From: Candidatus Dadabacteria bacterium
GTDB taxonomy: Bacteria; Desulfobacterota_D; UBA1144; Nemesobacterales; Nemesobacteraceae
Assembly: GCA_026705445.1 (NCBI GenBank)
Contig: JAPPAR010000019.1
Location: forward strand, 62,001-126,000
Length of the DNA: 64,000 bases
Reading direction: 5' to 3'
Shown: one piece after another, positions 1-64,000 of the stretch
Position numbering within the stretch: position 1 is the first letter of the stretch
How the letters are laid out: each line of letters begins with the position of its first letter
The notes under the pieces: model-generated
Seen by the model: only the letters and a program-made list of their open reading frames with translations
What the model was told of the DNA's origin: nothing
The model's database searches: none
Translations under genes and position numbers: made by a program

Positions 1-2364
1 GAGGGTGAAGTAGTGCCGTATTTCTATGAACCATTTCTGGAAGCCTTTGATCCTGAGTTGCGGAAACAACTCGGTGTCTGGTACACACCGACGGAAGTGG
101 TCCATTACATGGTTGCCCGCGTGGACAAGGCTTTAAAAGAAGATCTCGACATTCCGGATGGACTCGCGGCGGACAATGTTTATGTGCTTGACCCATGTTG
201 TGGCACCGGGGCATATCTAGCGGAAGTGCTGCGTTGCATCACAGCCAATCTTGAAGGACAAGGTTTGGGTGCACTTGCGGGTGCGCGGGTGAAACAAGCA
301 GCAACTGAACGGGTATTCGGTTTCGAGATTATGCCTGCACCCTTCGTTGTTGCTCATTTACAAGTCGGACTGACAATGCAGAACTTAGATGCGTCCTTAG
401 CGGATGATGATGCTAAGCGCATCGGTATTTTCCTCACCAATGCACTTACCGGTTGGGAGCCCCGCACGAACAAGCCGCTACCCTTCCCTGAGCTTGAGGA
501 AGAACGTGACCGTGCAGAACGGGTAAAACAGGAAGCACCGATTCTTGTAATCCTCGGTAATCCGCCCTACAATGGCTTTGCGGGAATGGCTGTGGACGAT
601 GAAAGTGAGTTATTGATGGCATACCGCTCAACAAAGTCCGTGCGTAAGCCAGAAGGCCAAGGCCTGAATGATCTTTATGTCCGATTTTTCCGCATGGCGG
701 AACGTCGTATCGCCGAGAAGACTGGGCAAGGGATAGTCTGCTTCATTTCCAACTATTCATGGCTAGACGGTCTGTCTTTTACGGGAATGAGGGAGCGATA
801 CCTTGAAGTTTTTGATGCGATTCGCATTGATTGCCTAAACGGTGACAAGTACAAAACTGGTAAGGTCACGCCGGACGGTTTGCCGGACCCAAGCATATTT
901 TCGACGGAGGGTAATCCCGTAGGCATTCAGGTTGGTACTGCCATCGCAACGCTGATACGTAAAGCTGACCATGTGCCTGCGGAGTGTGTCTGGTTTCGTC
1001 ATATGTGGGGACAAGCAAAACTACAGGAATTGACTGCGACTGCCGAAGCAAAACCAAGAACACTCTATGAAGAGATCAAGCCTGTTTTGCCACTAGGACT
1101 TCCATACGTACAGACATCGGTGAGCCACGGTTGGTTTAACTGGCCGTCCATCCTTGATCTTTTTCCGGTGTTTTTTCCAGGTGTTAAAACCAGTCGCGAC
1201 AGGTTACTTGTGGATATCGATTTTGACCAGCTTCAGATGCGGATTGAAGATTACTTCGATGCGACTTTGAGCCATGACGAAGTTGCGAGACGTTATCCGG
1301 GGACTATGGAGACCACAGCCCAATTCAATGTCCGTTCGCTACGAGATGATCTGCTTAAACGTGGAGGGCCTAACGAATCTGGTTTTATTCGCTATGCTTA
1401 CCGACCGTTCGATATTCGATGGCTTTATTGGGAAGCGTACAGTAATCTGCTTGATCGTCCACGTGACGACTACGAGCCTCATGTGTTCAAGGGAAATTCG
1501 TGGCTAGTTACCCAACAAAAGCCGCGCAGGGAATGGTCTCCTCCTCAGGTAATCTCTAATATTGGTTGTCTTGACCTAATGGACCGTGGTGCAACATGCA
1601 TTCCTATGTGGCTTCGTGATAATGGGCTTGAAAGTGAAGCCAAAGAATCACGTCGCCCAAATCTTTCTACTGTGGCAGAAAGTTACCTCAAATATATTGA
1701 TGCGGGCATCGAGGATCTTTTTCATTGTGTTCTTTCCGTACTCCATGATCCGGAATACCGTGAAGCCAATGATGATGCGCTTCGCATGGATTGGCCGCGC
1801 ATCCCACTTCCGGGTTGGCCGGATGGCAAAGCTGATGGTGCTGAAGCAATTTTTGCAAATTTAACAGCAAGGGGTCGGGCCATTTCGGCCTTATTTAATC
1901 CCGATGCATCTATTTCTGGTATTACACAAGGCTCACTACATCCGGAATTTGCCACTGTAGCTATTCCGACTACGGTGGACGGGCGTAACATGACAGGTGC
2001 GGATTTTGCGGTGACAGTTGGGTGGGGTCGTTACGGTCAAGGTAATGCAATTATGCCTGGCAAAGGTCGCATAGTGGAGCGGGCTTTAACGCCATCAGAA
2101 CGTGCGGCTTTGGGCGATAAGCAACCAGCACTTGGTAAGACAACGTTTGACATTTACCTTAACTCCAGAGCCTTCTGGTGCAATGTTCCTTATGCGGTTT
2201 GGAATTACAAACTTGGGGGTTATCAAGTCCTTAAGAAATGGCTTTCGTACCGAGAACACGATGTTCTCAACCGTGCACTTTCACCCGAGGAAGTTCAGCA
2301 TTTCTCGGATATAGCACGGCGGATTGAGGCTATCATTTTGACAAGTTATCTGAATACGTGTTGA
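1..2364 (+). CDS. Type ISP restriction-modification enzyme, methyltransferase and specificity part (5' end outside window)
   Basis: The reading frame is open from the first base, so the gene starts upstream. The visible 787 codons hold an N6-adenine DNA methyltransferase of the gamma class: a SAM-binding motif I (DPCCGTG, about residues 60-66 counting from the GTG at 13) and the catalytic NPPY motif (183-186). The stretch after about residue 350 resembles the C-terminal target-recognition region of Type ISP enzymes, where one polypeptide carries nuclease, helicase, methylase and specificity domains. In that family the nuclease and helicase come first, so they should lie off the left edge; a separate methylase subunit is also possible. 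The GTG at 13 is a weak start and probably internal. The gene ends 18 bp before the stop of the convergent giant nuclease-ATPase gene. Role: modification, and probably restriction, of foreign DNA. Family call is confident; domain completeness cannot be judged. Confidence 0.85.
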   Translation, partial: EGEVVPYFYEPFLEAFDPELRKQLGVWYTPTEVVHYMVARVDKALKEDLDIPDGLAADNVYVLDPCCGTGAYLAEVLRCITANLEGQGLGALAGARVKQAATERVFGFEIMPAPFVVAHLQVGLTMQNLDASLADDDAKRIGIFLTNALTGWEPRTNKPLPFPELEEERDRAERVKQEAPILVILGNPPYNGFAGMAVDDESELLMAYRSTKSVRKPEGQGLNDLYVRFFRMAERRIAEKTGQGIVCFISNYSWLDGLSFTGMRERYLEVFDAIRIDCLNGDKYKTGKVTPDGLPDPSIFSTEGNPVGIQVGTAIATLIRKADHVPAECVWFRHMWGQAKLQELTATAEAKPRTLYEEIKPVLPLGLPYVQTSVSHGWFNWPSILDLFPVFFPGVKTSRDRLLVDIDFDQLQMRIEDYFDATLSHDEVARRYPGTMETTAQFNVRSLRDDLLKRGGPNESGFIRYAYRPFDIRWLYWEAYSNLLDRPRDDYEPHVFKGNSWLVTQQKPRREWSPPQVISNIGCLDLMDRGATCIPMWLRDNGLESEAKESRRPNLSTVAESYLKYIDAGIEDLFHCVLSVLHDPEYREANDDALRMDWPRIPLPGWPDGKADGAEAIFANLTARGRAISALFNPDASISGITQGSLHPEFATVAIPTTVDGRNMTGADFAVTVGWGRYGQGNAIMPGKGRIVERALTPSERAALGDKQPALGKTTFDIYLNSRAFWCNVPYAVWNYKLGGYQVLKKWLSYREHDVLNRALSPEEVQHFSDIARRIEAIILTSYLNTC

Positions 2365-2382
2365 GGAAATATCAATAACGTC

Positions 2383-5300
2383 TTACAAGTGGTATATCAC
2401 ATGGCGTTTTGAATCTTTCTTGGTATCTGGCTCCTGCTCGGAATAATGCTTATAATACTCACGCGTTTCGTTAATAAGAATGCACAACATTTTTCGGTAA
2501 CAGTCGCAAACCTCAGTTAGAAAATCAAGGCGCACCCGCAACCTTACTCCAAAGGAAAGCTTTTCCCGAGTATATTCTTGGTTCTGGTATCCTTCCTGCC
2601 ATGGTTCGTATTTGGCTATAGCTTCACCATTTTTGATTAAATCAAACCTGTTAAATGAGAGGTTAAATTCGTCTATTATGAATGAGGCTAATGTGCAGAT
2701 ATTCCTATAACCCAAAAAAGGCAAAGGGTTTTGATGTTCGGCAATAAGTGGAATAGAATCTTCATTAATATCGAAGGTCGTATCGCCTCTCTCCATCAGT
2801 ATATTGCGGGACTGCTCTAGCGTTAACGACATCGTTGGCGCTGGGAAGATTTGTTCTAGTTCCAGTTCCATCTCGTCCAAGTTGTGTGGTCCACCATACA
2901 CCTGCCGGGGAATCAGGGCTGCTTGCAACCAAATTGCTTGTCTGTACGGTACATTGTATTTCTCCTCCTGAGCTAGTAACCTCCTTTCGAATACAGTGAT
3001 CCAGTGAGTTTTCTGTTGCTCGTTGTGGGTGTTCCCAACTTGAAATGATTCCATTATGCCAAGTTCTTCGAACCATGTCTCTTTGTCAACCACATTAAGT
3101 GGTTCAATGTCCACTGGACGAGTCATTGTTTCCTCCGTAACATGCTCTGGATCAACGGTTTGTATTGTTTGCCAAAGATGCTCAACTTGCCAAGGACTCA
3201 GTTTCAATTTTTCTGCCGCTTCGTTGAGGATGTTCCAAAGAACTTCCATAACTAGTTCCTGAAATTCAGTTGTGATCCATACAATCGGCCAACCTTGGGG
3301 ATGTACATTCCTATACCAATCGTCTTTGATACGAGGCTTCTCTTCATCAATTGACCAGTTCTGAATATCAAGGCGTTTTTCAATAGTGGCCACGAGGCTC
3401 TCTGGCTTTATCCGAAGAATCCTCTCTATCAGTTTTAGCTGGTTCCAGAAATGGAACAGAGTTTCCTCCTTCAGAAAATTTCGGAAAATTGGACTTGGAT
3501 TTGAGTGCATTCCGTAAGCCGAATGCGATATGGAAGTTGAATACTTTCTTTCGATACGCTTGATCTCTTCAGCAACGGAAGGTTCCAGTGTCGAAACCTC
3601 GCCAACACGCTGAAGAATACGCACTGTTGATTGGCGGCAAAGAAAATCTTTCTTGTTAAGTAGTCTAGCAAGCATTTGCTGATGCGGCACTAACAGGTCG
3701 GGATTCCGAGTCGCAAGCACCTGAAGAATCATCAGCAAGCGACGAAAAAGCCTTCTGGATGCCGATAGTGCTTTACTAACAAGTGGTGGGATTACGTCTT
3801 GAGGCCGTGCAATTGCCAATCTCACTAACGCACGAATCAGCCTTTCGCCGTGATTGATATCCGGCGTGTCTAACTCATCTAATGAAAACTCTAAAATAAG
3901 TTGGTTTTCACTGAGAGGTGTTGTTGCATAATTTTTCAGCCATTCATAGTTATTATCCTGAGGCAACTGTGCAAACATGCTTTCGCAATATATCAAGAAA
4001 TCATTAAAAACTGTCTCAAGCATGTGTGGTTCATCCAGCACATTTAAGCCTTCGGCCGCAATAAGCGGTGTTGCATAACCACCCAGCGAACCTTTTGCTG
4101 AATCGTAGCATTTCTTTAGTAGAGAACTTTTGGCTTCGTTTTTATTTATTTTTGCTATAGATGCAAGAAACCTAGTGTTGCTTTCCCCATAGTATGATCC
4201 TAAAGAGGAGGCATAAGCCATGGCGAAGTCCTTTATAGCATTGTCTTGGTCGTTAAAATCCAAAAAGCGGTTGGCCAAGAACTCAAAGATGTCTGAATTC
4301 AGTGAACGCCGTTGTGATTCGGCGTATTCCTTGATTGAGATGAGGTCCTTTGAAGAACATGTATTTGTTATGTGATAGCGTAAAATTTCTCCCAGTAAAT
4401 CTGGTTTGTAGAAAGGCTTGTTCTGCGTTTTTAACTTGTTGAGTATAGTAAGAGATTCAGAAAATGATGCTTTACATCTCTCCACTATATCTTGTCCGGT
4501 TACAGCTTTTCCATCCAATGTGAATTCTGATGTAAGATGGTCATCTAATCCGGTATTGGTTTCATTTTTGTCCTCTGAATTGAGAGGAATGGGAAATTCG
4601 TTTTTAAGGTGTTCCGGCCAACTCCTGGGATTAATTTCTGTTAGAATAAAATTTCTGAAACGGGCTTCAAACGCCTTTCGGACATCATCTGGACATGATT
4701 CGGCGATTAGGTCGACTATATGCTGCCTAGCCTCCGTAGAATCATTGAACAATGATTCACTAAGGCACCAAAAGTACTCAGGGTCTCCATCAACCGCACT
4801 TAGAAGGTATTTTTTCAGACAATCTTCCATTTGCCATCTTGCCTTTGATTGAGAAAAATGCTTGAGCAATTCTAATGCCGCTTGGCGATTGACAGCAAGA
4901 ACGACAGAAAAAGCTCTTTCCGCAAACCATTTTGTCTCTCGGCCGTCAGTTAGGTGAGGCATCCAATCCACCATCTTTAGTACACTGGCACACCTTTCAA
5001 GTGGCTTTTCAGAATAATGACGGTTTACTAGTTCCAAGATGTCTGTAAGATATGAAAGGGTAATATCTTTTCGATAACCATAAATGAGCGAGGAGCGGAT
5101 TCCGTAGCGAAGCCATTTCTCCGCATCTTCACGCATGCCACAGTTAGCCATGATTGCCGCAAGCCGCATAAAATGAGTCGGTCTGCACTCCCCTTTCAAC
5201 ATAGTTGATTGTTTGTACGTGGCCGCGCAATTTCCTAGAATAGAAACAAGCTTAACTCCTACCACAGAATTCTTCCCGAGAGTCTCCCACAGATTCAATT

Positions 5301-8300
5301 CGAATTCATAATCTTGGCGGTATTCGCTAATTCCGAAGTGTGTGTTCCAAAGAAGAGAATCACGTAGAGAGGCTAATTTCTCAATCCAAGAATCTAATCG
5401 ATCAGGAAAGTGTTTTTGCACCTCTTCGGTCAACAGACCAATTGTGAAAGGTAGCAGGTCCCTTATTACATCAAGCAACTCAACAATTCTTTCACCTCTT
5501 CCCTGCTCGGCATGTACAAGCAGGTCAATGCTTTCGCATGCATCCGGATACCAGTTATTCGTATCGGTTCTGAGCGATTGAGCAATGCAATAACAAGCCT
5601 TTAAAATATGCCGGAGAGTTGAGGTCCAAAGCGTCTGCGACGTACCGACGGCATCACAGAGGTTAGCATAGGAAGCCTCGTTGCCCTCGTAGCCGAGAAC
5701 GATAAATGAGTACGCATAGTGGCTGAGTATTGGATCTTTCCATTTTATATGGTCTGGGCAATCGACTTCCGGAACTTGAATAAGTCCTGCAATGGCGGAT
5801 ACTTCGAGGGCAGACATGCCTGCTTTGGCAGCGTAAAAAGCCAGTTCTACATTGTTGCAGGGGGATTCTTGTTCCACGTATTCTGTTACGGCAACCCGTA
5901 GGTCATCAAGAAGACCGTGGCGTGCTAGTGCCCGGATCAACAGATAACGGACTAGACGATTTGGGAAAATCCTTCTTACACGTTTGAGCCGGCTCCACTT
6001 TTCCCTACGTTTGAACTGTACCAGTGCGTCAATGTATGCCGACAGATGCGGTGCGTAGTCCGGCGCATAGGGGTCGGCTGGCTGCATAACACCAGGAGTT
6101 AAATTAAACCCAGAGAGCCAACGAAGTGGATGTGCTTGATGCTCCGAATATATGCCAAAACACCGAGCGATGTCATTAATCTGCAAACGGGCTTCATATA
6201 CATCGTCAGAGTTGATACCCCGAAACTCATCCATAAATACGTCAAAAAGCTTTTTCCCAAATTCCAACCTGCTGTTTTCCGCAAGCGCTGACATAACAGC
6301 AAGTGAAGTTTGCAAGTCGACTATCCAACAGTTTGACTCCGGTGAAAAAGTAAAGGAAGTTACGTCTTGGTCACGACCAAGAGCCAGAAGGGTATCCGCA
6401 AGAAGACCTCTGTCTAGATTCTCTTCAAGACGTTCATGGGTTCTATATTTCAGGGAACCAAGCCGACTGAGTTGAACGATGTCCTCTAACTTGAATGCTG
6501 ATTCCACTGCCCATTGTATTGCATCCATTATCTCTTCGGATGGTCGATAGTACAGAAGAGCGTGATCAACAAAATCAGCATTTACTTCTTGAATTACATA
6601 AGAGTAGTCCTCTGCTTCATAACAATATTCAAACACATACCCGAACCACTTGGTAGAATTTTTGTTATCTTTCAGAAAACCCGCAATGTTCCGCTTTATC
6701 TCCCTTAGCCAGTCTTCCTCAAGCTGACTTACCACAAACTCGCGGAAACTGTTATGGAATACGGATAGCCCGTATTCAGAGTCCCGCAAAAGGTGATTCA
6801 TACGCTTGTATGCGTCTTCAAACTGAGGGCGGGTGAGAGAGTGCTGAATTCTGTGGAGTTCCTCCCTGTGAAGAGAAAACCGCAGACATGACATTGCTGC
6901 GCACAAGTGCTTTGTGTCAGTTGTGCCTACTTGGTCGAATTCTTCCCAGAGAAGATGATAATAGTTGCGGATATCTCCATGCTCTGCTGGTGCAAGGAAG
7001 TCGATAGCGTCCGATACTGAATCGGCAACCAAAAGGGTTTCCGCGGTATACTGCAGATACAGTGGAAGTCCTTCGCAATTTTTGTGGATATTGACGATAT
7101 CAGCGTGTAGAAGCCCTGATATTTGTCGTTTGTTCTCCAAGTAATCTTGCGTCTCGGATTGTGAGAATAACGGCATCCGGATATGAGTTTCCGGACATTC
7201 TTTCACGCGCTTGAGAAAATGAGGCCAATTGTGCAGCTCCTGAGTACTTGTCACAAAGGTACAGTTGTCTGGAACATTTGACGGCAGAGCGGAGATTACG
7301 GTGTCTCTTACTACCTGCTCAAGCCGCTCGGCATGATCCAGTCCGTCCACAAAGATTACAAACCGTTGACCTCTGCTGGCAAAAAAATCTGCCAATTTCT
7401 TCAGACATTCATAAAAATTCTGTTCGCTGTAGTCAAACCGCCGATCGAGAATGTCTGGGTATCTCCTATGAAACTCATTCAACAAGTTTGCTCGGAGGCT
7501 TTCCGCTCGGGCACGTATCTTCTGAGCGTTGTCGTTCACTCCAACGAAGCAATAATAACTGAAAACCTCATACTCAGTTTGATTCAGCGCATTGAAATAT
7601 GCTGTCAGTGAAGTGGACTTGCCGCTGCCGGGCAAGCCGGTAACAATGAGATATCCCCAATTAGCTTGTGGCAACATCTCATCCAGTTGGTTTGAAAGAG
7701 ACTCTTGTTTTACAAAGTGTTCTTGGTTTACAGGGAATGTCTGTGGAATTAGCAAACTACTTCGGAATCGTTCGAGAAGCTCATCCACTGATTCTCGGGT
7801 GATTGCATCTCTGGAGAAAATCGCGTTTTTTTTGATGAATTCCTTCAGTTCGAAAAATATTGAGGTATCGGAAAGCCCTAACTTTCTGTTCAGGAGAAAA
7901 GTTTGAATATATTGCTCCAGATCTTTTAATTCTCTTTGTTTAATACAGAACTGGAAGTCTTTCAAAAATTTTCGGAAAGAGTTAGGATCAAGTCCCGAGG
8001 TATTCTCCAGTTGCAAGCGCAGTTCTCTCGCCTTCTTACGTTTGCGATTTTCAATGACTTTTGGTTTAAAGGCCCCATCGGGTGTCACAAGATCAACGAG
8101 AGTGGCATCAAGGGCACGGTTAGACAAAAGGTAAGTGGTTAAGCTATATTCTGGGAATTCTTCTCGTATAGTGTTCCAACTATGCGAGAATTTCCCGAAG
8201 TTTACCTTGCTTTTGGGATCAATTAGATCGCTAGGTTCATATACGCTAAGCGGATTGACTGCGTATTTAACTTGGTAGGCGGAAATTTTATTGCCTTGAA

Positions 8301-8460
8301 ATAGAACAATATCATCAAGGTTCCCGGCCTTCTCATAATTCAAGAACATCTCGAATGGAGTACTGTCTATATAATTTTCTAGTGCAAGCCGCAGAGCGGT
8401 GAGGTCTTGATATTCATCGCCCTTTCTTAGGGAACTGCCTCTTTTTTTTGCTTCAGTCAT
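2383..8460 (-). CDS. Avs-like giant defence protein: Cap4-type nuclease, STAND NTPase, helical-repeat sensor
   Basis: A 2025-residue protein in three parts. Residues 1-130 look like a Cap4/DUF4297-type PD-(D/E)xK nuclease: a GDEYQ segment near 14-18, the acidic pair D49-D50, and QVK at 63-65. Residues 250-450 form a P-loop NTPase with Walker A GLPGSGKS (275-282) and a Walker B-like VIFVDGLDH (368-376), as in STAND ATPases. From about residue 600 to the end the protein is long, helical and leucine-rich, as expected of TPR/HEAT-like sensor repeats; no further known domain was recognised. This order matches Avs antiphage proteins, which sense phage proteins, oligomerise and cut DNA. It is convergent with a Type ISP gene. 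ATG at 8460 is the first in frame; no good Shine-Dalgarno is visible. Base composition is AT-richer than the core genes, suggesting transfer. The nuclease-ATPase architecture is clear; the Avs assignment is inference. Confidence 0.8.
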   Translation of the reverse strand: MTEAKKRGSSLRKGDEYQDLTALRLALENYIDSTPFEMFLNYEKAGNLDDIVLFQGNKISAYQVKYAVNPLSVYEPSDLIDPKSKVNFGKFSHSWNTIREEFPEYSLTTYLLSNRALDATLVDLVTPDGAFKPKVIENRKRKKARELRLQLENTSGLDPNSFRKFLKDFQFCIKQRELKDLEQYIQTFLLNRKLGLSDTSIFFELKEFIKKNAIFSRDAITRESVDELLERFRSSLLIPQTFPVNQEHFVKQESLSNQLDEMLPQANWGYLIVTGLPGSGKSTSLTAYFNALNQTEYEVFSYYCFVGVNDNAQKIRARAESLRANLLNEFHRRYPDILDRRFDYSEQNFYECLKKLADFFASRGQRFVIFVDGLDHAERLEQVVRDTVISALPSNVPDNCTFVTSTQELHNWPHFLKRVKECPETHIRMPLFSQSETQDYLENKRQISGLLHADIVNIHKNCEGLPLYLQYTAETLLVADSVSDAIDFLAPAEHGDIRNYYHLLWEEFDQVGTTDTKHLCAAMSCLRFSLHREELHRIQHSLTRPQFEDAYKRMNHLLRDSEYGLSVFHNSFREFVVSQLEEDWLREIKRNIAGFLKDNKNSTKWFGYVFEYCYEAEDYSYVIQEVNADFVDHALLYYRPSEEIMDAIQWAVESAFKLEDIVQLSRLGSLKYRTHERLEENLDRGLLADTLLALGRDQDVTSFTFSPESNCWIVDLQTSLAVMSALAENSRLEFGKKLFDVFMDEFRGINSDDVYEARLQINDIARCFGIYSEHQAHPLRWLSGFNLTPGVMQPADPYAPDYAPHLSAYIDALVQFKRREKWSRLKRVRRIFPNRLVRYLLIRALARHGLLDDLRVAVTEYVEQESPCNNVELAFYAAKAGMSALEVSAIAGLIQVPEVDCPDHIKWKDPILSHYAYSFIVLGYEGNEASYANLCDAVGTSQTLWTSTLRHILKACYCIAQSLRTDTNNWYPDACESIDLLVHAEQGRGERIVELLDVIRDLLPFTIGLLTEEVQKHFPDRLDSWIEKLASLRDSLLWNTHFGISEYRQDYEFELNLWETLGKNSVVGVKLVSILGNCAATYKQSTMLKGECRPTHFMRLAAIMANCGMREDAEKWLRYGIRSSLIYGYRKDITLSYLTDILELVNRHYSEKPLERCASVLKMVDWMPHLTDGRETKWFAERAFSVVLAVNRQAALELLKHFSQSKARWQMEDCLKKYLLSAVDGDPEYFWCLSESLFNDSTEARQHIVDLIAESCPDDVRKAFEARFRNFILTEINPRSWPEHLKNEFPIPLNSEDKNETNTGLDDHLTSEFTLDGKAVTGQDIVERCKASFSESLTILNKLKTQNKPFYKPDLLGEILRYHITNTCSSKDLISIKEYAESQRRSLNSDIFEFLANRFLDFNDQDNAIKDFAMAYASSLGSYYGESNTRFLASIAKINKNEAKSSLLKKCYDSAKGSLGGYATPLIAAEGLNVLDEPHMLETVFNDFLIYCESMFAQLPQDNNYEWLKNYATTPLSENQLILEFSLDELDTPDINHGERLIRALVRLAIARPQDVIPPLVSKALSASRRLFRRLLMILQVLATRNPDLLVPHQQMLARLLNKKDFLCRQSTVRILQRVGEVSTLEPSVAEEIKRIERKYSTSISHSAYGMHSNPSPIFRNFLKEETLFHFWNQLKLIERILRIKPESLVATIEKRLDIQNWSIDEEKPRIKDDWYRNVHPQGWPIVWITTEFQELVMEVLWNILNEAAEKLKLSPWQVEHLWQTIQTVDPEHVTEETMTRPVDIEPLNVVDKETWFEELGIMESFQVGNTHNEQQKTHWITVFERRLLAQEEKYNVPYRQAIWLQAALIPRQVYGGPHNLDEMELELEQIFPAPTMSLTLEQSRNILMERGDTTFDINEDSIPLIAEHQNPLPFLGYRNICTLASFIIDEFNLSFNRFDLIKNGEAIAKYEPWQEGYQNQEYTREKLSFGVRLRVRLDFLTEVCDCYRKMLCILINETREYYKHYSEQEPDTKKDSKRHVIYHL

Positions 8461-8948
8461 TGTGGGCTACAATTAAGTTATTGTTCCTAAATTAAAATTG
8501 TTGTAGAACAAAGGTTATTCAAACAGATTAACGGTAAGCGTAACTGGGTTACTTATATCCTTACTATTTGGTCCATATGAATAGATTTTCTAAGCAGAAA
8601 AAACACATTGAATATTTCTCCGCATGGAGACAAATTTTCCTAAACTTATTTCAAAAAAAGACCAAGTGGCTACGGTGCTTGTCGACTTGACTTGCTAATC
8701 TTATAATCAAATAAAGAGGTATATCGGTGCCATAGAGTGGATAACTGATTAAGAACAACCGATTTGAAGTTTTAAGATCAGTTGACACTTTTCTTAAGGA
8801 ATTATGCTCCTTATTGCTTTAACCTCGTAAAGTTCAAAACACTCCTTGTCCAAACTTTTTGCGAAGCTATTAAATAGAACTGTTCAGCAGTTTACTGAAG
8901 AATATTAGAACGGAAAAGTCAGTATTCTCTCGACTTTTTAAAGTTCCC
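8461..8948. other. AT-rich intergenic gap at the edge of the defence island
   Basis: 488 bp without a credible gene between the nuclease-ATPase start and the NTF2-like gene stop. It is markedly AT-rich with many stop codons in all frames. Scattered promoter-like words occur (TTGACA at 8782-8787, TATAAT at 8702-8707) but none pairs with a partner at 16-18 bp spacing ahead of a gene. The promoter of the leftward nuclease-ATPase gene must lie here but could not be identified. No tRNA, attachment repeat or insertion sequence was seen. Confidence 0.6.
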
Positions 8949-9377
8949 TTACTGTATGGTTTTCTTGTCCGGTTCGTAACCGCGTACGGGAATCGGCGAG
9001 GCATGATGAAAGATCATAAGCCACCTGCCGTCCTGCTTCTCGAATATGTTGGTTGACTGGGAGAGGTTGAACATGACCGGATCCCTTTTTATGTATACCA
9101 TTTCCTGCAGGCAGGTCACCCAGGCGATGTTCTCGCTTATATCCACGGTCACGTTTGAAATGCTGATGTCAACCTGGTCCTGGGGGTCAAAAACGCTTTC
9201 CCAACTCTGCCTGATGGCTTCCCAGTTGCGAAGAGCCGTCCATCCCGGATGGACGCAGCCGGATCTTGAGTCCTTTATCCAGACCTCTCCCATAAGCTCG
9301 AGATTCCTGGTTCCCAGGGCTTCGTAAAAAAGGCTGTTCATCCTGAGTATTTCTTCGCTGTCCTTTTTCGTAGTCAA
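8949..9377 (-). CDS. NTF2-like (SnoaL/DUF4440-type) protein
   Basis: A 142-residue protein of the nuclear transport factor 2-like fold, a cone-shaped domain used for small-molecule binding or as an enzyme scaffold. The N-terminal helical segment, the central HPGWTALRNWEAI region (about 42-54) and the closing WLMIFHHASP strand (about 123-132) are typical of small stand-alone SnoaL_3-like proteins in bacteria. No catalytic residues can be assigned with certainty. It is the last gene of the leftward run after rseP, 21 bp from it, so probably co-transcribed. No signal peptide. The biological role is unknown. Confidence 0.75.
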   Translation of the reverse strand: MTTKKDSEEILRMNSLFYEALGTRNLELMGEVWIKDSRSGCVHPGWTALRNWEAIRQSWESVFDPQDQVDISISNVTVDISENIAWVTCLQEMVYIKRDPVMFNLSQSTNIFEKQDGRWLMIFHHASPIPVRGYEPDKKTIQ

Positions 9378-9398
9378 GGGTCTCTCCCGTGGTTAATT

Positions 9399-10988
9399 TT
9401 ACCGGAAAAGATCAAGAATTCTGCCGAACTGCGAGAATATGTCTCCGCGCATCCGGAGAATGTCATTGTAAAGGGCCGCCGCCATGATGAAAATAAGGAA
9501 GGAAAACCCGATTCTCTGGGTTATCTCAAGGGTCTTTACGCTAAGGGGCTTTCTCTTTATCTTCTCAATGCCCAAATAAAGCAGGTGTCCTCCGTCAAGC
9601 ATTGGTATGGGGAGGAGGTTTATTAACGCGAGATTTACGCTTATAAGCGAGGTGAACTGAAGGAGGTTCGATATGCCGCTTTGAGCCACGTCTCCCGACA
9701 CCTTTGCTATGAGGAGTGGTCCCGCGACCGTTTTACCTGCCGTGGCAAGCGCTATTTTTCCTGTTACGAGCTTAAACAGGAAGCCGAAGAAAAGAATGGT
9801 GATCTCAACTGTCATACGCGCCGCTTCTGCTATTCCCCTGCTAAGCGATTCAAAGAAACCGTATTTTTTAAGCACCCTGTCTGTGCTTGGGGTGATGCCG
9901 ATTATGTAGCGTTCGATGTCTTCTTGCATTTCCGCCGCCAGACGAAAATGCATTTTCTCTTCCCCACGTTCAATCGTGAAATCAAGTTCTTTGCCTCTGC
10001 TTTCGGCTATTATGTCCGACATATGGTTCCAGTCCGTAACCTCTACGCTGTCTATCACCTTTATCTTGTCTCCCGGGCGTATTCCCGCCCTCCAGGCGGG
10101 GCGGCCTTCTGATACCTGCTCTATGGTTGCGGCTATGGGTCTTGCAAACCCGGTCTCTACCCTTCCGTCAGAACCGGCTTCCGCATAAAGAGTGAGGGTT
10201 CTGGTACCGTTTTCGGTTCTCACCACGAATTCAAGCAGCGAATCGGGGTTTGAGTGAACAGCCACGTTCACATCTTTCCAGTCTTTGACCTCTTTTCCGT
10301 TTATGCTGAGTATCCTGTCACCCGCGGCGAATCCCGAGAGATGGGCAGGAGAGTCTTTCCTTACGTAAGTTATGTCAGGAGGATCTTCCAGATAACCTGA
10401 GACACTTATGCCGAACATGAACACAAGGGGCATGAAGAAGAAGGGAATTATGAAATTCATGGCAGGCCCTGCTATGACCACCAGGAACCTGTCGGTAAGA
10501 GACTTGCCGGAAAACCCCCTGTGGTAGTCTTTCTCGTAATAGGCTTCTATTTCATAAAGGGCCGAGCGGTTGACCGGTAAAGTGTAGATTCTTCCGTCTC
10601 TTTCAACTTCCAGCTCTTTTTCCTGGTTCGGGTCCGATTTCAGGGCGTAGAGAAGTTTTTCCCAGCTTCCATACTGCTCAAGACTGAATCCTTTTATCCC
10701 GGTAATTCTGTCCCCTGAGGCAAGTGGCGACTCAGTGTCTGCAACGCTTTCGACAATTACGTTATCTTCCTTGCCCTCGCCGTACATCTTGACGTACCCG
10801 CCGAGGGGGAGGGCACAGACCAGGTATTCCGTTTCACCTCTTACGAAAGAAACGAGTTTCGGACCGAAGCCCAGAGAGAACTTCTCAACCCTGATATTGC
10901 TTCTTTTCGCGAGCAGAAAATGCCCCAGCTCATGAAAAAAGACCAGAATTCCTATTACGAAAATAAAAGCCAGAATAGTAGTCATCAC
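9399..10988 (-). CDS. rseP: Site-2 intramembrane metalloprotease RseP
   Basis: An M50 family protease that cuts transmembrane anti-sigma factors and remnant signal peptides in the inner membrane. The zinc motif HELGH sits at residues 19-23 in the first membrane helix, and the second metal-ligand motif, NLLPIPMLDGGH, at 457-468. Tandem PDZ domains lie at about 200-275 and 283-350. A third PDZ-like segment (about 70-140, with the signature PLASGDRITGIKG) lies between the first and second membrane helices, which helps make the protein 529 residues against about 450 in Escherichia coli. Its ATG abuts the dxr stop, so the two are translationally coupled in the uppS-dxr-rseP run. Confidence 0.96.
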   Translation of the reverse strand: MMTTILAFIFVIGILVFFHELGHFLLAKRSNIRVEKFSLGFGPKLVSFVRGETEYLVCALPLGGYVKMYGEGKEDNVIVESVADTESPLASGDRITGIKGFSLEQYGSWEKLLYALKSDPNQEKELEVERDGRIYTLPVNRSALYEIEAYYEKDYHRGFSGKSLTDRFLVVIAGPAMNFIIPFFFMPLVFMFGISVSGYLEDPPDITYVRKDSPAHLSGFAAGDRILSINGKEVKDWKDVNVAVHSNPDSLLEFVVRTENGTRTLTLYAEAGSDGRVETGFARPIAATIEQVSEGRPAWRAGIRPGDKIKVIDSVEVTDWNHMSDIIAESRGKELDFTIERGEEKMHFRLAAEMQEDIERYIIGITPSTDRVLKKYGFFESLSRGIAEAARMTVEITILFFGFLFKLVTGKIALATAGKTVAGPLLIAKVSGDVAQSGISNLLQFTSLISVNLALINLLPIPMLDGGHLLYLGIEKIKRKPLSVKTLEITQRIGFSFLIFIMAAALYNDILRMRGDIFSQFGRILDLFR

Positions 10989-12145
10989 TAAGAAAGAAGG
11001 CTCTCCATTATAGAACCGGCGGTGCTCCTAGACCACCTGTCCGCCTCTAATATATTGTCAAGACATCCCGAGTCAAGTTTGTCGTGACGCTCGAGAGTTT
11101 CCCTGACTATCGGGATTATATCGGTGAATTTTATTGTCTCGTCAAGAAATGCCGTTACTGCCACTTCATTCGCGGCGTTTAGCACGGTTGGATAAGTGCC
11201 GCCCATTCTGAGACATTCAATTGCGATCGCGGGAGCCTCGAATTTATCTGTGTCTAGCTTCTCAAACGTGATGTCCGAGAGGTCGTCCGGCGAGGCGTCG
11301 GGGCGCCCGAGATCGAGTCTCTCGGGATAGGAGAGTGCTTGGGCTATCGGTATTTTCATGTCGGAGGCGGAAAGATGGGTTATGAACGAGCCGTCAACAT
11401 ATTCAAGGATTGAATGCACAATGCTCTGGGGGTGTACCCAAATTGATATTTTTTCGGCGGGCATGTCAAAAAACCACCTCGCCTCTATAATTTCAAACCC
11501 TTTGTTCATCAGCGTCGCCGAATCTATGGTTATTTTCTCTCCCATTTTCCATGTGGGGTGGCAGAGGGCGTCGGCGACCGTAACCTTTTCCATGTCTTTT
11601 TTCGGGGTTTTGCGAAACGGTCCACCCGATGCCGTTATAATGATCCGTTTAAGAAATTCGCGGTCCTTTTCAAGAAGCGTCTGGAAAACGGCGCTATGCT
11701 CGCTGTCCACGGGGAGGAGTGTGACGTCCTGGTTTTTTGCCTCGGAAATAAGAAGTCCTCCTGCGACCACAAGAGATTCTTTGTTTGCTATACCAACGTT
11801 TCTTCCGGCCCGTATTGCAGACAGTGTAGGCAGAAGCCCTGGGAAACCTACCATGGAGGATATAACCAGATCGCAATCGCCTTCCGTAGCAACTGCGATA
11901 TTTCCCTCGTCTCCGTAATATATCTGTGTTTTCGGACCGGCGATTTTCCTGAGTCGTTCCGAGTCGTCCTTTCGGGTAACCGATACGATCTTCGGGGCGA
12001 ATTCCGTTATCTGTTCTGCAAGAAGATCAATGTTTTTTCCCGCACAAAGGCCCGTTACCTCAAACCTTTCGGGAAATCTTCGTACTATTTCAAGGGTCTG
12101 CGACCCGATCGAGCCGGTTGATCCGAGTATGGATATTTTTTTCAA
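10988..12145 (-). CDS. dxr: 1-deoxy-D-xylulose 5-phosphate reductoisomerase
   Basis: Converts 1-deoxy-D-xylulose 5-phosphate to 2-C-methyl-D-erythritol 4-phosphate using NADPH and a divalent metal, the committed step of the MEP isoprenoid pathway. The NADPH-binding GSTGSIG (8-14) opens the protein. Metal and substrate motifs are visible: PVDSEHSA around 145-152, SGGPF near 175-179 and the MNKGFE segment around 213-218. Length (385) is normal. It lies between uppS and rseP with a 1 bp gap on one side and a 1 bp overlap on the other, a conserved order that couples isoprenoid supply to cell-envelope genes. cdsA, often found between uppS and dxr, is absent. Confidence 0.98.
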   Translation of the reverse strand: MKKISILGSTGSIGSQTLEIVRRFPERFEVTGLCAGKNIDLLAEQITEFAPKIVSVTRKDDSERLRKIAGPKTQIYYGDEGNIAVATEGDCDLVISSMVGFPGLLPTLSAIRAGRNVGIANKESLVVAGGLLISEAKNQDVTLLPVDSEHSAVFQTLLEKDREFLKRIIITASGGPFRKTPKKDMEKVTVADALCHPTWKMGEKITIDSATLMNKGFEIIEARWFFDMPAEKISIWVHPQSIVHSILEYVDGSFITHLSASDMKIPIAQALSYPERLDLGRPDASPDDLSDITFEKLDTDKFEAPAIAIECLRMGGTYPTVLNAANEVAVTAFLDETIKFTDIIPIVRETLERHDKLDSGCLDNILEADRWSRSTAGSIMESLLS

Positions 12146-12146
12146 T

Positions 12147-12887
12147 CTAGCGCCCTTTCTCCCGTATCTGCTCTCCTGTCAGTCCGAACCTTCTTTCCCT
12201 GTTACGGTAATTGGCGATGGCCTTTAGCAGATGCCTTCTTCTGAAATTCGGCCAGAGTGTCTTCGTGACGTATATTTCGGCATAGGCCAGTTGCCACAGC
12301 AGAAAGTTTGAAAGTCTCATTTCTCCCCCGGTCCTTATGAGCAGATCCGGTTCAGGCAGGCCGGAGGTATAGAGATATTCCTGAAAGTCCTTCTCGGAAA
12401 TCGGTTTTTTCTTTCCCTCCTCGATTATGCTGTTCACGGCGTTGATTATCTCCTCCCTGCCCCCGTAGCTAAGAGCCAGGGTTATCGTCAGGGAGTCGCA
12501 CTTTTCCGTCATTTTCATCACGCGCCCGAGAAGCTCACGTATGTCTTTGGGGAGGTTCGAGAGATTACCGATCGCGTTTAGCCTGGTGTTCTGCGCAAGC
12601 AGCTTCTCGCCTTCATTTGAGAGATACTGCCTTAAAAGATCCATTAGGGCGAGAACCTCTCCCCCCGGCCTCTTCCAGTTCTGGGCGGAGAATGCGTAAA
12701 GAGTTAAATATTCTATCCCGATCTCCCGCGCGGCGCGGACCATCGATTTTGCAGACTTTATTCCTTCCCTGTGACCGATCATCCTGTCGAGATTCTTTCG
12801 CTTCGCCCATCTTCCGTTGCCGTCCATTATTATGACAACGTGTCTGGGGATAGGACCCGGTGTGGAAATGTTACGGTTTTTCTGCAT
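12147..12887 (-). CDS. uppS: Isoprenyl transferase (undecaprenyl diphosphate synthase)
   Basis: A cis-prenyltransferase that extends farnesyl diphosphate with isopentenyl diphosphate to make the C55 carrier for peptidoglycan and other wall polymers. The signature MDGNGRWA at 21-28 contains the catalytic Asp22. The later conserved RTGGEMRLSNFLLWQ segment (about 192-206) and the E-x-Y-V-T tail are present. Length 246 is typical. It precedes dxr by 1 bp, so the two are one transcript. ATG at 12887 is the natural start; no strong Shine-Dalgarno is seen, which would fit translation following the small membrane protein upstream. Confidence 0.98.
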   Translation of the reverse strand: MQKNRNISTPGPIPRHVVIIMDGNGRWAKRKNLDRMIGHREGIKSAKSMVRAAREIGIEYLTLYAFSAQNWKRPGGEVLALMDLLRQYLSNEGEKLLAQNTRLNAIGNLSNLPKDIRELLGRVMKMTEKCDSLTITLALSYGGREEIINAVNSIIEEGKKKPISEKDFQEYLYTSGLPEPDLLIRTGGEMRLSNFLLWQLAYAEIYVTKTLWPNFRRRHLLKAIANYRNRERRFGLTGEQIREKGR

Positions 12888-12927
12888 TACGAGACATTGT
12901 TTGAGAGCTTCGCTGACAACCGTCGCT

Positions 12928-13146
12928 TCAGCTCGCCGCCCGATAGATGTAAGAAACGGGATATGCGATCAGAACGACCGTAGCAATTACCACCATGGCC
13001 ACGATCAGGGCGACCGGGTATATGAGAAGTGCCCCCAGGTAGAAAAGGGCTCTTTTCAGCGGAACCCACTCCCGGGATGCTTCGGGAAGGTCGGAAACGC
13101 AGCTTTTGACAAATCCTGATATTATTCCAGTAAAAAGTGTGGACAT
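12928..13146 (-). CDS. Small membrane protein upstream of uppS
   Basis: A 72-residue protein with an amphipathic N-terminal half and one long hydrophobic region (about 33-66) that could cross the membrane once or as a short hairpin, ending in YRAAS. No family was recognised. It sits 40 bp ahead of uppS on the same strand and would be the first gene of the uppS-dxr-rseP run. The ATG at 13146 has no clear ribosome site. The clean hydrophobic profile and position support a real gene; the alternative readings here, antisense or in other frames, have no such pattern. Confidence 0.55.
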   Translation of the reverse strand: MSTLFTGIISGFVKSCVSDLPEASREWVPLKRALFYLGALLIYPVALIVAMVVIATVVLIAYPVSYIYRAAS

Positions 13147-13272
13147 ATAAGTAAACCGATCTACCGTAAACCTATCTTATTTCCCCTTTTTCATCAAGGG
13201 AGAAAATCCTGCTTTACTTGCTTAGTCCAAAAAAAATTCCTTTCAGGTAAACTACAGAAAACGTAGGTCGCA

Positions 13273-14412
13273 ATGACAAAGTTCCGCTTCTTTTTCATAG
13301 TATACGCGTTAATTCCGGCTTCTCTTTTTTCAACCCCACTTCTCGCAAAAGAAGATACGTACAGAGGCCTTTCCGACTTCGCAAAGGCCCTGAACCTTAT
13401 AGAGAAAAACTATGTGGAGGAGGTTTCCTCCGAGCAACTGACCCAAAGCGCCATAAAAGGCATGTTCGATTCCCTTGATCCCTACTCGGTTTACCTTTCA
13501 TCCGAGGGCTTGAGGAACCTTGAGATAGGAACTATGGGGGAATTTGAGGGCATAGGAATCGAGATTACGGTGCGCGACGGGTTTTTGACCGTGATATCTC
13601 CGATTGAAGGAAGTCCTGCGCAGGAAGCCGGCGTGAAATCGGGAGACGTGATCATCTCTATAGATGGAGAAAGTACCGAGAAGACCAACATAGTTGACGC
13701 TCTGGACCGCATAAGGGGCGGAGAAGGAACTAAAGTTGATATCGTTGTCAGAAGAGAGGGAACCGAGGAAACCCATAAGTTCACCATCACAAGACGCATA
13801 GTGAAACTTAGAAGTGTCGAGTCCAGGTTGATCGAAAAAGATATAGGTTATATAAAGCTATCGCAGTTCCACAGGGATTCTGCGGATGAGTTTCTCAGTT
13901 CTTACAAGGGGCTTGAGGAGGAAAACGGTGCGAAGCTCGGAGGACTTGTGCTTGACCTCAGGAACAATCCCGGAGGATTGCTTGAACAGGCGCTTGCGCT
14001 TAGCGACATGTTTCTGGATAAAGGGCTTATCCTGAACGTGAAGGGAAGGTCTGAACTGACTTCGAAGGAGTATTTCGCCAGGGAGGGAATGGATATACCG
14101 ACCAATCACGTTGCCGTAATCGTAAACCGGGGGAGTGCGAGTGCTTCCGAAGTTCTTGCCGGAGCACTTAAAGACAGCGGCAGGGCGAAGATAGTCGGTA
14201 CGAGAACATTCGGCAAGGGTTCAGTTCAGTCCGTAATAGAACTTTCGGGGGAAACGGGAGTGAAGATAACCACGGCGAGGCTTTTCACCCCCAAGGGGGT
14301 TCTGATAGATGACAAGGGCATAGAACCTGATATTTTTGTTGAAAGCGGCGACAAGGATGCCCCCTCGGACCCGCAGCTTGCAAGGGCGTTGGAAACTGTA
14401 AAGCACATGTGA
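13273..14412 (+). CDS. ctpA: Carboxy-terminal processing protease, S41 family
   Basis: A periplasmic serine protease that trims or degrades proteins from their C-terminus. A signal peptide (about 1-25, cut after LLA) is followed by a short helical region with FDSLDPYSVYLS (about 66-77), a PDZ domain (about 88-165, with PAQEAGVKSGDVI) and the S41 catalytic core. The catalytic pair is Ser290 (in GSASASE) and Lys315 (in TFGKGSVQ), 25 residues apart as in E. coli Prc. Length 379 is typical of CtpA-type enzymes. It starts divergently from the uppS run and is followed 12 bp later by the polysaccharide deacetylase gene, a pairing common in Gram-negative bacteria. Confidence 0.96.
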   Translation: MTKFRFFFIVYALIPASLFSTPLLAKEDTYRGLSDFAKALNLIEKNYVEEVSSEQLTQSAIKGMFDSLDPYSVYLSSEGLRNLEIGTMGEFEGIGIEITVRDGFLTVISPIEGSPAQEAGVKSGDVIISIDGESTEKTNIVDALDRIRGGEGTKVDIVVRREGTEETHKFTITRRIVKLRSVESRLIEKDIGYIKLSQFHRDSADEFLSSYKGLEEENGAKLGGLVLDLRNNPGGLLEQALALSDMFLDKGLILNVKGRSELTSKEYFAREGMDIPTNHVAVIVNRGSASASEVLAGALKDSGRAKIVGTRTFGKGSVQSVIELSGETGVKITTARLFTPKGVLIDDKGIEPDIFVESGDKDAPSDPQLARALETVKHM

Positions 14413-14424
14413 GGAGATAGGAGC

Positions 14425-15315
14425 TTGAGTCAGAAGAAGCGAACGAGAAAAAGACAGTCTACGGCAAAAACCGGCGATAAAAAACGCACGGCAAGGCTTA
14501 CCCACGCAGTTCTGGTTCTGGTTTTCTTTTTCGCCTTTTCGATTTTCGGCCTCAAGCATATCGAAAGATTTTTTGACGGATGGTCACACCGGGAGGCTAC
14601 GCCTACTGCGATGGATAAGATTGCGGAGAAAGAGCCCCGGCGTCCGGGAGTTGTCCTCATAATAGATGACTTGGGCTATGACAAGGAGTCGATTGACAGA
14701 ATACTCAGGATCAAACAACCGCTTAACTTAGCCGTGCTTCCGCATCTTCCCCATTCCCTGTACGCTGCGCGCGCTGCTTACCGCGGGGGAAAGGACGTGA
14801 TTCTCCACCTCCCCATGGAACCCAAGTATGCCTCCGGTTATACGGCCGATGACGCTGGAGAAGGAGTTTTGCTGCTCGGCTTCTCGATGGACCAGATGAG
14901 GGAGGAGCTAAGAAGAAACATCATGGCCGTCCCCAACATAGTCGGAGTCAACAACCATATGGGCTCTAAGTTCATGGAGAATGAAGAACCGGTAAAAACA
15001 ATAATGCGGGAACTGAAGGCTAGGGATCTTTACTTTGTTGACAGCCTTACGACCCCCAACTCCCGCGGATACAGCGTAGCGAGGCGGCTTGGAGTAAAGG
15101 TGCTTAAAAGGGATGTTTTTATTGACCAGAGCGAGCGGGGCAAGGAGTATACTATGCAGCAGCTTGACCGCTTGGTAAGGATTGCTGAGAAAAAAGGCAT
15201 AGCGGTAGGCATAGGCCATCCCTACCCGCAGACAATAGATGCTCTTGAGGAGTATATGCCCAAGATTGAGAAAAAGGTTGAATTTATGAAAATATCGACG
15301 GCCGCTTTGAACTGA
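14425..15315 (+). CDS. Divergent polysaccharide deacetylase family protein
   Basis: A DUF610/YibQ-like protein of the NodB-related deacetylase superfamily. A basic N-terminus and one membrane helix (about 27-45) anchor it to the inner membrane with a periplasmic catalytic domain. Conserved blocks are IIDDLGYD (about 79-86), LAVLPHLPHS (about 101-110), HLPMEP (about 126-131), NNHMGSKF (about 172-179) and IGHPYPQT (about 264-271). The TTG start at 14425 follows an AGGAG ribosome site. It directly follows ctpA, a conserved neighbour in envelope-biogenesis clusters. The substrate is unknown; a role with glycan processing or cell division is inference from context. Confidence 0.9.
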   Translation: MSQKKRTRKRQSTAKTGDKKRTARLTHAVLVLVFFFAFSIFGLKHIERFFDGWSHREATPTAMDKIAEKEPRRPGVVLIIDDLGYDKESIDRILRIKQPLNLAVLPHLPHSLYAARAAYRGGKDVILHLPMEPKYASGYTADDAGEGVLLLGFSMDQMREELRRNIMAVPNIVGVNNHMGSKFMENEEPVKTIMRELKARDLYFVDSLTTPNSRGYSVARRLGVKVLKRDVFIDQSERGKEYTMQQLDRLVRIAEKKGIAVGIGHPYPQTIDALEEYMPKIEKKVEFMKISTAALN

Positions 15316-15351
15316 AACGGTTGCGGAGAAATCACCTAAAAGAGGATTGTC

Positions 15352-15540
15352 ATGGGACTTGTGGATGAAATCAGAAACAGGCGGGATTCCTGGAACAGCA
15401 GACTGGAAGAGCAGAGGGTTTCCCAGGAGCCCTACGACCATGAATTCGAGAAGGGAAACGCCCGCAGAATCGAGGAAGAGATAAGAAAGAACCGTGAGAT
15501 GGTTGGAAAATTCCCGCTTCTGGAAAAACAATCGAAATAG
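15352..15540 (+). CDS. Small hypothetical protein
   Basis: A 62-residue, highly charged protein with a strongly helical profile and no cysteine or membrane segment. An AGAGGA ribosome site precedes the ATG at 15352. It lies 36 bp after the deacetylase gene and before the rpsU promoter at 15570, so it closes the ctpA transcript. No family was recognised. The clean ribosome site and the absence of a competing frame support it as a real small gene. Confidence 0.55.
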   Translation: MGLVDEIRNRRDSWNSRLEEQRVSQEPYDHEFEKGNARRIEEEIRKNREMVGKFPLLEKQSK

Positions 15541-15569
15541 TCGGCGGGAAAGAGCGGCCGGCGGGTGAT

Positions 15570-15598
15570 TTGACAACCTTTTTTTTATCCTTTAGGAT
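15570..15598 (+). promoter_or_regulatory. Sigma-70 promoter of the rpsU-dnaG-rpoD operon
   Basis: A perfect -35 (TTGACA, 15570-15575) and a -10 of TAGGAT (15593-15598) are separated by 17 bp. Transcription would begin near 15605, about 12 bp before the GGAGG ribosome site of rpsU. The position between the small gene stop and rpsU makes it the natural promoter for the macromolecular-synthesis operon. Confidence 0.7.
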
Positions 15599-15631
15599 TT
15601 TCATCCCCATGAGGATGGAGGTTTTGATTTT

Positions 15632-15820
15632 TTGCCAGGAATAACAGTAGGTAGCAGCGAAAGCATTGACAGCGCTTTAAAAAGGTTTAAGAAACAGGTT
15701 GAAAAGGGTGGGGTTCTTTCTGAAGTAAGGAAGAGAGAATACTACGAAAAACCGAGCGAAAAGAAAAAAAAGAAGCTGTTTGCCGCCAAAAAGCGCAGTT
15801 CAAGCAGGAAAAGAAGATAA
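15632..15820 (+). CDS. rpsU: 30S ribosomal protein S21
   Basis: A 62-residue basic protein of the 30S subunit platform that promotes pairing of the Shine-Dalgarno sequence. It shows the family pattern: short acidic N-terminus, [15 protein letters not shown] (about 14-28), [15 protein letters not shown] (about 30-44) and a lysine/arginine tail. The start is TTG at 15632, 10 bp after GGAGG at 15617-15621; no in-frame ATG fits. It heads the rpsU-dnaG-rpoD operon known from many Proteobacteria, coupling translation, replication and transcription initiation. A hairpin follows immediately after its stop codon. Confidence 0.95.
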
Positions 15821-15842
15821 ACCGTCTCAGTTTGACGGTTTT
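15819..15842 (+). terminator. Hairpin between rpsU and dnaG (attenuator-like)
   Basis: A perfect 8 bp stem (AAACCGTC at 15819-15826, GACGGTTT at 15834-15841) with a 7-base loop starts within the rpsU stop codon and ends in a short T run. The weak T tract suggests partial termination. The E. coli operon has a terminator at this same place that lowers dnaG relative to rpsU; the same role here is inference. Confidence 0.6.
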
Positions 15843-15886
15843 CATCGGAAGTTATTTCTGAAGGCCCCCCGATTAAGCCGCTTTGA

Positions 15887-17680
15887 ATGAAAAACCCTTC
15901 TTTCACATCAGTGATAGCGGATATAAAGGCAAAGCTCAGCATAGTAGATGTCATACAGGGCTTTGTTTCCCTTAAAAAATCTGGAAAGAACCATATCGGG
16001 CTCTGCCCGTTCCACGACGACAACAACCCTTCCATGCACGTAAATGATGAGAAGGGTTTTTTCCATTGCTTCAGCTGCGGAGCCGGAGGAGATGTATTCG
16101 GCTTCCTGATGAGATACAGCAATATAGGTTTCCGCGAAGCCTTAAAGGAGCTTGCGCAGAAAGCCGGAGTCAGGCTCCCGGCTCCGCGTCCGCGCACCAG
16201 AAGTGAGAAAAAAAAAGAGGCCACTTCGGCCAGGTTTTTTGAGATAAATTCTCTTGTCTGTTCGTTTTACAGCAAGAACCTCCGCAGTTCAGCAAAAAAC
16301 TCCGCGTGGGCTAGAGAGTACCTAGAATCAAGGGGAATCAGCTCGGAGATAATCGAGGAATTCAAGCTCGGTTTTGCCCCCGACAGATGGGATGCCGCCG
16401 TGGAATTCGCTTCAAAAAACAATATCGGTGTCAAGGAACTCGAAGAGCTTGGTCTTGTTGTTGCGAGGGAGAGCGGAAGCGGTCACTACGATCGGTTCCG
16501 AAACAGAATTATTTTCCCCATAAACGAGATAACAGGGCGAATTTGCGGTTTCGGCGGCAGAACTCTGAGCGAAGACGAATCCAAACAGCCGAAATACATG
16601 AATTCCCCTGAATCCCCTGTTTTCGACAAAAGGAGCGTTCTTTACGGACTCTACCACTCGAAAAGTGAAATCGGAAGAAAACGGAAAGCTGTTTTGGTTG
16701 AAGGCTACATGGACTTCATAAAGCTCTACGCAAATGGAATACGCAATGTGGTTGCCACCCTGGGAACGGCCTTTACGAATGAGCACGCCAGATTTCTGCG
16801 ACGTTTCTGCGAGGAGGTGGTGATTGTCTACGACGGTGATACCGCTGGGATACGTTCCGCCGTCCGGGCCGGAGAGATTCTTCTTGAGCAGGGGATTTCT
16901 TCAAGTATTTGCCGCATTCCCGATGGCCTCGACCCCGATGATTATCTGGAGGAGCACGGACCTGAGAGCCTCGCCGAGCTGATCGCGGCCGCCGTTGATG
17001 TCTCGGATTTTATTATTGACGACACTTTCGCAAGGTACAGGGAAAAGAAAATGTCTTCCGGAGAGTCGATAAAATTTCTTGTGGACTTGGTTTCAAAAAT
17101 AAAAGACCCGGTCCGAAGGGCTGAAGCTGTTTCCAAGGCAACGGGGCTTTTCGGGATAAGGGAGTCTGAGTTTCTCTCTCTGGTAAAAACCTCGAATCCG
17201 GGAAGAAACCGCGGGTCGCTTGCACCGACGACCTTGATTCCGGAAAAAAGCATTCATGAGAGAGAAATTGTGAGGATACTGCTTAAATTCCCCCACCTGA
17301 TGAGCGCCGAAAAGATTGAGAATATTGGTAGGGATTTTGAAAATGGCGATTTAAAGGTTATTCTCAAACGTGTGGGTGAAGGGGAGTTTACCGAAGTTTC
17401 CTCCCTGATGAGTTCTTTTGAGAAAATCGAGATGCAGCAACTGCTGAGCGAGTTAATTTTTTCTTCGGATGATTTGATAGACGACACGACTTCGGAGAAA
17501 ATACTAAACGATTGCGTGAAGGAGCTTGAACTGAGAAATATAGCTTTTAAGCGTAATGAAGTAATAGAAAGAATCCGCAAGCAGCGTGATTCTTCAGATA
17601 AAACCCTTGAAAGAAAACTTGTTGAGCAATACAGGGATCTGGTGAGTATGGAAAAGACCATAAGAGGAACTGCAAGTTGA
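15887..17680 (+). CDS. dnaG: DNA primase
   Basis: Makes RNA primers for lagging-strand synthesis and replication restart. The N-terminal CHC2 zinc domain has Cys40, His43, Cys61 and Cys64 (CPFH and CFSC). The RNA polymerase core and TOPRIM fold follow, with VEGYMDF near 269-275 and the metal-binding D316 and D318 in YDGDTAG. The C-terminal third (after about 440) is the DnaB-binding region and is less conserved. Length 597 is normal. It is the middle gene of rpsU-dnaG-rpoD, and its stop codon overlaps the TTG start of rpoD. Confidence 0.98.
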
Positions 17681-19161
17681 ATCCGAACGACGAGACTAAC
17701 GGGTTGAGGAGCGAAATCGACGGGCAGGACGAAGGGGAATTCTCTGAGTCCGCACAGAGTTTTCAAAATGCCCCGTCTGATTCTCGAGCGGAAGACAAGC
17801 TCAAACACGTAAAGAGCAATGATTCCGACCAAGACCCTATAAGATCGTACATTCTCGCTATTGCGCAGCACTCCCTCCTTTCCAAGGAGGAAGAGGTTGA
17901 GATAGCAAGACAGATTGAAAAAGGCAAAAAAATAATCGCAAGAATGATAATAGAGAACCCCTTCATGATGAAAAAGGTTCTCAAGCTCGAAGAAGAGATA
18001 AAAGAAGGGGCACTCGGTGCGGGCTACCAAGGCGAGGACGTAGAATCCCCCGCTGACGGCGAAACATATAGAAATTCCGCGAGGAACTTTCTTCCAATCA
18101 GAGAACTTTTTGCTGAGACCGAAGAACTGAGAAAAAAACTTGATACTTCAACTCTTTCAAATACCGAAAGAGCCAAGATCTTTAAACGAATCAGAAAGAA
18201 TAACGAACGGACCGTAGAACTTCTTGACGAAATCGATTTCTCCTCTACGCAGGCCAACAGGATATACAACCTGGCCGTCGAATATGTGGACAGGATTGAG
18301 GGCGGGGATTGTGACTGCATGATGGATGGTTCAGACGATTCGATTGGCAATGGTTCGAAATCTGAATATTCTGAGGAGGAAATCGCTTCTCTTAAAAAGG
18401 TGCTTAGAAGGTTTGAAAGAGCAAAGAAGGCTACTAAGAAAGCCAGAAAAACACTTATCGAGTGCAACCTCAGGCTCGTAGTCAGTATAGCGAGAAAATA
18501 CGTTAACAGAGGGTTGCCGTTTCTCGACCTGGTTCAAGAAGGCAATATGGGGTTGATGAAAGCGGTTGAAAAGTTCGAACATGGAATGGGATACAAATTT
18601 TCAACCTGCGCCACATGGTGGATAAAGCAAGCAATTACACGTGCAATAGCCGATCAGGGAAGTCTTATAAGGATTCCCGTTCACATGACCGAAAATATAA
18701 ACAGGCTGAACAAGATCTCTAGATCCCTGATGCAGAAATTAGGGAGGGAACCCAGACCGGAAGAGATAGCCGAGGCAATGGACATACCTCTTGATAAGGT
18801 CTTGAAGATCATGAAGGTGTCGCGTGACCCGATTTCTCTGGAGTCCCCGATTGGTGAGGACGATTGCAGGCTGATGGATGTTATCTCGGACCCGACTTCC
18901 ACTTCTCCGCTTGACATGCTCGAAACCAAAGAATTGAACCGGATCATGCGCAACGCGCTCTGCACCAACCTCAGTAACGGGGAGGAAGGAGTCGTTAAAA
19001 TGCGTTTTGGTATAGATGAGGACAAGGAATACACCCTTGAAGAAATAGGGAAAAAATTGAACGTTACCCGCGAGAGAATAAGGCAGATCGAGGTAAAGGC
19101 CATTAAGAAGCTCAAAAGGTTCGGAAGAGCTCTTCCAATACGGGGTTTTAATACTGACTGA
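17677..19161 (+). CDS. rpoD: RNA polymerase primary sigma factor RpoD
   Basis: The housekeeping sigma-70. Region 1.2 begins near residue 50 ([10 protein letters not shown]), followed by a non-conserved region of about 150 residues, then region 2 with [16 protein letters not shown] and the -10 melting segment [13 protein letters not shown] (about 309-321). Region 3 contains [12 protein letters not shown], and region 4 has the -35 binding helix-turn-helix with [17 protein letters not shown]. The N-terminal 45 residues are acidic and low-complexity, so a normal region 1.1 is missing or much reduced. The TTG start at 17677 overlaps the dnaG stop in TTGA, implying coupled translation; no later start fits. 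Confidence 0.97.
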
Positions 19162-19170
19162 TATTCTAGC

Positions 19171-19198
19171 TTGACATTATTTTTTTCAGTGGTAATTT
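19171..19198 (+). promoter_or_regulatory. Promoter of the 5S rRNA gene
   Basis: TTGACA (19171-19176) and TAATTT (19193-19198) with 16 bp between. The predicted transcription start (about 19205-19209) coincides with the 5' end of the 5S gene. The 5S RNA therefore appears to be made from its own promoter and not as the tail of a long rRNA precursor. Confidence 0.65.
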
Positions 19199-19208
19199 CT
19201 TTTTTCTA

Positions 19209-19319
19209 GGGTGGCTATGCTGAAGGGGAAGCACCCGGTCCCATCCCGAACCCGGAAGTTAAGTCCTTATAGGCCGATGATACTGCTCCTTTCAGGAGTG
19301 GGAAAGTAGGTGGCTGCCC
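19209..19319 (+). rRNA. rrf: 5S ribosomal RNA, unlinked
   Basis: 111 bases with the 5S architecture. The terminal helix pairs GGGTGGC (19209-19215) with GCTGCCC (19313-19319). The conserved inner motif CCCGAACCCGGAAGTTAAG spans about 19245-19263, and the 3' half carries GGGAAAGTAGG. A T run follows directly (19320-19327) and can end transcription. No 16S or 23S gene is in the window, so the gene is separated from the other rRNAs. It lies 47 bp after rpoD with its own promoter. Confidence 0.93.
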
Positions 19320-19330
19320 TTTTTTTTCTT
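19319..19330 (+). terminator. T-run terminator after 5S rRNA
   Basis: Eight T bases follow the last paired bases of the 5S terminal helix. The helix itself, or the GC-rich 3' arm with the preceding hairpin, would serve as the terminator stem. This placement sets the mature 3' end close to the termination point. Confidence 0.5.
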
Positions 19331-19361
19331 CCCTTGCTTTCTCAAGTTTCCGGTGCCTGCG

Positions 19362-19964
19362 ATGTCAAAGACCAACGTTGCCGTGTTTGTTTCCGGAAGC
19401 GGAACAAATCTTCAGGCGGTAATAGATTCCGGCATAGAATCCGCAAACATAGCCGTGGTTGTCTGTGATACTCCTGGAGTCATGGCGATTGAGAGGGCTA
19501 GGAAACACGGTATTCCCGTGGAGCTCGTAAAAGGCAGGGATTTTGAATCAAGGGAAGAGTTCGAAAGACAGATAGTCGCGAAAATCGACAGATATGACAT
19601 AGGCCTTGTCGTACTTGCCGGGTTTATGAGGATACTTACTCCTTATTTCTTAGGCCGTTTCGCGAACCGTATCATCAACATTCATCCTTCCCTGCTTCCT
19701 TCTTTCCCGGGAACAAATTCAGTAAGACAGGCACTTGACTACGGAGTGAAACAAACGGGTTGCACAGTCCACTTCGTGAGAGAGGAAGTTGACGCGGGTC
19801 CCATTATTCTTCAGGCCATTGTTCCGGTTACGGAGGAGGATACGGAAGAGACTCTGCTTGAGAAAGTCCACGCTGAGGAACACAGGATACTGCCTGAAGC
19901 CATAAGGCTTTTCTGCGAGGGAAAACTGACTCTCAGTGGAAGAAAAGTCCTGATTTCCTTCTGA
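19362..19964 (+). CDS. purN: Phosphoribosylglycinamide formyltransferase
   Basis: Transfers a formyl group from 10-formyltetrahydrofolate to GAR in step three of purine synthesis. The N-terminus has the phosphate-binding GSGTNLQAV. The catalytic Asn-His-Asp set is visible as N and H in INIHPSLLPSFPG (about 103-115) and Asp in REEVDAGPII (about 139-148). Length 200 is normal. The ATG at 19362 is preferred because family members start just before this strand; an in-frame GTG at 19353 would add three residues. It follows the 5S gene and is convergent with aroF, leaving 14 bp. Confidence 0.97.
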   Translation: MSKTNVAVFVSGSGTNLQAVIDSGIESANIAVVVCDTPGVMAIERARKHGIPVELVKGRDFESREEFERQIVAKIDRYDIGLVVLAGFMRILTPYFLGRFANRIINIHPSLLPSFPGTNSVRQALDYGVKQTGCTVHFVREEVDAGPIILQAIVPVTEEDTEETLLEKVHAEEHRILPEAIRLFCEGKLTLSGRKVLISF

Positions 19965-19978
19965 GACCCGAGAAATCT

Positions 19979-20998
19979 CTAAATGCTTCTTCCAATGGCT
20001 TCGGCAACGGGGGCAGCTTTTTCCATCAGGTTTTTGAATGTTTTCGGTTTAAGCGACTGAGCTCCGTCGCTAACGGCGATCTCCGGGTTGTTATGAACCT
20101 CGACAATTACTCCGTCCGCTCCGGCGGCTATTGAGGCTAAGGTTACTGGAATTACGTACTGCCAGTAGCCGGTTCCATGGCTGGGGTCGGCGAAAACAGG
20201 CAGGTGGGTCTTTTCCTTGAGTACCGGGATAGCGTTCAGGTCAAAAGTATTTCTGGTCGCAGTCTCAAAGGTCCTTATCCCGCGTTCGCAGAGCATTACG
20301 TTACTGTTGCCCTCCGACAGTATATACTCTGCGCACATGAGAAATTCGTTTATGGTTGTTGACATCCCTCGTTTTAGCAGGACGGCCTTTTTTGATTTGC
20401 CGACATGTCTTAAAAGCGAGTAGTTTTGGGAATTTCTCGCTCCGATCTGAAGCACATCCGCGTATTCCTCGACCAGTTCAAGGTCATCCGGGCTCATTAT
20501 TTCGGTCACTATGGGCAGTCCGGTCACTTCTTTTGCCTTGATGAGAAGTTCCAGTCCCTCTTTTCCAAGACCCTGGAAAGAATAGGGAGAAGTTCTGGGC
20601 TTAAACGCGCCGCCTCTGAGCATTGACGCCCCTGAATTTTTTATGGAAGCTGCGATTGTCATTATCTGTTCTTCGCTTTCAACCGAGCACGGTCCTGCGA
20701 TTATTGGGATATTCCTGTCCCCTACTGTAACGCCTTCCACATTGAAAACGGAGGTTTCATCGTTCACTTCCCTGCTTGTTAGCTTGTAGGGCTGAAGCAC
20801 AGGAACGACCTTTTCGACTCCCTGTAGCTGTTTGAGAACGTCGAGGTCATGTGGCTTTCCTCTATCGTCTCCGACCACTCCGATGACAGTCCTGAGAATT
20901 CCCTCGATTGGATGCGGCGAATAGCCAAGTTCCTTTATAACGGATTTGACCTTGTCTATATCTTCCTTGGTCGCCTTTTGCTTCATTACTACTATCAT
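19979..20998 (-). CDS. aroF: 3-deoxy-7-phosphoheptulonate (DAHP) synthase, type I-beta
   Basis: Joins phosphoenolpyruvate and erythrose 4-phosphate, the first step of the shikimate pathway. Residues 1-70 form the ferredoxin-like (ACT-type) regulatory domain found in Thermotoga-type enzymes, which usually gives feedback inhibition by tyrosine or phenylalanine. The (beta/alpha)8 catalytic part follows, with IAGPCSVES (about 101-109), [17 protein letters not shown] (about 130-146), QIGARNSQN and the metal-site [10 protein letters not shown] (about 273-282). A GGAGG ribosome site lies 8 bp before the ATG. It has its own promoter and is not coupled to the trmB-aroB run upstream. Confidence 0.97.
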
Positions 20999-21035
20999 TT
21001 AAAAAACCTCCATATTTTGTGCGGAACGGACAAAC

Positions 21036-21063
21036 TTAATACATAGAACATTCTTAATGTCAA
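21036..21063 (-). promoter_or_regulatory. Promoter of aroF
   Basis: Reading leftward, TTGACA (21063-21058) and TATTAA (21041-21036) are 16 bp apart. They lie about 40 bp ahead of the aroF start and its strong GGAGG ribosome site. No hairpin typical of a trp-like attenuator is obvious in the short leader. Confidence 0.6.
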
Positions 21064-21102
21064 TTATAATGTTTTTACATATCGACGTATTGAGCCTGTT
21101 TG

Positions 21103-21711
21103 CTAGGGAAGATTTAGAAAAACGGCGCTGAATATATCTTGCGAAGCTTCCCTGAAATGTTTTTCGAATTTCGTTTCTGTTTCTCCTCTTCTAGCCTCGA
21201 CGAAACCGGGTGGAGGGTGCACGGGATGGAACAAGCGACTTCTTTTGAATTCGGACACTATCTGCTCAATGTAGCTCAACTGATCGGTCTTTATTACGGT
21301 CCTCCCGCTTCTCGTAAGCACTTTTGCCAGGCAGCTTATAAATTCCCGGTTGAACATTCTGTGTTTTGAATGTTTTTTCTTCGGCCAGGGGTCGGGGAAG
21401 TTCACCAAGACAAGATCAAACATTCTTTCTCTGAAGACCTGTCTGAGTGCGATCTCAGCTTCAATGTGGAGGAATTTTAAGTTTTCCAGGGAGATCTCTT
21501 CCGCAGCACGCACCGCTTTTCGGAATCTTCCTCTCTTGATCTCGATACCAAGGTAGTTTCTGCTTGGGTCGCATTGCGCTGCGTTTATGAGAAATTCTCC
21601 TTCTCCAAAGCCGATCTCAAGTATTAGGGGTTTTTCGTCGCAGAAGATGTCTTTTTTGCCGATGGGAAGCGAAAACAAAGAGATGTCCACCGCAGGGTCG
21701 GTTAGCTTCAT
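21103..21711 (-). CDS. trmB: tRNA (guanine-N7)-methyltransferase
   Basis: Places m7G at position 46 in the variable loop of tRNAs, using SAM. Motif I is EIGFGEGEF (32-40). The substrate motif FPDPWPKKKHSKHR (about 106-119) is the family fingerprint, and the C-terminal part carries the T-E-T-K-F-E-K motif. Length 202 is typical. It follows aroB with 8 bp between, and probably shares its transcript with aroB, apt and the TIGR00725 gene. Confidence 0.97.
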   Translation of the reverse strand: MKLTDPAVDISLFSLPIGKKDIFCDEKPLILEIGFGEGEFLINAAQCDPSRNYLGIEIKRGRFRKAVRAAEEISLENLKFLHIEAEIALRQVFRERMFDLVLVNFPDPWPKKKHSKHRMFNREFISCLAKVLTRSGRTVIKTDQLSYIEQIVSEFKRSRLFHPVHPPPGFVEARRGETETKFEKHFREASQDIFSAVFLNLP

Positions 21712-21719
21712 TTTCCGTG

Positions 21720-22820
21720 TCAGGATCTGAAAGCGGAAATTATGGTCTTCTCCCCGATCTTTATTCCGTAATCTCCCTCATGTTCTTTCATCTTGCCTAT
21801 GCACTCGGGAAGCGACATTTCTATCTTGCCTTTTCTGGTTTTCTTGTCGATCTTCATGACGTCGATTATTTTCCCCACGTTTCCCCCGCGTGGAGGCTCA
21901 GTAGGAAGTCCCGCTCTCTGCAGAAGAAGGGTGAGCCTTTCCTGTTCTTCTTCGCTCCACCCTGTTTCACCCAGAGCGATTTTTCCCTCAATTGCCATTC
22001 CCGCGGAAATCGCTTCTCCGTGGGAGATTGTATAGTCGGATAGCTGCTCGATTGCGTGGCCGACCGTGTGCCCGAAATTAAGGATTTTCCGCAGGTTCTG
22101 CTCCTTTTCGTCCTTCTCGACCACTTCCGCCTTGATCCTGCAGCTTGTCTCTATCACCTCGAGCAGCGTAGCGTCGTCGAAATCGTAGATTTTCTCGATA
22201 TTTGCTTCTAGGTACTGGAAGAAATCCTCACTCCTTATTACACCGTATTTAATTATTTCGGCGAGTCCCTCCGCGAGTTGCTTCGGTTCAAGGGTTTTAA
22301 GCATGTCTGTGTCCACATACACCCGCCATGGTTGATAGAAGGAACCGATGAGGTTTTTTCCGTGAGGGGTGTCTACAGCAGTTTTTCCTCCCACCGAACT
22401 GTCAACGCAGGCAACTAGGCTTGTCGGCACCTGAACGCAGGGTACTCCCCTCATGTAAGTGGCGGCCACGAATCCTGCTATATCTCCCACGACCCCGCCG
22501 CCGAGTGCTATGACCGAAGAATCCCTGCCGAATCCCGATTCGAGCATCTTGTCTTCTATGAAGGACTTGATTTCTCTGGTTTTGCTTTGCTCTCCCACCG
22601 GAAAAACAATCATACTGACTTCTGGGAGCACTTCCCCAAGATCGCTCAGAAGTTTTGCTCCATAGAGATCCGCCACGTTTGAATCGGTTACTAGGGCATG
22701 GGAATGAGCTATGGATGCCTCGACCAGATCGCCGGCAATCTGGCTCAGAAGACCTTGGCCGATCAGGATTTCATAGGAATTATCTTCGTTTGACCTGACT
22801 TTGACTTCTATCTTTTTCAA
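21720..22820 (-). CDS. aroB: 3-dehydroquinate synthase
   Basis: Cyclises DAHP to 3-dehydroquinate, step two of the shikimate pathway, using NAD+ and zinc. NAD-binding GGGVVGDIAGFVAATY (about 106-121), the substrate segment SVGGKTAVDTPHGKNLIGSF (about 142-161) and the zinc ligands in ILNFGHTVGHAIE (about 246-258) and SHGEA (about 265-269) are all seen. Length 366 is normal. With aroF close by on the same strand, the first two pathway steps sit together, though aroF has a separate promoter. It is 3 bp from apt upstream. Confidence 0.97.
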   Translation of the reverse strand: MKKIEVKVRSNEDNSYEILIGQGLLSQIAGDLVEASIAHSHALVTDSNVADLYGAKLLSDLGEVLPEVSMIVFPVGEQSKTREIKSFIEDKMLESGFGRDSSVIALGGGVVGDIAGFVAATYMRGVPCVQVPTSLVACVDSSVGGKTAVDTPHGKNLIGSFYQPWRVYVDTDMLKTLEPKQLAEGLAEIIKYGVIRSEDFFQYLEANIEKIYDFDDATLLEVIETSCRIKAEVVEKDEKEQNLRKILNFGHTVGHAIEQLSDYTISHGEAISAGMAIEGKIALGETGWSEEEQERLTLLLQRAGLPTEPPRGGNVGKIIDVMKIDKKTRKGKIEMSLPECIGKMKEHEGDYGIKIGEKTIISAFRS

Positions 22821-22823
22821 TTT

Positions 22824-23381
22824 TTACCCCGGCATTTTAAGTAGGGACCAGACCGGGTGGGGGGAAAGAGCCTCGGCCCCCTTGAGTCCCGTGAGTTCTA
22901 CAAGAAAGAGGTGCCCGGCGACGCTTCCGCCTAGTTCTTCCACTAGGCGCCCGGTACTGTGCGCTGTCCCCCCCGTGGCCAGAAGATCATCGACGATCAC
23001 TGCCCTGCTTTTACCGTTTATCGCGTCTTTGTGAATTTCCAGAACGTCTTTTCCATACTCAAGATCATATGAAACGCTTGCGGTGTCGCTTGGCAACTTG
23101 CCGGACTTCCTCACTAGGATCAATTCTTTTCCAAGCTTATAGGATAAGGCGGAAGCGAAGATAAAACCTCGGCTCTCGGGCGCGACAAATGAGGTTATCT
23201 CCTTGCCGGCGAGCATTTCCGCCATCATGTCAACGGATTTTTGAAAAGCTCCGGCGTTTTTAACCAGCGTGGTTATATCGTAGAAGAGTATTCCCTTGCT
23301 CGGGAAATCTGGAACGCGTCTTATGTAACTTCCTATCTCTTCCAGTGCCATTTCTTTTTGCTTGTTCGGGGAGGTTTTCAT
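22824..23381 (-). CDS. apt: Adenine phosphoribosyltransferase
   Basis: Salvages adenine to AMP using PRPP. The phosphoribosyltransferase signature VIVDDLLATGGTA (about 128-140) binds the ribose phosphate. The adenine-binding RRVPDFPSKGILFYDIT (about 17-33) and the APESRGF flexible region (about 72-78) are present. Length 185 is slightly longer than the E. coli enzyme's usual core. The ATG overlaps the stop of the TIGR00725 gene by 1 bp, and aroB follows after 3 bp, so the genes form one tight run. Confidence 0.96.
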   Translation of the reverse strand: MKTSPNKQKEMALEEIGSYIRRVPDFPSKGILFYDITTLVKNAGAFQKSVDMMAEMLAGKEITSFVAPESRGFIFASALSYKLGKELILVRKSGKLPSDTASVSYDLEYGKDVLEIHKDAINGKSRAVIVDDLLATGGTAHSTGRLVEELGGSVAGHLFLVELTGLKGAEALSPHPVWSLLKMPG

Positions 23382-23848
23382 CAGGCCCTTTTCCCGAGGG
23401 AGGATAGCTCAAAGGCTGTTCTCACTGCTTCTTCCGGGGTTTCGCATTTGATAATTTCCTCAGAGACATCCCAGGTGTCAAGCCCGATAACGGGAATTCC
23501 GGACTTAAGTGCGAACGATATCTCCGACAGGGTGCCGAAACTGCCTCCAATGGCGATTATAGAATGGCTTGACTTCGCTACTATCACGTTTCTTGCTTCA
23601 CCCATCCCTGTAACTATTGGTATGTCGATGAATCTGTTGGCCAAGGAGGCTTCGGGTCCGGGCAGAATCCCGATTGTGGTGCCTCCGGCTGATTTTGCTC
23701 CTCGGCACGCGGCTTCCATAACTCCTCCCATTCCGCCGCAAAGCAGAAAACAATTCCCTTTGGCAATAAGAACTCCGACCTCTTCCGAAGTTCTTTCTTC
23801 CTTCTCACTTGCGTTAGCTGCTCCGATTACCCCTATGATCGTTTCCAT
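23381..23848 (-). CDS. TIGR00725 family (LOG-like Rossmann) protein
   Basis: A 155-residue member of the SLOG superfamily, related to the LOG cytokinin-riboside hydrolases and to the nucleotide-binding part of DprA. Visible are GVIGAAN (5-11), CGGMGGVMEAACRGAKSAGG (about 37-56), the ILPGP segment (about 61-65) and IAIGGSFGTLSEI (about 98-110). The usual LOG catalytic motif PGGxGTxxE appears as GGSFGTLSE. Adjacent to apt, a nucleotide or nucleoside substrate is plausible but not shown. The exact activity of this family is not firmly known. Confidence 0.85.
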   Translation of the reverse strand: METIIGVIGAANASEKEERTSEEVGVLIAKGNCFLLCGGMGGVMEAACRGAKSAGGTTIGILPGPEASLANRFIDIPIVTGMGEARNVIVAKSSHSIIAIGGSFGTLSEISFALKSGIPVIGLDTWDVSEEIIKCETPEEAVRTAFELSSLGKRA

Positions 23849-23953
23849 TAAAGTTTCACCGTGTTGCGTTTAACAAGCTTGTATAAAACAGTTAAAATCA
23901 CAGGTTCCAAAGTATACCACGGGTTTAAGCGATTTATATCACGGGAAAACCTT

Positions 23954-24574
23954 ATGCATTGCGCGAGAATTTGGCTGACGCTTATTTTTTCAGTTTGCTT
24001 CTTCTTTCCCTTTCCTCTTGAGGGAAGCCAAGTGAATCTCAGGATTCCTCACGGTTTTGAATTCGGGATTTCTAAAAAAGACGCACTTAATCTGATCGAA
24101 TCTTCCAAACTCAAGGTTATTTCTGATCGCGAGTACTCAAACGATCTGCGAAAAGTCGTTCTGGACGGTTCCTTGTCCGGAGTTGCTCTTGACCCGCCGC
24201 CCGACCATGAAACCCGGCTTGAATTTTATAAAGACAATCTTATGTCAAGTTCCATCTTGTTCAGTTTTGAGGATGAGGCCCGTTTTGCGTTCGCAAAAAG
24301 CGAACTTGTCGGTGATCTTGCTAATGTTCTCGGCGACGCTTTCGAGCAGGAGAAAATGTTCTCTTACGAGGTTCTGTCGTGGAATCTTTCGGACACAGTA
24401 GTACTTGCAAACGTGAACTCTAAAAAAAGAACAATAGAAATTGAATATATTCATAAACCTGTTCTGGAAAAAAAGACGGCGAAGGATCTGCGCCGCAAAC
24501 GCAGGGAGGATCCAGGAGATCCTGCCAGGCAGATGTTTATTGATAGCAACTTTTCAGCGCAGAAAAAGCGCTAG
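23954..24574 (+). CDS. Secreted or envelope hypothetical protein
   Basis: Not recognised. From the ATG at 23954 the protein has 206 residues with a clear signal peptide: a short basic start, a hydrophobic core (about 6-22) and a small-residue region before QVNLRIP. The rest is soluble, mixed alpha/beta, with a basic C-terminus (KDLRRKRRED). An in-frame GTG at 23861 would add 31 residues but would bury the signal peptide, so the ATG is preferred. It is divergent from the TIGR00725 gene. No partner or pathway is suggested by context. Confidence 0.7.
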   Translation: MHCARIWLTLIFSVCFFFPFPLEGSQVNLRIPHGFEFGISKKDALNLIESSKLKVISDREYSNDLRKVVLDGSLSGVALDPPPDHETRLEFYKDNLMSSSILFSFEDEARFAFAKSELVGDLANVLGDAFEQEKMFSYEVLSWNLSDTVVLANVNSKKRTIEIEYIHKPVLEKKTAKDLRRKRREDPGDPARQMFIDSNFSAQKKR

Positions 24575-24713
24575 CCCGTAAAAACAATGGTTTTTCCCTT
24601 GGGTCTTGCGACCTGCCTCGAGTAAAAAACCGGATTAGTTGAATTTGAGAGCGCGTCTATACTCATACAGCGCGAGAAAGCGACGCGGTCCTCCCTATTT
24701 TTCTCTTTGCGCT

Positions 24714-25034
24714 TTACGAAGGTCTTCCGTAAAGGTTCAGAAGCGTTCCTATATGGAAAGCCAAGGCTACGTATATACCGCAGAGAAAAAGCTTCTGATA
24801 GCCGGCAAGGTACTTGTTTACTAGGAATATAAGCGAGAGAAGTAGCAGGAACCACCCTATGGTTTCCAAAATTAGATGCGCAAGCCTCTGTACAGGCACT
24901 TCAGAACTCCCACTGGCCCTTGATCTGAAGACCTCCGGCAACTGCATGAAAACAAGGGAGAAGAAAGTCCCCAGTATATATGTGCCGACGAAAAATCCGA
25001 CCAGGACAAACAGAATAAGCAACAAAAGCTCCAT
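24714..25034 (-). CDS. Small integral membrane protein of unknown function
   Basis: A 106-residue protein with hydrophobic segments at about 2-30, 55-70 and 78-96, connected by a loop containing RSRASGSSEVPVQR. It looks like a three-helix inner-membrane protein, perhaps related to YggT-like or TM2-like small proteins, but no family was recognised. The overlapping frame at 24571-24855 on the same strand is less protein-like and was dropped. Between it and the upstream exported protein lie about 140 bp with no gene. Confidence 0.6.
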   Translation of the reverse strand: MELLLLILFVLVGFFVGTYILGTFFSLVFMQLPEVFRSRASGSSEVPVQRLAHLILETIGWFLLLLSLIFLVNKYLAGYQKLFLCGIYVALAFHIGTLLNLYGRPS

Positions 25035-25313
25035 GGTTAAACGACCTCGGTAAAAATAATATCATATTGCCGTATTATTATGTATAAGCGGTCTTGTTTT
25101 TTCCCGCTATACATGCGAATTGTTGCTTCTTAGGCGGTGCGGGTTCGGCAATTTTGTCAATTGTCTCCTAGTCCGGAATCGCTCTGCATGTGGTTTTACG
25201 CGCACGGCCGGTTATCGTTGATTCTTGTACAGCTAAAGTGTCTGCGTCTGTTTCTAACCCGCCGGTTTGTTCGGTTTGTTCTTGTCAAAGTCAATTTGTC
25301 CTTGTTAACATTA

Positions 25314-27215
25314 ATGGAAATGGATAGTCCTATATCTTCTTTTTCTGACCGCAACTATAGCAGCAACTTCCCGCGCGAACTCCTTTGCATACCTCAAAGC
25401 GTCGCCTTTTTGCTCTCGGGGCTTTTTTTTCTTCTCGTCCTTTTTCCCTTGGCTTTGGATGTTAGAGCCGAGGAAGACGAAACGGTTTTTATCTCCGGGA
25501 TCAAGATAAAGGGGTTAAAAGATATAGAACTCGAGAGAATAAAGGACTCCATGATAACTCCTTTTCCCTCAAGGAGACCTTGGAGAAAACGTCCGGAATT
25601 CAACGAGCAGTTCCTTGAGGACGATATAAAAAGAATAGAGCAGGTTCTCAGGGAACATGGTTATTACGGTTCCACAGTAACCCATACCTTAGATTTCCGG
25701 GATGGGAACCGAAAAGTGGATATAGAAATAAAGGTGGAGCAAGGGGACTCCGTAATAGTGAAGACTTTGAACATAGCGGTTCTTGGTAACCACCCGGACG
25801 ATTACGTCTCCGACGTCGCCGAGGTAATCCTCTTGGAAGAGGGGAAACCTTTTTCCCAGATAAGCTACCAGAGGTCAAAAGTTCTTATCACGGAGTTGTT
25901 CTCCGATAGGGGTTATCCTCTGGCGGATGTAAAATCCGAAGCGATTGTGAGCCTGAGGAGCAGAGAGGTTAATGTTGAATTCATCATCGATCCGGGCCAG
26001 GAATATTATTTCGGCGACGTGATGTTCGGGGGAAATTCCGATATTGCCACCAGACTTCTCGAGCGGGAGATAGAGTACGAGCAAGGGGACCTGTTTTCTC
26101 TCAAAGAAACTCAGAAATCACGGGCGAACATTTTTGAAACCGGACTTTTCAATTCCGTTATAGTGGATACTGAATACGACCGGCGGAACTTCGAGGTTCG
26201 GACTATATACAGCGTTACTGAAAGGAAACTCGGAACGATAAGGCTTGGAGTTGGATACGCCACGGAGGACAATCTAAGGGCGCAGCTATCTTGGAGCCAG
26301 AGGAATTTTTTTGACGGCGGAAGGATCCTTCAGGTCACTTCCAGTTATTCATCCCTGACACGGGGTTTACTGGCCAGACTTGATCAGCCCCACTTAGTCG
26401 GCAGAAACTCCAGTCTTGCTTTTTTGCTTGACGTGAGAAGGGATGATTTTCCGGGCTATGAGGGCTTGAGTTTCGATTTCAACAGTACCTTGTCCAAGGA
26501 GTTTTTTGATTATCTCACACTTTTCAGTTCCCTGAACGTCGTATTTGCGGATATAGACTCTCAGGTCGTAAGAACGCCGATTGAAAGTGCCCGCGACAGC
26601 GTTTTCCTGACGGCTGTTGATCTGGGAATTGAGTATGACCTGACCGACAGCCTTATAAGTCCTACCAGTGGAATGCGGCTGTTTTTCTTCATGGAAAGAC
26701 CGATTCAGACTACTAGCTCCGCCCGCACCGATTACCTGAAGTTTCTGGCCGAGTTAAGATACTACAAGAGTGTTTCTGGGATCGTTCTGGGAAAAAGGGC
26801 GACAATTGGAAATATAAGCACACTTGGGGGGACTGATTCGCTTGACGTGCCGATCTTCAAAAGATTCTTCGCCGGAGGCAGTGCAAGCATGAGGGGTTAT
26901 TCATTTCAGCATCTGAGTCCGCTTAATTCGGATCGGGATCCTCTTGGGGGCAACTCTATTATCATTGGCAACGCTGAAGCCCGCTTCGGGCTTTTTAACA
27001 AGCTTGGAGCGGTAATTTTCTTCGATTACGGAAATGTTTATTCAAAGAGTTTCGGTTTCAGTGCTTCCAACCTGAAGTACGCGGCCGGTGCCGGATTGAG
27101 ATACCATACGATTATCGGGCCGATCAGGGCGGATTTCGGCTACCTTCTAAACCCCGAGGATGAGGAAAGAGACGACAGATTCAAGATTTTTATAAGCATA
27201 GGGCAGGCTTTTTAG
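25314..27215 (+). CDS. BamA/TamA-family outer membrane protein (Omp85)
   Basis: An Omp85 protein that inserts or exports proteins across the outer membrane. After a signal sequence (about 28-48, ending near VRAEE) come POTRA-type domains over about residues 50-290. The C-terminal half is the 16-strand barrel, with [20 protein letters not shown] (the conserved lid motif containing G-x-x-S-x-R-G-Y) and a closing strand IFISIGQAF ending in phenylalanine. The length and the apparent number of POTRA domains (about three) fit TamA better than BamA, which has five. The frame runs open to 25137, but the ATG at 25314 (or 25320) places the signal peptide near the start. It is convergent with the aminotransferase gene, overlapping by 4 bp. 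Confidence 0.88.
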
Positions 27216-28408
27216 TAGCCGTGGGCGCCCTGAAGAAGCTTCCTAACTCCCCTTGCCGCCTGAGTTATTCTGTTTTCGTTCTCAACAAGCGCAAGTCTTA
27301 CGAATCCTTCTCCGTAGTTTCCGAATCCCACTCCGGGGGATACGGCGACTTTTGATTTCTCTATAAGAAGTTTCGAGAATTCAAGCGATCCCATCTCCGC
27401 AAACTCTTCAGGTATCTGTGCCCATACGAACATAGTGGCGTTCGGTTTTGGGATTTCCCATCCGGCCCTTGCGAATGATTCGATCAGCTTGTCTCTTCTG
27501 GACCTGTAGGTTTCCCTTATGCGCTCTACAGGTTCCTGAGGTCCGTTGAGAGCGGTAATTGCGGCTATCTGGATCGGCTGGAATATTCCGTAGTCAAGGT
27601 AACTTTTTATCCTTTTGAGCGCGGAAACGATTTCTGGATTTCCCACCATGAAGCCTACTCTCCAGCCGGGCATGCTGTAGGTTTTGGAAAGTGAATAGAA
27701 TTCCACCGCAACGTCCTTGGCTCCCTTTACCTGCATTATGCTCGGGGCCTTGTATCCGTCATAACACAGCTCTGCGTAAACCAGATCATGCACTACTATA
27801 AGACCCGTCTCACGTGCCAGGTCACAGATTTTCTCGAAGAAATCAAGGTCCATGACTTGTGTTGTCGGGTTGTTGGGGAATGAAAGAATAAGTACTTTGG
27901 GTTTTGGCCATACTTCCTTTATCGCTTTTTCTATTGACTGTATCAAGTCTTCTTTCTTCCCCATGGGACAACTGTGAGTGTCTCCTCTTGCTATGATTAC
28001 GGAGTAGCTGTGTATCGGGTAGGAGGGATTTGGAACTATCGCCATATCTCCTGGGGAGAGTATGGAGACCATTAAATGCGATATGCCTTCTTTTGATCCT
28101 ATCGTGACGACGGCTTCGGAATCCGGGTCAAGGTCAACATCGTAATTTCTTCTGTACCAGTCGGTTATGGCCAGACGAAGTTTGGGCAGTCCGGCGGAAG
28201 CGGAGTATCTGTGGTTTCTGGGTTCACTTACTGCCTCGCGCAGTTTCTCCACTATGTGGTCCGGCGTTGCCTGATCAGGGTTCCCCATGCCGAGGTCGAT
28301 TATATCCTCTCCTCTGGCGCGTGCTTTGTGTTTAAGTTCGTTGACTACGCCTAGCACGTAAGGGGGAAGTCGGTTTATCAGGGAAAAATTATAATCCGGC
28401 CGGTTCAT
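27212..28408 (-). CDS. alaC: Class I/II aminotransferase, AlaC-like
   Basis: A PLP-dependent fold-type I aminotransferase. The PLP lysine lies in [12 protein letters not shown] (about 243-254), and the N-terminal [12 protein letters not shown] (about 37-48) with [11 protein letters not shown] (about 72-82) match alanine/glutamate-pyruvate transaminases of the AlaC group. The related LL-diaminopimelate and aspartate transaminases are alternatives. Length 398 is normal. It probably makes alanine from pyruvate. It is divergent from rlpA with 131 bp between, and convergent with the Omp85 gene. Confidence 0.88.
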
Positions 28409-28539
28409 CGTATCTGCCTGTTTTTTGGTGGCACTATTTTATTATAACCGCTTATAATCTCAAGACTGCGGCCGGTAAAACGGGTATTTCCGGCATATCG
28501 GTGTCTGCGAGGGAATCCGTTATGGTAAAATAGAACCTT

Positions 28540-29205
28540 ATGATCTGGGTCAGATTCGCCGTCTTGATTGCGTTCTTTGCGGTCGGTTGCTCTTTTTCTT
28601 CAGGTTTCCCGAAGTGGGAAAGCCGGGATTTTCAGCGGCCCAAGTCGACGCATACCGTACAGTACGGCAAGGCTTCCTGGTACGGGGACAAGGAACATGG
28701 CAAGAGGTCCGCAAGTGGCGAGGTATTCAATAGAAATGCCTATACCGCGGCGCACAAGGAGCTTCCTTTTGGTACCGTCGTGCGTGTTACCAATCGCGAG
28801 AATGGCAGGCAGGTAAGGGTCAGGATAAATGACAGGGGTCCTTACATAAGGGGCAGGGTGATAGATCTCTCATATGCGGCCGCGAAAGCCATCGGACTTG
28901 TTAGAAGTGGTGTTGCGGAAGTGAAAGTAGAAGTGCTGTCGACACCCTCTAAAAGGTCAGAAAGCCTTTTTGTCTCCCTCTACACAGTCCAAGCCGGTTC
29001 TTTTCGAAGCAAGGCGGCGGCCAATGAACTCAAAAGAAAGCTTTCGCGTGTCACGGACGAGGATGTGAGGGTGGAATCTTTTGCCTTTGAGGGGGATACT
29101 TATTACAGGGTAAGGGTTGGCAGGTTCAAGAAAAGGAAAGACGCCGAGACGCTTCGCGTAGTTTTGAGGAAGCGGGGATACTCAGCCAGAATATATGTTG
29201 AGTGA
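28540..29205 (+). CDS. rlpA: Septal ring lytic transglycosylase RlpA with SPOR domain
   Basis: A lipoprotein that cuts peptidoglycan strands lacking stem peptides during cell separation. A lipobox ends at Cys17 (FAVGC). The double-psi beta-barrel follows, with GKASWYGDKEHG (about 44-55), the catalytic-region AYTAAHKELPFGT and NDRGPYIRGRVIDLS (about 96-110). A SPOR domain at about 145-221 (YTVQAGSFRSK) binds denuded glycans at the septum. Length 221 is compact but complete. Confidence 0.95.
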   Translation: MIWVRFAVLIAFFAVGCSFSSGFPKWESRDFQRPKSTHTVQYGKASWYGDKEHGKRSASGEVFNRNAYTAAHKELPFGTVVRVTNRENGRQVRVRINDRGPYIRGRVIDLSYAAAKAIGLVRSGVAEVKVEVLSTPSKRSESLFVSLYTVQAGSFRSKAAANELKRKLSRVTDEDVRVESFAFEGDTYYRVRVGRFKKRKDAETLRVVLRKRGYSARIYVE

Positions 29206-29242
29206 TCCCCTAGCGGTTTCGAAAAAGAGATAGAGTCGAATA

Positions 29243-30043
29243 ATGAAAAAACTGAGAACAACTGATTTTCGTAAGATGAAGGAGCAGGGTGAGAAAATCG
29301 TCATGATAACGGCGTACGATGCTACCATTGCCGCGATAGTGGACGCAGCGGGAGTAGATGTGGTTCTGGTTGGAGATTCTCTAGGCAATGTGGTTCAGGG
29401 CCTTGAAGATACGCTTTCGGTTACGCTGGATGAAATGATTTATCACACGAAGATCGTTTCAAGAGGTGTGAACCGGGCCCATCTGTGCACGGATATGCCC
29501 TTTCTTTCCTATCAGAAATCTCCCGAAGATGCTATAGAGAGCGCCGGAAGACTTTTAAAGGAAGGGAGGGCTGAGTCGGTTAAGCTTGAGGTAAATGATG
29601 CATACGTTGATACCGTGTACCGCATCCAGAAAGCCGGGATTCCCGTTGTTGCTCATATAGGGCTTTGTCCGCAGTCTGTTCACGTAATGGGTGGTTACAA
29701 GGTACAGGGAAGTCTGCCGGGCGAGCGCGAAACGCTTTTGGATCTCGCCAAGTCCTGTGAGCAGGCGGGCGCTTTCATGGTGGTTATCGAAAGCGTTTTG
29801 TCTGAGGTGGCCAGAGATGTTACCGAGAGTCTAGGAATACCGACAGTCGGGATAGGGTCCGGGGGGAATTGCGACGGACAGGTGCTTGTTGTAAACGACA
29901 TGATAGGCCTGACGCCGGAGCCACTCCCCAAGTTCGTCAAGAAATACGCGAAGATTGCAAAGACAATCTCCGATTCAACAAAAAAATACGTGAAAGAGGT
30001 AAAAAAAGGGACTTTTCCTTCGCAGGAGCAGTCTTATGGATAG
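29243..30043 (+). CDS. panB: 3-methyl-2-oxobutanoate hydroxymethyltransferase
   Basis: Adds a hydroxymethyl group from methylenetetrahydrofolate to alpha-ketoisovalerate, giving ketopantoate for pantothenate and CoA. The metal-binding VLVGDSLGNVVQG (about 41-53), HIGLCPQSV (about 138-146) and IGIGSGGNCDGQVLV (about 201-213) motifs are conserved. Length 266 is typical. It overlaps panC by 8 bp and heads a complete panB-panC-panD operon, so CoA precursor synthesis is encoded as a unit. panE is not in the window. Confidence 0.98.
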   Translation: MKKLRTTDFRKMKEQGEKIVMITAYDATIAAIVDAAGVDVVLVGDSLGNVVQGLEDTLSVTLDEMIYHTKIVSRGVNRAHLCTDMPFLSYQKSPEDAIESAGRLLKEGRAESVKLEVNDAYVDTVYRIQKAGIPVVAHIGLCPQSVHVMGGYKVQGSLPGERETLLDLAKSCEQAGAFMVVIESVLSEVARDVTESLGIPTVGIGSGGNCDGQVLVVNDMIGLTPEPLPKFVKKYAKIAKTISDSTKKYVKEVKKGTFPSQEQSYG

Positions 30044-30893
30044 TGCGGGGGCGCTTTCTGTGCTCAACTGCCCTTCCGACATGAAGAGGATTTCCGATGC
30101 TTGCAGGAAAGCGGGCAAGAAACTCGGCTTTGTTCCCACTATGGGGGCCCTGCACACAGGGCATATTACCCTCGTGGAGGAATCGGTTAGAAGGGCGGAC
30201 GTGACGGTCGCAAGTGTTTTTGTTAACCCCACTCAGTTCGGACCCGGTGAGGACTTTGATCGTTACGAAAGGGACTACGAAGGCGACGTGGAAAAACTCG
30301 CGCGCTGCGGCGTTAACTATCTGTTTTATCCGGATATAAGCGATATTTATCCCGACGGCTTTCAGACCACGGTTTCTGTGGGAAATCTTGGGGACTGCCT
30401 CTGCGGTCCTTTCAGGCCGGGGCATTTTGACGGGGTAGCGACGGTTGTGCTTAAGCTGTTTAACATTGTCCGTCCGGATTTTGCGGTGTTTGGAAGAAAG
30501 GACTACCAGCAGCTTAAGATTGTTCAGAAGATGGTACGGGATTTTGATATGGACATCGAGATAGTGGAAATGCCGATAGTACGGGAACCTGACGGACTTG
30601 CCATGAGCTCAAGAAACGCTTACCTCAGCGCGGAGCAGAGAATCAAGGCGGCTTCGGTGAGCAAAGCCCTGGGAGAGATCAGAAAGAAGTTCAAAAGCGG
30701 TTGCGATGACTGCAAAATTCTGCTTGCCGAGGCAGATAGGGTATTGCGTATGGCTCAAATTAATGATATTGATTATATTGAGATAAGAGACCCTGAAACT
30801 CTAGAGCTCCGGCACAGAGCCGCGGAGGGTGATTTGGTGGCGCTGGCCGTGAGGCTGGACGATACCAGGCTTATCGATAATATCGTGCTTTAA
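30036..30893 (+). CDS. panC: Pantothenate synthetase
   Basis: Ligates pantoate and beta-alanine with ATP through a pantoyl adenylate. Motifs: FVPTMGALHTGHITLV (about 32-47, with the HIGH-like HTGH), NPTQFGPGEDF (about 66-76), FGRKDYQQL (about 150-158) and the KMSKS-like MSSRNAYLS (about 189-197). Length 285 is normal. It starts inside the 3' end of panB and is followed by panD after about 10 bp, consistent with coupled expression. Confidence 0.98.
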   Translation: MDSAGALSVLNCPSDMKRISDACRKAGKKLGFVPTMGALHTGHITLVEESVRRADVTVASVFVNPTQFGPGEDFDRYERDYEGDVEKLARCGVNYLFYPDISDIYPDGFQTTVSVGNLGDCLCGPFRPGHFDGVATVVLKLFNIVRPDFAVFGRKDYQQLKIVQKMVRDFDMDIEIVEMPIVREPDGLAMSSRNAYLSAEQRIKAASVSKALGEIRKKFKSGCDDCKILLAEADRVLRMAQINDIDYIEIRDPETLELRHRAAEGDLVALAVRLDDTRLIDNIVL

Positions 30894-30903
30894 GAGGTTG
30901 GTA

Positions 30904-31296
30904 ATGCAGAGAGTACTCCTTAAATCCAAACTACACAGAGTTACGGTAACTGATGCCGAGTTGGATTATGAAGGGAGTCTTACGCTTGATAGAAATCTCA
31001 TGGACGCAGCGGATCTGTTTCCCTATGAAGAGGTTCACATTTTCAATCTGACCAATGGCCACCGTTTTTCAACCTACGTGATTGAAGGCGCGAGAGGTTC
31101 AAACATAGTTTGTGTAAACGGTGCGGCGGCGCATCTTGCGAGAAAAGGCGATTGCTTGATAATAGCGGATTTTGCAATCTATGATGAAGAACAGAGCCAA
31201 ACACACAGACCCAAGCTTATATACGTTGATGAGATGAACAATATAATCAGCATAAAATCTGGAATTAACGGTCTTAAACTTGCGACCGATGGGTGA
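30904..31296 (+). CDS. panD: Aspartate 1-decarboxylase
   Basis: Makes beta-alanine from aspartate with a pyruvoyl group formed by self-cleavage. The cleavage site is Gly24-Ser25 in YEGSLTLD when counted from the ATG at 30904. The catalytic Tyr58 region (RFSTYV) and the substrate loop NGAAAHLARKGD (about 72-83) are visible. An AGAGG ribosome site supports this ATG; a TTG six bases upstream is unlikely. Length 130 is typical. It completes the panBCD operon. Confidence 0.97.
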   Translation: MQRVLLKSKLHRVTVTDAELDYEGSLTLDRNLMDAADLFPYEEVHIFNLTNGHRFSTYVIEGARGSNIVCVNGAAAHLARKGDCLIIADFAIYDEEQSQTHRPKLIYVDEMNNIISIKSGINGLKLATDG

Positions 31297-31494
31297 CTTC
31301 CCCTTGTTTCAGCCAAAACCCGCGTAAGACTTGCGGATTAAAGCCCTGTTTGACATACCTAGCTCCTATAGTTACATTAGTTCCCGGAGGATGTTGAAGA
31401 AATAAGGCGTTATTCCTCGTGTTTTTCGCCGGGGTTATCGTCTGCTTTTCTCGATTCCACGGGTGTATGACTTTGTATTTAAAAAATCTGACTT

Positions 31495-32277
31495 ATGAAA
31501 GCTATAATACTTGCAGCGGGTAGGGGAACTAGACTATATCCCTACACTCACGACAAGCCCAAGTGTCTTCTTGATATTGGGAATATATCCATACTTGAAC
31601 ACCAGATAAACCTTATAAGGGACTGCGGCATAAACGAAGTTGTGATCGTCGTGGGTTTCGGTTTTGAGAGAGTGGAGGATTTCCTAAGGAATTACGATGG
31701 CCTGGGAATGAGAATCAACACCCTTTACAACCCATTCTATCAATCTACAAACAGCCTTGTGTCTCTCTGGATAGCCAGGAGCGAATTTGACGAAGATTTA
31801 GTGGTCATGAACGGAGACGATGTATACGAGATAGGTGTTCTGGACAAGGCGCTTGCAGTCAGGGATGAAAAAATCTGTCTTCCCATAAAAAAGAGATCTC
31901 GATATGAAAGGGAGGACATGAAAGTTGTTGTCAACAACAGCAGAATCACGAAGATAAGCAAGGAGATTTCAAACGCCGAGACCTCCGCCGAATCAGTCGG
32001 CATAAGAGTGTTCAGGGATACGGGTGTTGAACTGCTCAAAAGGGCGGTTGAGGAAGAGATGAGGAATCCCGGTGCCGAAGGCAAATGGTACATTTCCTCA
32101 ATACACAGGCTTATAAGCAAGGGGTATAAAATCAAGCCCCTCGATATAGGCGAACTTTACTGGATGGATGTCGACTGTCCGCTAGATCTTTTCAGGGCGA
32201 GAAAACAGGCTGACAGATTCTTGAAAAAGGAATACCGTGCCCCAAATCTTCTGAGAGTTGTTGACTCCTCCGAATAA
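31495..32277 (+). CDS. Sugar-nucleotidyltransferase-type cytidylyltransferase
   Basis: A nucleotidyltransferase of the RmlA/LicC fold, with the nucleotide-binding signature IILAAGRGTRLYPYT (about 4-18), KPKCLLDI (about 21-28) and catalytic acidic positions in VMNGDDVYE and WMDVDCP. Enzymes of this kind activate phosphocholine, inositol-1-phosphate or similar alcohol phosphates with CTP. The next gene, 6 bp downstream, encodes a CDP-alcohol phosphatidyltransferase, which would use a CDP-activated product. A cytidylyltransferase for an alcohol phosphate is therefore the best reading, but the substrate is inferred. The upstream 198 bp show no gene. Confidence 0.8.
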   Translation: MKAIILAAGRGTRLYPYTHDKPKCLLDIGNISILEHQINLIRDCGINEVVIVVGFGFERVEDFLRNYDGLGMRINTLYNPFYQSTNSLVSLWIARSEFDEDLVVMNGDDVYEIGVLDKALAVRDEKICLPIKKRSRYEREDMKVVVNNSRITKISKEISNAETSAESVGIRVFRDTGVELLKRAVEEEMRNPGAEGKWYISSIHRLISKGYKIKPLDIGELYWMDVDCPLDLFRARKQADRFLKKEYRAPNLLRVVDSSE

Positions 32278-32283
32278 TCTGCC

Positions 32284-33633
32284 ATGAAAGACGCTATTGT
32301 ACTTTGTTCTGGCACAGGAACAAATGGCGAGGATCTATCCAAATTCCCAAGCAAATCGATAGCGCAAGTCCCTCAACTCAAAAGAATTATAATAAATTGT
32401 CAACGTGCCGGAACTGAGCAGTTTCATATAATTACCGACAACGCGGGTCTTCTAAAAAACCTGCTTATTGATGACCCGAGAATCACATCGGACATAAACT
32501 GGGTCCCACCTGGAGAGTCGCTGTCGATAGATTCGGGCAGGGTTCTTATTTTAGAATCCTCTCTGGTTGTCACAAACTCCAATTCCCTTGAAAAATTCAT
32601 TCGTGATTCATCTGATTGCCGCGAGGATGAGTTTTCTGTGCTTGTTCAGCAGGACGCTGATCCTGTTGTTGGCATGGACAGGGAAACCGGTTACGTAACC
32701 AAGTATTTCGGTGGAGGAAGCAGCGTCTTTGGCGCTTTCTCCGTAAACTTCACAGAAGTCCCATCTGTGCTTTCGGCTGCCGGGCTCAATACTTGGCTTG
32801 GTGACGAGGCCACCCGGAACCGTATGAGAATCTTCAGTGCCGACAGCGGGTACTGGTATCGCCTTTCGGATACCAAGGAATCTCGAAAAGAAGCGGAAAG
32901 AATCATCTTTTCTCACGTAGGTAAAACGGCTACCGGATGGATAGCCAGAAATATAAACGGCCGGATGTCTCTTCCTTTGAGCAAGCTCCTGATAAGAACA
33001 TCTCTTACGCCTAACGCTGTTAGCGTTCTGACTAACCTGATAGGGGTGCTCTGCGGGCCGCTTTACGCCCTTGGTCATCCGGTGCTCGGTGCTCTTTTCA
33101 TGCAGGTGGCAACTGTTTTGGACAGGTGTGACGGAGAAGTCGCGAGAATAAAGCTTATGGAGACAAAAAAAGGGCAGTGGGTTGATACCATAAGTGACCA
33201 GTTCACGGTGCTTTCCTTCCTGATCGGAGTTCCTGTTGGATATTACCTTCAGACCGGAAGCACCGTTGCGGTGATCCTCGGAAGCTATAATATCATCATC
33301 TTCATCCTGTTTCTGATATGGTCGTTTTACTTTCTGATAAAGTACACAGATTCCGGCAGTCTGGTTGCGTACTTTGAAGTCGACAAGCATATCAATCCCG
33401 AGGAGCTTTCCCTCCTAAGGAAACTGCTTGCCCGTCTTCGCTTTTTGGGGAGAAGAAATTATTATTCGGCCGGGTTAGTTCTCATAGCGATAATCGGAGG
33501 AAATTCCCTAGTTCTTTTCGCTACGTCTTTTGCTCTTACCCTCTTTTTGATACACCAGCTTGAAGACGTTATAAGAATTCTCCGTATCGGAAAACCCAAG
33601 GAAGTTCTTCAAAAAGAAACGGAACAGGGCTAA
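32284..33633 (+). CDS. Fused degenerate nucleotidyltransferase and CDP-alcohol phosphatidyltransferase (DIPP synthase-like)
   Basis: A 449-residue membrane protein in two parts. Residues 1-210 resemble a nucleotidyltransferase, but the signature is degenerate: AIVLCSGTGTNGED replaces the usual GxGxR loop. Residues 225-440 are a CDP-alcohol phosphatidyltransferase with the full motif D-x2-D-G-x2-A-R-x8-G-x3-D-x3-D at D280, D283, G284, A287, R288, G297, D301 and D305, and several membrane helices. The arrangement matches bifunctional inositol-phosphate cytidylyltransferase/di-inositol-phosphate-phosphate synthases. With a dead first domain, the intact transferase encoded just upstream would supply the CDP substrate. 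The product (di-inositol phosphate-like solute or a phospholipid) is not proven. Confidence 0.8.
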   Translation: MKDAIVLCSGTGTNGEDLSKFPSKSIAQVPQLKRIIINCQRAGTEQFHIITDNAGLLKNLLIDDPRITSDINWVPPGESLSIDSGRVLILESSLVVTNSNSLEKFIRDSSDCREDEFSVLVQQDADPVVGMDRETGYVTKYFGGGSSVFGAFSVNFTEVPSVLSAAGLNTWLGDEATRNRMRIFSADSGYWYRLSDTKESRKEAERIIFSHVGKTATGWIARNINGRMSLPLSKLLIRTSLTPNAVSVLTNLIGVLCGPLYALGHPVLGALFMQVATVLDRCDGEVARIKLMETKKGQWVDTISDQFTVLSFLIGVPVGYYLQTGSTVAVILGSYNIIIFILFLIWSFYFLIKYTDSGSLVAYFEVDKHINPEELSLLRKLLARLRFLGRRNYYSAGLVLIAIIGGNSLVLFATSFALTLFLIHQLEDVIRILRIGKPKEVLQKETEQG

Positions 33634-33696
33634 GCCGGCAACACCTGCTGGTTGCCAACCAAGGTCGCGGAACATCTTAAGATGCTACCGCGGCAG

Positions 33697-33795
33697 CTAC
33701 TTGGGGTTTCTGTGGAATTTTATCAGGCAGAAAGAGAGAAGACTCAAGACGCTTGCCCAAGAGATAAACATGAAGAGTGCAGCGGCGAAATCCAT
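33697..33795 (-). CDS. Small subunit of NSS-family sodium symporter (MetS-like)
   Basis: A 32-residue protein, mostly one membrane helix ([10 protein letters not shown] to LIKFHR) with a basic C-terminus. The ATG (33795-33793) overlaps the stop codon of the symporter gene in TAATG, and a strong GGAGGG ribosome site (33808-33803) lies 7 bp upstream. Short single-helix proteins directly after NSS transporter genes are known as small subunits of methionine/alanine importers such as MetPS. The small size, hydrophobic helix, ribosome site and coupling all support a real gene; the assignment to this family is by context and profile. Confidence 0.75.
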   Translation of the reverse strand: MDFAAALFMFISWASVLSLLSFCLIKFHRNPK

Positions 33796-35351
33796 TATCT
33801 TTCCCTCCTACCGGCAATATAAACCATAGCTAAAAGGAAAACAAACAACCCTGCAATATAAAGCCTAGCGAACCAGATATTCCAGCTAGTCTCTCCGATT
33901 ATCGAAGGCAGACTGCTGTATCCCCACCACGACATGAGAATCAGAAGGAAAAACGGCGTCAGATATTTTAGGATGTAGTAAAAAACCCGTGGCGCCTTTA
34001 TAAATCCCCCCGAGTTTATTTCATTCCAAGCTTTATCGGCCCCGAATACCCACATGAACATTACAATTTCAATGAATCCGAATACGACGAGCATTATGGT
34101 GCCGGCCCAGAAATCCCATTCGTCAAGGACCTGGCTTATCAGTATCACCGGCAGCACGCTTACAATTATTATCAGCATGGTGTATACGACAGCTCTTTCT
34201 CTCGAGATGCGGAACTCATCCTGAAGGAAGGTTACTACGGGATATGCTATAGCTACGGACGAGGTCATGCCGGCGAAAAACAGGAGAAAAAACCACAAGA
34301 ATCCGAAGATTCTGCCCGCCTCAACCCCTCCTAGGCTTCCCGAAATGCTGCTGAACACTGCGGGGAGGCTTACGAATCCCAAGCTGAATGCACCTGATTG
34401 TGCTACGGTGACCACACTTGCGACTCCGAAGAACGCCACTGCAGCCGGAATGGCTATCGAGCCCCCGAGAATCACCTCCACTGTCTCGTTAAGAGTTGCC
34501 GAAGTCAGGCCGCTTAGGGTTACGTCATCATCGATCTTTATGTAGGATGCGTACGCAACTATTGCTCCGAAAGCCAGACTCAGCGTAAAGAAAATCTGCC
34601 CGGCCGCCGCTATCCATACTTTCGGGTTCTTAAGGGCTTCAAAGTCGGGATTCCAGAGAAAGTTAAGCCCATCTATCGCGGTTCCGTAATCAGTTTTGAG
34701 CGTCAGAGTTTTTACTACGAGTATTATCGCCAGGACAAACAGCATGGGGAGGGCATACTTGACGAATATCTCTATGCCTCCCGATATTCCTTTCAGCATG
34801 ATGTAGAAATTTGCACTGATTGTGATTACAAAGGCGATAATAGCCATCTTGGAAGGGGTGAGGAACACCCCGTCTCCCGCACCGAGATAATCGGCGAGAA
34901 AGCTGCTGTAGGGTTTTACGTACTCCGCGGCGTTTGAAACCGACCCCGGATCGAGACTGGGATTGCTTCCTAGGAGAAAATGCAGAGCGTATCCCAAGGT
35001 CCAGGATTCAATGTAAACGTAGTAAATTGTTACGACAAGGGGTATCCAGAGCCCTATAACGCCAAGGGTTTTGGAAATGGGGCTTTTCCAGAAAAGATTG
35101 AATATTGCGGGGGTTGTTCCGTGCCCGCGAGACCCTCCATACCTTCCCATTCCCCATTCCATCCACATGATCGGAATCCCTATCAGGATAAATGCTATAA
35201 AATAGGGGATCATAAAAGCGCCGCCGCCGTTTTCCGCGGCCTGCGTTGGAAATCTAAGAAAGTTGCCGAGGCCTATTGCGTTGCCCGCCATGGCTAATAT
35301 AAGGCCTGTCTTGGTCGCCCAGGCGTCCCTATTGTTAGAGCCTTTTTTCAT
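33795..35351 (-). CDS. Sodium-dependent neurotransmitter:sodium symporter family transporter
   Basis: A SNF/NSS transporter (LeuT fold) moving amino acids or related compounds with sodium. The family opening [20 protein letters not shown] and [20 protein letters not shown] appear at about 9-50, including the sodium-site GNAIGLGN. About 11-12 membrane helices are seen across 518 residues. The substrate cannot be read from the sequence; alanine or methionine is suggested by the small subunit gene at its 3' end. No ribosome site decides the start; the ATG at 35351 is standard for the family. Confidence 0.94.
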
Positions 35352-35442
35352 TTCGGAAGGGTCACAATTGAGAAAGCTATATTATCACCGAGGCGGGGAA
35401 TATGACAAGATAATAGTTCCCAATTGCTGGCAACGACCGGTA

Positions 35443-35470
35443 TTGACAAAAGGAATAATAATTTTATCTT
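35443..35470 (+). promoter_or_regulatory. Promoter of the first DksA-like gene
   Basis: TTGACA (35443-35448) and TATCTT (35465-35470) with a 16 bp spacer, about 45 bp before the GTG start of the DksA-like gene. It is divergent from the sodium symporter gene. The downstream leader is AT-rich. Confidence 0.6.
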
Positions 35471-35515
35471 AATTCACCCTAAAAATTTTAGACTTTGATT
35501 ACCGGAGGAGTCAAC

Positions 35516-35974
35516 GTGCCCAGAGTAAAAAAGGAGAAACCTGAAAAAAAGACCTCGAAGGAAAGTTCTTCTGCGGCGACCGGAACAAAAGCTAAGTCGA
35601 AGAGAACCAACCCCAGAAAATATACAAAGAAGTTCCTTAACCAGATGACTGCCATGCTTAAAGAGATGAGAAAGGAACTGCTTAAAGATGTAACCCGATC
35701 AATGAAAGAGGAATCGGATCATCTGCGTTTCAATGTCGGAGATTTTTATGATCACGCATCCGAAGACAGGCAGAGAGAACTTGCCCTTACTCTTTCGAAC
35801 AGGGAGCGCAGCAAACTGCACCAGATAGATGATGCTCTAAAGAGGATTGAAAACGGGGAATATGGTTTCTGCGAGGTTACAGGGGAAAAAATAGGCGAAG
35901 AGAGGCTGATGGTCATGCCCTTTACGAAACTGAGCGTCGAAGCTCAGGAGGAAATTGAAAGGGGAGATTACTGA
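35516..35974 (+). CDS. DksA/TraR-type RNA polymerase-binding protein without zinc ligands
   Basis: A 152-residue protein with a basic, disordered N-terminus (1-38), a long coiled coil, and a globular C-terminus. The coiled-coil tip has the DksA D-x-x-D-x-A pattern (D76, D79, A81). The zinc-finger region keeps the fold pattern YGFCEVTGEKIGEERLM, but only Cys119 remains of the four ligands. The GTG at 35516 follows GGAGGAG at 5 bp and is the clear start; a TTG at 35495 is unlikely. It is convergent with mtnA, overlapping by 7 bp. Probable role: binding in the RNA polymerase secondary channel to modulate rRNA and stress promoters. Confidence 0.88.
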   Translation: MPRVKKEKPEKKTSKESSSAATGTKAKSKRTNPRKYTKKFLNQMTAMLKEMRKELLKDVTRSMKEESDHLRFNVGDFYDHASEDRQRELALTLSNRERSKLHQIDDALKRIENGEYGFCEVTGEKIGEERLMVMPFTKLSVEAQEEIERGDY

Positions 35975-37017
35975 TCTTTCTTTTTAAGTCTGCCGAGAGA
36001 TTTAGTATAGGGTTTCTTAAACAGTCCGACTTCAGTTATCAGGCATTCGATATTTTCGGCCGGTGTAATGTCAAAAGCGGGATTGATTGCGGTTACTTCC
36101 GCACTTATTTTTTTCCCGTCTATGTGCGTTACTTCTTCGGGTTCCCTTTGCTCAATTATAATATCCTCTCCGCTTAAGCATTCGGTATCTATGGTTGAAG
36201 TGGGGGCCGCTACGTAAAAGGGAATGCCGTGATGCTTGGCCAGGACGGAGAGGGAATAGGTTCCTATCTTGTTTGCCGTATCTCCATTTGAAGCTACCCT
36301 GTCAGCCCCGACCACAACCGAATTCACGATCCCCTTACTCATCAGATGCCCGGCCATGCTGTCGGTTATCAAACGGACCGGGATTCCATCCCGCTCAAGT
36401 TCCCACGTAGTGAGCCTCGCTCCTTGGAGAACGGGTCTTGTCTCTGATGATATTACGCTTATATTCTTGCCTTGGTTAAAGGCTGACCTTATTACCCCTA
36501 GAGCTGTTCCATAACCGGCGGTGGCGAGTCCTCCGGCGTTGCAGTGCGTGAGTATGACAGAGTTTTCTCTTATGAGTTTGGATCCGTTTTCCCCGATCTG
36601 CATGCATATCTCAATGTCTTCTTTCTGTATATTGATCGCCTCGGTTATGAGAAGGTTTTTTATCTCTTCAATTTCTTTGCCTCTGCACTTGGAAATCAGT
36701 CTGTTCATTCTGGCGATGGCCCAAAACAGATTTACGGCTGTCGGTCGCGTCAGGGCCAGGTGATCCGATATGGCTTTCATGCGCTCTTCGAAATTTTCAT
36801 AGGAGCAATCGTTTCCGATACCCGAGGCTCCGAGAGCCATTCCCATGGCGGCCGCTATTCCTATCGCCGGGGCTCCCCTGATAACCAGTTTCCTTATACA
36901 TTCGGCCACCTCTTCAAAAGTAGTGCATTCAACGTAGACTTCCTCTCCCGGAAGCTTTCTCTGGTCAATCATTAAGACCCTGTCGTCTTTCCATTCTATA
37001 GTTTTAAAAGAGTTCAT
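35968..37017 (-). CDS. mtnA: S-methyl-5-thioribose-1-phosphate isomerase
   Basis: Isomerises methylthioribose 1-phosphate to methylthioribulose 1-phosphate in methionine salvage. Conserved blocks are RGAPAIGIAAAMGMALG (about 47-63), THCNAGGLATAGYGTALG (about 158-175, with the catalytic cysteine), ETRP (about 197-200) and VGADRVASNGDTANKIGTY (about 238-256, with the catalytic Asp). Length 349 is typical. It overlaps the prmA stop by 4 bp, so the two are translationally coupled. No other salvage genes are nearby; the related eIF2B-like and ribose-1,5-bisphosphate isomerases are less likely. Confidence 0.96.
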   Translation of the reverse strand: MNSFKTIEWKDDRVLMIDQRKLPGEEVYVECTTFEEVAECIRKLVIRGAPAIGIAAAMGMALGASGIGNDCSYENFEERMKAISDHLALTRPTAVNLFWAIARMNRLISKCRGKEIEEIKNLLITEAINIQKEDIEICMQIGENGSKLIRENSVILTHCNAGGLATAGYGTALGVIRSAFNQGKNISVISSETRPVLQGARLTTWELERDGIPVRLITDSMAGHLMSKGIVNSVVVGADRVASNGDTANKIGTYSLSVLAKHHGIPFYVAAPTSTIDTECLSGEDIIIEQREPEEVTHIDGKKISAEVTAINPAFDITPAENIECLITEVGLFKKPYTKSLGRLKKKDQ

Positions 37018-37901
37018 TTTTCAGGCTTTCTCGTTTTCTTTAACCTAAGGAGCAGTCCGGCCCATCCGCCCTCGACCTTCCCACTGACAATATCATAACC
37101 CGAGTTTCCGTAAATTTCGGCCACTTCACGTTTCTCGTTTGCCTGTATGCCGGACACTATAAGATGTCCCAGGGGGAGAAGTCTCTCTTTTAGACTCTCC
37201 CTCATTGAAATAAGAGTATCCTTGGATGTGTTAGAAACAACCACATCGAATTTTTTCCGTGTACAGTCCGCAGAACCACACCAGACTTTTACCTTGTCGG
37301 AAGTCGCGTTCCTTGCGGAATTCGAGATAGTTTCTTTTGCGGCCTTGAAATCAATGTCTGCGCAAAACGAAATGTACGCTCCCAGTTTGATTGAGCAGAT
37401 ACCCAGAATACCGCTCCCGCATCCCACGTCAAAAACAGAACACCCAGGGGATTTTTCGATAATTTCGTCCAGATAACTTACGCATATTCTTGTTGTTTCA
37501 TGATGTCCCGTGCCAAAGGCGTTTCCCGGGTTTATTTCAACTATCTTGGTTCCCCGCTCCGCCTTGTATTGTTTTTCCCATGGAGGTTTGATAACTATTC
37601 GACGACTCGCCCTTACCGGTTTCAAATAGGATTTCCAACCTTCCCAGTCTGCTTGATTTATGTATCGGGTGGTGAACCGGACCGCCTCGGCGTTTTCGCT
37701 AAAAAGCATAGAGAACTCCCTTACGGTTGTTATGATTCCCGCAATGTCCGTTTCTTCCTTGAAATACGCATGAATTAACGGTTCTCCGTGGTCTCTTTGC
37801 TCCTCGCTAACGGCTCCGGCTTCAAGACCCAAGAGCAGATCTGAAACAAGTGCAGCCATTTCTCCCGGCAACTCAATCGTAAGTCTCTTCATTCTCGCCA
37901 T
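37014..37901 (-). CDS. prmA: Ribosomal protein L11 methyltransferase
   Basis: Methylates lysines and the N-terminus of ribosomal protein L11 with SAM. An N-terminal substrate-recognition domain (about 1-95) precedes the methyltransferase. The family motif PGNAFGTGHHETT (about 126-138) and SAM motif FDVGCGSGILGI (about 158-169) are clear, and VVSNTSKDTL (about 226-235) replaces the common NPxY-like motif. Length 295 matches the family. It is followed by mtnA with a 4 bp overlap and is divergent from the second DksA-like gene. Confidence 0.93.
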   Translation of the reverse strand: MARMKRLTIELPGEMAALVSDLLLGLEAGAVSEEQRDHGEPLIHAYFKEETDIAGIITTVREFSMLFSENAEAVRFTTRYINQADWEGWKSYLKPVRASRRIVIKPPWEKQYKAERGTKIVEINPGNAFGTGHHETTRICVSYLDEIIEKSPGCSVFDVGCGSGILGICSIKLGAYISFCADIDFKAAKETISNSARNATSDKVKVWCGSADCTRKKFDVVVSNTSKDTLISMRESLKERLLPLGHLIVSGIQANEKREVAEIYGNSGYDIVSGKVEGGWAGLLLRLKKTRKPEK

Positions 37902-37973
37902 GGCGGATAATTAATTGTATTTGTCGCGTTTCGTCAAATTTACAAAAAAACGTAGGTATATATAATATTCTCC

Positions 37974-38333
37974 ATGAAGGCAGAAACCAGGGAGACGGTA
38001 AGAACCATCCTGATTCAGAAGATGTCCGACATACTGGGCATTGCCTATGATACTGTTGATAGGATGAGTAAGGGGTCCAATTCTTTCCCAGATCCACTTG
38101 ACAGGGCGCTATCCGAGTCGAACAGGGTTCTTGAACTGCGGGAAAGGGACAGGGAGAGAAAGCTGCTTCGGAAAATACGCGACGCGCTCGCTAGACTTGA
38201 GAATGGTTCTTACGGAATCTGTGAGGTGTGTGAAGAGGAGATCTCGGAGCAGAGACTGATTGCAAGACCAGAGACTACTCTTTGCATAGAGTGTAAAGAA
38301 GAGCAGGAAGATATTGAAAAGAAATTCGGCTAG
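37974..38333 (+). CDS. dksA: DksA/TraR-family zinc-finger protein
   Basis: A 119-residue RNA polymerase secondary-channel regulator. The coiled-coil tip motif DPLDRA (40-45) carries the acidic pair needed with ppGpp. A complete zinc site follows: Cys83 and Cys86 (CEVC), Cys104 and Cys107 (CIEC). The segment RERDRERKLLRKIRDALARLENGSYG is typical of DksA. It lies 2 kb from the paralogue that lacks the zinc ligands. It is divergent from prmA and convergent with the lipoprotein gene, leaving 3 bp. Confidence 0.93.
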   Translation: MKAETRETVRTILIQKMSDILGIAYDTVDRMSKGSNSFPDPLDRALSESNRVLELRERDRERKLLRKIRDALARLENGSYGICEVCEEEISEQRLIARPETTLCIECKEEQEDIEKKFG

Positions 38334-38336
38334 TTC

Positions 38337-38795
38337 TTAGTTATCAAGAACCATAGTTCCACTGAGCAAGTTAAGCATAGACTCCTTGGTTATTCTCCAC
38401 TTCCCCAGTACTTTCGATAAGTTAATAACCTCTCTGGCTTTATATGTCATTGAATAACTATCTATCTTTACGTCAATCGAAGAGAGCATCATTACCCTTG
38501 CGTCTGTCCCGTTGATGTATATGTATCTTTCGGATTCGCCGAACGATACCGTGTCAATGGTGGATACCTGGTCCTTGAACCTGCTTACCAGCTCGTGCTT
38601 GTCAACAACTTTTTCCCCTGAAGTTGCCCTGTAATCTTCGTGTATACACTCAGAATACATTTCAGGGTCTTTTAGCTGAAAGGACCTGACTCTCTTGTCC
38701 AAAAGCAGATTTATCTCCTCTTCATCAGCAGACCCGCAGGAGGCGAGAAAGATAATCACAACTAGATATGCAAGCAGCTTGTATGTCTTCACCAT
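38337..38795 (-). CDS. Putative lipoprotein, NTF2-like
   Basis: A 152-residue protein with a lipoprotein signal peptide: basic start, hydrophobic stretch and lipobox LASC with Cys20. After it comes an acidic helix and a mixed alpha/beta region that resembles the NTF2/SnoaL fold (closing strand LGKWRITKESM), with a double turn around HEDYRATSG. No enzyme motif is seen. It lies downstream of bamD on the same strand, about 150 bp away, and would be anchored in the envelope. The fold assignment is tentative. Confidence 0.65.
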   Translation of the reverse strand: MVKTYKLLAYLVVIIFLASCGSADEEEINLLLDKRVRSFQLKDPEMYSECIHEDYRATSGEKVVDKHELVSRFKDQVSTIDTVSFGESERYIYINGTDARVMMLSSIDVKIDSYSMTYKAREVINLSKVLGKWRITKESMLNLLSGTMVLDN

Positions 38796-38943
38796 TTCTG
38801 TTTTTTGTTTGAGTGGAATTACATCGTCTGATTAAAACGCGCGTTCCGGATCGATACGCACAGCCGCCCGGCAAATTACCTTGTCGTTAAATTCACGTGG
38901 CGGATTGCTTGCCCGCACCTTCGGGGAAAGGTTTCTCCTGTTA

Positions 38944-39627
38944 CTAGGATGACTGCTTGGATGATTTTTCCTCAGTCTCTCTGAGAAGCTTCCTGGCTTT
39001 CTCGGCGTATTCGGTGTCGGAGTAATTTTCAAGAACGTTTCTGTATCTTTGCGCCGCCGCCTCGTAGTTCTTTTTCTTCTGATAGAATTTCCCTATGTAG
39101 ATTTCTCTTTCCGCGAGCATTCTTCTGGATTTCTCGATTTTATCCTGTGTCTGCTCAGCGTACGGGGAGTCGGGATAGGTCTTATTAAGCAGTGTAAACC
39201 ACTTTATTGACTGAAGCCGTTTTGAATGGTTTCTGTCCTTCCCCGCTTTCATCTTATAGTAGGAGAGTCCGAGGCGATACATTGCGTAATCAAGTTCTTT
39301 GTGACCCGGATGGTTCGCTATGAAATTTTCGTATTCCTCAGCGGCCAGGGTGTATTCCTTTTTCTTAAAATAGACATCACCGCTTCTGAGTTCGGCCAGC
39401 GCAGCGTACTTGGTGTAGGGATAGCGGATCTGTATTTCCTTTAGGATATCGAATACCTTGTCGTAATTTGTCCCTCCGAATATCCCCAACCCGCCTTCCT
39501 TGTTAAGCTCTTCAAGGACTTCGTTGTTAAGCTGCTCCGCTGTTCCTTCGTAAATCGCCTGTTTTCCCCCGCAGGAAACCGCAAGGAGCAGGACAATGGT
39601 AACCAGCAATTTTCCTAGGTTTTTCAT
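38944..39627 (-). CDS. bamD: Outer membrane assembly factor BamD
   Basis: An essential lipoprotein of the BAM complex that docks to BamA POTRA domains. The signal peptide ends in a lipobox (AVSC, Cys19). Five TPR-like helix pairs follow, with repeated motifs such as KEIQIRYPYTKYAALAELRSG and ENFIANHPGHKELDYAMYRLG. Length 227 is near normal (about 245 in E. coli). The gene stands alone and is followed by a short gap before the NTF2-like lipoprotein. The Omp85 gene is elsewhere, at 25314-27215. Confidence 0.95.
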   Translation of the reverse strand: MKNLGKLLVTIVLLLAVSCGGKQAIYEGTAEQLNNEVLEELNKEGGLGIFGGTNYDKVFDILKEIQIRYPYTKYAALAELRSGDVYFKKKEYTLAAEEYENFIANHPGHKELDYAMYRLGLSYYKMKAGKDRNHSKRLQSIKWFTLLNKTYPDSPYAEQTQDKIEKSRRMLAEREIYIGKFYQKKKNYEAAAQRYRNVLENYSDTEYAEKARKLLRETEEKSSKQSS

Positions 39628-39705
39628 AACTCTGTTTCGTGAAGCTGCCTTTCTATGAGCACAAAAAAGGTCCCTTGGTTCTTAGGTCTGAAAGTTCTCT
39701 ACAGG

Positions 39706-40425
39706 TCATGTGATCTGCTGTCCCGGTTCCAAGGCAAGCACGCTAAGCGAATCCATGCCCTTGGTCAGCGACTTCAGTTCATCTGGAGTTCCCACAAGGA
39801 GCGGAAAAGTTCCGTAGTGCATTGGAATGACCCACTTCACGCCAAGCAGCCTGCAAGCGTATGATGCCTCAAGCGGAGACATCGTGAAGAGGTCTCCAAT
39901 AGGAAGCATTGCCATCTCCGGTTTGTATAGTTCCGATATGAGTTTCATGTCACCGAAAATGTTTGTATCTCCGGCGTGGTATATTGTGTAGTCGTTTTCA
40001 AACTTTATTACGTAACCTACAGGCTCTCCACCGTAGATAACCGTCCCGTCTTCCTCCTTCATGCTGCTGCTGTGCTGAGCGTGGGTCACTGTGAACCTTA
40101 TTCCGTCTATGACCACATTGCCCCCTTTGTTGCACGGCATGCAGGTTTCAACCCCCTTTGAACTCAGCCAGTCGCAGATTTCCCAGTTCGCTACCACTTT
40201 CGCATTATATTTTCTGCAAAGAGGGATCACGTCGCTTATGTGGTCAAAGTGCCCGTGTGTGACTGCTATGATGTCAACATGGCCCGGGTCGCGAAGCTGT
40301 TCCGGACAGGAGGGATTTCCCTCAAGCCACGGGTCAAGCATCACTGTTTTGCCGCCGGGAGATTTTACCGAGAAAGTGGAATGTCCAAAGTAGTTTATTT
40401 CTATTCCGTTATTCAGTATCTTCAT
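39706..40425 (-). CDS. UPF0173-type metal-dependent hydrolase (UlaG-like metallo-beta-lactamase fold)
   Basis: A 239-residue metallo-beta-lactamase-fold protein. The family pattern is clear: INYFGHSTFSVKS near the start, MLDPWLEGNP (about 30-39), THGHFDHISD (about 55-64) with the main metal ligands, HAQHSSS (about 115-121), YHAGDTNIFGD (about 150-160) and a final MHYGTFP (about 202-208). The ATG at 40425 follows a GGGAGC ribosome site; an upstream in-frame start at 40500 would add a non-homologous basic tail. The substrate is unknown. No nearby gene indicates a pathway. Confidence 0.9.
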   Translation of the reverse strand: MKILNNGIEINYFGHSTFSVKSPGGKTVMLDPWLEGNPSCPEQLRDPGHVDIIAVTHGHFDHISDVIPLCRKYNAKVVANWEICDWLSSKGVETCMPCNKGGNVVIDGIRFTVTHAQHSSSMKEEDGTVIYGGEPVGYVIKFENDYTIYHAGDTNIFGDMKLISELYKPEMAMLPIGDLFTMSPLEASYACRLLGVKWVIPMHYGTFPLLVGTPDELKSLTKGMDSLSVLALEPGQQIT

Positions 40426-40592
40426 TGTTTGCTCCCTTTCTTGACGCTCTTTTAGCTTTGTATATCCAGTTATTAAACCCGAAAAGAATCTTTTGTGCAA
40501 AGTCCCAGATTGTTTGAAAATATCGGCTGCGAGTGTAAAGTTAAACCCCTGACTTTTGGTTTTTTCAAGTTCTGCCGGAGCACGTGTTTCAG

Positions 40593-41873
40593 ATGCTGGA
40601 TCCCAAATTAGTTGAGCAAAATATTGACCTTGTGGGAGAAAAACTCGCTACCCGCGGTTTTGAGACAGACCTATCGGAGTTTGCGGTACTGAATTCCCGC
40701 AGAAAAGAGATAATAAAAAGGGTTGAGACTCTGGAACACCAGAGAAACGAGGGCTCAAGAAAGGTGGGTGCCCTTAAGAGGTCTGGAGATCAGCAGGGAC
40801 TTGCAGAACTTCTGCCCGAACTGAAGGCTCTCTCGGAAGAGGTAAAGGATCTTAACGAGAAGAAAGCGGAAGTGGAGGGGCTTCTCAGGGAGTTTCTTCT
40901 GACCGTTCCCAACATGCCCGATTCCTCGGTTCCCGAGGGTCCGGACGACACGGCAAACGTCGAGATAAGGAAGTGGGGAGAACCGAGGGATTTCGATTTC
41001 GAGGTAAAGGACCACGTGTTGCTGGGAGCCGAGCTCGACATACTGGATCTTCCGAGGGCGACGAAGATCGCAGGTGCACGGTTTGCGCTTTACAAAAACG
41101 CGGGCGCGCGGCTTGAGAGAGCCCTTATAAACTTCATGCTCGATGTTCATACCAAGCAGCACGGGTACACAGAGGTTCTCACTCCCTTCGTAGCCAACAC
41201 GGAGAGTCTTACTGGAACGGGAAATCTCCCCAAATTCGAGGAAGACCTTTTCAAGCTTAGCGATACGGACTATTACATGATTCCCACTGCCGAGGTTCCC
41301 GTTACCAACATTCACCGCGACGAGATAATTCCCCCGGAGATGCTTCCGATTAAATACGTGGCTTACACTCCGTGCTTCAGAAAGGAAGCGGGTTCTTACG
41401 GGAAGGACGTGCACGGGATAATCAGGCAGCATCAGTTTAACAAGGTGGAGCTTGTACGCTTCGCTGACCCGGAGAACTCGTACGAGGAACTTGAAATGTT
41501 GACTGCTGATGCTGCCAAGATTCTTGAACTTTTGGGTATTCCTTACAGGGTTGTTCTTCTTTGCACGGGAGACATGGGATTTTCTTCCGCCAAGACTTAT
41601 GATCTTGAAGTATGGGTGCCTAGCGAGGGTAGATACAGGGAAATATCGTCCTGCAGCAATTTTGAGGCGTTTCAGGCAAGGCGCGCCAACATAAGATACA
41701 GAAAATCAAAGGGGTCCAAGCCGGCCTATCTCCATACTCTTAATGGTTCCGGGGTGGCTGTGGGCAGGGCTCTGCTGGCGATTGTTGAGAACTTCCAGAC
41801 CGAAGAGGGGACGGTGGAGGTTCCTGAGGTACTAGTCCCCTATATGGATGGTATCAGGGTTATCGGGCGGTAA
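40593..41873 (+). CDS. serS: Seryl-tRNA synthetase
   Basis: Charges tRNA-Ser with serine. The N-terminal coiled-coil arm (about 1-110) that reads the tRNA long arm is rich in charged helix. The catalytic core has the class II motifs: motif 1 around [17 protein letters not shown], motif 2 [26 protein letters not shown] (residues about 270-295) and motif 3 [15 protein letters not shown] near the end. Length 426 is normal. The ATG at 40593 matches the usual MLDPKL start; an upstream GTG at 40584 is less likely. It is convergent with frr. Confidence 0.98.
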
Positions 41874-41885
41874 TCCGCGCGGTTC

Positions 41886-43210
<1,325 letters not shown>

Positions 43211-43807
43211 TCATTCGCCCAGCTGGTATCTTACGAACCTTTTTACAACTATGTTTTCGCCGATTTTGGCTATCAGGTTGTTTACAAGGTCCATGACTTT
43301 CATCTTGGGATCTCTTATGTAGGGTTGCTCAAGAAGGCATATCTCCTCGAAAAACTTGTTTATTCTTCCCGCAACCATTTTTTCCGCTATATTCTCGGGT
43401 TTTCCCGATTCCATAGCTTCTGCCTTGAGAATCCGCCTTTCATTTTCTACTTCTTCTTCCGAAACCTCTTCCTTTCTTACATAAGTCGGATTGTTTGCCG
43501 CTATCTGCATGGCGACTTCCCTGCAGAGGTTCTGAAACTCGTCGTTTCTGGCCACAAAATCCGTTTCGCAGTTAACTTCGAGCATTACGCCGATCTTGCC
43601 ACCTGCGTGAACGTATGAGGATATGATTCCTTGGTCGGTTTTTCTGGTAGTTTTCTTAGAAGCTTTCGCGACACCCTTTATTCTCAGGACCTCGGAAGCT
43701 TTTTCGAAGTCCCCGTCGGTTTCCACAAGCGCGTTCTTGCAGTCAAGAAAAGGAGCTCCTGTTTTTTCTCTCAACTCCTTTACCATTTTTGCCTTGATTT
43801 CAGCCAT
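43211..43807 (-). CDS. tsf: Elongation factor Ts
   Basis: The nucleotide-exchange factor for EF-Tu. It opens with the signature VKELREKTGAPFLDCKNAL (about 9-27), followed by the Tsf core with VNCETDFVARNDEF (about 79-92). Length 198 matches the shorter form seen in many bacteria, as it has one core subdomain and lacks the longer E. coli insertion. It follows rpsB by 2 bp and precedes pyrH by 12 bp. Confidence 0.97.
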   Translation of the reverse strand: MAEIKAKMVKELREKTGAPFLDCKNALVETDGDFEKASEVLRIKGVAKASKKTTRKTDQGIISSYVHAGGKIGVMLEVNCETDFVARNDEFQNLCREVAMQIAANNPTYVRKEEVSEEEVENERRILKAEAMESGKPENIAEKMVAGRINKFFEEICLLEQPYIRDPKMKVMDLVNNLIAKIGENIVVKRFVRYQLGE

Positions 43808-43809
43808 TT

Positions 43810-44730
43810 TTAATCCTCTTTTTTATCTTCTGTATTCTCCGATATCTCTTTCTGTGCCCGAGCGTCTTCACTTTGCGAAGATTCGGAGATCGCTACGGAA
43901 ACAAAGCTTTCCTCACTTTCATCGGACTCAGCTTCTTTGAAAACAAATACCTTCCTTTCTACCACTACGCCCTCAAGGCTGTCTTCTTTTACCTGTTCAA
44001 CCTCTCCGCTCACCAGTTTCTCCTGGTATATGTGAGTTCCCTCAATGCAGGCGTCGGCTATTTTTGAGGTGAACAGCTTTATCGCCCTTATGGCGTCGTC
44101 ATTACTCGGAATCGGATAATCCGCATTTGCGGGATCGCAGTTCGTGTCCACGATTGCTATAACCGGTATCGAGAGGTTTCTCGCTTCTTTTATGGCTATA
44201 TGCTCTTTTTTTGTATCTACGACGAAAATAGCGTCGGGAGCGCGCCTCATGGTTACTATTCCACCCAGAAGCCCTTCGAGCTTTACTATCTCCCTTCTAA
44301 GGTTTTTCGCTTCCCTTTTCGGAAGCATTTCCATCTGCCCGTCTTCCTCAAGTTTCTTCAGTTCCAGCAGGTAATCAACCCTCGAACGTATCGTGTTGAA
44401 ATTGGTAAGGGTTCCGCCCAGCCAACGCGTGTTTATGTAGGGCATGTTGCATCGGATCGATTCTTCCTCGATTATTCCCCGGGCCTGTTTCTTGGTCCCC
44501 ACCAGCAAAACGGTTCCTCCGTCCGCCACTGTGTTTTTCACGAAAGTGTACGCCCTGTTAAAAAGCGTGACGGTCTGCTGAAGATCGATTATGTGAATGC
44601 CGTTCCTTGCTCCGAAGATAAAGGATTTCATTTTCGGGTTCCAGTGGCTTTTCTGGTGTCCGAAATGTACCCCCGCTTCAAGCAGGCTTTTCATGCTGAG
44701 TTTTTCGCTAGCTACGGCTTCTTCTGTCAT
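43810..44730 (-). CDS. rpsB: 30S ribosomal protein S2
   Basis: A structural protein of the small subunit that is needed for S1 binding. Motifs: [19 protein letters not shown] (about 16-34), [17 protein letters not shown] (about 74-90), [13 protein letters not shown] (about 103-115) and [24 protein letters not shown] (about 191-214). At 306 residues it is about 60 longer than E. coli S2; the extra is an acidic C-terminal tail (after about 240). GGAGGA lies before the ATG. It heads the rpsB-tsf-pyrH-frr operon. Confidence 0.97.
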
Positions 44731-44765
44731 TAATTATCCTCCGAATTCCTTTTGCAAATCTGGTT

Positions 44766-44794
44766 TTAATACCAGAAAAACAATTATTAATCAA
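44766..44794 (-). promoter_or_regulatory. Promoter of rpsB-tsf-pyrH-frr
   Basis: Reading leftward, TTGATT (44794-44789) and TATTAA (44771-44766) are 17 bp apart, about 35 bp before the rpsB ATG. The GGAGGA ribosome site lies between. No S2-binding leader structure is obvious in the short 5' region. Confidence 0.5.
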
Positions 44795-44849
44795 GTTGTA
44801 GGGTATCATAATGTTCCGTAATCACCGATTCCGGGAGCAATAGAACAGG

Positions 44850-45731
44850 ATGAAATACCTTGTAATAGCAAATCCCAAGGCGGGTACAAAACCGCCTGGG
44901 CCAACACTTGAACAGATCCGTAGTGCTTTTGAAGCAAAAGAAATTATTTGCGAGGTGAGGTTGACGCAGTTCCCCGGGCACGCCGCGGAGATCGCCACGG
45001 AAGGGCTTGGTGAAGGCTTTACCCACATGATTTCTCTTGGAGGAGACGGTACGTCAAGTGAGATCGTAAGTTCGATTCACGGAACCGAAGCTGTTTTGGG
45101 AATAGTTCCGGGAGGCAGCGGGAACGATTTCTCGAAGGCAGCCGGTATTCCCCTTAATACGCGCGCGGCGGTGGACAATATTTTTTCTGGCCGAACGAGA
45201 AAAGCTGATGTGGCTTTTGTTGACGAAAAATGCTTTATAAACGGTTTCGGGGTAGGGATGGACGGGGCCGTAGCGCACGATTTCGGGGATCTGGGCCTCA
45301 GGCGTTTCGGTTCCTTCGGTTACGTTGTTGGAGCGGTGATCGAGGCGTTTCGGTTCCAGGGTTTTTTCTCCGAGATGGATGGAGAAGTCGATGTCGCGGG
45401 CGAAAGACTGCTTCTCTTCGGCGCTTCAAACGGCCCTTTTCAGGGTGGAAAGTTCAACCTAGCTCCTGGTGCTGACATATTCGACGGATATCTCGACATC
45501 CATATAATAAGCGACATGAGTTCTCTGGGAAGGCTTTTTAAGATACAAAAGGTGCTTGAGGGCCGCCATGAGGGACTTCGAGAGGTCAGTATAGTAAGGG
45601 CAAAGCAGTTGCGGTTTGAAACCTTTACCGATCTTCCGGCTCACATGGACGGGGAGACATTTCTTCTTCGTTCCGGAAAACATGATATACGGATTGAGGA
45701 GCAGGGAGTAAACATTATAGTTCCCGCATAG
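44850..45731 (+). CDS. Diacylglycerol/lipid kinase family protein (YegS-like)
   Basis: A DAGK-catalytic-domain protein that phosphorylates a lipid or sphingosine-like alcohol with ATP. The P-loop-like IANPKAGTKPPGPT (about 5-18), the signature SLGGDGTSSEIVSSI (about 63-77) and VPGGSGNDFSKAAGIP (about 87-102) are classic. The C-terminal domain includes the G-x-N/G-P-F-Q pattern (SNGPFQGGKFNLAPGA, about 193-208). Length 293 is normal. PlsC follows after 46 bp, so both may belong to a phospholipid module. Substrate uncertain. Confidence 0.9.
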   Translation: MKYLVIANPKAGTKPPGPTLEQIRSAFEAKEIICEVRLTQFPGHAAEIATEGLGEGFTHMISLGGDGTSSEIVSSIHGTEAVLGIVPGGSGNDFSKAAGIPLNTRAAVDNIFSGRTRKADVAFVDEKCFINGFGVGMDGAVAHDFGDLGLRRFGSFGYVVGAVIEAFRFQGFFSEMDGEVDVAGERLLLFGASNGPFQGGKFNLAPGADIFDGYLDIHIISDMSSLGRLFKIQKVLEGRHEGLREVSIVRAKQLRFETFTDLPAHMDGETFLLRSGKHDIRIEEQGVNIIVPA

Positions 45732-45777
45732 GCCAGGATCCCGGAAACTCTTTTTGCGAGGCGACGGAGTAGCAGTG

Positions 45778-46503
45778 ATGAAGAAAATAAGAAGCATTGT
45801 GGCGATAATTCTTTCGTCTCTGTTTACGGCATTCTGGGGCAGCGTGGGAATCGTGATGTCACTTCTTGCCGTAAGGTATCTTATAAAGTGCTCCGTTCGG
45901 CCTTGGGGAAAAACAGTTCTTTGGTCCTGCGGAGTGCGGCTTGACGTAAAAGGAACTGAAAACTTCCCGCAAGCTCCTTTCATAGTGATGTTCAACCACC
46001 AGAGTTCCCTAGACATACCTGTTTTCTCCGCGGCACTGCCTTTCGAATGGAGGGCGGTCATGAAGAATGAAGTCGCCTCGATTCCTTTTATCGGCTGGGT
46101 GTGCTCACTTAGCGGACAATATTTCGTTGCGAGGGACGGTTCGGTTGGAGATACGAACAGAGTCCGGGAAATCGTAAGGAAAATAAGAAATGGGCCTTCA
46201 GTGATTATTGCCCCAGAGGGCACAAGAAGCGAGGATGGAGAACTTCTTCCCTTTAAGCAGGGCGGTTTTTTTATGGCTTCGCTTTCAAGGGTGCCGGTTG
46301 TGCCGATGATCATATGGGGAGGCAAGGATATAAGGAAAAAGGGTTCCTACGAACTTAATACCGACAGGGATATTGTAGTCAGAATCCTTCCTCCTATAGA
46401 TACCGCAAGCTTTCCAAAGGGAAAAGAGGGTGGCGAAAAGCTTGAAGGTGTAGTCCGGGAAGAGATGCTTCGCGAGATTGAAAAAATCCGTAGCAATCGT
46501 TAA
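45778..46503 (+). CDS. plsC: 1-acyl-sn-glycerol-3-phosphate acyltransferase
   Basis: Acylates lysophosphatidic acid to phosphatidic acid in the inner membrane. One N-terminal membrane helix (about 6-32) is followed by the acyltransferase core: motif I N-H-x4-D as NHQSSLD (73-79), motif III EGTRS (147-151) and the later P-x-I/V-P motif (about 168-172). Length 241 is typical. The ATG at 45778 follows a GGAG ribosome site; an upstream TTG at 45754 is not favoured. It lies 46 bp after the lipid kinase gene, suggesting shared lipid metabolism. Confidence 0.95.
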   Translation: MKKIRSIVAIILSSLFTAFWGSVGIVMSLLAVRYLIKCSVRPWGKTVLWSCGVRLDVKGTENFPQAPFIVMFNHQSSLDIPVFSAALPFEWRAVMKNEVASIPFIGWVCSLSGQYFVARDGSVGDTNRVREIVRKIRNGPSVIIAPEGTRSEDGELLPFKQGGFFMASLSRVPVVPMIIWGGKDIRKKGSYELNTDRDIVVRILPPIDTASFPKGKEGGEKLEGVVREEMLREIEKIRSNR

Positions 46504-46600
46504 ACTCTAGGTTGTCCGGACTCGGTTGGAACTTTCGTTTGCTCTGTTTTTTGCCCCTGTGCCTGTTTCCTGATGCGGGTTGTGTGAGGTTGTCTTTTTT

Positions 46601-48256
46601 ATGAATGAAAGTCAAGGAATTGCGGATTTAGATCTGCGGACCATAGCGGCGCTTTCCGGAATGCCGAAGATAAAGAACCTGGTTAACCCTAAAAATCCGA
46701 CTGAGATGTCGGAGCGGGTTATCGTAACCTTCAAGCCGCTTCCGAAAAATTACCCGGACACCGGGATAAGCGCTTACAGGGAAAGGCTCAGAAACTCGCT
46801 TCTGAGCAACGGGGCAAACGTAATTTCCTGGGAAGACGCAACCACCGAGGACGCATCTTACGGAATGTTTTCCAAGCTCATGGGACTTAAGTCTGTTAGG
46901 AGGAAGGTAAACGCCGTAATAGATGTTAAAAAGAAACTTTCCCCGCTCAGGTGGCTTCTGAGCAAGGTAGCCGAGAACATCTACAGGATTGTCAGGAAGG
47001 ACAGCCTTTCGGTCAGCAGCATACTGAAGATAAGCGGATGGGCGGACGATTTCACCGTTGGCTATCTCCAGGATCCCTATAACACCCAGGTTATCACGAT
47101 AATGTCCCTTGACCCGGAGTTTGAGAATGAGGATACGACCTATGAAAGAAAAATTTCCTTGGGCCTGAAAAACCTGATAAACAACATGTCGGAGATCGTT
47201 ATAGGTGTTTCGCGCAGGAATTTCGCGATAATAAACATGAATCTCTCCGATTCCATATACGCCCATGATCAGCTTGATGATTTCGTGCTCTATTCGCTTA
47301 TTCCGAAGATATACGCTCCTATAAAGCCACCTGTTCTGACGCGTTTTTCCGTAAGCGAGTACGACCCGCAGGAATTTGAATACGCCAAGAAGCTGTCTAC
47401 CTTGGGTGCTGACCTCAAAAGCACCGATCTTTTTCCTGCGGGGTCGAAGTTTATAGATGCGATAAAGCGCCTGTCGCACAGGGATGTGGCGAACAAAATA
47501 CTTGACGGGAGAACCGGGGTTTCGTACGGTTTCATAGCGCTTGCCGAGCCTCCTGGATACGATGGGGATAAATATATCGATGAGAATATGTGGAATTCCC
47601 TGCAGGAGATTCCGAATTACAATCCCGACGAGGTAAGAGCGGCTTCGAACGACAGATGGTATGTTAGAACCCTTCTCGCTGATGAGACGGTGTATCAGCA
47701 GGTTCCGGACATATGGATTGTCACTTCAAGGTCAGGATGCGATAAGACAAACTTGAATCCGGATTCGGATATAGTCAGAATTGGCCTTTTGAAGGGAAAG
47801 CTTCATCTTCAGATACCCAGAGGAGTCGACTTGGGGAGAAGAGATATAAGGCCGTCTTTTGATACTTACGTTATACTCTCTCAGGCACTCTCTTCCGCTC
47901 TTTACGCCCCTTCTCTGATTGAGAAGGAAATGTCGATTCTGCATTTCCACGGCTACCCTGACCCATGCTGGTTCCGGGGAAGTGAACACCACGCCGGAGC
48001 CCGGAATCCATCTCTTCCCTGCGGTACCGTGGAAGCTGCTCTTCTCAACTATTCTGCGGTTTACGAGACCGCAACCCAAAATGGCAGCGACATAAAGCTT
48101 CTGTGCCTTGTCGAGTCAGACCACGGGGTTAACGTTCTCGGGCCTGACAGAGAATATCTCGTGCAAAGGCTTCTTGCCGGTTCAAGCGAGGGTCATATAC
48201 TCCTTGGCGGGAAATATCTTCCCATGCTTAAGCGGCAAAGCGTCGCATCGCAATAG
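46601..48256 (+). CDS. Conserved-type large protein of unknown function
   Basis: A 551-residue soluble protein not recognised from any family. It has no signal peptide or clear membrane helix, a lysine-rich stretch near 85-110, and well-formed mixed alpha/beta segments. Near the C-terminus lies a striking cluster HFHGYPDP with SEHHAGARN and SLPCGTVEAAL (about 446-475), which holds several histidines and a cysteine and could form a metal or catalytic site. An in-frame start at 46580 was rejected as it adds only a short hydrophobic tag. It sits between plsC and an NAD-dependent dehydrogenase. The large minus-strand frame over its 5' half was judged a shadow. Confidence 0.75.
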   Translation: MNESQGIADLDLRTIAALSGMPKIKNLVNPKNPTEMSERVIVTFKPLPKNYPDTGISAYRERLRNSLLSNGANVISWEDATTEDASYGMFSKLMGLKSVRRKVNAVIDVKKKLSPLRWLLSKVAENIYRIVRKDSLSVSSILKISGWADDFTVGYLQDPYNTQVITIMSLDPEFENEDTTYERKISLGLKNLINNMSEIVIGVSRRNFAIINMNLSDSIYAHDQLDDFVLYSLIPKIYAPIKPPVLTRFSVSEYDPQEFEYAKKLSTLGADLKSTDLFPAGSKFIDAIKRLSHRDVANKILDGRTGVSYGFIALAEPPGYDGDKYIDENMWNSLQEIPNYNPDEVRAASNDRWYVRTLLADETVYQQVPDIWIVTSRSGCDKTNLNPDSDIVRIGLLKGKLHLQIPRGVDLGRRDIRPSFDTYVILSQALSSALYAPSLIEKEMSILHFHGYPDPCWFRGSEHHAGARNPSLPCGTVEAALLNYSAVYETATQNGSDIKLLCLVESDHGVNVLGPDREYLVQRLLAGSSEGHILLGGKYLPMLKRQSVASQ

Positions 48257-48268
48257 TTCCCAGCGCAA

Positions 48269-49177
48269 ATGAATGAAATAAGTTCCGAGCAAAGTTCGAT
48301 AGGGTGGATAGGAACGGGGATCATGGGTGCGCCCATGTGCGGACATCTCGTTCGTGCCGGGTACCGCGTTTTTGTTTTCAACAGAACAAAGGAAAAGGCG
48401 GGAGAACTGCTGAGTGAAGGCGCCACTTGGTGTGACTCTCCCGCTGAGGTCGTCCGCCAAGCCGACGTTATCTTTACCATTGTCGGTTACCCGGATGACG
48501 TAAGAGAGGTGTATTTCGGTCGCGATGGCCTTCTGATTGAGCCCGAGCCCGGCCGCATCTTCGTTGACATGACCACGACCGAACCGACCCTTGCAATAGA
48601 GATATACGAAAAGGCGCTTGGGTTCGGCTGCTCTTCTTTGGACTCTCCGGTTTCCGGGGGAGACGTAGGAGCCGTGAAGGGAGAGCTTTCAATAATGGTT
48701 GGAGGAGATGAGGAAGTTTTTGATTCGGTGAAACCGCTTCTGGGGCTCCTAGGAAAAAACATCGTGCACCAAGGAAAAGCGGGTTCGGGTCAGCATGCGA
48801 AGATGTGCAACCAGATCACCGTAGCTGGGGTAATGATAGGAATCTGCGAGAACTTGGTCTATTGTCAGAAGGCAGGGCTGGACCCCCGTACCATGCTTCG
48901 CTCCGTGGGGAGCGGCGCGGCCTCGAGCTGGCTTCTGAACAACCTCGGTCCCAGAATAATGGACAGGGATTTCGACCCGGGCTTTTTCGTTGAACATTTT
49001 ATAAAAGACATGGAGATTGCTCTCGGGGAATCGCAACGGATGGGGATTGATCTTCCGGGGCTTGCTCTTGTTAAATCCCTTTATGAAAGGGCGAGCGAGC
49101 TTGGGCACGGGAGGCTCGGAACGCAGGCGCTTTTACTTGCGCTTAAGGATCTCTGCGGAGATGAAAACCGTAACTGA
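48269..49177 (+). CDS. NAD(P)-dependent beta-hydroxyacid dehydrogenase (3-hydroxyisobutyrate dehydrogenase family)
   Basis: A short-chain beta-hydroxyacid dehydrogenase family enzyme. The N-terminal Rossmann motif is GWIGTGIMGAPMCGHLVRAG (about 12-31). The substrate motif DSPVSGGDVGAVKGELSIMVGG (about 120-141) and the catalytic lysine in GSGQHAKMCNQ (about 171-181) are present. Length 302 is typical. Tartronate semialdehyde reductase, 3-hydroxyisobutyrate dehydrogenase or glyoxylate/succinic semialdehyde reductase are possible; the sequence does not separate them. It is followed by a quinone-oxidoreductase-like gene after 12 bp. Confidence 0.88.
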   Translation: MNEISSEQSSIGWIGTGIMGAPMCGHLVRAGYRVFVFNRTKEKAGELLSEGATWCDSPAEVVRQADVIFTIVGYPDDVREVYFGRDGLLIEPEPGRIFVDMTTTEPTLAIEIYEKALGFGCSSLDSPVSGGDVGAVKGELSIMVGGDEEVFDSVKPLLGLLGKNIVHQGKAGSGQHAKMCNQITVAGVMIGICENLVYCQKAGLDPRTMLRSVGSGAASSWLLNNLGPRIMDRDFDPGFFVEHFIKDMEIALGESQRMGIDLPGLALVKSLYERASELGHGRLGTQALLLALKDLCGDENRN

Positions 49178-49189
49178 AGGAGGTTTTAA

Positions 49190-50191
49190 ATGAGTTCTGA
49201 TGATTTCAAGGCGATGGTTGTAAGCAGGGATGAAGATGAAAAATTCACGAGGGAAATCACGACCAGAAAACTAGACAGTCTCCTGGACGGGGAGGTGCTC
49301 CTAAACGTAAAATATTCATCTCTCAACTACAAGGATGCTCTCTCAGCCATAGGAAACAGGGGCGTTACCAGGAATTATCCCCATACGCCCGGCGTTGACG
49401 CCGCCGGTGTAGTCGAGCGTTCAGAAAGTGCAGAGTTTGAATCTGGAGACAAGGTTATAGTGCATGGCTACGACTTGGGAATGGATACCTCCGGAGGATT
49501 TGGACAATACGTGAGGGTTCCGGCTGATTGGGTGGTTAACCTGCCTGCGGGTCTTGATCTAAAAGAGTCGATGATGTACGGGACCGCGGGTTTTACGGCG
49601 GCACAGTCAGTGTTAAGAATCGTGGAGGGCGGAGTAAGCCCTGAAGATGGAAAGATTCTCGTAACCGGGGCGACGGGAGGGGTAGGCAGCATGGCCGTCG
49701 CTATTCTCGGAAAAGCCGGTTACAGCGTGACGGCTTCGACGGGAAAAGCGGGGCAGAAACAGTTTCTGGAGGACTTGGGAGCAGAGGAAGTAATCGGGAG
49801 AGAGGATTTAACTGACCCTTCGGGCAGGCTGCTGCTTAAGGGGCAGTGGGCCGGGGTGGTTGATACCGTGGGCGGAGAGATACTTGCCACCGCTATTAAG
49901 TCCACGAGACAAAGAGGAGTTGTGACTACGTGCGGCAATGTGGCTTCCCATGAACTCAACACGAATGTCTATCCATTCATATTGAGGGGAGTTACGCTTG
50001 CGGGCATAGATTCTGCAAGCTGCCCGATGGGAAGAAGGCGGCTTGTATGGGAAAAGATATCCGGCGAGTGGAAGATCGATATTCTTGAGCGGATCTGCAG
50101 AACAGTCTCCCTCGAAGATCTTGACCCTGAAATAGACGTTATACTTAAGGGCGGCCAGGTTGGAAGAGTGGTAGTTGATCTCTGGAATTAG
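49190..50191 (+). CDS. YhdH/AcuI-type quinone oxidoreductase (medium-chain dehydrogenase)
   Basis: A zinc-free medium-chain dehydrogenase using NADPH. The YhdH-family opening has SSLNYKDALSAIGNRGVTRNYPHTPGVDAAGVVE (about 43-76). The nucleotide-binding GATGGVGSMAVAIL (about 158-171) is clear, along with GQWAGVVDTVGG (about 217-228). Related AcuI enzymes reduce acryloyl-CoA in dimethylsulfoniopropionate metabolism, so that role is possible but unproven. A GGAGG ribosome site precedes the ATG. It is co-directional with the dehydrogenase gene upstream, 12 bp away. Confidence 0.88.
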   Translation: MSSDDFKAMVVSRDEDEKFTREITTRKLDSLLDGEVLLNVKYSSLNYKDALSAIGNRGVTRNYPHTPGVDAAGVVERSESAEFESGDKVIVHGYDLGMDTSGGFGQYVRVPADWVVNLPAGLDLKESMMYGTAGFTAAQSVLRIVEGGVSPEDGKILVTGATGGVGSMAVAILGKAGYSVTASTGKAGQKQFLEDLGAEEVIGREDLTDPSGRLLLKGQWAGVVDTVGGEILATAIKSTRQRGVVTTCGNVASHELNTNVYPFILRGVTLAGIDSASCPMGRRRLVWEKISGEWKIDILERICRTVSLEDLDPEIDVILKGGQVGRVVVDLWN

Positions 50192-50386
50192 AAATCTTAT
50201 GGTCCCGGGTTAGGCCCATCATAACGCGCCGCTCAGAGTTCTGTCCCAATATCTCTTGGAATTGGTTCTGTTTCTTTGACTCCGATCAGTCTTTCTCCAC
50301 CTTTTCGGACATTCCAGTGAAGTGGAGATTCTGAAAAAAACATGTACTTTAGATAAGCAATCGTTTTCATGATTAAGGGTTCCAAG

Positions 50387-50827
50387 ATGATAATAATCAG
50401 GACATTTTCCTTGCTTTTCATAGCCGTGGCCATGTCATGGAATATAGCTTTTGCGGAAGAGTATTTTTCCGAATCTCCTCCGGGCGCCAAGGTGTACATC
50501 ATTTCTCCGAAAGACGGAGAAGTTGTCAGCAAGACCTTCACCGTGAGATTTGGGCTTGTGAACATGGGGGTCGCTCCGGCCGGGGTCAAGGTTCCAAATA
50601 CCGGGCATCATCATCTGTTAGTTGATCTTGAAAATCTGCCGGACATGGAAAAACCTCTTGCCTTCAGCGAGAACGTAAGGCACTTCGGAGGCGGACAGAC
50701 GGAAACGGAGATAACCCTTGCTCCCGGGAAGCATACACTGCGTTTGCTGCTGGGTAATTATTTGCACATACCTCATAAACCTCCCGTGCTTTCAGAGAAA
50801 ATAACTGTTACAGTGAAAGATCAGTGA
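50387..50827 (+). CDS. Secreted DUF4399 protein
   Basis: A 146-residue periplasmic protein with a signal peptide (about 1-23, ending AFA). It matches the DUF4399 pattern: FTVRFGLVNMGVAPAG (about 50-65), NTGHHHLLVD (about 69-78), HFGGGQTETEITLAPGKHTLRLLLGNY (about 100-126) and a final IPHKPPV segment. The triple histidine with the later histidines could bind a metal, but no function is established. The ATG at 50387 follows an AAGGG ribosome site; the ATG at 50369 is an alternative that adds six residues. Confidence 0.85.
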   Translation: MIIIRTFSLLFIAVAMSWNIAFAEEYFSESPPGAKVYIISPKDGEVVSKTFTVRFGLVNMGVAPAGVKVPNTGHHHLLVDLENLPDMEKPLAFSENVRHFGGGQTETEITLAPGKHTLRLLLGNYLHIPHKPPVLSEKITVTVKDQ

Positions 50828-50846
50828 AGTGCGTCTGGTTTATCTG

Positions 50847-50852
50847 TATAAT
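50847..50852 (+). promoter_or_regulatory. -10 element of the tRNA-Ser promoter
   Basis: A consensus TATAAT ends 12 bp before the tRNA. No good -35 is present at the normal distance, so the promoter is only half supported. Confidence 0.4.
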
Positions 50853-50864
50853 CTGACCTTTGTC

Positions 50865-50947
<83 letters not shown>

Positions 50948-51013
50948 CGGCAATCTGTGGGAAACAGGTCTTCTTATCTTGGGGAGTAGGGCGCACATAT
51001 AGCACGTTTTTTA

Positions 51014-51877
51014 ATGCCCGGATATTTGCCGAATAACAGTATGTTTGGAAAGCTCTTCGTAGTCTCTACCCCGATAGGAAATCTTGAAGACATAACTTTG
51101 CGGGCTGTAACCGTTCTTAAGGATTGCGACGTTATAGCGTGCGAGGATACGAGAAACACAAAAAAACTCCTTACCCGGTACGGGATCGAAACCCCTCTCA
51201 CGAGTTATCATGAACATAATGAAGTTGAAAAATCGCCCAAGCTGCTTGAAAGACTCAAAGACGGCAAAGATGTGGCACTGGTTTCTGATGCCGGAACTCC
51301 TTCAGTTTCCGACCCCGGGTGGAGGCTTGTAAATCTCTCAATTGAAAACAATATAGAAGTAGTACCCATACCCGGTCCTTCGGCTGTCCTCTCCGCGCTT
51401 GTTGTTTCGGGGCTTCCCACAGACAGTTTTCTTTTTCTCGGTTTTTTTCCGAAGACCATAGGCAAGAAGAAAGAGCTTCTAAAGGAGGTAAAATCCTACC
51501 CATACACCATGGTTTTTTACGAGTCCGCCAGAAGACTTTCACGCACCTTGAGTCTTATGCTGGAAATTCTCGGCGACAGGAATATCTGCATTGCCAGAGA
51601 AATGACAAAACTTTACGAAGAGGTAATACGGGGATCAGTTTCGGAGGTGACATCGACTCTTTCAAAGAAAGAATCGATTAAGGGGGAAGTGACAATTGTT
51701 TTAGAGGGTAGCCGGGGAGAGGATAAGGAAATCTCAACGGAAGAAGTGCAAAGGACGCTTCGCACAATGAAAGAGAACGGGACCGCTCTCAGTGATGCAG
51801 TACGCACGATCTGCGAATCCTCTGGGACGTCAAGGAACAGCGTATACAGGATCGCCCTCGAAATCTGGGAAGAATAG
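51014..51877 (+). CDS. rsmI: 16S rRNA (cytidine1402-2'-O)-methyltransferase
   Basis: Methylates the ribose of C1402 in the decoding centre of 16S rRNA. The tetrapyrrole-methylase fold is seen in TPIGNLEDITLRAV (about 17-30), CEDTRNTKKLL (about 42-52), SDAGTPSVSDPGWRLV (about 91-106) and PGPSAVLSALVVSGLP (about 121-136). Length 287 is typical. ATG at 51014 is the first in frame; ATG at 51041 would lie closer to the conserved block, and neither has a clear ribosome site. The gene is followed on the other strand by a small zinc-ribbon gene. Confidence 0.95.
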   Translation: MPGYLPNNSMFGKLFVVSTPIGNLEDITLRAVTVLKDCDVIACEDTRNTKKLLTRYGIETPLTSYHEHNEVEKSPKLLERLKDGKDVALVSDAGTPSVSDPGWRLVNLSIENNIEVVPIPGPSAVLSALVVSGLPTDSFLFLGFFPKTIGKKKELLKEVKSYPYTMVFYESARRLSRTLSLMLEILGDRNICIAREMTKLYEEVIRGSVSEVTSTLSKKESIKGEVTIVLEGSRGEDKEISTEEVQRTLRTMKENGTALSDAVRTICESSGTSRNSVYRIALEIWEE

Positions 51878-51879
51878 GA

Positions 51880-52046
51880 TTACTGTTCTTTTGAACGCTT
51901 ATCGGCTATTGAACCGCCGACCTTCACCTGCTTTTCCATCTTTGATTTCTTGCCCACGGCCTCAGCCTGAATATTCGACTTGCATGACTCGCATATGAAA
52001 TCGGGAGAAGGCTTGCCACATACGGTACACTTTTTTCTTTGCTCAT
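51880..52046 (-). pseudogene. Small zinc-ribbon protein interrupted by an apparent -1 frameshift
   Basis: An ATG at 52046 with a strong AGGAGG ribosome site (52059-52054) and 7 bp spacing opens MSKEK. A run of six A (52036-52031 in the leftward sense) follows, after which the frame must shift by -1 to read KCTVCGKPSPDF, ICESCKSNI and a basic tail ending KRSKEQ. The shifted reading gives a 55-residue protein with CxxC and CxxC, a zinc-ribbon pattern. Without the shift, the product loses its cysteine pairs. Either one A is missing (sequence error or mutation) or translation slips on the A tract. The intact product would be a small zinc-binding protein of unknown role. Confidence 0.6.
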
Positions 52047-52130
52047 AACCCGTCCTCCTGTATCGGGAAAAAAAGCTTCATACTTTCGATAATAACATGT
52101 TTTTGGGCCGAGGTGTATCCCGGGTTGCGA

Positions 52131-53594
52131 TTATCCAAGAGGGGACACTTCTTTTTCGTACCACTTCGTGCTTTGCTCGTAAGCGTACGCGACATTGAGC
52201 ACTGTCTGCTCGTCAAACGGCTTTCCCATTATCTGAAGCCCTATCGGAAGCTTTTCTGAACTGAATCCGCAGGGGACTGATATTCCGGGGAGTCCTGCTA
52301 TGTTGCAGGGAATGGTAAGTATGTCGGATAAGTACATTTTAAGGGGATCGTCTGCTTTTTCGCCTATTCTGAAGGCGGTTTCAGGGGAAGTGGCGCTTGC
52401 TATGACGTCAACTTTTTCCCAGGCGCTGTTAAAATCCCTTATTATAAGGGTTCTTGCCTGCTGGGCTTTCAGGTAATAAGCTTCATGGTAGCCCGTGGAT
52501 AGGGCGTAGGTTCCAAGCATTATTCTTCTTTTCACTTCGTCCCCGAATCCTTCCGAGCGGCTCCTGAAAAACAGGTCCCTCAGGGTCTCCGCATTTTCGC
52601 AGCGGTATGTGTATCTCACTCCGTCGTATCTTGCGAGGTTCGAACTTGCTTCCGAGGGGGCTATTATATAGTAGGTCGAAACCGCGTAGCGGGAGTGAGG
52701 AAGCGAAATCTCCACAATTTCCGCTCCTAGGGTTTCAAGTTCGGCGATAGCTTTACGGACGGATTTTTCCACTTCGGGGTCCATCCCAGAGATGAAGTAT
52801 TCCTTCGGTATGCCTATCCGCAGCCCCTTTATATCCGTACTGAGCGCGCTTGCGTAATCAGCGGTCGGAAGGTTTACGGATGTTGAGTCCATCGGGTCAT
52901 GGCCCGCTATGGAAGAGAGGATTATGGCAGCGTCCTCAACGGTTTTCGCAAGCGGTCCCGCCTGATCGAGGGAGGAAGCGAATGCGATTATGCCGTAGCG
53001 GCTTACCCTTCCGTAGGTGGGCTTCATTCCCACTACTCCGCAGAGGGAACCGGGCTGTCTTATGGAACCCCCGGTGTCTGTTCCGACCGACGCGATGCAC
53101 AGATTTGCGGCCGTGGCAGCGGCACTGCCTCCGCTTGATCCTCCCGGAACCCTGTCGGTGTCCCAGGGATTTTTTACCGGTCCGAAGTAAGATGTTTCGT
53201 TTGAAGATCCCATGGCGAACTCGTCCATGTTGTTTTTCCCGAGCACTACGGAACCGCTTGCCATGAGTTCTTCGGCCACGGTGGAATTATAAGGGGCGAC
53301 GAAATCCCGCAGCATTTTTGACCCGCAGGTGGTCCGTGAGTCCTTTGTCACGAAAATGTCCTTAAGCGCTATTGGGACTCCATGGAGAGGACCCAGATAG
53401 TTTCCTTCGGATATCTGTTTTTCCGCTTTTCTGGCGGCCTCCAAGGCCGCTTCTTTCCAGACGGTGATGTAAGAGTTTATTTTTGCGTCCTCGGAGGATA
53501 TGCGCTCGAGAAAAAGTTCGGCGAGTTCCACTGGGGATGCCTCTCTTTTTTCTATTAACGCTGCTGCCTCTTTTATGGTTCTTGGAATGGACAT
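52131..53594 (-). CDS. gatA: Asp/Glu-tRNA amidotransferase subunit A
   Basis: The glutaminase/amidase subunit of GatCAB, which converts misacylated Glu-tRNA-Gln and/or Asp-tRNA-Asn to the amide. The Ser-cisSer-Lys triad is visible: the lysine in [11 protein letters not shown] (about 70-80) and the serines in [15 protein letters not shown] (about 149-163, PGGSSGG). Length 487 is typical. gatC lies 4 bp upstream. gatB is not in the window, so the complex is split. Presence of GatCA implies indirect charging of tRNA-Gln or tRNA-Asn. Confidence 0.97.
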
Positions 53595-53598
53595 TGGG

Positions 53599-53895
53599 TT
53601 AGCTCTGGTCCTCTATGACTTTTGGAACCGTGAAGAAATCGTTTTCTTTGCTGGGTGCGTTGCTAAGGGCGTCTTCAGCCGTTATTAGCTGATTCACCTC
53701 GTCTTTCCGGAAAGGAGTTGAGAGTTCAAGCACATGCGATGTGGGCTCCACGTTTTTCGTGTCAAGCTCGGCAAGCTCATCTATATGGATGAGGATGTCC
53801 CCGAGCTGACGGGTGAACTTCGAAAGCGTCTTGTCATCAAACTCGAGCCTTGCAAGCTCTGCCGTGTTAAGCACATCTTCTTTGGATATTTTCAT
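53599..53895 (-). CDS. gatC: Asp/Glu-tRNA amidotransferase subunit C
   Basis: The small GatC subunit that wraps around GatA and links it to GatB. The 98-residue sequence fits: [20 protein letters not shown] (1-20), the [16 protein letters not shown] segment (about 30-45) and [10 protein letters not shown] (about 58-67). It starts the gatC-gatA pair with 4 bp between. Length is typical. Confidence 0.95.
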
Positions 53896-53933
53896 TGTTA
53901 GAGTCCTGCGTTAGCTTCCCGCTCAGGAATTTT

Positions 53934-54893
53934 CTAAGGGCTCTCCGGAGCCCCGCGGATAATACTCTCCGCAAAATCGACTATCTGCGATTCAAGCTTT
54001 ACCCCGCTGAAAAAATTTATTTCCTGAACGCATGTAGGGCTCGTGGTGTTGACTTCGGTCAGATACCCTCCGACTATGTCGATTCCGACCAGATAGAGCC
54101 GGTCCTCTAAGAGTTTCTGTCTGAGGCCGTCGCATATTTCTAGGTCCCTTTCCGTAAGAGTGGTTTTCTCGGGATGTCCTCCGGAGTGGAAATTGCTTCT
54201 GAATTCTCCCTTTGCGGCTACCCTCATCACGGCTCCTATGGGCTGGCCATTTAGAATTATAACCCTTTTGTCTCCTTGCGAAACCTCTTTTATGAATTTC
54301 TGGGCCATCACGTAGGTACGCCCGAAGTCGGTTATGTTCTCGAGTATAACGTTGAGGTTAGGGTCATCGGCTCTTACGAGAAAAATCCCCTCCCCGCCGT
54401 AACCGTCAAGCGGTTTTACCACAATTTCGTTACCGGTTTCGTAAAGAAAACCCTTTAGCTTTTCGATGTCTTTTGAAACCAGGGTAGGGGGGATGTAGTC
54501 GGCGAAATTAAGGCTATACATTTTCTCGTTAGACTCCCTTATTCCAGCCGGATGGTTGATCACGTGAGTTGCGGACTCGTCAACCCTGCTTAGTATGTAG
54601 GTTGAGTAGACATAGTCCATGTTGAAAGGAGGATCTTTCCTCATCCATACAACGTCGAAGTAGTCAAGCGGGGAAGTCTCAGTTGAGCCCTTGGAGTAGT
54701 AATCGCTTTTTCTCTCAAGGCGAAGTTCCGTTGAATCCGCCCATGCCCTCGAGTCCCTGACGAAAAGATCTTTGAGTTCGCAGTAGCGGATATCATGTCC
54801 CCTGGCCTGACATTCAAGCATTATAACGAAGGTGGTGTCCTTGTTTATGTTAATGGATTCGATCGGGTCCATTACGAAAAGCATTTTCAACAT
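53934..54893 (-). CDS. gshB: Glutathione synthetase
   Basis: Adds glycine to gamma-glutamylcysteine with ATP. Family blocks are FVMDPIESININKDTTFVIM (about 6-25), VWMRKDPPFNMDYVYST (about 86-102), NHPAGIRESNEKMYSL (about 117-132), VVKPLDGYGGEGIFLV (about 162-177, ATP-grasp) and VNTTSPTCVQEIN (about 283-295). Length 319 is typical. It lies 39 bp upstream of gatC on the same strand. gshA is not in the window. Confidence 0.97.
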   Translation of the reverse strand: MLKMLFVMDPIESININKDTTFVIMLECQARGHDIRYCELKDLFVRDSRAWADSTELRLERKSDYYSKGSTETSPLDYFDVVWMRKDPPFNMDYVYSTYILSRVDESATHVINHPAGIRESNEKMYSLNFADYIPPTLVSKDIEKLKGFLYETGNEIVVKPLDGYGGEGIFLVRADDPNLNVILENITDFGRTYVMAQKFIKEVSQGDKRVIILNGQPIGAVMRVAAKGEFRSNFHSGGHPEKTTLTERDLEICDGLRQKLLEDRLYLVGIDIVGGYLTEVNTTSPTCVQEINFFSGVKLESQIVDFAESIIRGAPESP

Positions 54894-55162
54894 GGTGATA
54901 CTTTATACAAAGCGGGGGAATTATAAAGGACGCATTTGAACGGAGAACTGGCGATACCTTCTATATCAATTAGTATGACTGGACGGACCTGCAGAACCAC
55001 GCCGTTCTGCCCCAAAGCGCAGTTCTTGATAAGTGATCACTGAAATGCGGTAAAACACGTCCCGCCTGCGTTCTCTCGTCCAAGGTTTCGACAATCGATA
55101 AAGTGCGATGGCGCATGATGTAGCTGAACGTATGCGTATCGAGCATGCAGTTTATTTAAACT
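54894..55162. other. Intergenic stretch flanking the HigBA patch, with a short hairpin
   Basis: 269 bp with no gene between gshB and higA. It contains a perfect 7 bp inverted repeat (GCAGAAC at 54991-54997, GTTCTGC at 55004-55010) with a 6-base loop. No T run follows on either strand, so it is not a standard terminator. It may be a binding or recombination site, but nothing indicates which. Confidence 0.4.
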
Positions 55163-55465
55163 TCATTCCTGCTCCGTCTGCTGTGACCGGTAGCGCTCGA
55201 CGTTGATTCGGTTTTCGCCTTTGCGTGCTTGCGCCAGATCGTAGGTGGTCTGGCGACGTAGCCAGAACTCGGCATTGGACCAACCAGCCTTCTCCAGTCT
55301 GATAGCCATTTCCGGTGAAATTGCCGCATGGCCGTTCAATACGCGCGAAAGCGTGTGACGAGCAACGCCTAAAATTTTTGCCGCTTCGGTAACCTTCAAC
55401 CCAAGTGGGACCAAGCAGTTTTCCCTAATGCTACGGCCGGGATGCGGCGGACTGTTCATCGCCAT
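55163..55465 (-). CDS. higA: HigA antitoxin
   Basis: A 100-residue XRE-type helix-turn-helix antitoxin. The conserved HigA opening [25 protein letters not shown] (about 8-32) and the recognition helix [25 protein letters not shown] (about 37-61) are clear. It would bind and neutralise HigB and repress the operon. It is encoded after the toxin, the usual order for higBA, with 14 bp between. The module lies beside an IS30 remnant, suggesting horizontal gain. Confidence 0.94.
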
Positions 55466-55479
55466 ATTACTGTTTCCTC

Positions 55480-55758
55480 CTAGTGGTAGTCAACCAAGTC
55501 AACGTCGTAGACATCGCCATCGTCAAAGCGGAATATGACCCGCCAGTTACCGGAAATCGAGATGCTCCAGAATCCCTTTAGAGCACCTTTCAACGGGTGA
55601 AGACGGTAACCGGGCAAATCGAGGTCCGAGGGTGTACGTGCATCGTCAAGATCTGCCAACGCAAGTGCGATGCGTTCCGCCTGATCCGCGCGCACTCGGC
55701 TCGCGTCACCACGCTCGTACAGCCGCTTGAGGCCTCGATGGCGAAAACTTCGAACCAT
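55480..55758 (-). CDS. higB: HigB toxin (RelE/ParE fold)
   Basis: A 92-residue ribosome-dependent mRNA interferase of the RelE/ParE superfamily. It opens with [21 protein letters not shown], has [21 protein letters not shown] (about 50-70) and ends in [21 protein letters not shown], the typical HigB core. The ATG at 55758 matches the usual start; an upstream ATG at 55785 would add nine residues. It is the first gene of the higBA operon. Confidence 0.93.
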
Positions 55759-55820
55759 GAAGCAATGTACCGCATGCCGGTACATACGTCAATAAAGATT
55801 TTGGGGGATTATTTACTTTC

Positions 55821-55900
55821 GCCCCTTGAACTATGAAGTGCACCATCCCTAAAATCAGGGTTTGAGTCCTTATGAGGGATACACCTCAATTTGAAGGGGC
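55821..55900. repeat. Imperfect inverted repeat upstream of the IS30 remnant
   Basis: GCCCCTTGAA (55821-55830) and TTGAAGGGGC (55891-55900) pair over 9 of 10 bases across a 60 bp gap. The interior holds a smaller CCCT/AGGG repeat. It could be an old insertion-sequence end or regulatory hairpin; its origin cannot be told. Confidence 0.4.
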
Positions 55901-55949
55901 CAAGCAACAAGGATAATCTCTGAAGTTAGAACACTAAGGAGGTTACCTG

Positions 55950-56189
55950 ATGTCATATAAGCACTTGACCCCAAAAGAAAGGTTCCTGATCCACCACTAT
56001 TTGCAAGAAGACTGCACACTGCGAAAGATTGCCAAAACCCTCAGACGCAATCCCTCTACGATCAGTCGGGAGATAAGGCGTAACACCGGTAAACGTGGTT
56101 ACCGATACAAGCAGGCAGATGAATCGGCGAAGCGTCGTCGCGGGGAAGGAGCGAAGGACTCCGGTAGAGAAGGTGCAGGTGTCGGATAG
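55950..56189 (+). pseudogene. Truncated IS30-family transposase (N-terminal part)
   Basis: A 79-codon frame that holds only the N-terminal DNA-binding part of an IS30 transposase: SYKHLTPKERFLIHHYL and the helix-turn-helix TLRKIAKTLRRNPSTISREI (about 23-42) with YRYKQADESAKRRR. An intact transposase is about four times longer and has a DDE catalytic domain, which is missing. After about residue 65 the sequence turns into unrelated arginine/glycine-rich text. The remnant ends 40 bp before the hydrolase gene. It marks a past insertion next to higBA. Confidence 0.8.
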
Positions 56190-56229
56190 AGCGAAGAGGA
56201 CGGAAATTGGAATGCTCCGGGAGATTCCG

Positions 56230-57102
56230 TTATCCGAAAAATGACTTCAGTTCCGCAGAGATCTCCCGGGGTTTTTCCTCCGGGACAAAGTGGCCGCAGT
56301 CAAGCGGTTTTCCCGAAACGCTGAGCGCTTTTTTCCTCCATACGTCAAGCACGTCGTAGGTTCTGTGAATGAACCCCTTTCCACCCCAAAGGGCAAGAAG
56401 CGGACACGTTATCTTGGCATCCATATCTTCTTCGTCGTGAACAATATCTATAGAAGCCGCGGCCCTGTAGTCTTCGCAACTCGCGTGGATTGCCCGCGGG
56501 TCACTGAAACAGCGCACGTACTCTTTTACTGCCTCGGGATGAAATTTCGCACCGGGGGCGCTCCAGCGTCTGAGTTTTTCAAGAAGGTAGTACTCCGGAT
56601 CAGCCCCTATCATTTTCTCCGGAAGTCCGTCGGGCTGGATAAGGAAAAACCAGTGATAGTAACCCGTGGAGAAGTGCTTGTCCGCGGTCTTGAACATATA
56701 GTGGGTAGGGGCTATATCCATGACGCAGGCCTTTAGGACTTTTTCAGGGTGATCAAGACACATGCGGTGAAGCACCCTGCCTCCCCTGTCGTGTCCCGCG
56801 GCGTAGAATTCACTAAAACCTAGAGTTTCCATCACCGAGACCATATCCGCTGCCATGGCTCTTTTTGAATAGTTTGAGTGATCTTTTTCCCCGGCAGGTT
56901 TAGAGCTGTCTCCATATCCTCGGAGATCGGGGCACACGACCAGAAAGTTCGAGGCGAGCTTACGTGCTACTGCATGCCACATAACGTGCGTCTGCGGGTA
57001 GCCATGGAGGAGAAGAAGGGGTTTTCCTTCTCCTCCATAAACGGTGTTTATCTCGACTTCATGAGTGCGTATTCTACGTTTTTTGAAATTATCACCGAAC
57101 AT
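56230..57102 (-). CDS. Alpha/beta hydrolase with fluoroacetate/haloacetate dehalogenase signature
   Basis: A 290-residue alpha/beta hydrolase. The nucleophile is Asp105 in GHDRGGR, followed by Arg106 and Arg109, which match the carboxylate-binding arginines of fluoroacetate dehalogenase. His150-Trp151 (YHWFF) and Tyr212 match the three residues that bind fluoride there. Asp129 and His271 (GHFVPEEKP) complete the triad. The N-terminal LLLHGYPQTHVMWH (about 30-43) is also shared. Epoxide hydrolases would have paired tyrosines in place of His/Trp. The enzyme likely hydrolyses short haloacids or a related compound, but the substrate is inference. No signal peptide. No co-transcribed neighbour. 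Confidence 0.85.
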   Translation of the reverse strand: MFGDNFKKRRIRTHEVEINTVYGGEGKPLLLLHGYPQTHVMWHAVARKLASNFLVVCPDLRGYGDSSKPAGEKDHSNYSKRAMAADMVSVMETLGFSEFYAAGHDRGGRVLHRMCLDHPEKVLKACVMDIAPTHYMFKTADKHFSTGYYHWFFLIQPDGLPEKMIGADPEYYLLEKLRRWSAPGAKFHPEAVKEYVRCFSDPRAIHASCEDYRAAASIDIVHDEEDMDAKITCPLLALWGGKGFIHRTYDVLDVWRKKALSVSGKPLDCGHFVPEEKPREISAELKSFFG

Positions 57103-57206
57103 CTCTTCAGATATTTTAGTCGAATCAGAATGCTATTTACAGTAAATGGGCAGGTAATATCTTTTATGTAAAGGATAAAGGAGACTTCCGCTTATATTCT
57201 GTTGCT

Positions 57207-57917
57207 ATGAGTTCTAGTAACGACTTGGTAAAAGATCTTGGGGTGCTGTATTCCGCTAAACCTGCTCCTGTAGGAGAAGCTTTTCGTATTCAAAACGAGC
57301 TTTCCCGAAGGGTTGTAAAAACCCCTAACCCGAAGCCTATTCACACCATTGCCGGCACCGATATTGCTATCTGCGTTAAGGAGAAGAAGCTTGTCTGCGG
57401 GATGATTCTTTTTTCCTACCCCGAGCTGGAGGAGATCGAGAGGGTATGGACTGTCTCGGATGAAGTATTCCCCTATGTTCCCGGACTTCTGGGTTTCAGG
57501 GAGGCGCCTTGCGTCATAAGGACTTTCGACAAGCTTCGTGAGCACTGTGACATGATTATGGTAGACGGACACGGACTTGCTCATCCAAGAGGCTTCGGAC
57601 TTGCCTGTCATGTCGGAGTTCTGCTCGATATTCCGGCGATAGGTGTCGCAAAGAAATGTCTTTACGGGACTTTCAGCGAACCGGGTCCTAAGAAGGGTGA
57701 AAGAGAGTTAATAAGAGGCAAGAACCGTGAGGTCATTGGCGCAGCTTTGAGAACCAGAGACGGCGTTAAACCGGTTTTCGTGTCTATTGGGAACAGAACC
57801 GACCTCTATACCACTATTGTGGTTGCCCTTGAGTGCTCGCGCGGTCTTAGGATTCCCGAACCTACAAGGCTTGCCGACAAGTATGTAGGGTTGCTTAAAA
57901 AAGAGGTGTGCGGATAA
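57207..57917 (+). CDS. nfi: Endonuclease V
   Basis: Cleaves DNA one base 3' to deoxyinosine and other deaminated bases. Catalytic positions are Asp52 (in AGTDIAI), Glu99 (in VPGLLGFREAP) and Asp120 (in VDGHGLAHPRGFGLACHVG). The family Tyr wedge lies in FPYVPG (about 88-93), and later GVAKKCLYG (about 144-152) is conserved. Length 236 is typical. It is divergent from the hydrolase gene, with about 100 bp between. Confidence 0.96.
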   Translation: MSSSNDLVKDLGVLYSAKPAPVGEAFRIQNELSRRVVKTPNPKPIHTIAGTDIAICVKEKKLVCGMILFSYPELEEIERVWTVSDEVFPYVPGLLGFREAPCVIRTFDKLREHCDMIMVDGHGLAHPRGFGLACHVGVLLDIPAIGVAKKCLYGTFSEPGPKKGERELIRGKNREVIGAALRTRDGVKPVFVSIGNRTDLYTTIVVALECSRGLRIPEPTRLADKYVGLLKKEVCG

Positions 57918-58048
57918 ATTGACCGCATGCCCCTAAATGGACACGTGAACCGATACCGTTTTTGCGATGATTAGTTTTAATCGAAGTGACGCGTGTAATG
58001 GGAGCATCCGGTCGGTTAAACTCATATTGCTCTAGGGAGGAAGAGAAT

Positions 58049-58219
58049 ATGCAGGAACAGAAGCTAAAGACCCCTTCGGATATATATGCCCACCTGTACA
58101 AGTTACTCAACGCAAAAATGAAAGAGGAAAGACTTGAAGGACTTGATGAGAAAGCGGAACTTACGTTGCGGACAATAGAATTTCTTGAGAAACACCTGGA
58201 AAGAGAAGAAATGGGGTAG
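58049..58219 (+). CDS. Small helical hypothetical protein
   Basis: A 56-residue, strongly helical, charged protein with no cysteines (opening MQEQKLKTPSDIYAHLYK). A strong AGGGAGG site lies before the ATG at 58049, and an upstream in-frame start at 57986 has none. No family was recognised. It follows nfi by 131 bp. Confidence 0.55.
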   Translation: MQEQKLKTPSDIYAHLYKLLNAKMKEERLEGLDEKAELTLRTIEFLEKHLEREEMG

Positions 58220-58240
58220 TACGTAGGGAACAAAAGCTAG

Positions 58241-58339
58241 ATGAACGGTTCTGTGGACCAGCATATTGTGAATTTCAATAGGTCTATTGAATCTTGGAAT
58301 GCTGGGTATCTGTCGTTCCTGAACGACTACGCAACCTGA
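58241..58339 (+). CDS. Possible 32-residue small protein
   Basis: An ATG at 58241 opens a 32-codon frame ending at 58339 with an ordinary amino-acid mix and an AGGGA about a dozen bases upstream. It closes just before the carA stop on the other strand. There is no known family, so it may equally be chance. Confidence 0.25.
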   Translation: MNGSVDQHIVNFNRSIESWNAGYLSFLNDYAT

Positions 58340-58343
58340 GTGC

Positions 58344-59471
58344 TTACGCTGAAAAATCTTCCATCATCTCGATGAAGTTTCTGAAAAGATAGGAAGAGTC
58401 GTGCGGCCCGGGCGAGGCTTCGGGGTGATACTGGACGCATGAGAGTGGATAGTCTTTGTGTTTCAGTCCCTCGACGGTCTGATCATTCAGATTTATGTGT
58501 GAGACAGCAACATTGCTTTTAAGCGAATCGGGATCCACGGCAAAGCCGTGATTCTGCGAAGTTATCTCCACTTTTCCGGTCACAAGATTCTTGACCGGCT
58601 GGTTTCCTCCGCGATGTCCGAATTTTAGCTTGAAGGTTTTTCCTCCAAGAGCAAGACCCAAGATTTGGTGCCCTAGGCAGATCCCGAAAATGGGTTTTTT
58701 CCCGATAAGTTTTTTTACATTCTTCGAGGCGTATTTAACCGCGGCCGGGTCCCCGGGTCCGTTTGAGAGAAAAATCCCGTCGGGGTCGATAGCCAGTATG
58801 TCCTTGGAGTCCGTTTTCGACGGAAAAACCGTTGTTTCACATCCAAGATCGTGAAGCTCCCTGAGTATATTTCTCTTTATTCCGAAGTCGTAGACGGCGA
58901 CTTTGAATTTTCTGGAGGGTTCAGAGCTTTTGTCCCTGTTGTGGCGCCACTTTCCCGTTCCCTCGTCCCATGCGTAAGGCTGCGCGCAGCTTACTTCCGT
59001 TACTAGGTCGCGTCCAACTATTCCCGGCGAGGAGTCGACTTTCTCGGCAAGAGCCTCAGGGCTTGTCTCTACGGTTGATATAATTCCCTTTATCGCTCCA
59101 CCGATTCGTATGATCCTCGTAAGTTCTCTGGTATCGATTCCCTGTATGCCGGGTATTCCATGTCTTGAAAGAAAACTGTCGAGACTCTCTTTTGATCTCC
59201 AGTTGCTCGGGTGATCCCAGTATTCCTTTACGACGAAACCGCTTAAGTGAGGTTTTTCTGATTCGAAATCCTCGGGGTTGATTCCGTAGTTGCCTATTTC
59301 GGGGTAGGTCATTACGATTATCTGACCGTTATAGGAAGGATCCGTGAGTATTTCTTGGTAACCCGTTAAGGATGTATTGAAAACAACTTCGCCGCCCGCC
59401 TCTCCCTGGGCTCCGAAGCTTGTGCCTTCAAATACTTTTCCGCCTTCAAGCGCTAGGTAAGCTTTTTTCAT
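58344..59471 (-). CDS. carA: Carbamoyl-phosphate synthase small subunit
   Basis: The glutaminase subunit that feeds ammonia to CarB for arginine and pyrimidine synthesis. Class I glutamine amidotransferase motifs are clear: FLSNGPGDPAAV (about 236-247), the nucleophile cysteine in GICLGHQILGLA (about 264-275) and the histidine and glutamate in CVQYHPEASPGPHD (about 346-359). The N-terminal domain has SYNGQIIVMTYPEIGNYG. Length 375 is typical. carB is not in the window, which is unusual since the two are often adjacent. Confidence 0.97.
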   Translation of the reverse strand: MKKAYLALEGGKVFEGTSFGAQGEAGGEVVFNTSLTGYQEILTDPSYNGQIIVMTYPEIGNYGINPEDFESEKPHLSGFVVKEYWDHPSNWRSKESLDSFLSRHGIPGIQGIDTRELTRIIRIGGAIKGIISTVETSPEALAEKVDSSPGIVGRDLVTEVSCAQPYAWDEGTGKWRHNRDKSSEPSRKFKVAVYDFGIKRNILRELHDLGCETTVFPSKTDSKDILAIDPDGIFLSNGPGDPAAVKYASKNVKKLIGKKPIFGICLGHQILGLALGGKTFKLKFGHRGGNQPVKNLVTGKVEITSQNHGFAVDPDSLKSNVAVSHINLNDQTVEGLKHKDYPLSCVQYHPEASPGPHDSSYLFRNFIEMMEDFSA

Positions 59472-59669
59472 TGTTCAGGGGGTTAAAATATATACGCCTG
59501 TGGCAATGTCAAATGTTCCTTTTCGCGGAGATTAACACGGCGGGCTCAAAAGTGCCCTCGGCAGGAGCCCGGTTTTTTCCAATTAGGGAATTCTATTGTA
59601 TTATTTCTGCTCTTAAGGAGCGACTGCATCCAAAACCCTGCCGCTTTTGATGTAGCGCGAAATATCGAT

Positions 59670-61457
59670 ATGAACTGGGACCTTACTTCTTATTTCCCTG
59701 AATTTCAGGGAGTTGAATATAAAGAGTTCAAAGAGAATCTCTCCGGAGGCATAAAGAGTCTCGACGAGAAGGCCTCGGCTTCTGAACCTCTTTGCGGAGA
59801 GAACCTTGCGTTCTGGAAAGATGTTTTCCTGGAAACAGAGAGGCTAATAAGCCGATATTCCCATATACGTTCCTACGTGGGATGTCTTAGCGCTTCGGAT
59901 TCCAACAGGGAGGATTATCTGCGCGAGGAAGCGGCGATTTCCCTTCTCGGTTCGGATCTCGAGAAGCTTGAGGTTCAGCTGCAAAGAGCTCTTCGCGATG
60001 TCAACGAAGGTCTGCTTTCCGAGTTTGTCTCTTTCCCGGATATCGAGTCGGCTTCCTATTACGTTAGGCGCGTTTGGCGAAATTCCCGGTTCATAATGTC
60101 CGCTCCGAAGGAAATTCTGGCCTCGGAGCTCGGAGTCAACGGGATAAGCGCCTGGGGGCGGATCTACGATACCGTATCCTCAAAGATGACGTTCGAGATG
60201 GCTTACCCCGGCGGGACGAAGAAAAGGCTTCCCATGTCCCAGAGAAGATCGCTTATGGAAAGTCCCGACAGGGAGATAAGAAAAGCCGCTTTTTCCGGGG
60301 GCAACGAGGCCTGGGGGAATTTTGAAGACGTGGCCGCCGGTGCCATAAACGCCATATCGGGAACTAGGCACACGCTCTACAGGCACAGGGAAATCGATCA
60401 TTTCCTCGACGTAGCGCTCTTTGACGCGGCGATATCGAGACAGACTCTGGATTCCATGATGGAGGCAATACGGGAGACGGTCGAACTTCCAAGGAACATC
60501 CTTAGACTCAAGGCCGAGACGCTGGGGCTCGACGGGATATCGTGGTACGACCTAGGGGCCCCAATGAATCTTGGCAAAACGGGCGGGGTTGACTGGAGCG
60601 GTGCGAAATCCATGGTTTCCGATTCCTTCTCGGCCGCCTACGGCCGCCTCGGCGGGGTTTTTGACCATATATGCCGCAGCGAGTGGATAGACTGGGAAGT
60701 AAGGGAAGGAAAAAGACCCGGGGGATTCTGCACGGGTTCTCTTCTCACCGGGGAGTCAAGGATATTCATGACTTATAACGGCGGGGTAGGCGACATACTC
60801 ACCCTTGCTCACGAGGCGGGCCATGCCTTTCATTCTCACGTGATGAGGGAACTTCGTCCCTATGCACAGTTCTACCCCATGACGCTTGCCGAAACCGCTT
60901 CAACTTTCGGGGAAATGCTGCTTGCTGAGGGACTGCTGAGGGATCCCTCAACTAGCGTTGAGGACAAGGTGCTTGTGAGGGACGCGGAAGTAAACCACGG
61001 GGCCATATATCTTCTGGACATCCCCGTTCGGTATGAGTTCGAAAGAAAGCTCTACGAACGGCGTAGCGCGGGAGAACTGACCGTGAGCGAGCTTAAGGAG
61101 CTTATGACCGGGACCCAGAAAGAAATTTTCGGAGACGTGCTTTTGGAATGCGACCCGTTTTTCTGGGCTTCAAAGCTTCATTTTTACATAACGGGCGTCA
61201 GTTTCTATAATTTCCCCTACACTTTCGGTTACCTGCTGAGCAGGGCGCTCTTCGAGAAATTCAGGCAGCATGGGGAAGAGTTCATTCCGGTTTACGAAGA
61301 GTTTCTCTCTCTCACCGGTTCTGACGATGCGGAAGGGGCGGTGAAAAGATCAATCGGGGACGATATAACAAGCAAGGATTTCTGGAAAGAGGCGATTCTT
61401 ACCCTGTCACGGCCGCTTGAGGAACTAAGAGAGCTCCTGCCCTCGGTTGCTACATGA
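59670..61457 (+). CDS. pepF: M3-family oligoendopeptidase (PepF-like)
   Basis: A zinc metallopeptidase that cuts short peptides in the cytoplasm. The zinc motif HEAGHAFHSH lies at about 381-390 (His381, Glu382, His385), with the third ligand in STFGEMLLAEG (about 411-421). The M3 C-terminal FYNFPYTFGYLLS is also present. Length 595 is typical. It is convergent with ctaB, overlapping by 8 bp. No signal peptide. Confidence 0.94.
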   Translation: MNWDLTSYFPEFQGVEYKEFKENLSGGIKSLDEKASASEPLCGENLAFWKDVFLETERLISRYSHIRSYVGCLSASDSNREDYLREEAAISLLGSDLEKLEVQLQRALRDVNEGLLSEFVSFPDIESASYYVRRVWRNSRFIMSAPKEILASELGVNGISAWGRIYDTVSSKMTFEMAYPGGTKKRLPMSQRRSLMESPDREIRKAAFSGGNEAWGNFEDVAAGAINAISGTRHTLYRHREIDHFLDVALFDAAISRQTLDSMMEAIRETVELPRNILRLKAETLGLDGISWYDLGAPMNLGKTGGVDWSGAKSMVSDSFSAAYGRLGGVFDHICRSEWIDWEVREGKRPGGFCTGSLLTGESRIFMTYNGGVGDILTLAHEAGHAFHSHVMRELRPYAQFYPMTLAETASTFGEMLLAEGLLRDPSTSVEDKVLVRDAEVNHGAIYLLDIPVRYEFERKLYERRSAGELTVSELKELMTGTQKEIFGDVLLECDPFFWASKLHFYITGVSFYNFPYTFGYLLSRALFEKFRQHGEEFIPVYEEFLSLTGSDDAEGAVKRSIGDDITSKDFWKEAILTLSRPLEELRELLPSVAT

Positions 61458-62370
61458 GATTTCCGATAACCCTCTCCACCGGGGAGAGCGACTTAACCAG
61501 TATGTCAACCACTATCCCCAGCATTATAAGAAGCATGTAGATGATTGACGCCGAGAAAGCCTTTCCGTAGCCGCGGTTGGCGAAAACACTTCTTACCACC
61601 AGATAGTTAAAGTATATTCCGGATATCGCCGCGAAAGCCGCGAAATAGACGGTGTTTGTTCCCGTGAGCCAGAGTATGAAGGTCAGGGGTATTAAGGATA
61701 GGGAATAGATAAGTATCAGAATGTTGGTGTACTTTGTGCCCAGGGCGACGGGAAGAACGTTTATCCCGGCTTTTTCATAATCCTTCCTGTATTTCTGCGC
61801 GAGCACCCAGAAGTGGGGAGGCTGCCAGAGCATCATGAATATGAATATTATCATTGCGTCGAGCTGCAGAACGGGGTTTACGGCTGTGTAGCCTATAAGC
61901 ACGGGAAGAGCGCCGGGCACTCCCCCGAGCACTGTACCGAAAGGGGAGGTTCTTTTGAGGAAAAGGGTGTAAATGAGTGTGTAGCTTATAATCGCGAGGA
62001 GAATAAGTGCCGCGTTTACGTAATTGAAATAAGAAAGCGAGATGAAGAGAGCCACGGCCATCATGAGTATCGAGATTATCCAAGCATTCCGGTCTCCGAG
62101 AACTCTCAGGGCCTCAACCCTTTTGTTAAGGCGGGTCATCTGCTTATCGATTTTCTTATCAAGCAGGTTATTCAGAATTGCCGCTCCGCCGGCGCTTAGA
62201 AGAAGAGAGACGACGCATAGAAAAACCGTCTGTGCCGAGGGAAATGCCCGGTTTGCCACCACCATTCCCGCAAGGCCCGTAAACGCCACGCTCATTATTA
62301 TTCCGGGCTTGGAGAGAATAACGGCGGAAACCGCCATGGTACCCACGGATTTTTTCTGCGTTTCGCTCAT
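61450..62370 (-). CDS. ctaB: Protoheme IX farnesyltransferase
   Basis: Converts heme B to heme O, adding a farnesyl group for cytochrome oxidase. A UbiA-superfamily membrane enzyme with about nine helices. The first aspartate-rich motif NNLLDKKIDKQMTR (about 66-79), WQPPHFWVLAQKYRKDYEKAGINVLP (about 181-206) and the YTVYFAAF-like late helices are typical. Length 306 is normal. It lies 2 bp after ctaA on the minus strand, at the end of the oxidase operon. Confidence 0.96.
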   Translation of the reverse strand: MSETQKKSVGTMAVSAVILSKPGIIMSVAFTGLAGMVVANRAFPSAQTVFLCVVSLLLSAGGAAILNNLLDKKIDKQMTRLNKRVEALRVLGDRNAWIISILMMAVALFISLSYFNYVNAALILLAIISYTLIYTLFLKRTSPFGTVLGGVPGALPVLIGYTAVNPVLQLDAMIIFIFMMLWQPPHFWVLAQKYRKDYEKAGINVLPVALGTKYTNILILIYSLSLIPLTFILWLTGTNTVYFAAFAAISGIYFNYLVVRSVFANRGYGKAFSASIIYMLLIMLGIVVDILVKSLSPVERVIGNLM

Positions 62371-62372
62371 TG

Positions 62373-63242
62373 CTAGGAAGTTTTTTCGGCGACAGTGTCT
62401 TTACTTATATACCCGAACCAGGTGAGAAGGCAGAGGGAGAGTATCAGAAGACCTATTGCGAGATGAACGGCGGTGACGTAAAACAGAAGCTTTGAGGTTA
62501 CTACCACAATTCCAAGCCCGATCTGAAGAAAAAGCAGGGCGACTGCCCAAGACATGTTTTTCCGCGCTTCCCTTAGCCTTTCGGATTTTCTTGAGAGAAT
62601 AAGCACGAAGATAAATACCACCGTGAGCAGGTAAGCGACCCCCCTGTGCGTAAAGTGCGCTAGCACCTTGCCCGAGAGCTCGGGCGGAATCCAGTAGCCT
62701 AGACACGTGGGGAAATCAGGGCATGCAAGTCCCGCTCCGAGGTGCCTTACGTAAGCTCCTAGGGAAGCCTGGATGAATACAAGCAGAAAAAGCGCGAAGA
62801 AGAGTCCGGCCGGGCCCGAGAAACGGAAATCAGGCTTTTTGATGACGCCGTCGAAATACACCATGTAAAGGGTAATTGAGAAGATTATGATGGCGTTTGT
62901 GAAATGAATAGTAGTCAGGTCCACGGGAAGTCTGGTGAGAACCACTATTCCTCCAAGCACAATCTGAAACAGAAGAAGCAGCACTACGAGCAACGGAAGT
63001 GCTCTGTAATTTTTTCTGTACGCGCGGAATCTTCTGTAGCAGAGAATGAAAAGCACTATGGATGTTATTCCGCCTATTACGCGGTGGGAGAACTCAAGAT
63101 AGATGTCCCACCTGAAAGGCGGAATCACTTCCCCGTGGCAAAGCGGCCAGTCGGGACAGGCGAGTCCGGCCTCGAGCCCCGATACCGCATTTCCCCATAT
63201 AAGAAGCACGAACAGAAGACCTAGAGCAGTTTTCGCAAGCAT
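62373..63242 (-). CDS. ctaA: Heme A synthase (CtaA/COX15 type)
   Basis: Oxidises heme O to heme A in the membrane. The eight-helix pseudo-repeat is seen, with the paired cysteines in each half: Cys29 and Cys35 in GLACPDWPLCHG and a second pair in GLACPDFPTCLGYW (about 173-186). Heme-ligand histidines occur in EFSHRVIG, HFTNAI, HFTHRG and VHLAIG. Length 289 is typical of the bacterial form. It follows coxIV by 16 bp and precedes ctaB. Confidence 0.95.
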   Translation of the reverse strand: MLAKTALGLLFVLLIWGNAVSGLEAGLACPDWPLCHGEVIPPFRWDIYLEFSHRVIGGITSIVLFILCYRRFRAYRKNYRALPLLVVLLLLFQIVLGGIVVLTRLPVDLTTIHFTNAIIIFSITLYMVYFDGVIKKPDFRFSGPAGLFFALFLLVFIQASLGAYVRHLGAGLACPDFPTCLGYWIPPELSGKVLAHFTHRGVAYLLTVVFIFVLILSRKSERLREARKNMSWAVALLFLQIGLGIVVVTSKLLFYVTAVHLAIGLLILSLCLLTWFGYISKDTVAEKTS

Positions 63243-63258
63243 GCCTGTTTTCTTACTG

Positions 63259-63567
63259 CTACTTTATTACCGGTACCCTTGTGAAGGTTTCCATTATGGT
63301 GAAACCGATGAGAAGGAAAAGCAGGAAAAGGGGATACAGGGCGTATATCCACGTGAGCTTGTCTTCAAACTTAAGATGCATGAAGTAAAGGGCGACGATC
63401 GCTGCTTTTACAGACGCTACTAGCATTGCTATGACGATATTGAAGTCGCCGAAATCAAACTTCGCTACGTAGACAGTAACTGCCGTCAGGACAAACAGCG
63501 TAAGACATACAGCAGCGTATTCTCGAAGACCCGTGTGATGTTCCTCAGTGTGATCGTGTGTGCTCAT
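63259..63567 (-). CDS. Cytochrome c oxidase subunit IV (prokaryotic)
   Basis: A 102-residue membrane protein with three helices (about 15-33, 38-60, 72-95). It begins with a histidine-rich tail (STHDHTEEHH), has LTAVTVYVAKFDFG and AAIVALYFMHLKFED, the latter matching the conserved CtaF/CoxD-like YFMHLK motif. It stabilises the oxidase core. It lies 13 bp from the subunit III gene. Confidence 0.92.
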   Translation of the reverse strand: MSTHDHTEEHHTGLREYAAVCLTLFVLTAVTVYVAKFDFGDFNIVIAMLVASVKAAIVALYFMHLKFEDKLTWIYALYPLFLLFLLIGFTIMETFTRVPVIK

Positions 63568-63580
63568 TTTCTTTCTCCGT

Positions 63581-64000
63581 CTATCCGATTAGATACAGTA
63601 GCGGGAACAGATATATCCAGATAAGGTCAACCAGATGCCAGTAAAGCCCCCCGACTTCAACCGGGGTATATCTGTTTCCTTCCTTGAATCTTCCCTGTCT
63701 GGCCATTATTATCAGGGCGAGAATTATGCCCATTCCCAAAAACACGTGGAGCATGTGAAGTCCGGTCATCATGAAGTAAAGGGCGAAGAATATGTTCGTA
63801 TCGGGAAATATGCCGTGATGGAACTTCGCACCGTACTCAAAGTATTTGTTTACCCCGAAAGCCGCCCCGCATATGAAAGTTACGGAAAGCAGTATTATCA
63901 GCCATTTCCTGTTTCTTTTCTGAGAGGCCGACACCGCAAGAGCCATCGTGAAACTGCTGAAGATTAGCACTATGGTGTTTATGGCGCCCAGAGTGATGTC
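63581..64000 (-). CDS. Cytochrome c oxidase subunit III (5' end outside window)
   Basis: The frame runs open past the right edge. Just upstream of the in-frame ATG at 63970 the sequence reads on as GAINTIVLIFSS, which is a conserved helix of the subunit, so the true start lies beyond the window. Visible are TGLHMLHVFLGMG and VGGLYWHLVDLIWIYLFPLLYL, the family fingerprints with conserved histidines. About 140 residues of a roughly 200-residue protein are present. Downstream are subunit IV, ctaA and ctaB, so this is an oxidase operon; subunits I and II probably lie to the right. Confidence 0.94.
   Translation of the reverse strand, partial: DITLGAINTIVLIFSSFTMALAVSASQKRNRKWLIILLSVTFICGAAFGVNKYFEYGAKFHHGIFPDTNIFFALYFMMTGLHMLHVFLGMGIILALIIMARQGRFKEGNRYTPVEVGGLYWHLVDLIWIYLFPLLYLIG

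Follow-up and report, generated by a model that had tools for sequence, protein, structure and literature searches.

The window, the 64,000-nucleotide stretch of Candidatus Dadabacteria DNA analysed here, contains at positions 2383–8460, on the minus strand, an intact open reading frame that has an ATG start and zero internal stops, encodes a 2025-residue protein, and is present in one copy in the source genome. The protein aligns end to end with ten relatives, each 2022–2034 residues in length, and the dN/dS ratio across the whole gene is 0.11–0.16, indicating purifying selection; together, these results indicate that the gene is functional. The features of the locus, with the basis for each, are as follows:

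1..2364, plus strand: 3′ part of a type ISP/IIG restriction-modification enzyme (PF18135, 2e-42; PADLOC REase_MTase_IIG, 1.3e-79)
2383..8460, minus strand: Avs3-like nuclease-STAND-solenoid protein, 2025 aa (open reading frame, full-length relatives, dN/dS)
2395..3003, minus strand: beta-rich C-terminal domain, residues ~1820–2022 (secondary structure of the model)
3136..6240, minus strand: predicted alpha-helical solenoid, sensor, residues 741–1775 (AlphaFold2 models, Foldseek)
4186..4635, minus strand: fast-evolving sensor stretch, residues 1276–1425 (dN/dS 0.19–0.36, versus 0.11–0.16 for the gene)
5065..5082, minus strand: YGYRKD, residues 1127–1132 (conservation in 51 sequences)
6241..7743, minus strand: STAND NTPase with winged-helix region, residues 240–740 (PADLOC, NCBIfam, Foldseek)
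6745..6759, minus strand: FHNSF, residues 568–572, H569 invariant (conservation in 51 sequences)
7333..7359, minus strand: Walker B, VIFVDGLDH, residues 368–376 (translation; DGLDH used as search pattern)
7615..7638, minus strand: Walker A, GLPGSGKS, residues 275–282 (translation; conservation in 51 sequences)
7768..8460, minus strand: Cap4-type PD-(D/E)xK nuclease effector domain, residues 1–231 (PADLOC, Foldseek, profile match)
8266..8316, minus strand: catalytic motif, D49-D50...Q63-V64-K65 (conservation in 51 sequences)
8930..8948, no strand: island right edge, by the SnoaL-like gene at 8949–9377 (comparison with relatives that lack the island)

An island between purE and SnoaL/rseP

The gene is part of an island that spans 57.5–70.9 kb of the contig (approximately window positions −4500 to 8945) and lies between purE, on one side, and the SnoaL-like gene and rseP, on the other. 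The island comprises a KGGVGR ATPase with TPR (PADLOC PDC-M28B), an MqsA-like antitoxin, a 125-aa neighbour, the type ISP restriction-modification (RM) gene, and the Avs-like gene. The RM open reading frame, 1125 aa as a whole, begins to the left of the window and is convergent with the Avs-like gene, from which it is separated by 18 bp. The purE–SnoaL/rseP site is an island hotspot: in seven members of the genus, purE directly adjoins the SnoaL gene, without the island; genome G010 has at the site only the KGGVGR ATPase-MqsA module; and genome G013 has a related type ISP RM gene. The edges of the site map to window positions ~8930–8948 and contig position 57446, and, in relatives, to L030:3620–3680 and L033:16180–16240. 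In G013, and less clearly in G006, the 3′ end of purE appears, as judged by eye, to be repeated at the right edge, the pattern that site-specific integration would leave. Left of the window, at contig positions 57684–60436 (L002:12684–15436), the KGGVGR ParA-like ATPase with TPR (PDC-M28B, 2.5e-35), the MqsA-like antitoxin, and the adjacent 125-aa protein, which has no Pfam match, form a three-gene module that recurs at the same site in G010 (L039:2254–5039) with 51–70% identity.

The initial annotation had placed the gene in an AT-rich island at the edge of core genes. The adjacent RM enzyme and the position between purE and SnoaL/rseP bear out the island and its core-gene border; the dip in GC content is real but only modest (~0.41–0.46 for the gene and 0.38 for the 1-kb bin at its start, versus ~0.48 for the window). 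Close relatives of the gene have comparable surroundings. In a Caldilineaceae bin (locus L057:5891–18575), the gene for a relative 62% identical to the window protein is inserted between hsdS and hsdR and, at its start, overlaps the end of hsdS by 8 bp; others adjoin IetAS (Eubacteriales), AbiE (Clostridiales), or a YhcG nuclease and a MobA/MobL relaxase (Megasphaera). None of the close relatives was found in a housekeeping setting, and several adjoin defence genes.

Nuclease, NTPase, and sensor

The N-terminal block, proposed earlier to be nuclease-like, matches a nuclease family, not a non-nuclease one. In particular, residues 6–231 match the PADLOC models SAVED_PDDEXK (1.1e-13) and CBASS endonuclease (5.6e-13), the Foldseek matches of the predicted structure of residues 1–1200 include Cap4 (7yib) and the Hachiman HamA nuclease, and a profile built from eleven sequences matches Cap4 7yib in the PDB (E 0.0017). 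Residues D50 and K65 are retained in 51/51 aligned sequences, and D49 and Q63 in 49/51, and the nuclease is therefore probably active. A phmmer search of the protein against the PDB yielded nothing meaningful. Two PDB profile matches leave the sensor unexplained, namely Cap4 7yib and 9n00, a 1523-aa AAA family ATPase matched over residues 12–84 only; weak Pfam matches to HEPN_Apea and DUF7669 (E>0.1) were set aside.

The translation has D49, D50, Q63-V64-K65, GLPGSGKS, and VIFVDGLDH precisely where they had been reported. These motifs are not chance occurrences, since they are invariant or near-invariant in an alignment of 51 sequences, most of which share 16–25% identity with the window protein; DGLDH served as the search pattern for relatives, and its invariance is excluded from the evidence. 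Invariant positions are D50, K65, G278, G280, K281, S282, G464, H569, and S571, and the conserved elements include the Walker A motif, a GLPL motif, and the FHNSF histidine, which, by analogy, would occupy the MHD-like position of the winged helix. The P-loop ATPase reported previously is of STAND type, with Walker motifs in place and with matches to PADLOC Avs1b (1.8e-38, over residues 241–741), the closest named family by sequence, and to NCBIfam NF041810 (1.9e-31; 108 bits, where the full-length cut-off of that model is 1500).

AlphaFold2 models were obtained for residues 1–1200 (pLDDT 87.6) and residues 826–2025 (pLDDT 80, pTM 0.67). For residues 1–1200, the best Foldseek match is the Avs3-terminase complex (8dgc, E 6e-22), followed by Avs4 (8dgf, 2e-8); further neighbours include MalT, the ZAR1 resistosome, and CED-4. 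In the model of residues 826–2025, a helical solenoid runs to approximately residue 1775 and gives way to an end domain rich in beta structure. The top PDB entry for this model is again Avs3, in complex with the terminase of phage PhiV-1 (8dgc, both chains, E 5.1e-12), ahead by approximately six orders of magnitude of the runner-up, a generic HEAT protein (1.8e-5); Avs4 8dgf is absent among the 50 matches listed. The superposition with 8dgc has a TM-score of 0.44 over ~1290 columns and an rmsd of 17.6 Å, an agreement in fold and path, not in binding surface. The initial annotation had described ~1400 further residues without a known domain, which is correct at the level of Pfam, where nothing beyond the NTPase scores above cut-off. 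It had also called the sensor unrecognised; this does not stand, as the predicted fold is nearest the terminase-bound Avs3 sensor and its kind can be placed.

Within the sensor half covered by the 51-sequence alignment, the best-conserved point is K1131 (45/51) and D1132 (49/51); this mid-sensor KD pair, in YGYRKD, persists although overall identity drops below 20%. Positive selection was not seen in the sensor: dN/dS is below 1 in every segment, and the largest values come from segments where dS is very small.

Relation to known systems and distribution of the family

The protein shares with Avs3 (AVAST type 3; SeAvs3, 8dgc) a Cap4-type nuclease, a STAND NTPase, a long helical solenoid, and an end domain, in one chain of ~2000 aa, and both predicted halves have 8dgc as their best PDB match. 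It differs in having no sequence similarity to Avs3 detectable by the tools used: no Avs3 sequence model in PADLOC or NCBIfam matches at E<=1, and PDB sequence searches returned no Avs3. We therefore file the protein as Avs3-like and not as Avs3. Nor does any Avs model of PADLOC or NCBIfam account for the protein over its full length.

Avs1b (AVAST type 1) has the nearest STAND region by sequence, and the profile alignment is collinear (219–1993 versus 175–1904; prob 99.9 for the whole protein including the NTPase), whereas the sensor alone gives a weak, non-significant match (prob 38.8). Furthermore, Avs1b has a protease and the partners Avs1a and Avs1c, whereas the window protein has a nuclease instead, and no avs1a- or avs1c-like genes were seen among its neighbours. 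Avs4 (EcAvs4) has the same nuclease-STAND-repeat architecture and provides the third and fourth Foldseek matches of the N-terminal half, but its sensor fold does not appear among the 50 matches listed for the sensor half. CBASS Cap4 and the DUF4297 nuclease of DUF4297-HerA share the nuclease fold and motif; in the window protein, by contrast, there is no SAVED domain or HerA partner and the regulatory part is STAND. PADLOC Cap4 matches end at approximately residue 231, a SAVED domain does not follow, and no CD-NTase-type partner gene was seen among the island neighbours.

Another set of related proteins has no name: Cap4-STAND proteins encoded on plasmids and chromosomes of V. cholerae (pW7G), N. 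halophilus, K. pneumoniae, and P. aeruginosa have the same effector and NTPase, at 22–25% identity. Profile alignment shows the sensor to be homologous to sensors of other Cap4-STAND groups, namely the N. halophilus/V. cholerae group and cluster VI (prob 98.5). The window protein belongs to this unnamed Cap4-STAND family and represents a divergent subfamily of a known type of immune sensor; the sequence, the predicted structure, and the genomic context all support the earlier description of a divergent Avs-type sensor. A scan of genome contigs for close relatives with the single protein as query yielded nothing, whereas a profile scan, based on an alignment and covering a single genome for each species, identified 135 relatives, 80 of them then retrieved. 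Searches of viral contigs and phage records turned up no relatives. On most plasmids examined, family members are annotated just as "ATP-binding protein" or "hypothetical protein".

In the Klebsiella and Pseudomonas type, and in a paralog in Dadabacterium G010, a separate overlapping gene of ~480 aa encodes the final stretch of the sensor, unlike in the window protein. These separate subunits are homologous (prob 99.9) to the C-terminal portion of cluster VI proteins, which are single chains. A direct profile comparison with the C terminus of the window protein was not significant (prob 0.1); via cluster VI (99.9, then 98.5), the subunits may correspond to that C terminus. The G010 paralog (L008:6963–14313, G010:C66) is distant, 22–25% identical over the nuclease and STAND regions, is located downstream of a bSEFIR gene (PADLOC 4.9e-112), and has its sensor divided into overlapping genes of 1466 aa and ~480–500 aa.

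Members of the window protein's own clade, with 57–67% identity over the full length, occur in Dadabacteria, Omnitrophota, Chloroflexota, and Bacillota, and relatives with 33–40% identity occur on ANME-1 and Lokiarchaeota contigs. In a tree of the NTPase domain, the clade that unites these four phyla (SH-aLRT 99) also holds Gammaproteobacteria and the ANME-1 and Lokiarchaeota contigs. The gene is therefore horizontally mobile, with a clade spread across phyla and apparently across domains. Several clade records are metagenome bins, and single placements may reflect contamination; the MAG label is absent from the ANME-1 record AG-394-G06 and from the isolates of Megasphaera and Propionispira. 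Within the phylum, the gene is present in 3/58 genomes, one of the three having only a 25% paralog. Two Bacillota copies (L052:9001–15105, L053:4151–10255) look mosaic, with dS of 0.29–0.44 in the nuclease and STAND regions and of 0.01–0.03 from approximately residue 1276 to the end, a difference that suggests replacement of the sensor half by recombination.

Proposed mechanism and alternatives

We consider it probable that the protein is a single-protein anti-phage sensor built like Avs3, in which DNA cleavage and abortive infection are triggered by a phage protein, the large terminase being the likeliest. At rest, the protein would be kept inactive by its STAND NTPase. Upon infection, the C-terminal solenoid and end domain would bind the phage protein, and the ATP-bound protein would then oligomerise (Avs3 forms a tetramer), pairing the N-terminal Cap4-type nuclease domains, which would cut double-stranded DNA of phage and host and thereby abort the infection. 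Trigger, oligomerisation, DNA cleavage, and protection are all proposed by analogy with Avs3; in SeAvs3, binding of a viral protein leads to tetramerisation and to pairing of the nuclease domains (PMC11291478). In favour of this explanation are the order of the domains, the intact motifs of nuclease and NTPase, the predicted sensor fold nearest Avs3, purifying selection, horizontal spread, and the surrounding defence genes. Against it count the STAND sequence, which is nearer Avs1b than Avs3, the failure of PADLOC, NCBIfam, and PDB searches to match Avs3 by sequence, and the low TM-score and large rmsd of the sensor superposition.

Avs1, like Avs3, is a terminase sensor; since Avs3 is the nearest sensor by structure and Avs1 the nearest relative by sequence, the large terminase is the favoured trigger. 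The same nuclease-STAND machine might instead respond to another phage product, such as the portal, a Ksap1-like protein, an early protein, or several of these, a reading that we regard as possible and distinctly less likely. It draws on the absence of detectable sequence shared with the Avs3 sensor, on the weak sensor-only similarity to Avs1b, and on the diversity of Avs triggers, which are sometimes multiple and which comprise terminase, portal, and Ksap1 for Avs1–4 taken together and JADA for Avs5 (PMC12931631). Among solved Avs sensors, on the other hand, Avs3, which binds terminase, resembles the predicted fold far more closely than does Avs4, which binds the portal, in line with the terminase affinity of both nearest types.

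Two readings depart further from an Avs3-like sensor. PrrC guards its hsd operon, and proteins of this clade could likewise guard RM, with a sensor that detects anti-restriction proteins or stalled RM enzymes, not phage packaging proteins, and that fires when a phage blocks the neighbouring enzyme. Such guarding, if true, would explain both the insertion into an hsd operon in the Caldilineaceae relative, with its short overlap with hsdS, and the RM gene so close to the window gene. We consider it very unlikely, given that the RM gene in the window is convergent and not co-directional, that an adjacent RM gene was not identified in most relatives, that the site in G013 holds an RM gene but no Avs gene, and that clustering of defence genes happens anyway. 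More improbable still is a STAND regulator with a non-defence role and an N-terminal domain that binds DNA without cutting it: STAND cores do occur in regulators, and MalT is among the Foldseek matches, but the nuclease catalytic residues are conserved in 49–51 of 51 sequences, the distribution within the phylum is patchy, and the gene is located in an island and has defence neighbours.

With the Avs3-like sensor as the preferred reading, a large and unnamed Cap4-STAND family is now placed near Avs3, and a testable prediction of its trigger follows from that placement. One clade of the family has crossed phyla and, apparently, domains, and the split-sensor versions offer a natural route to studying the C-terminal recognition part alone.
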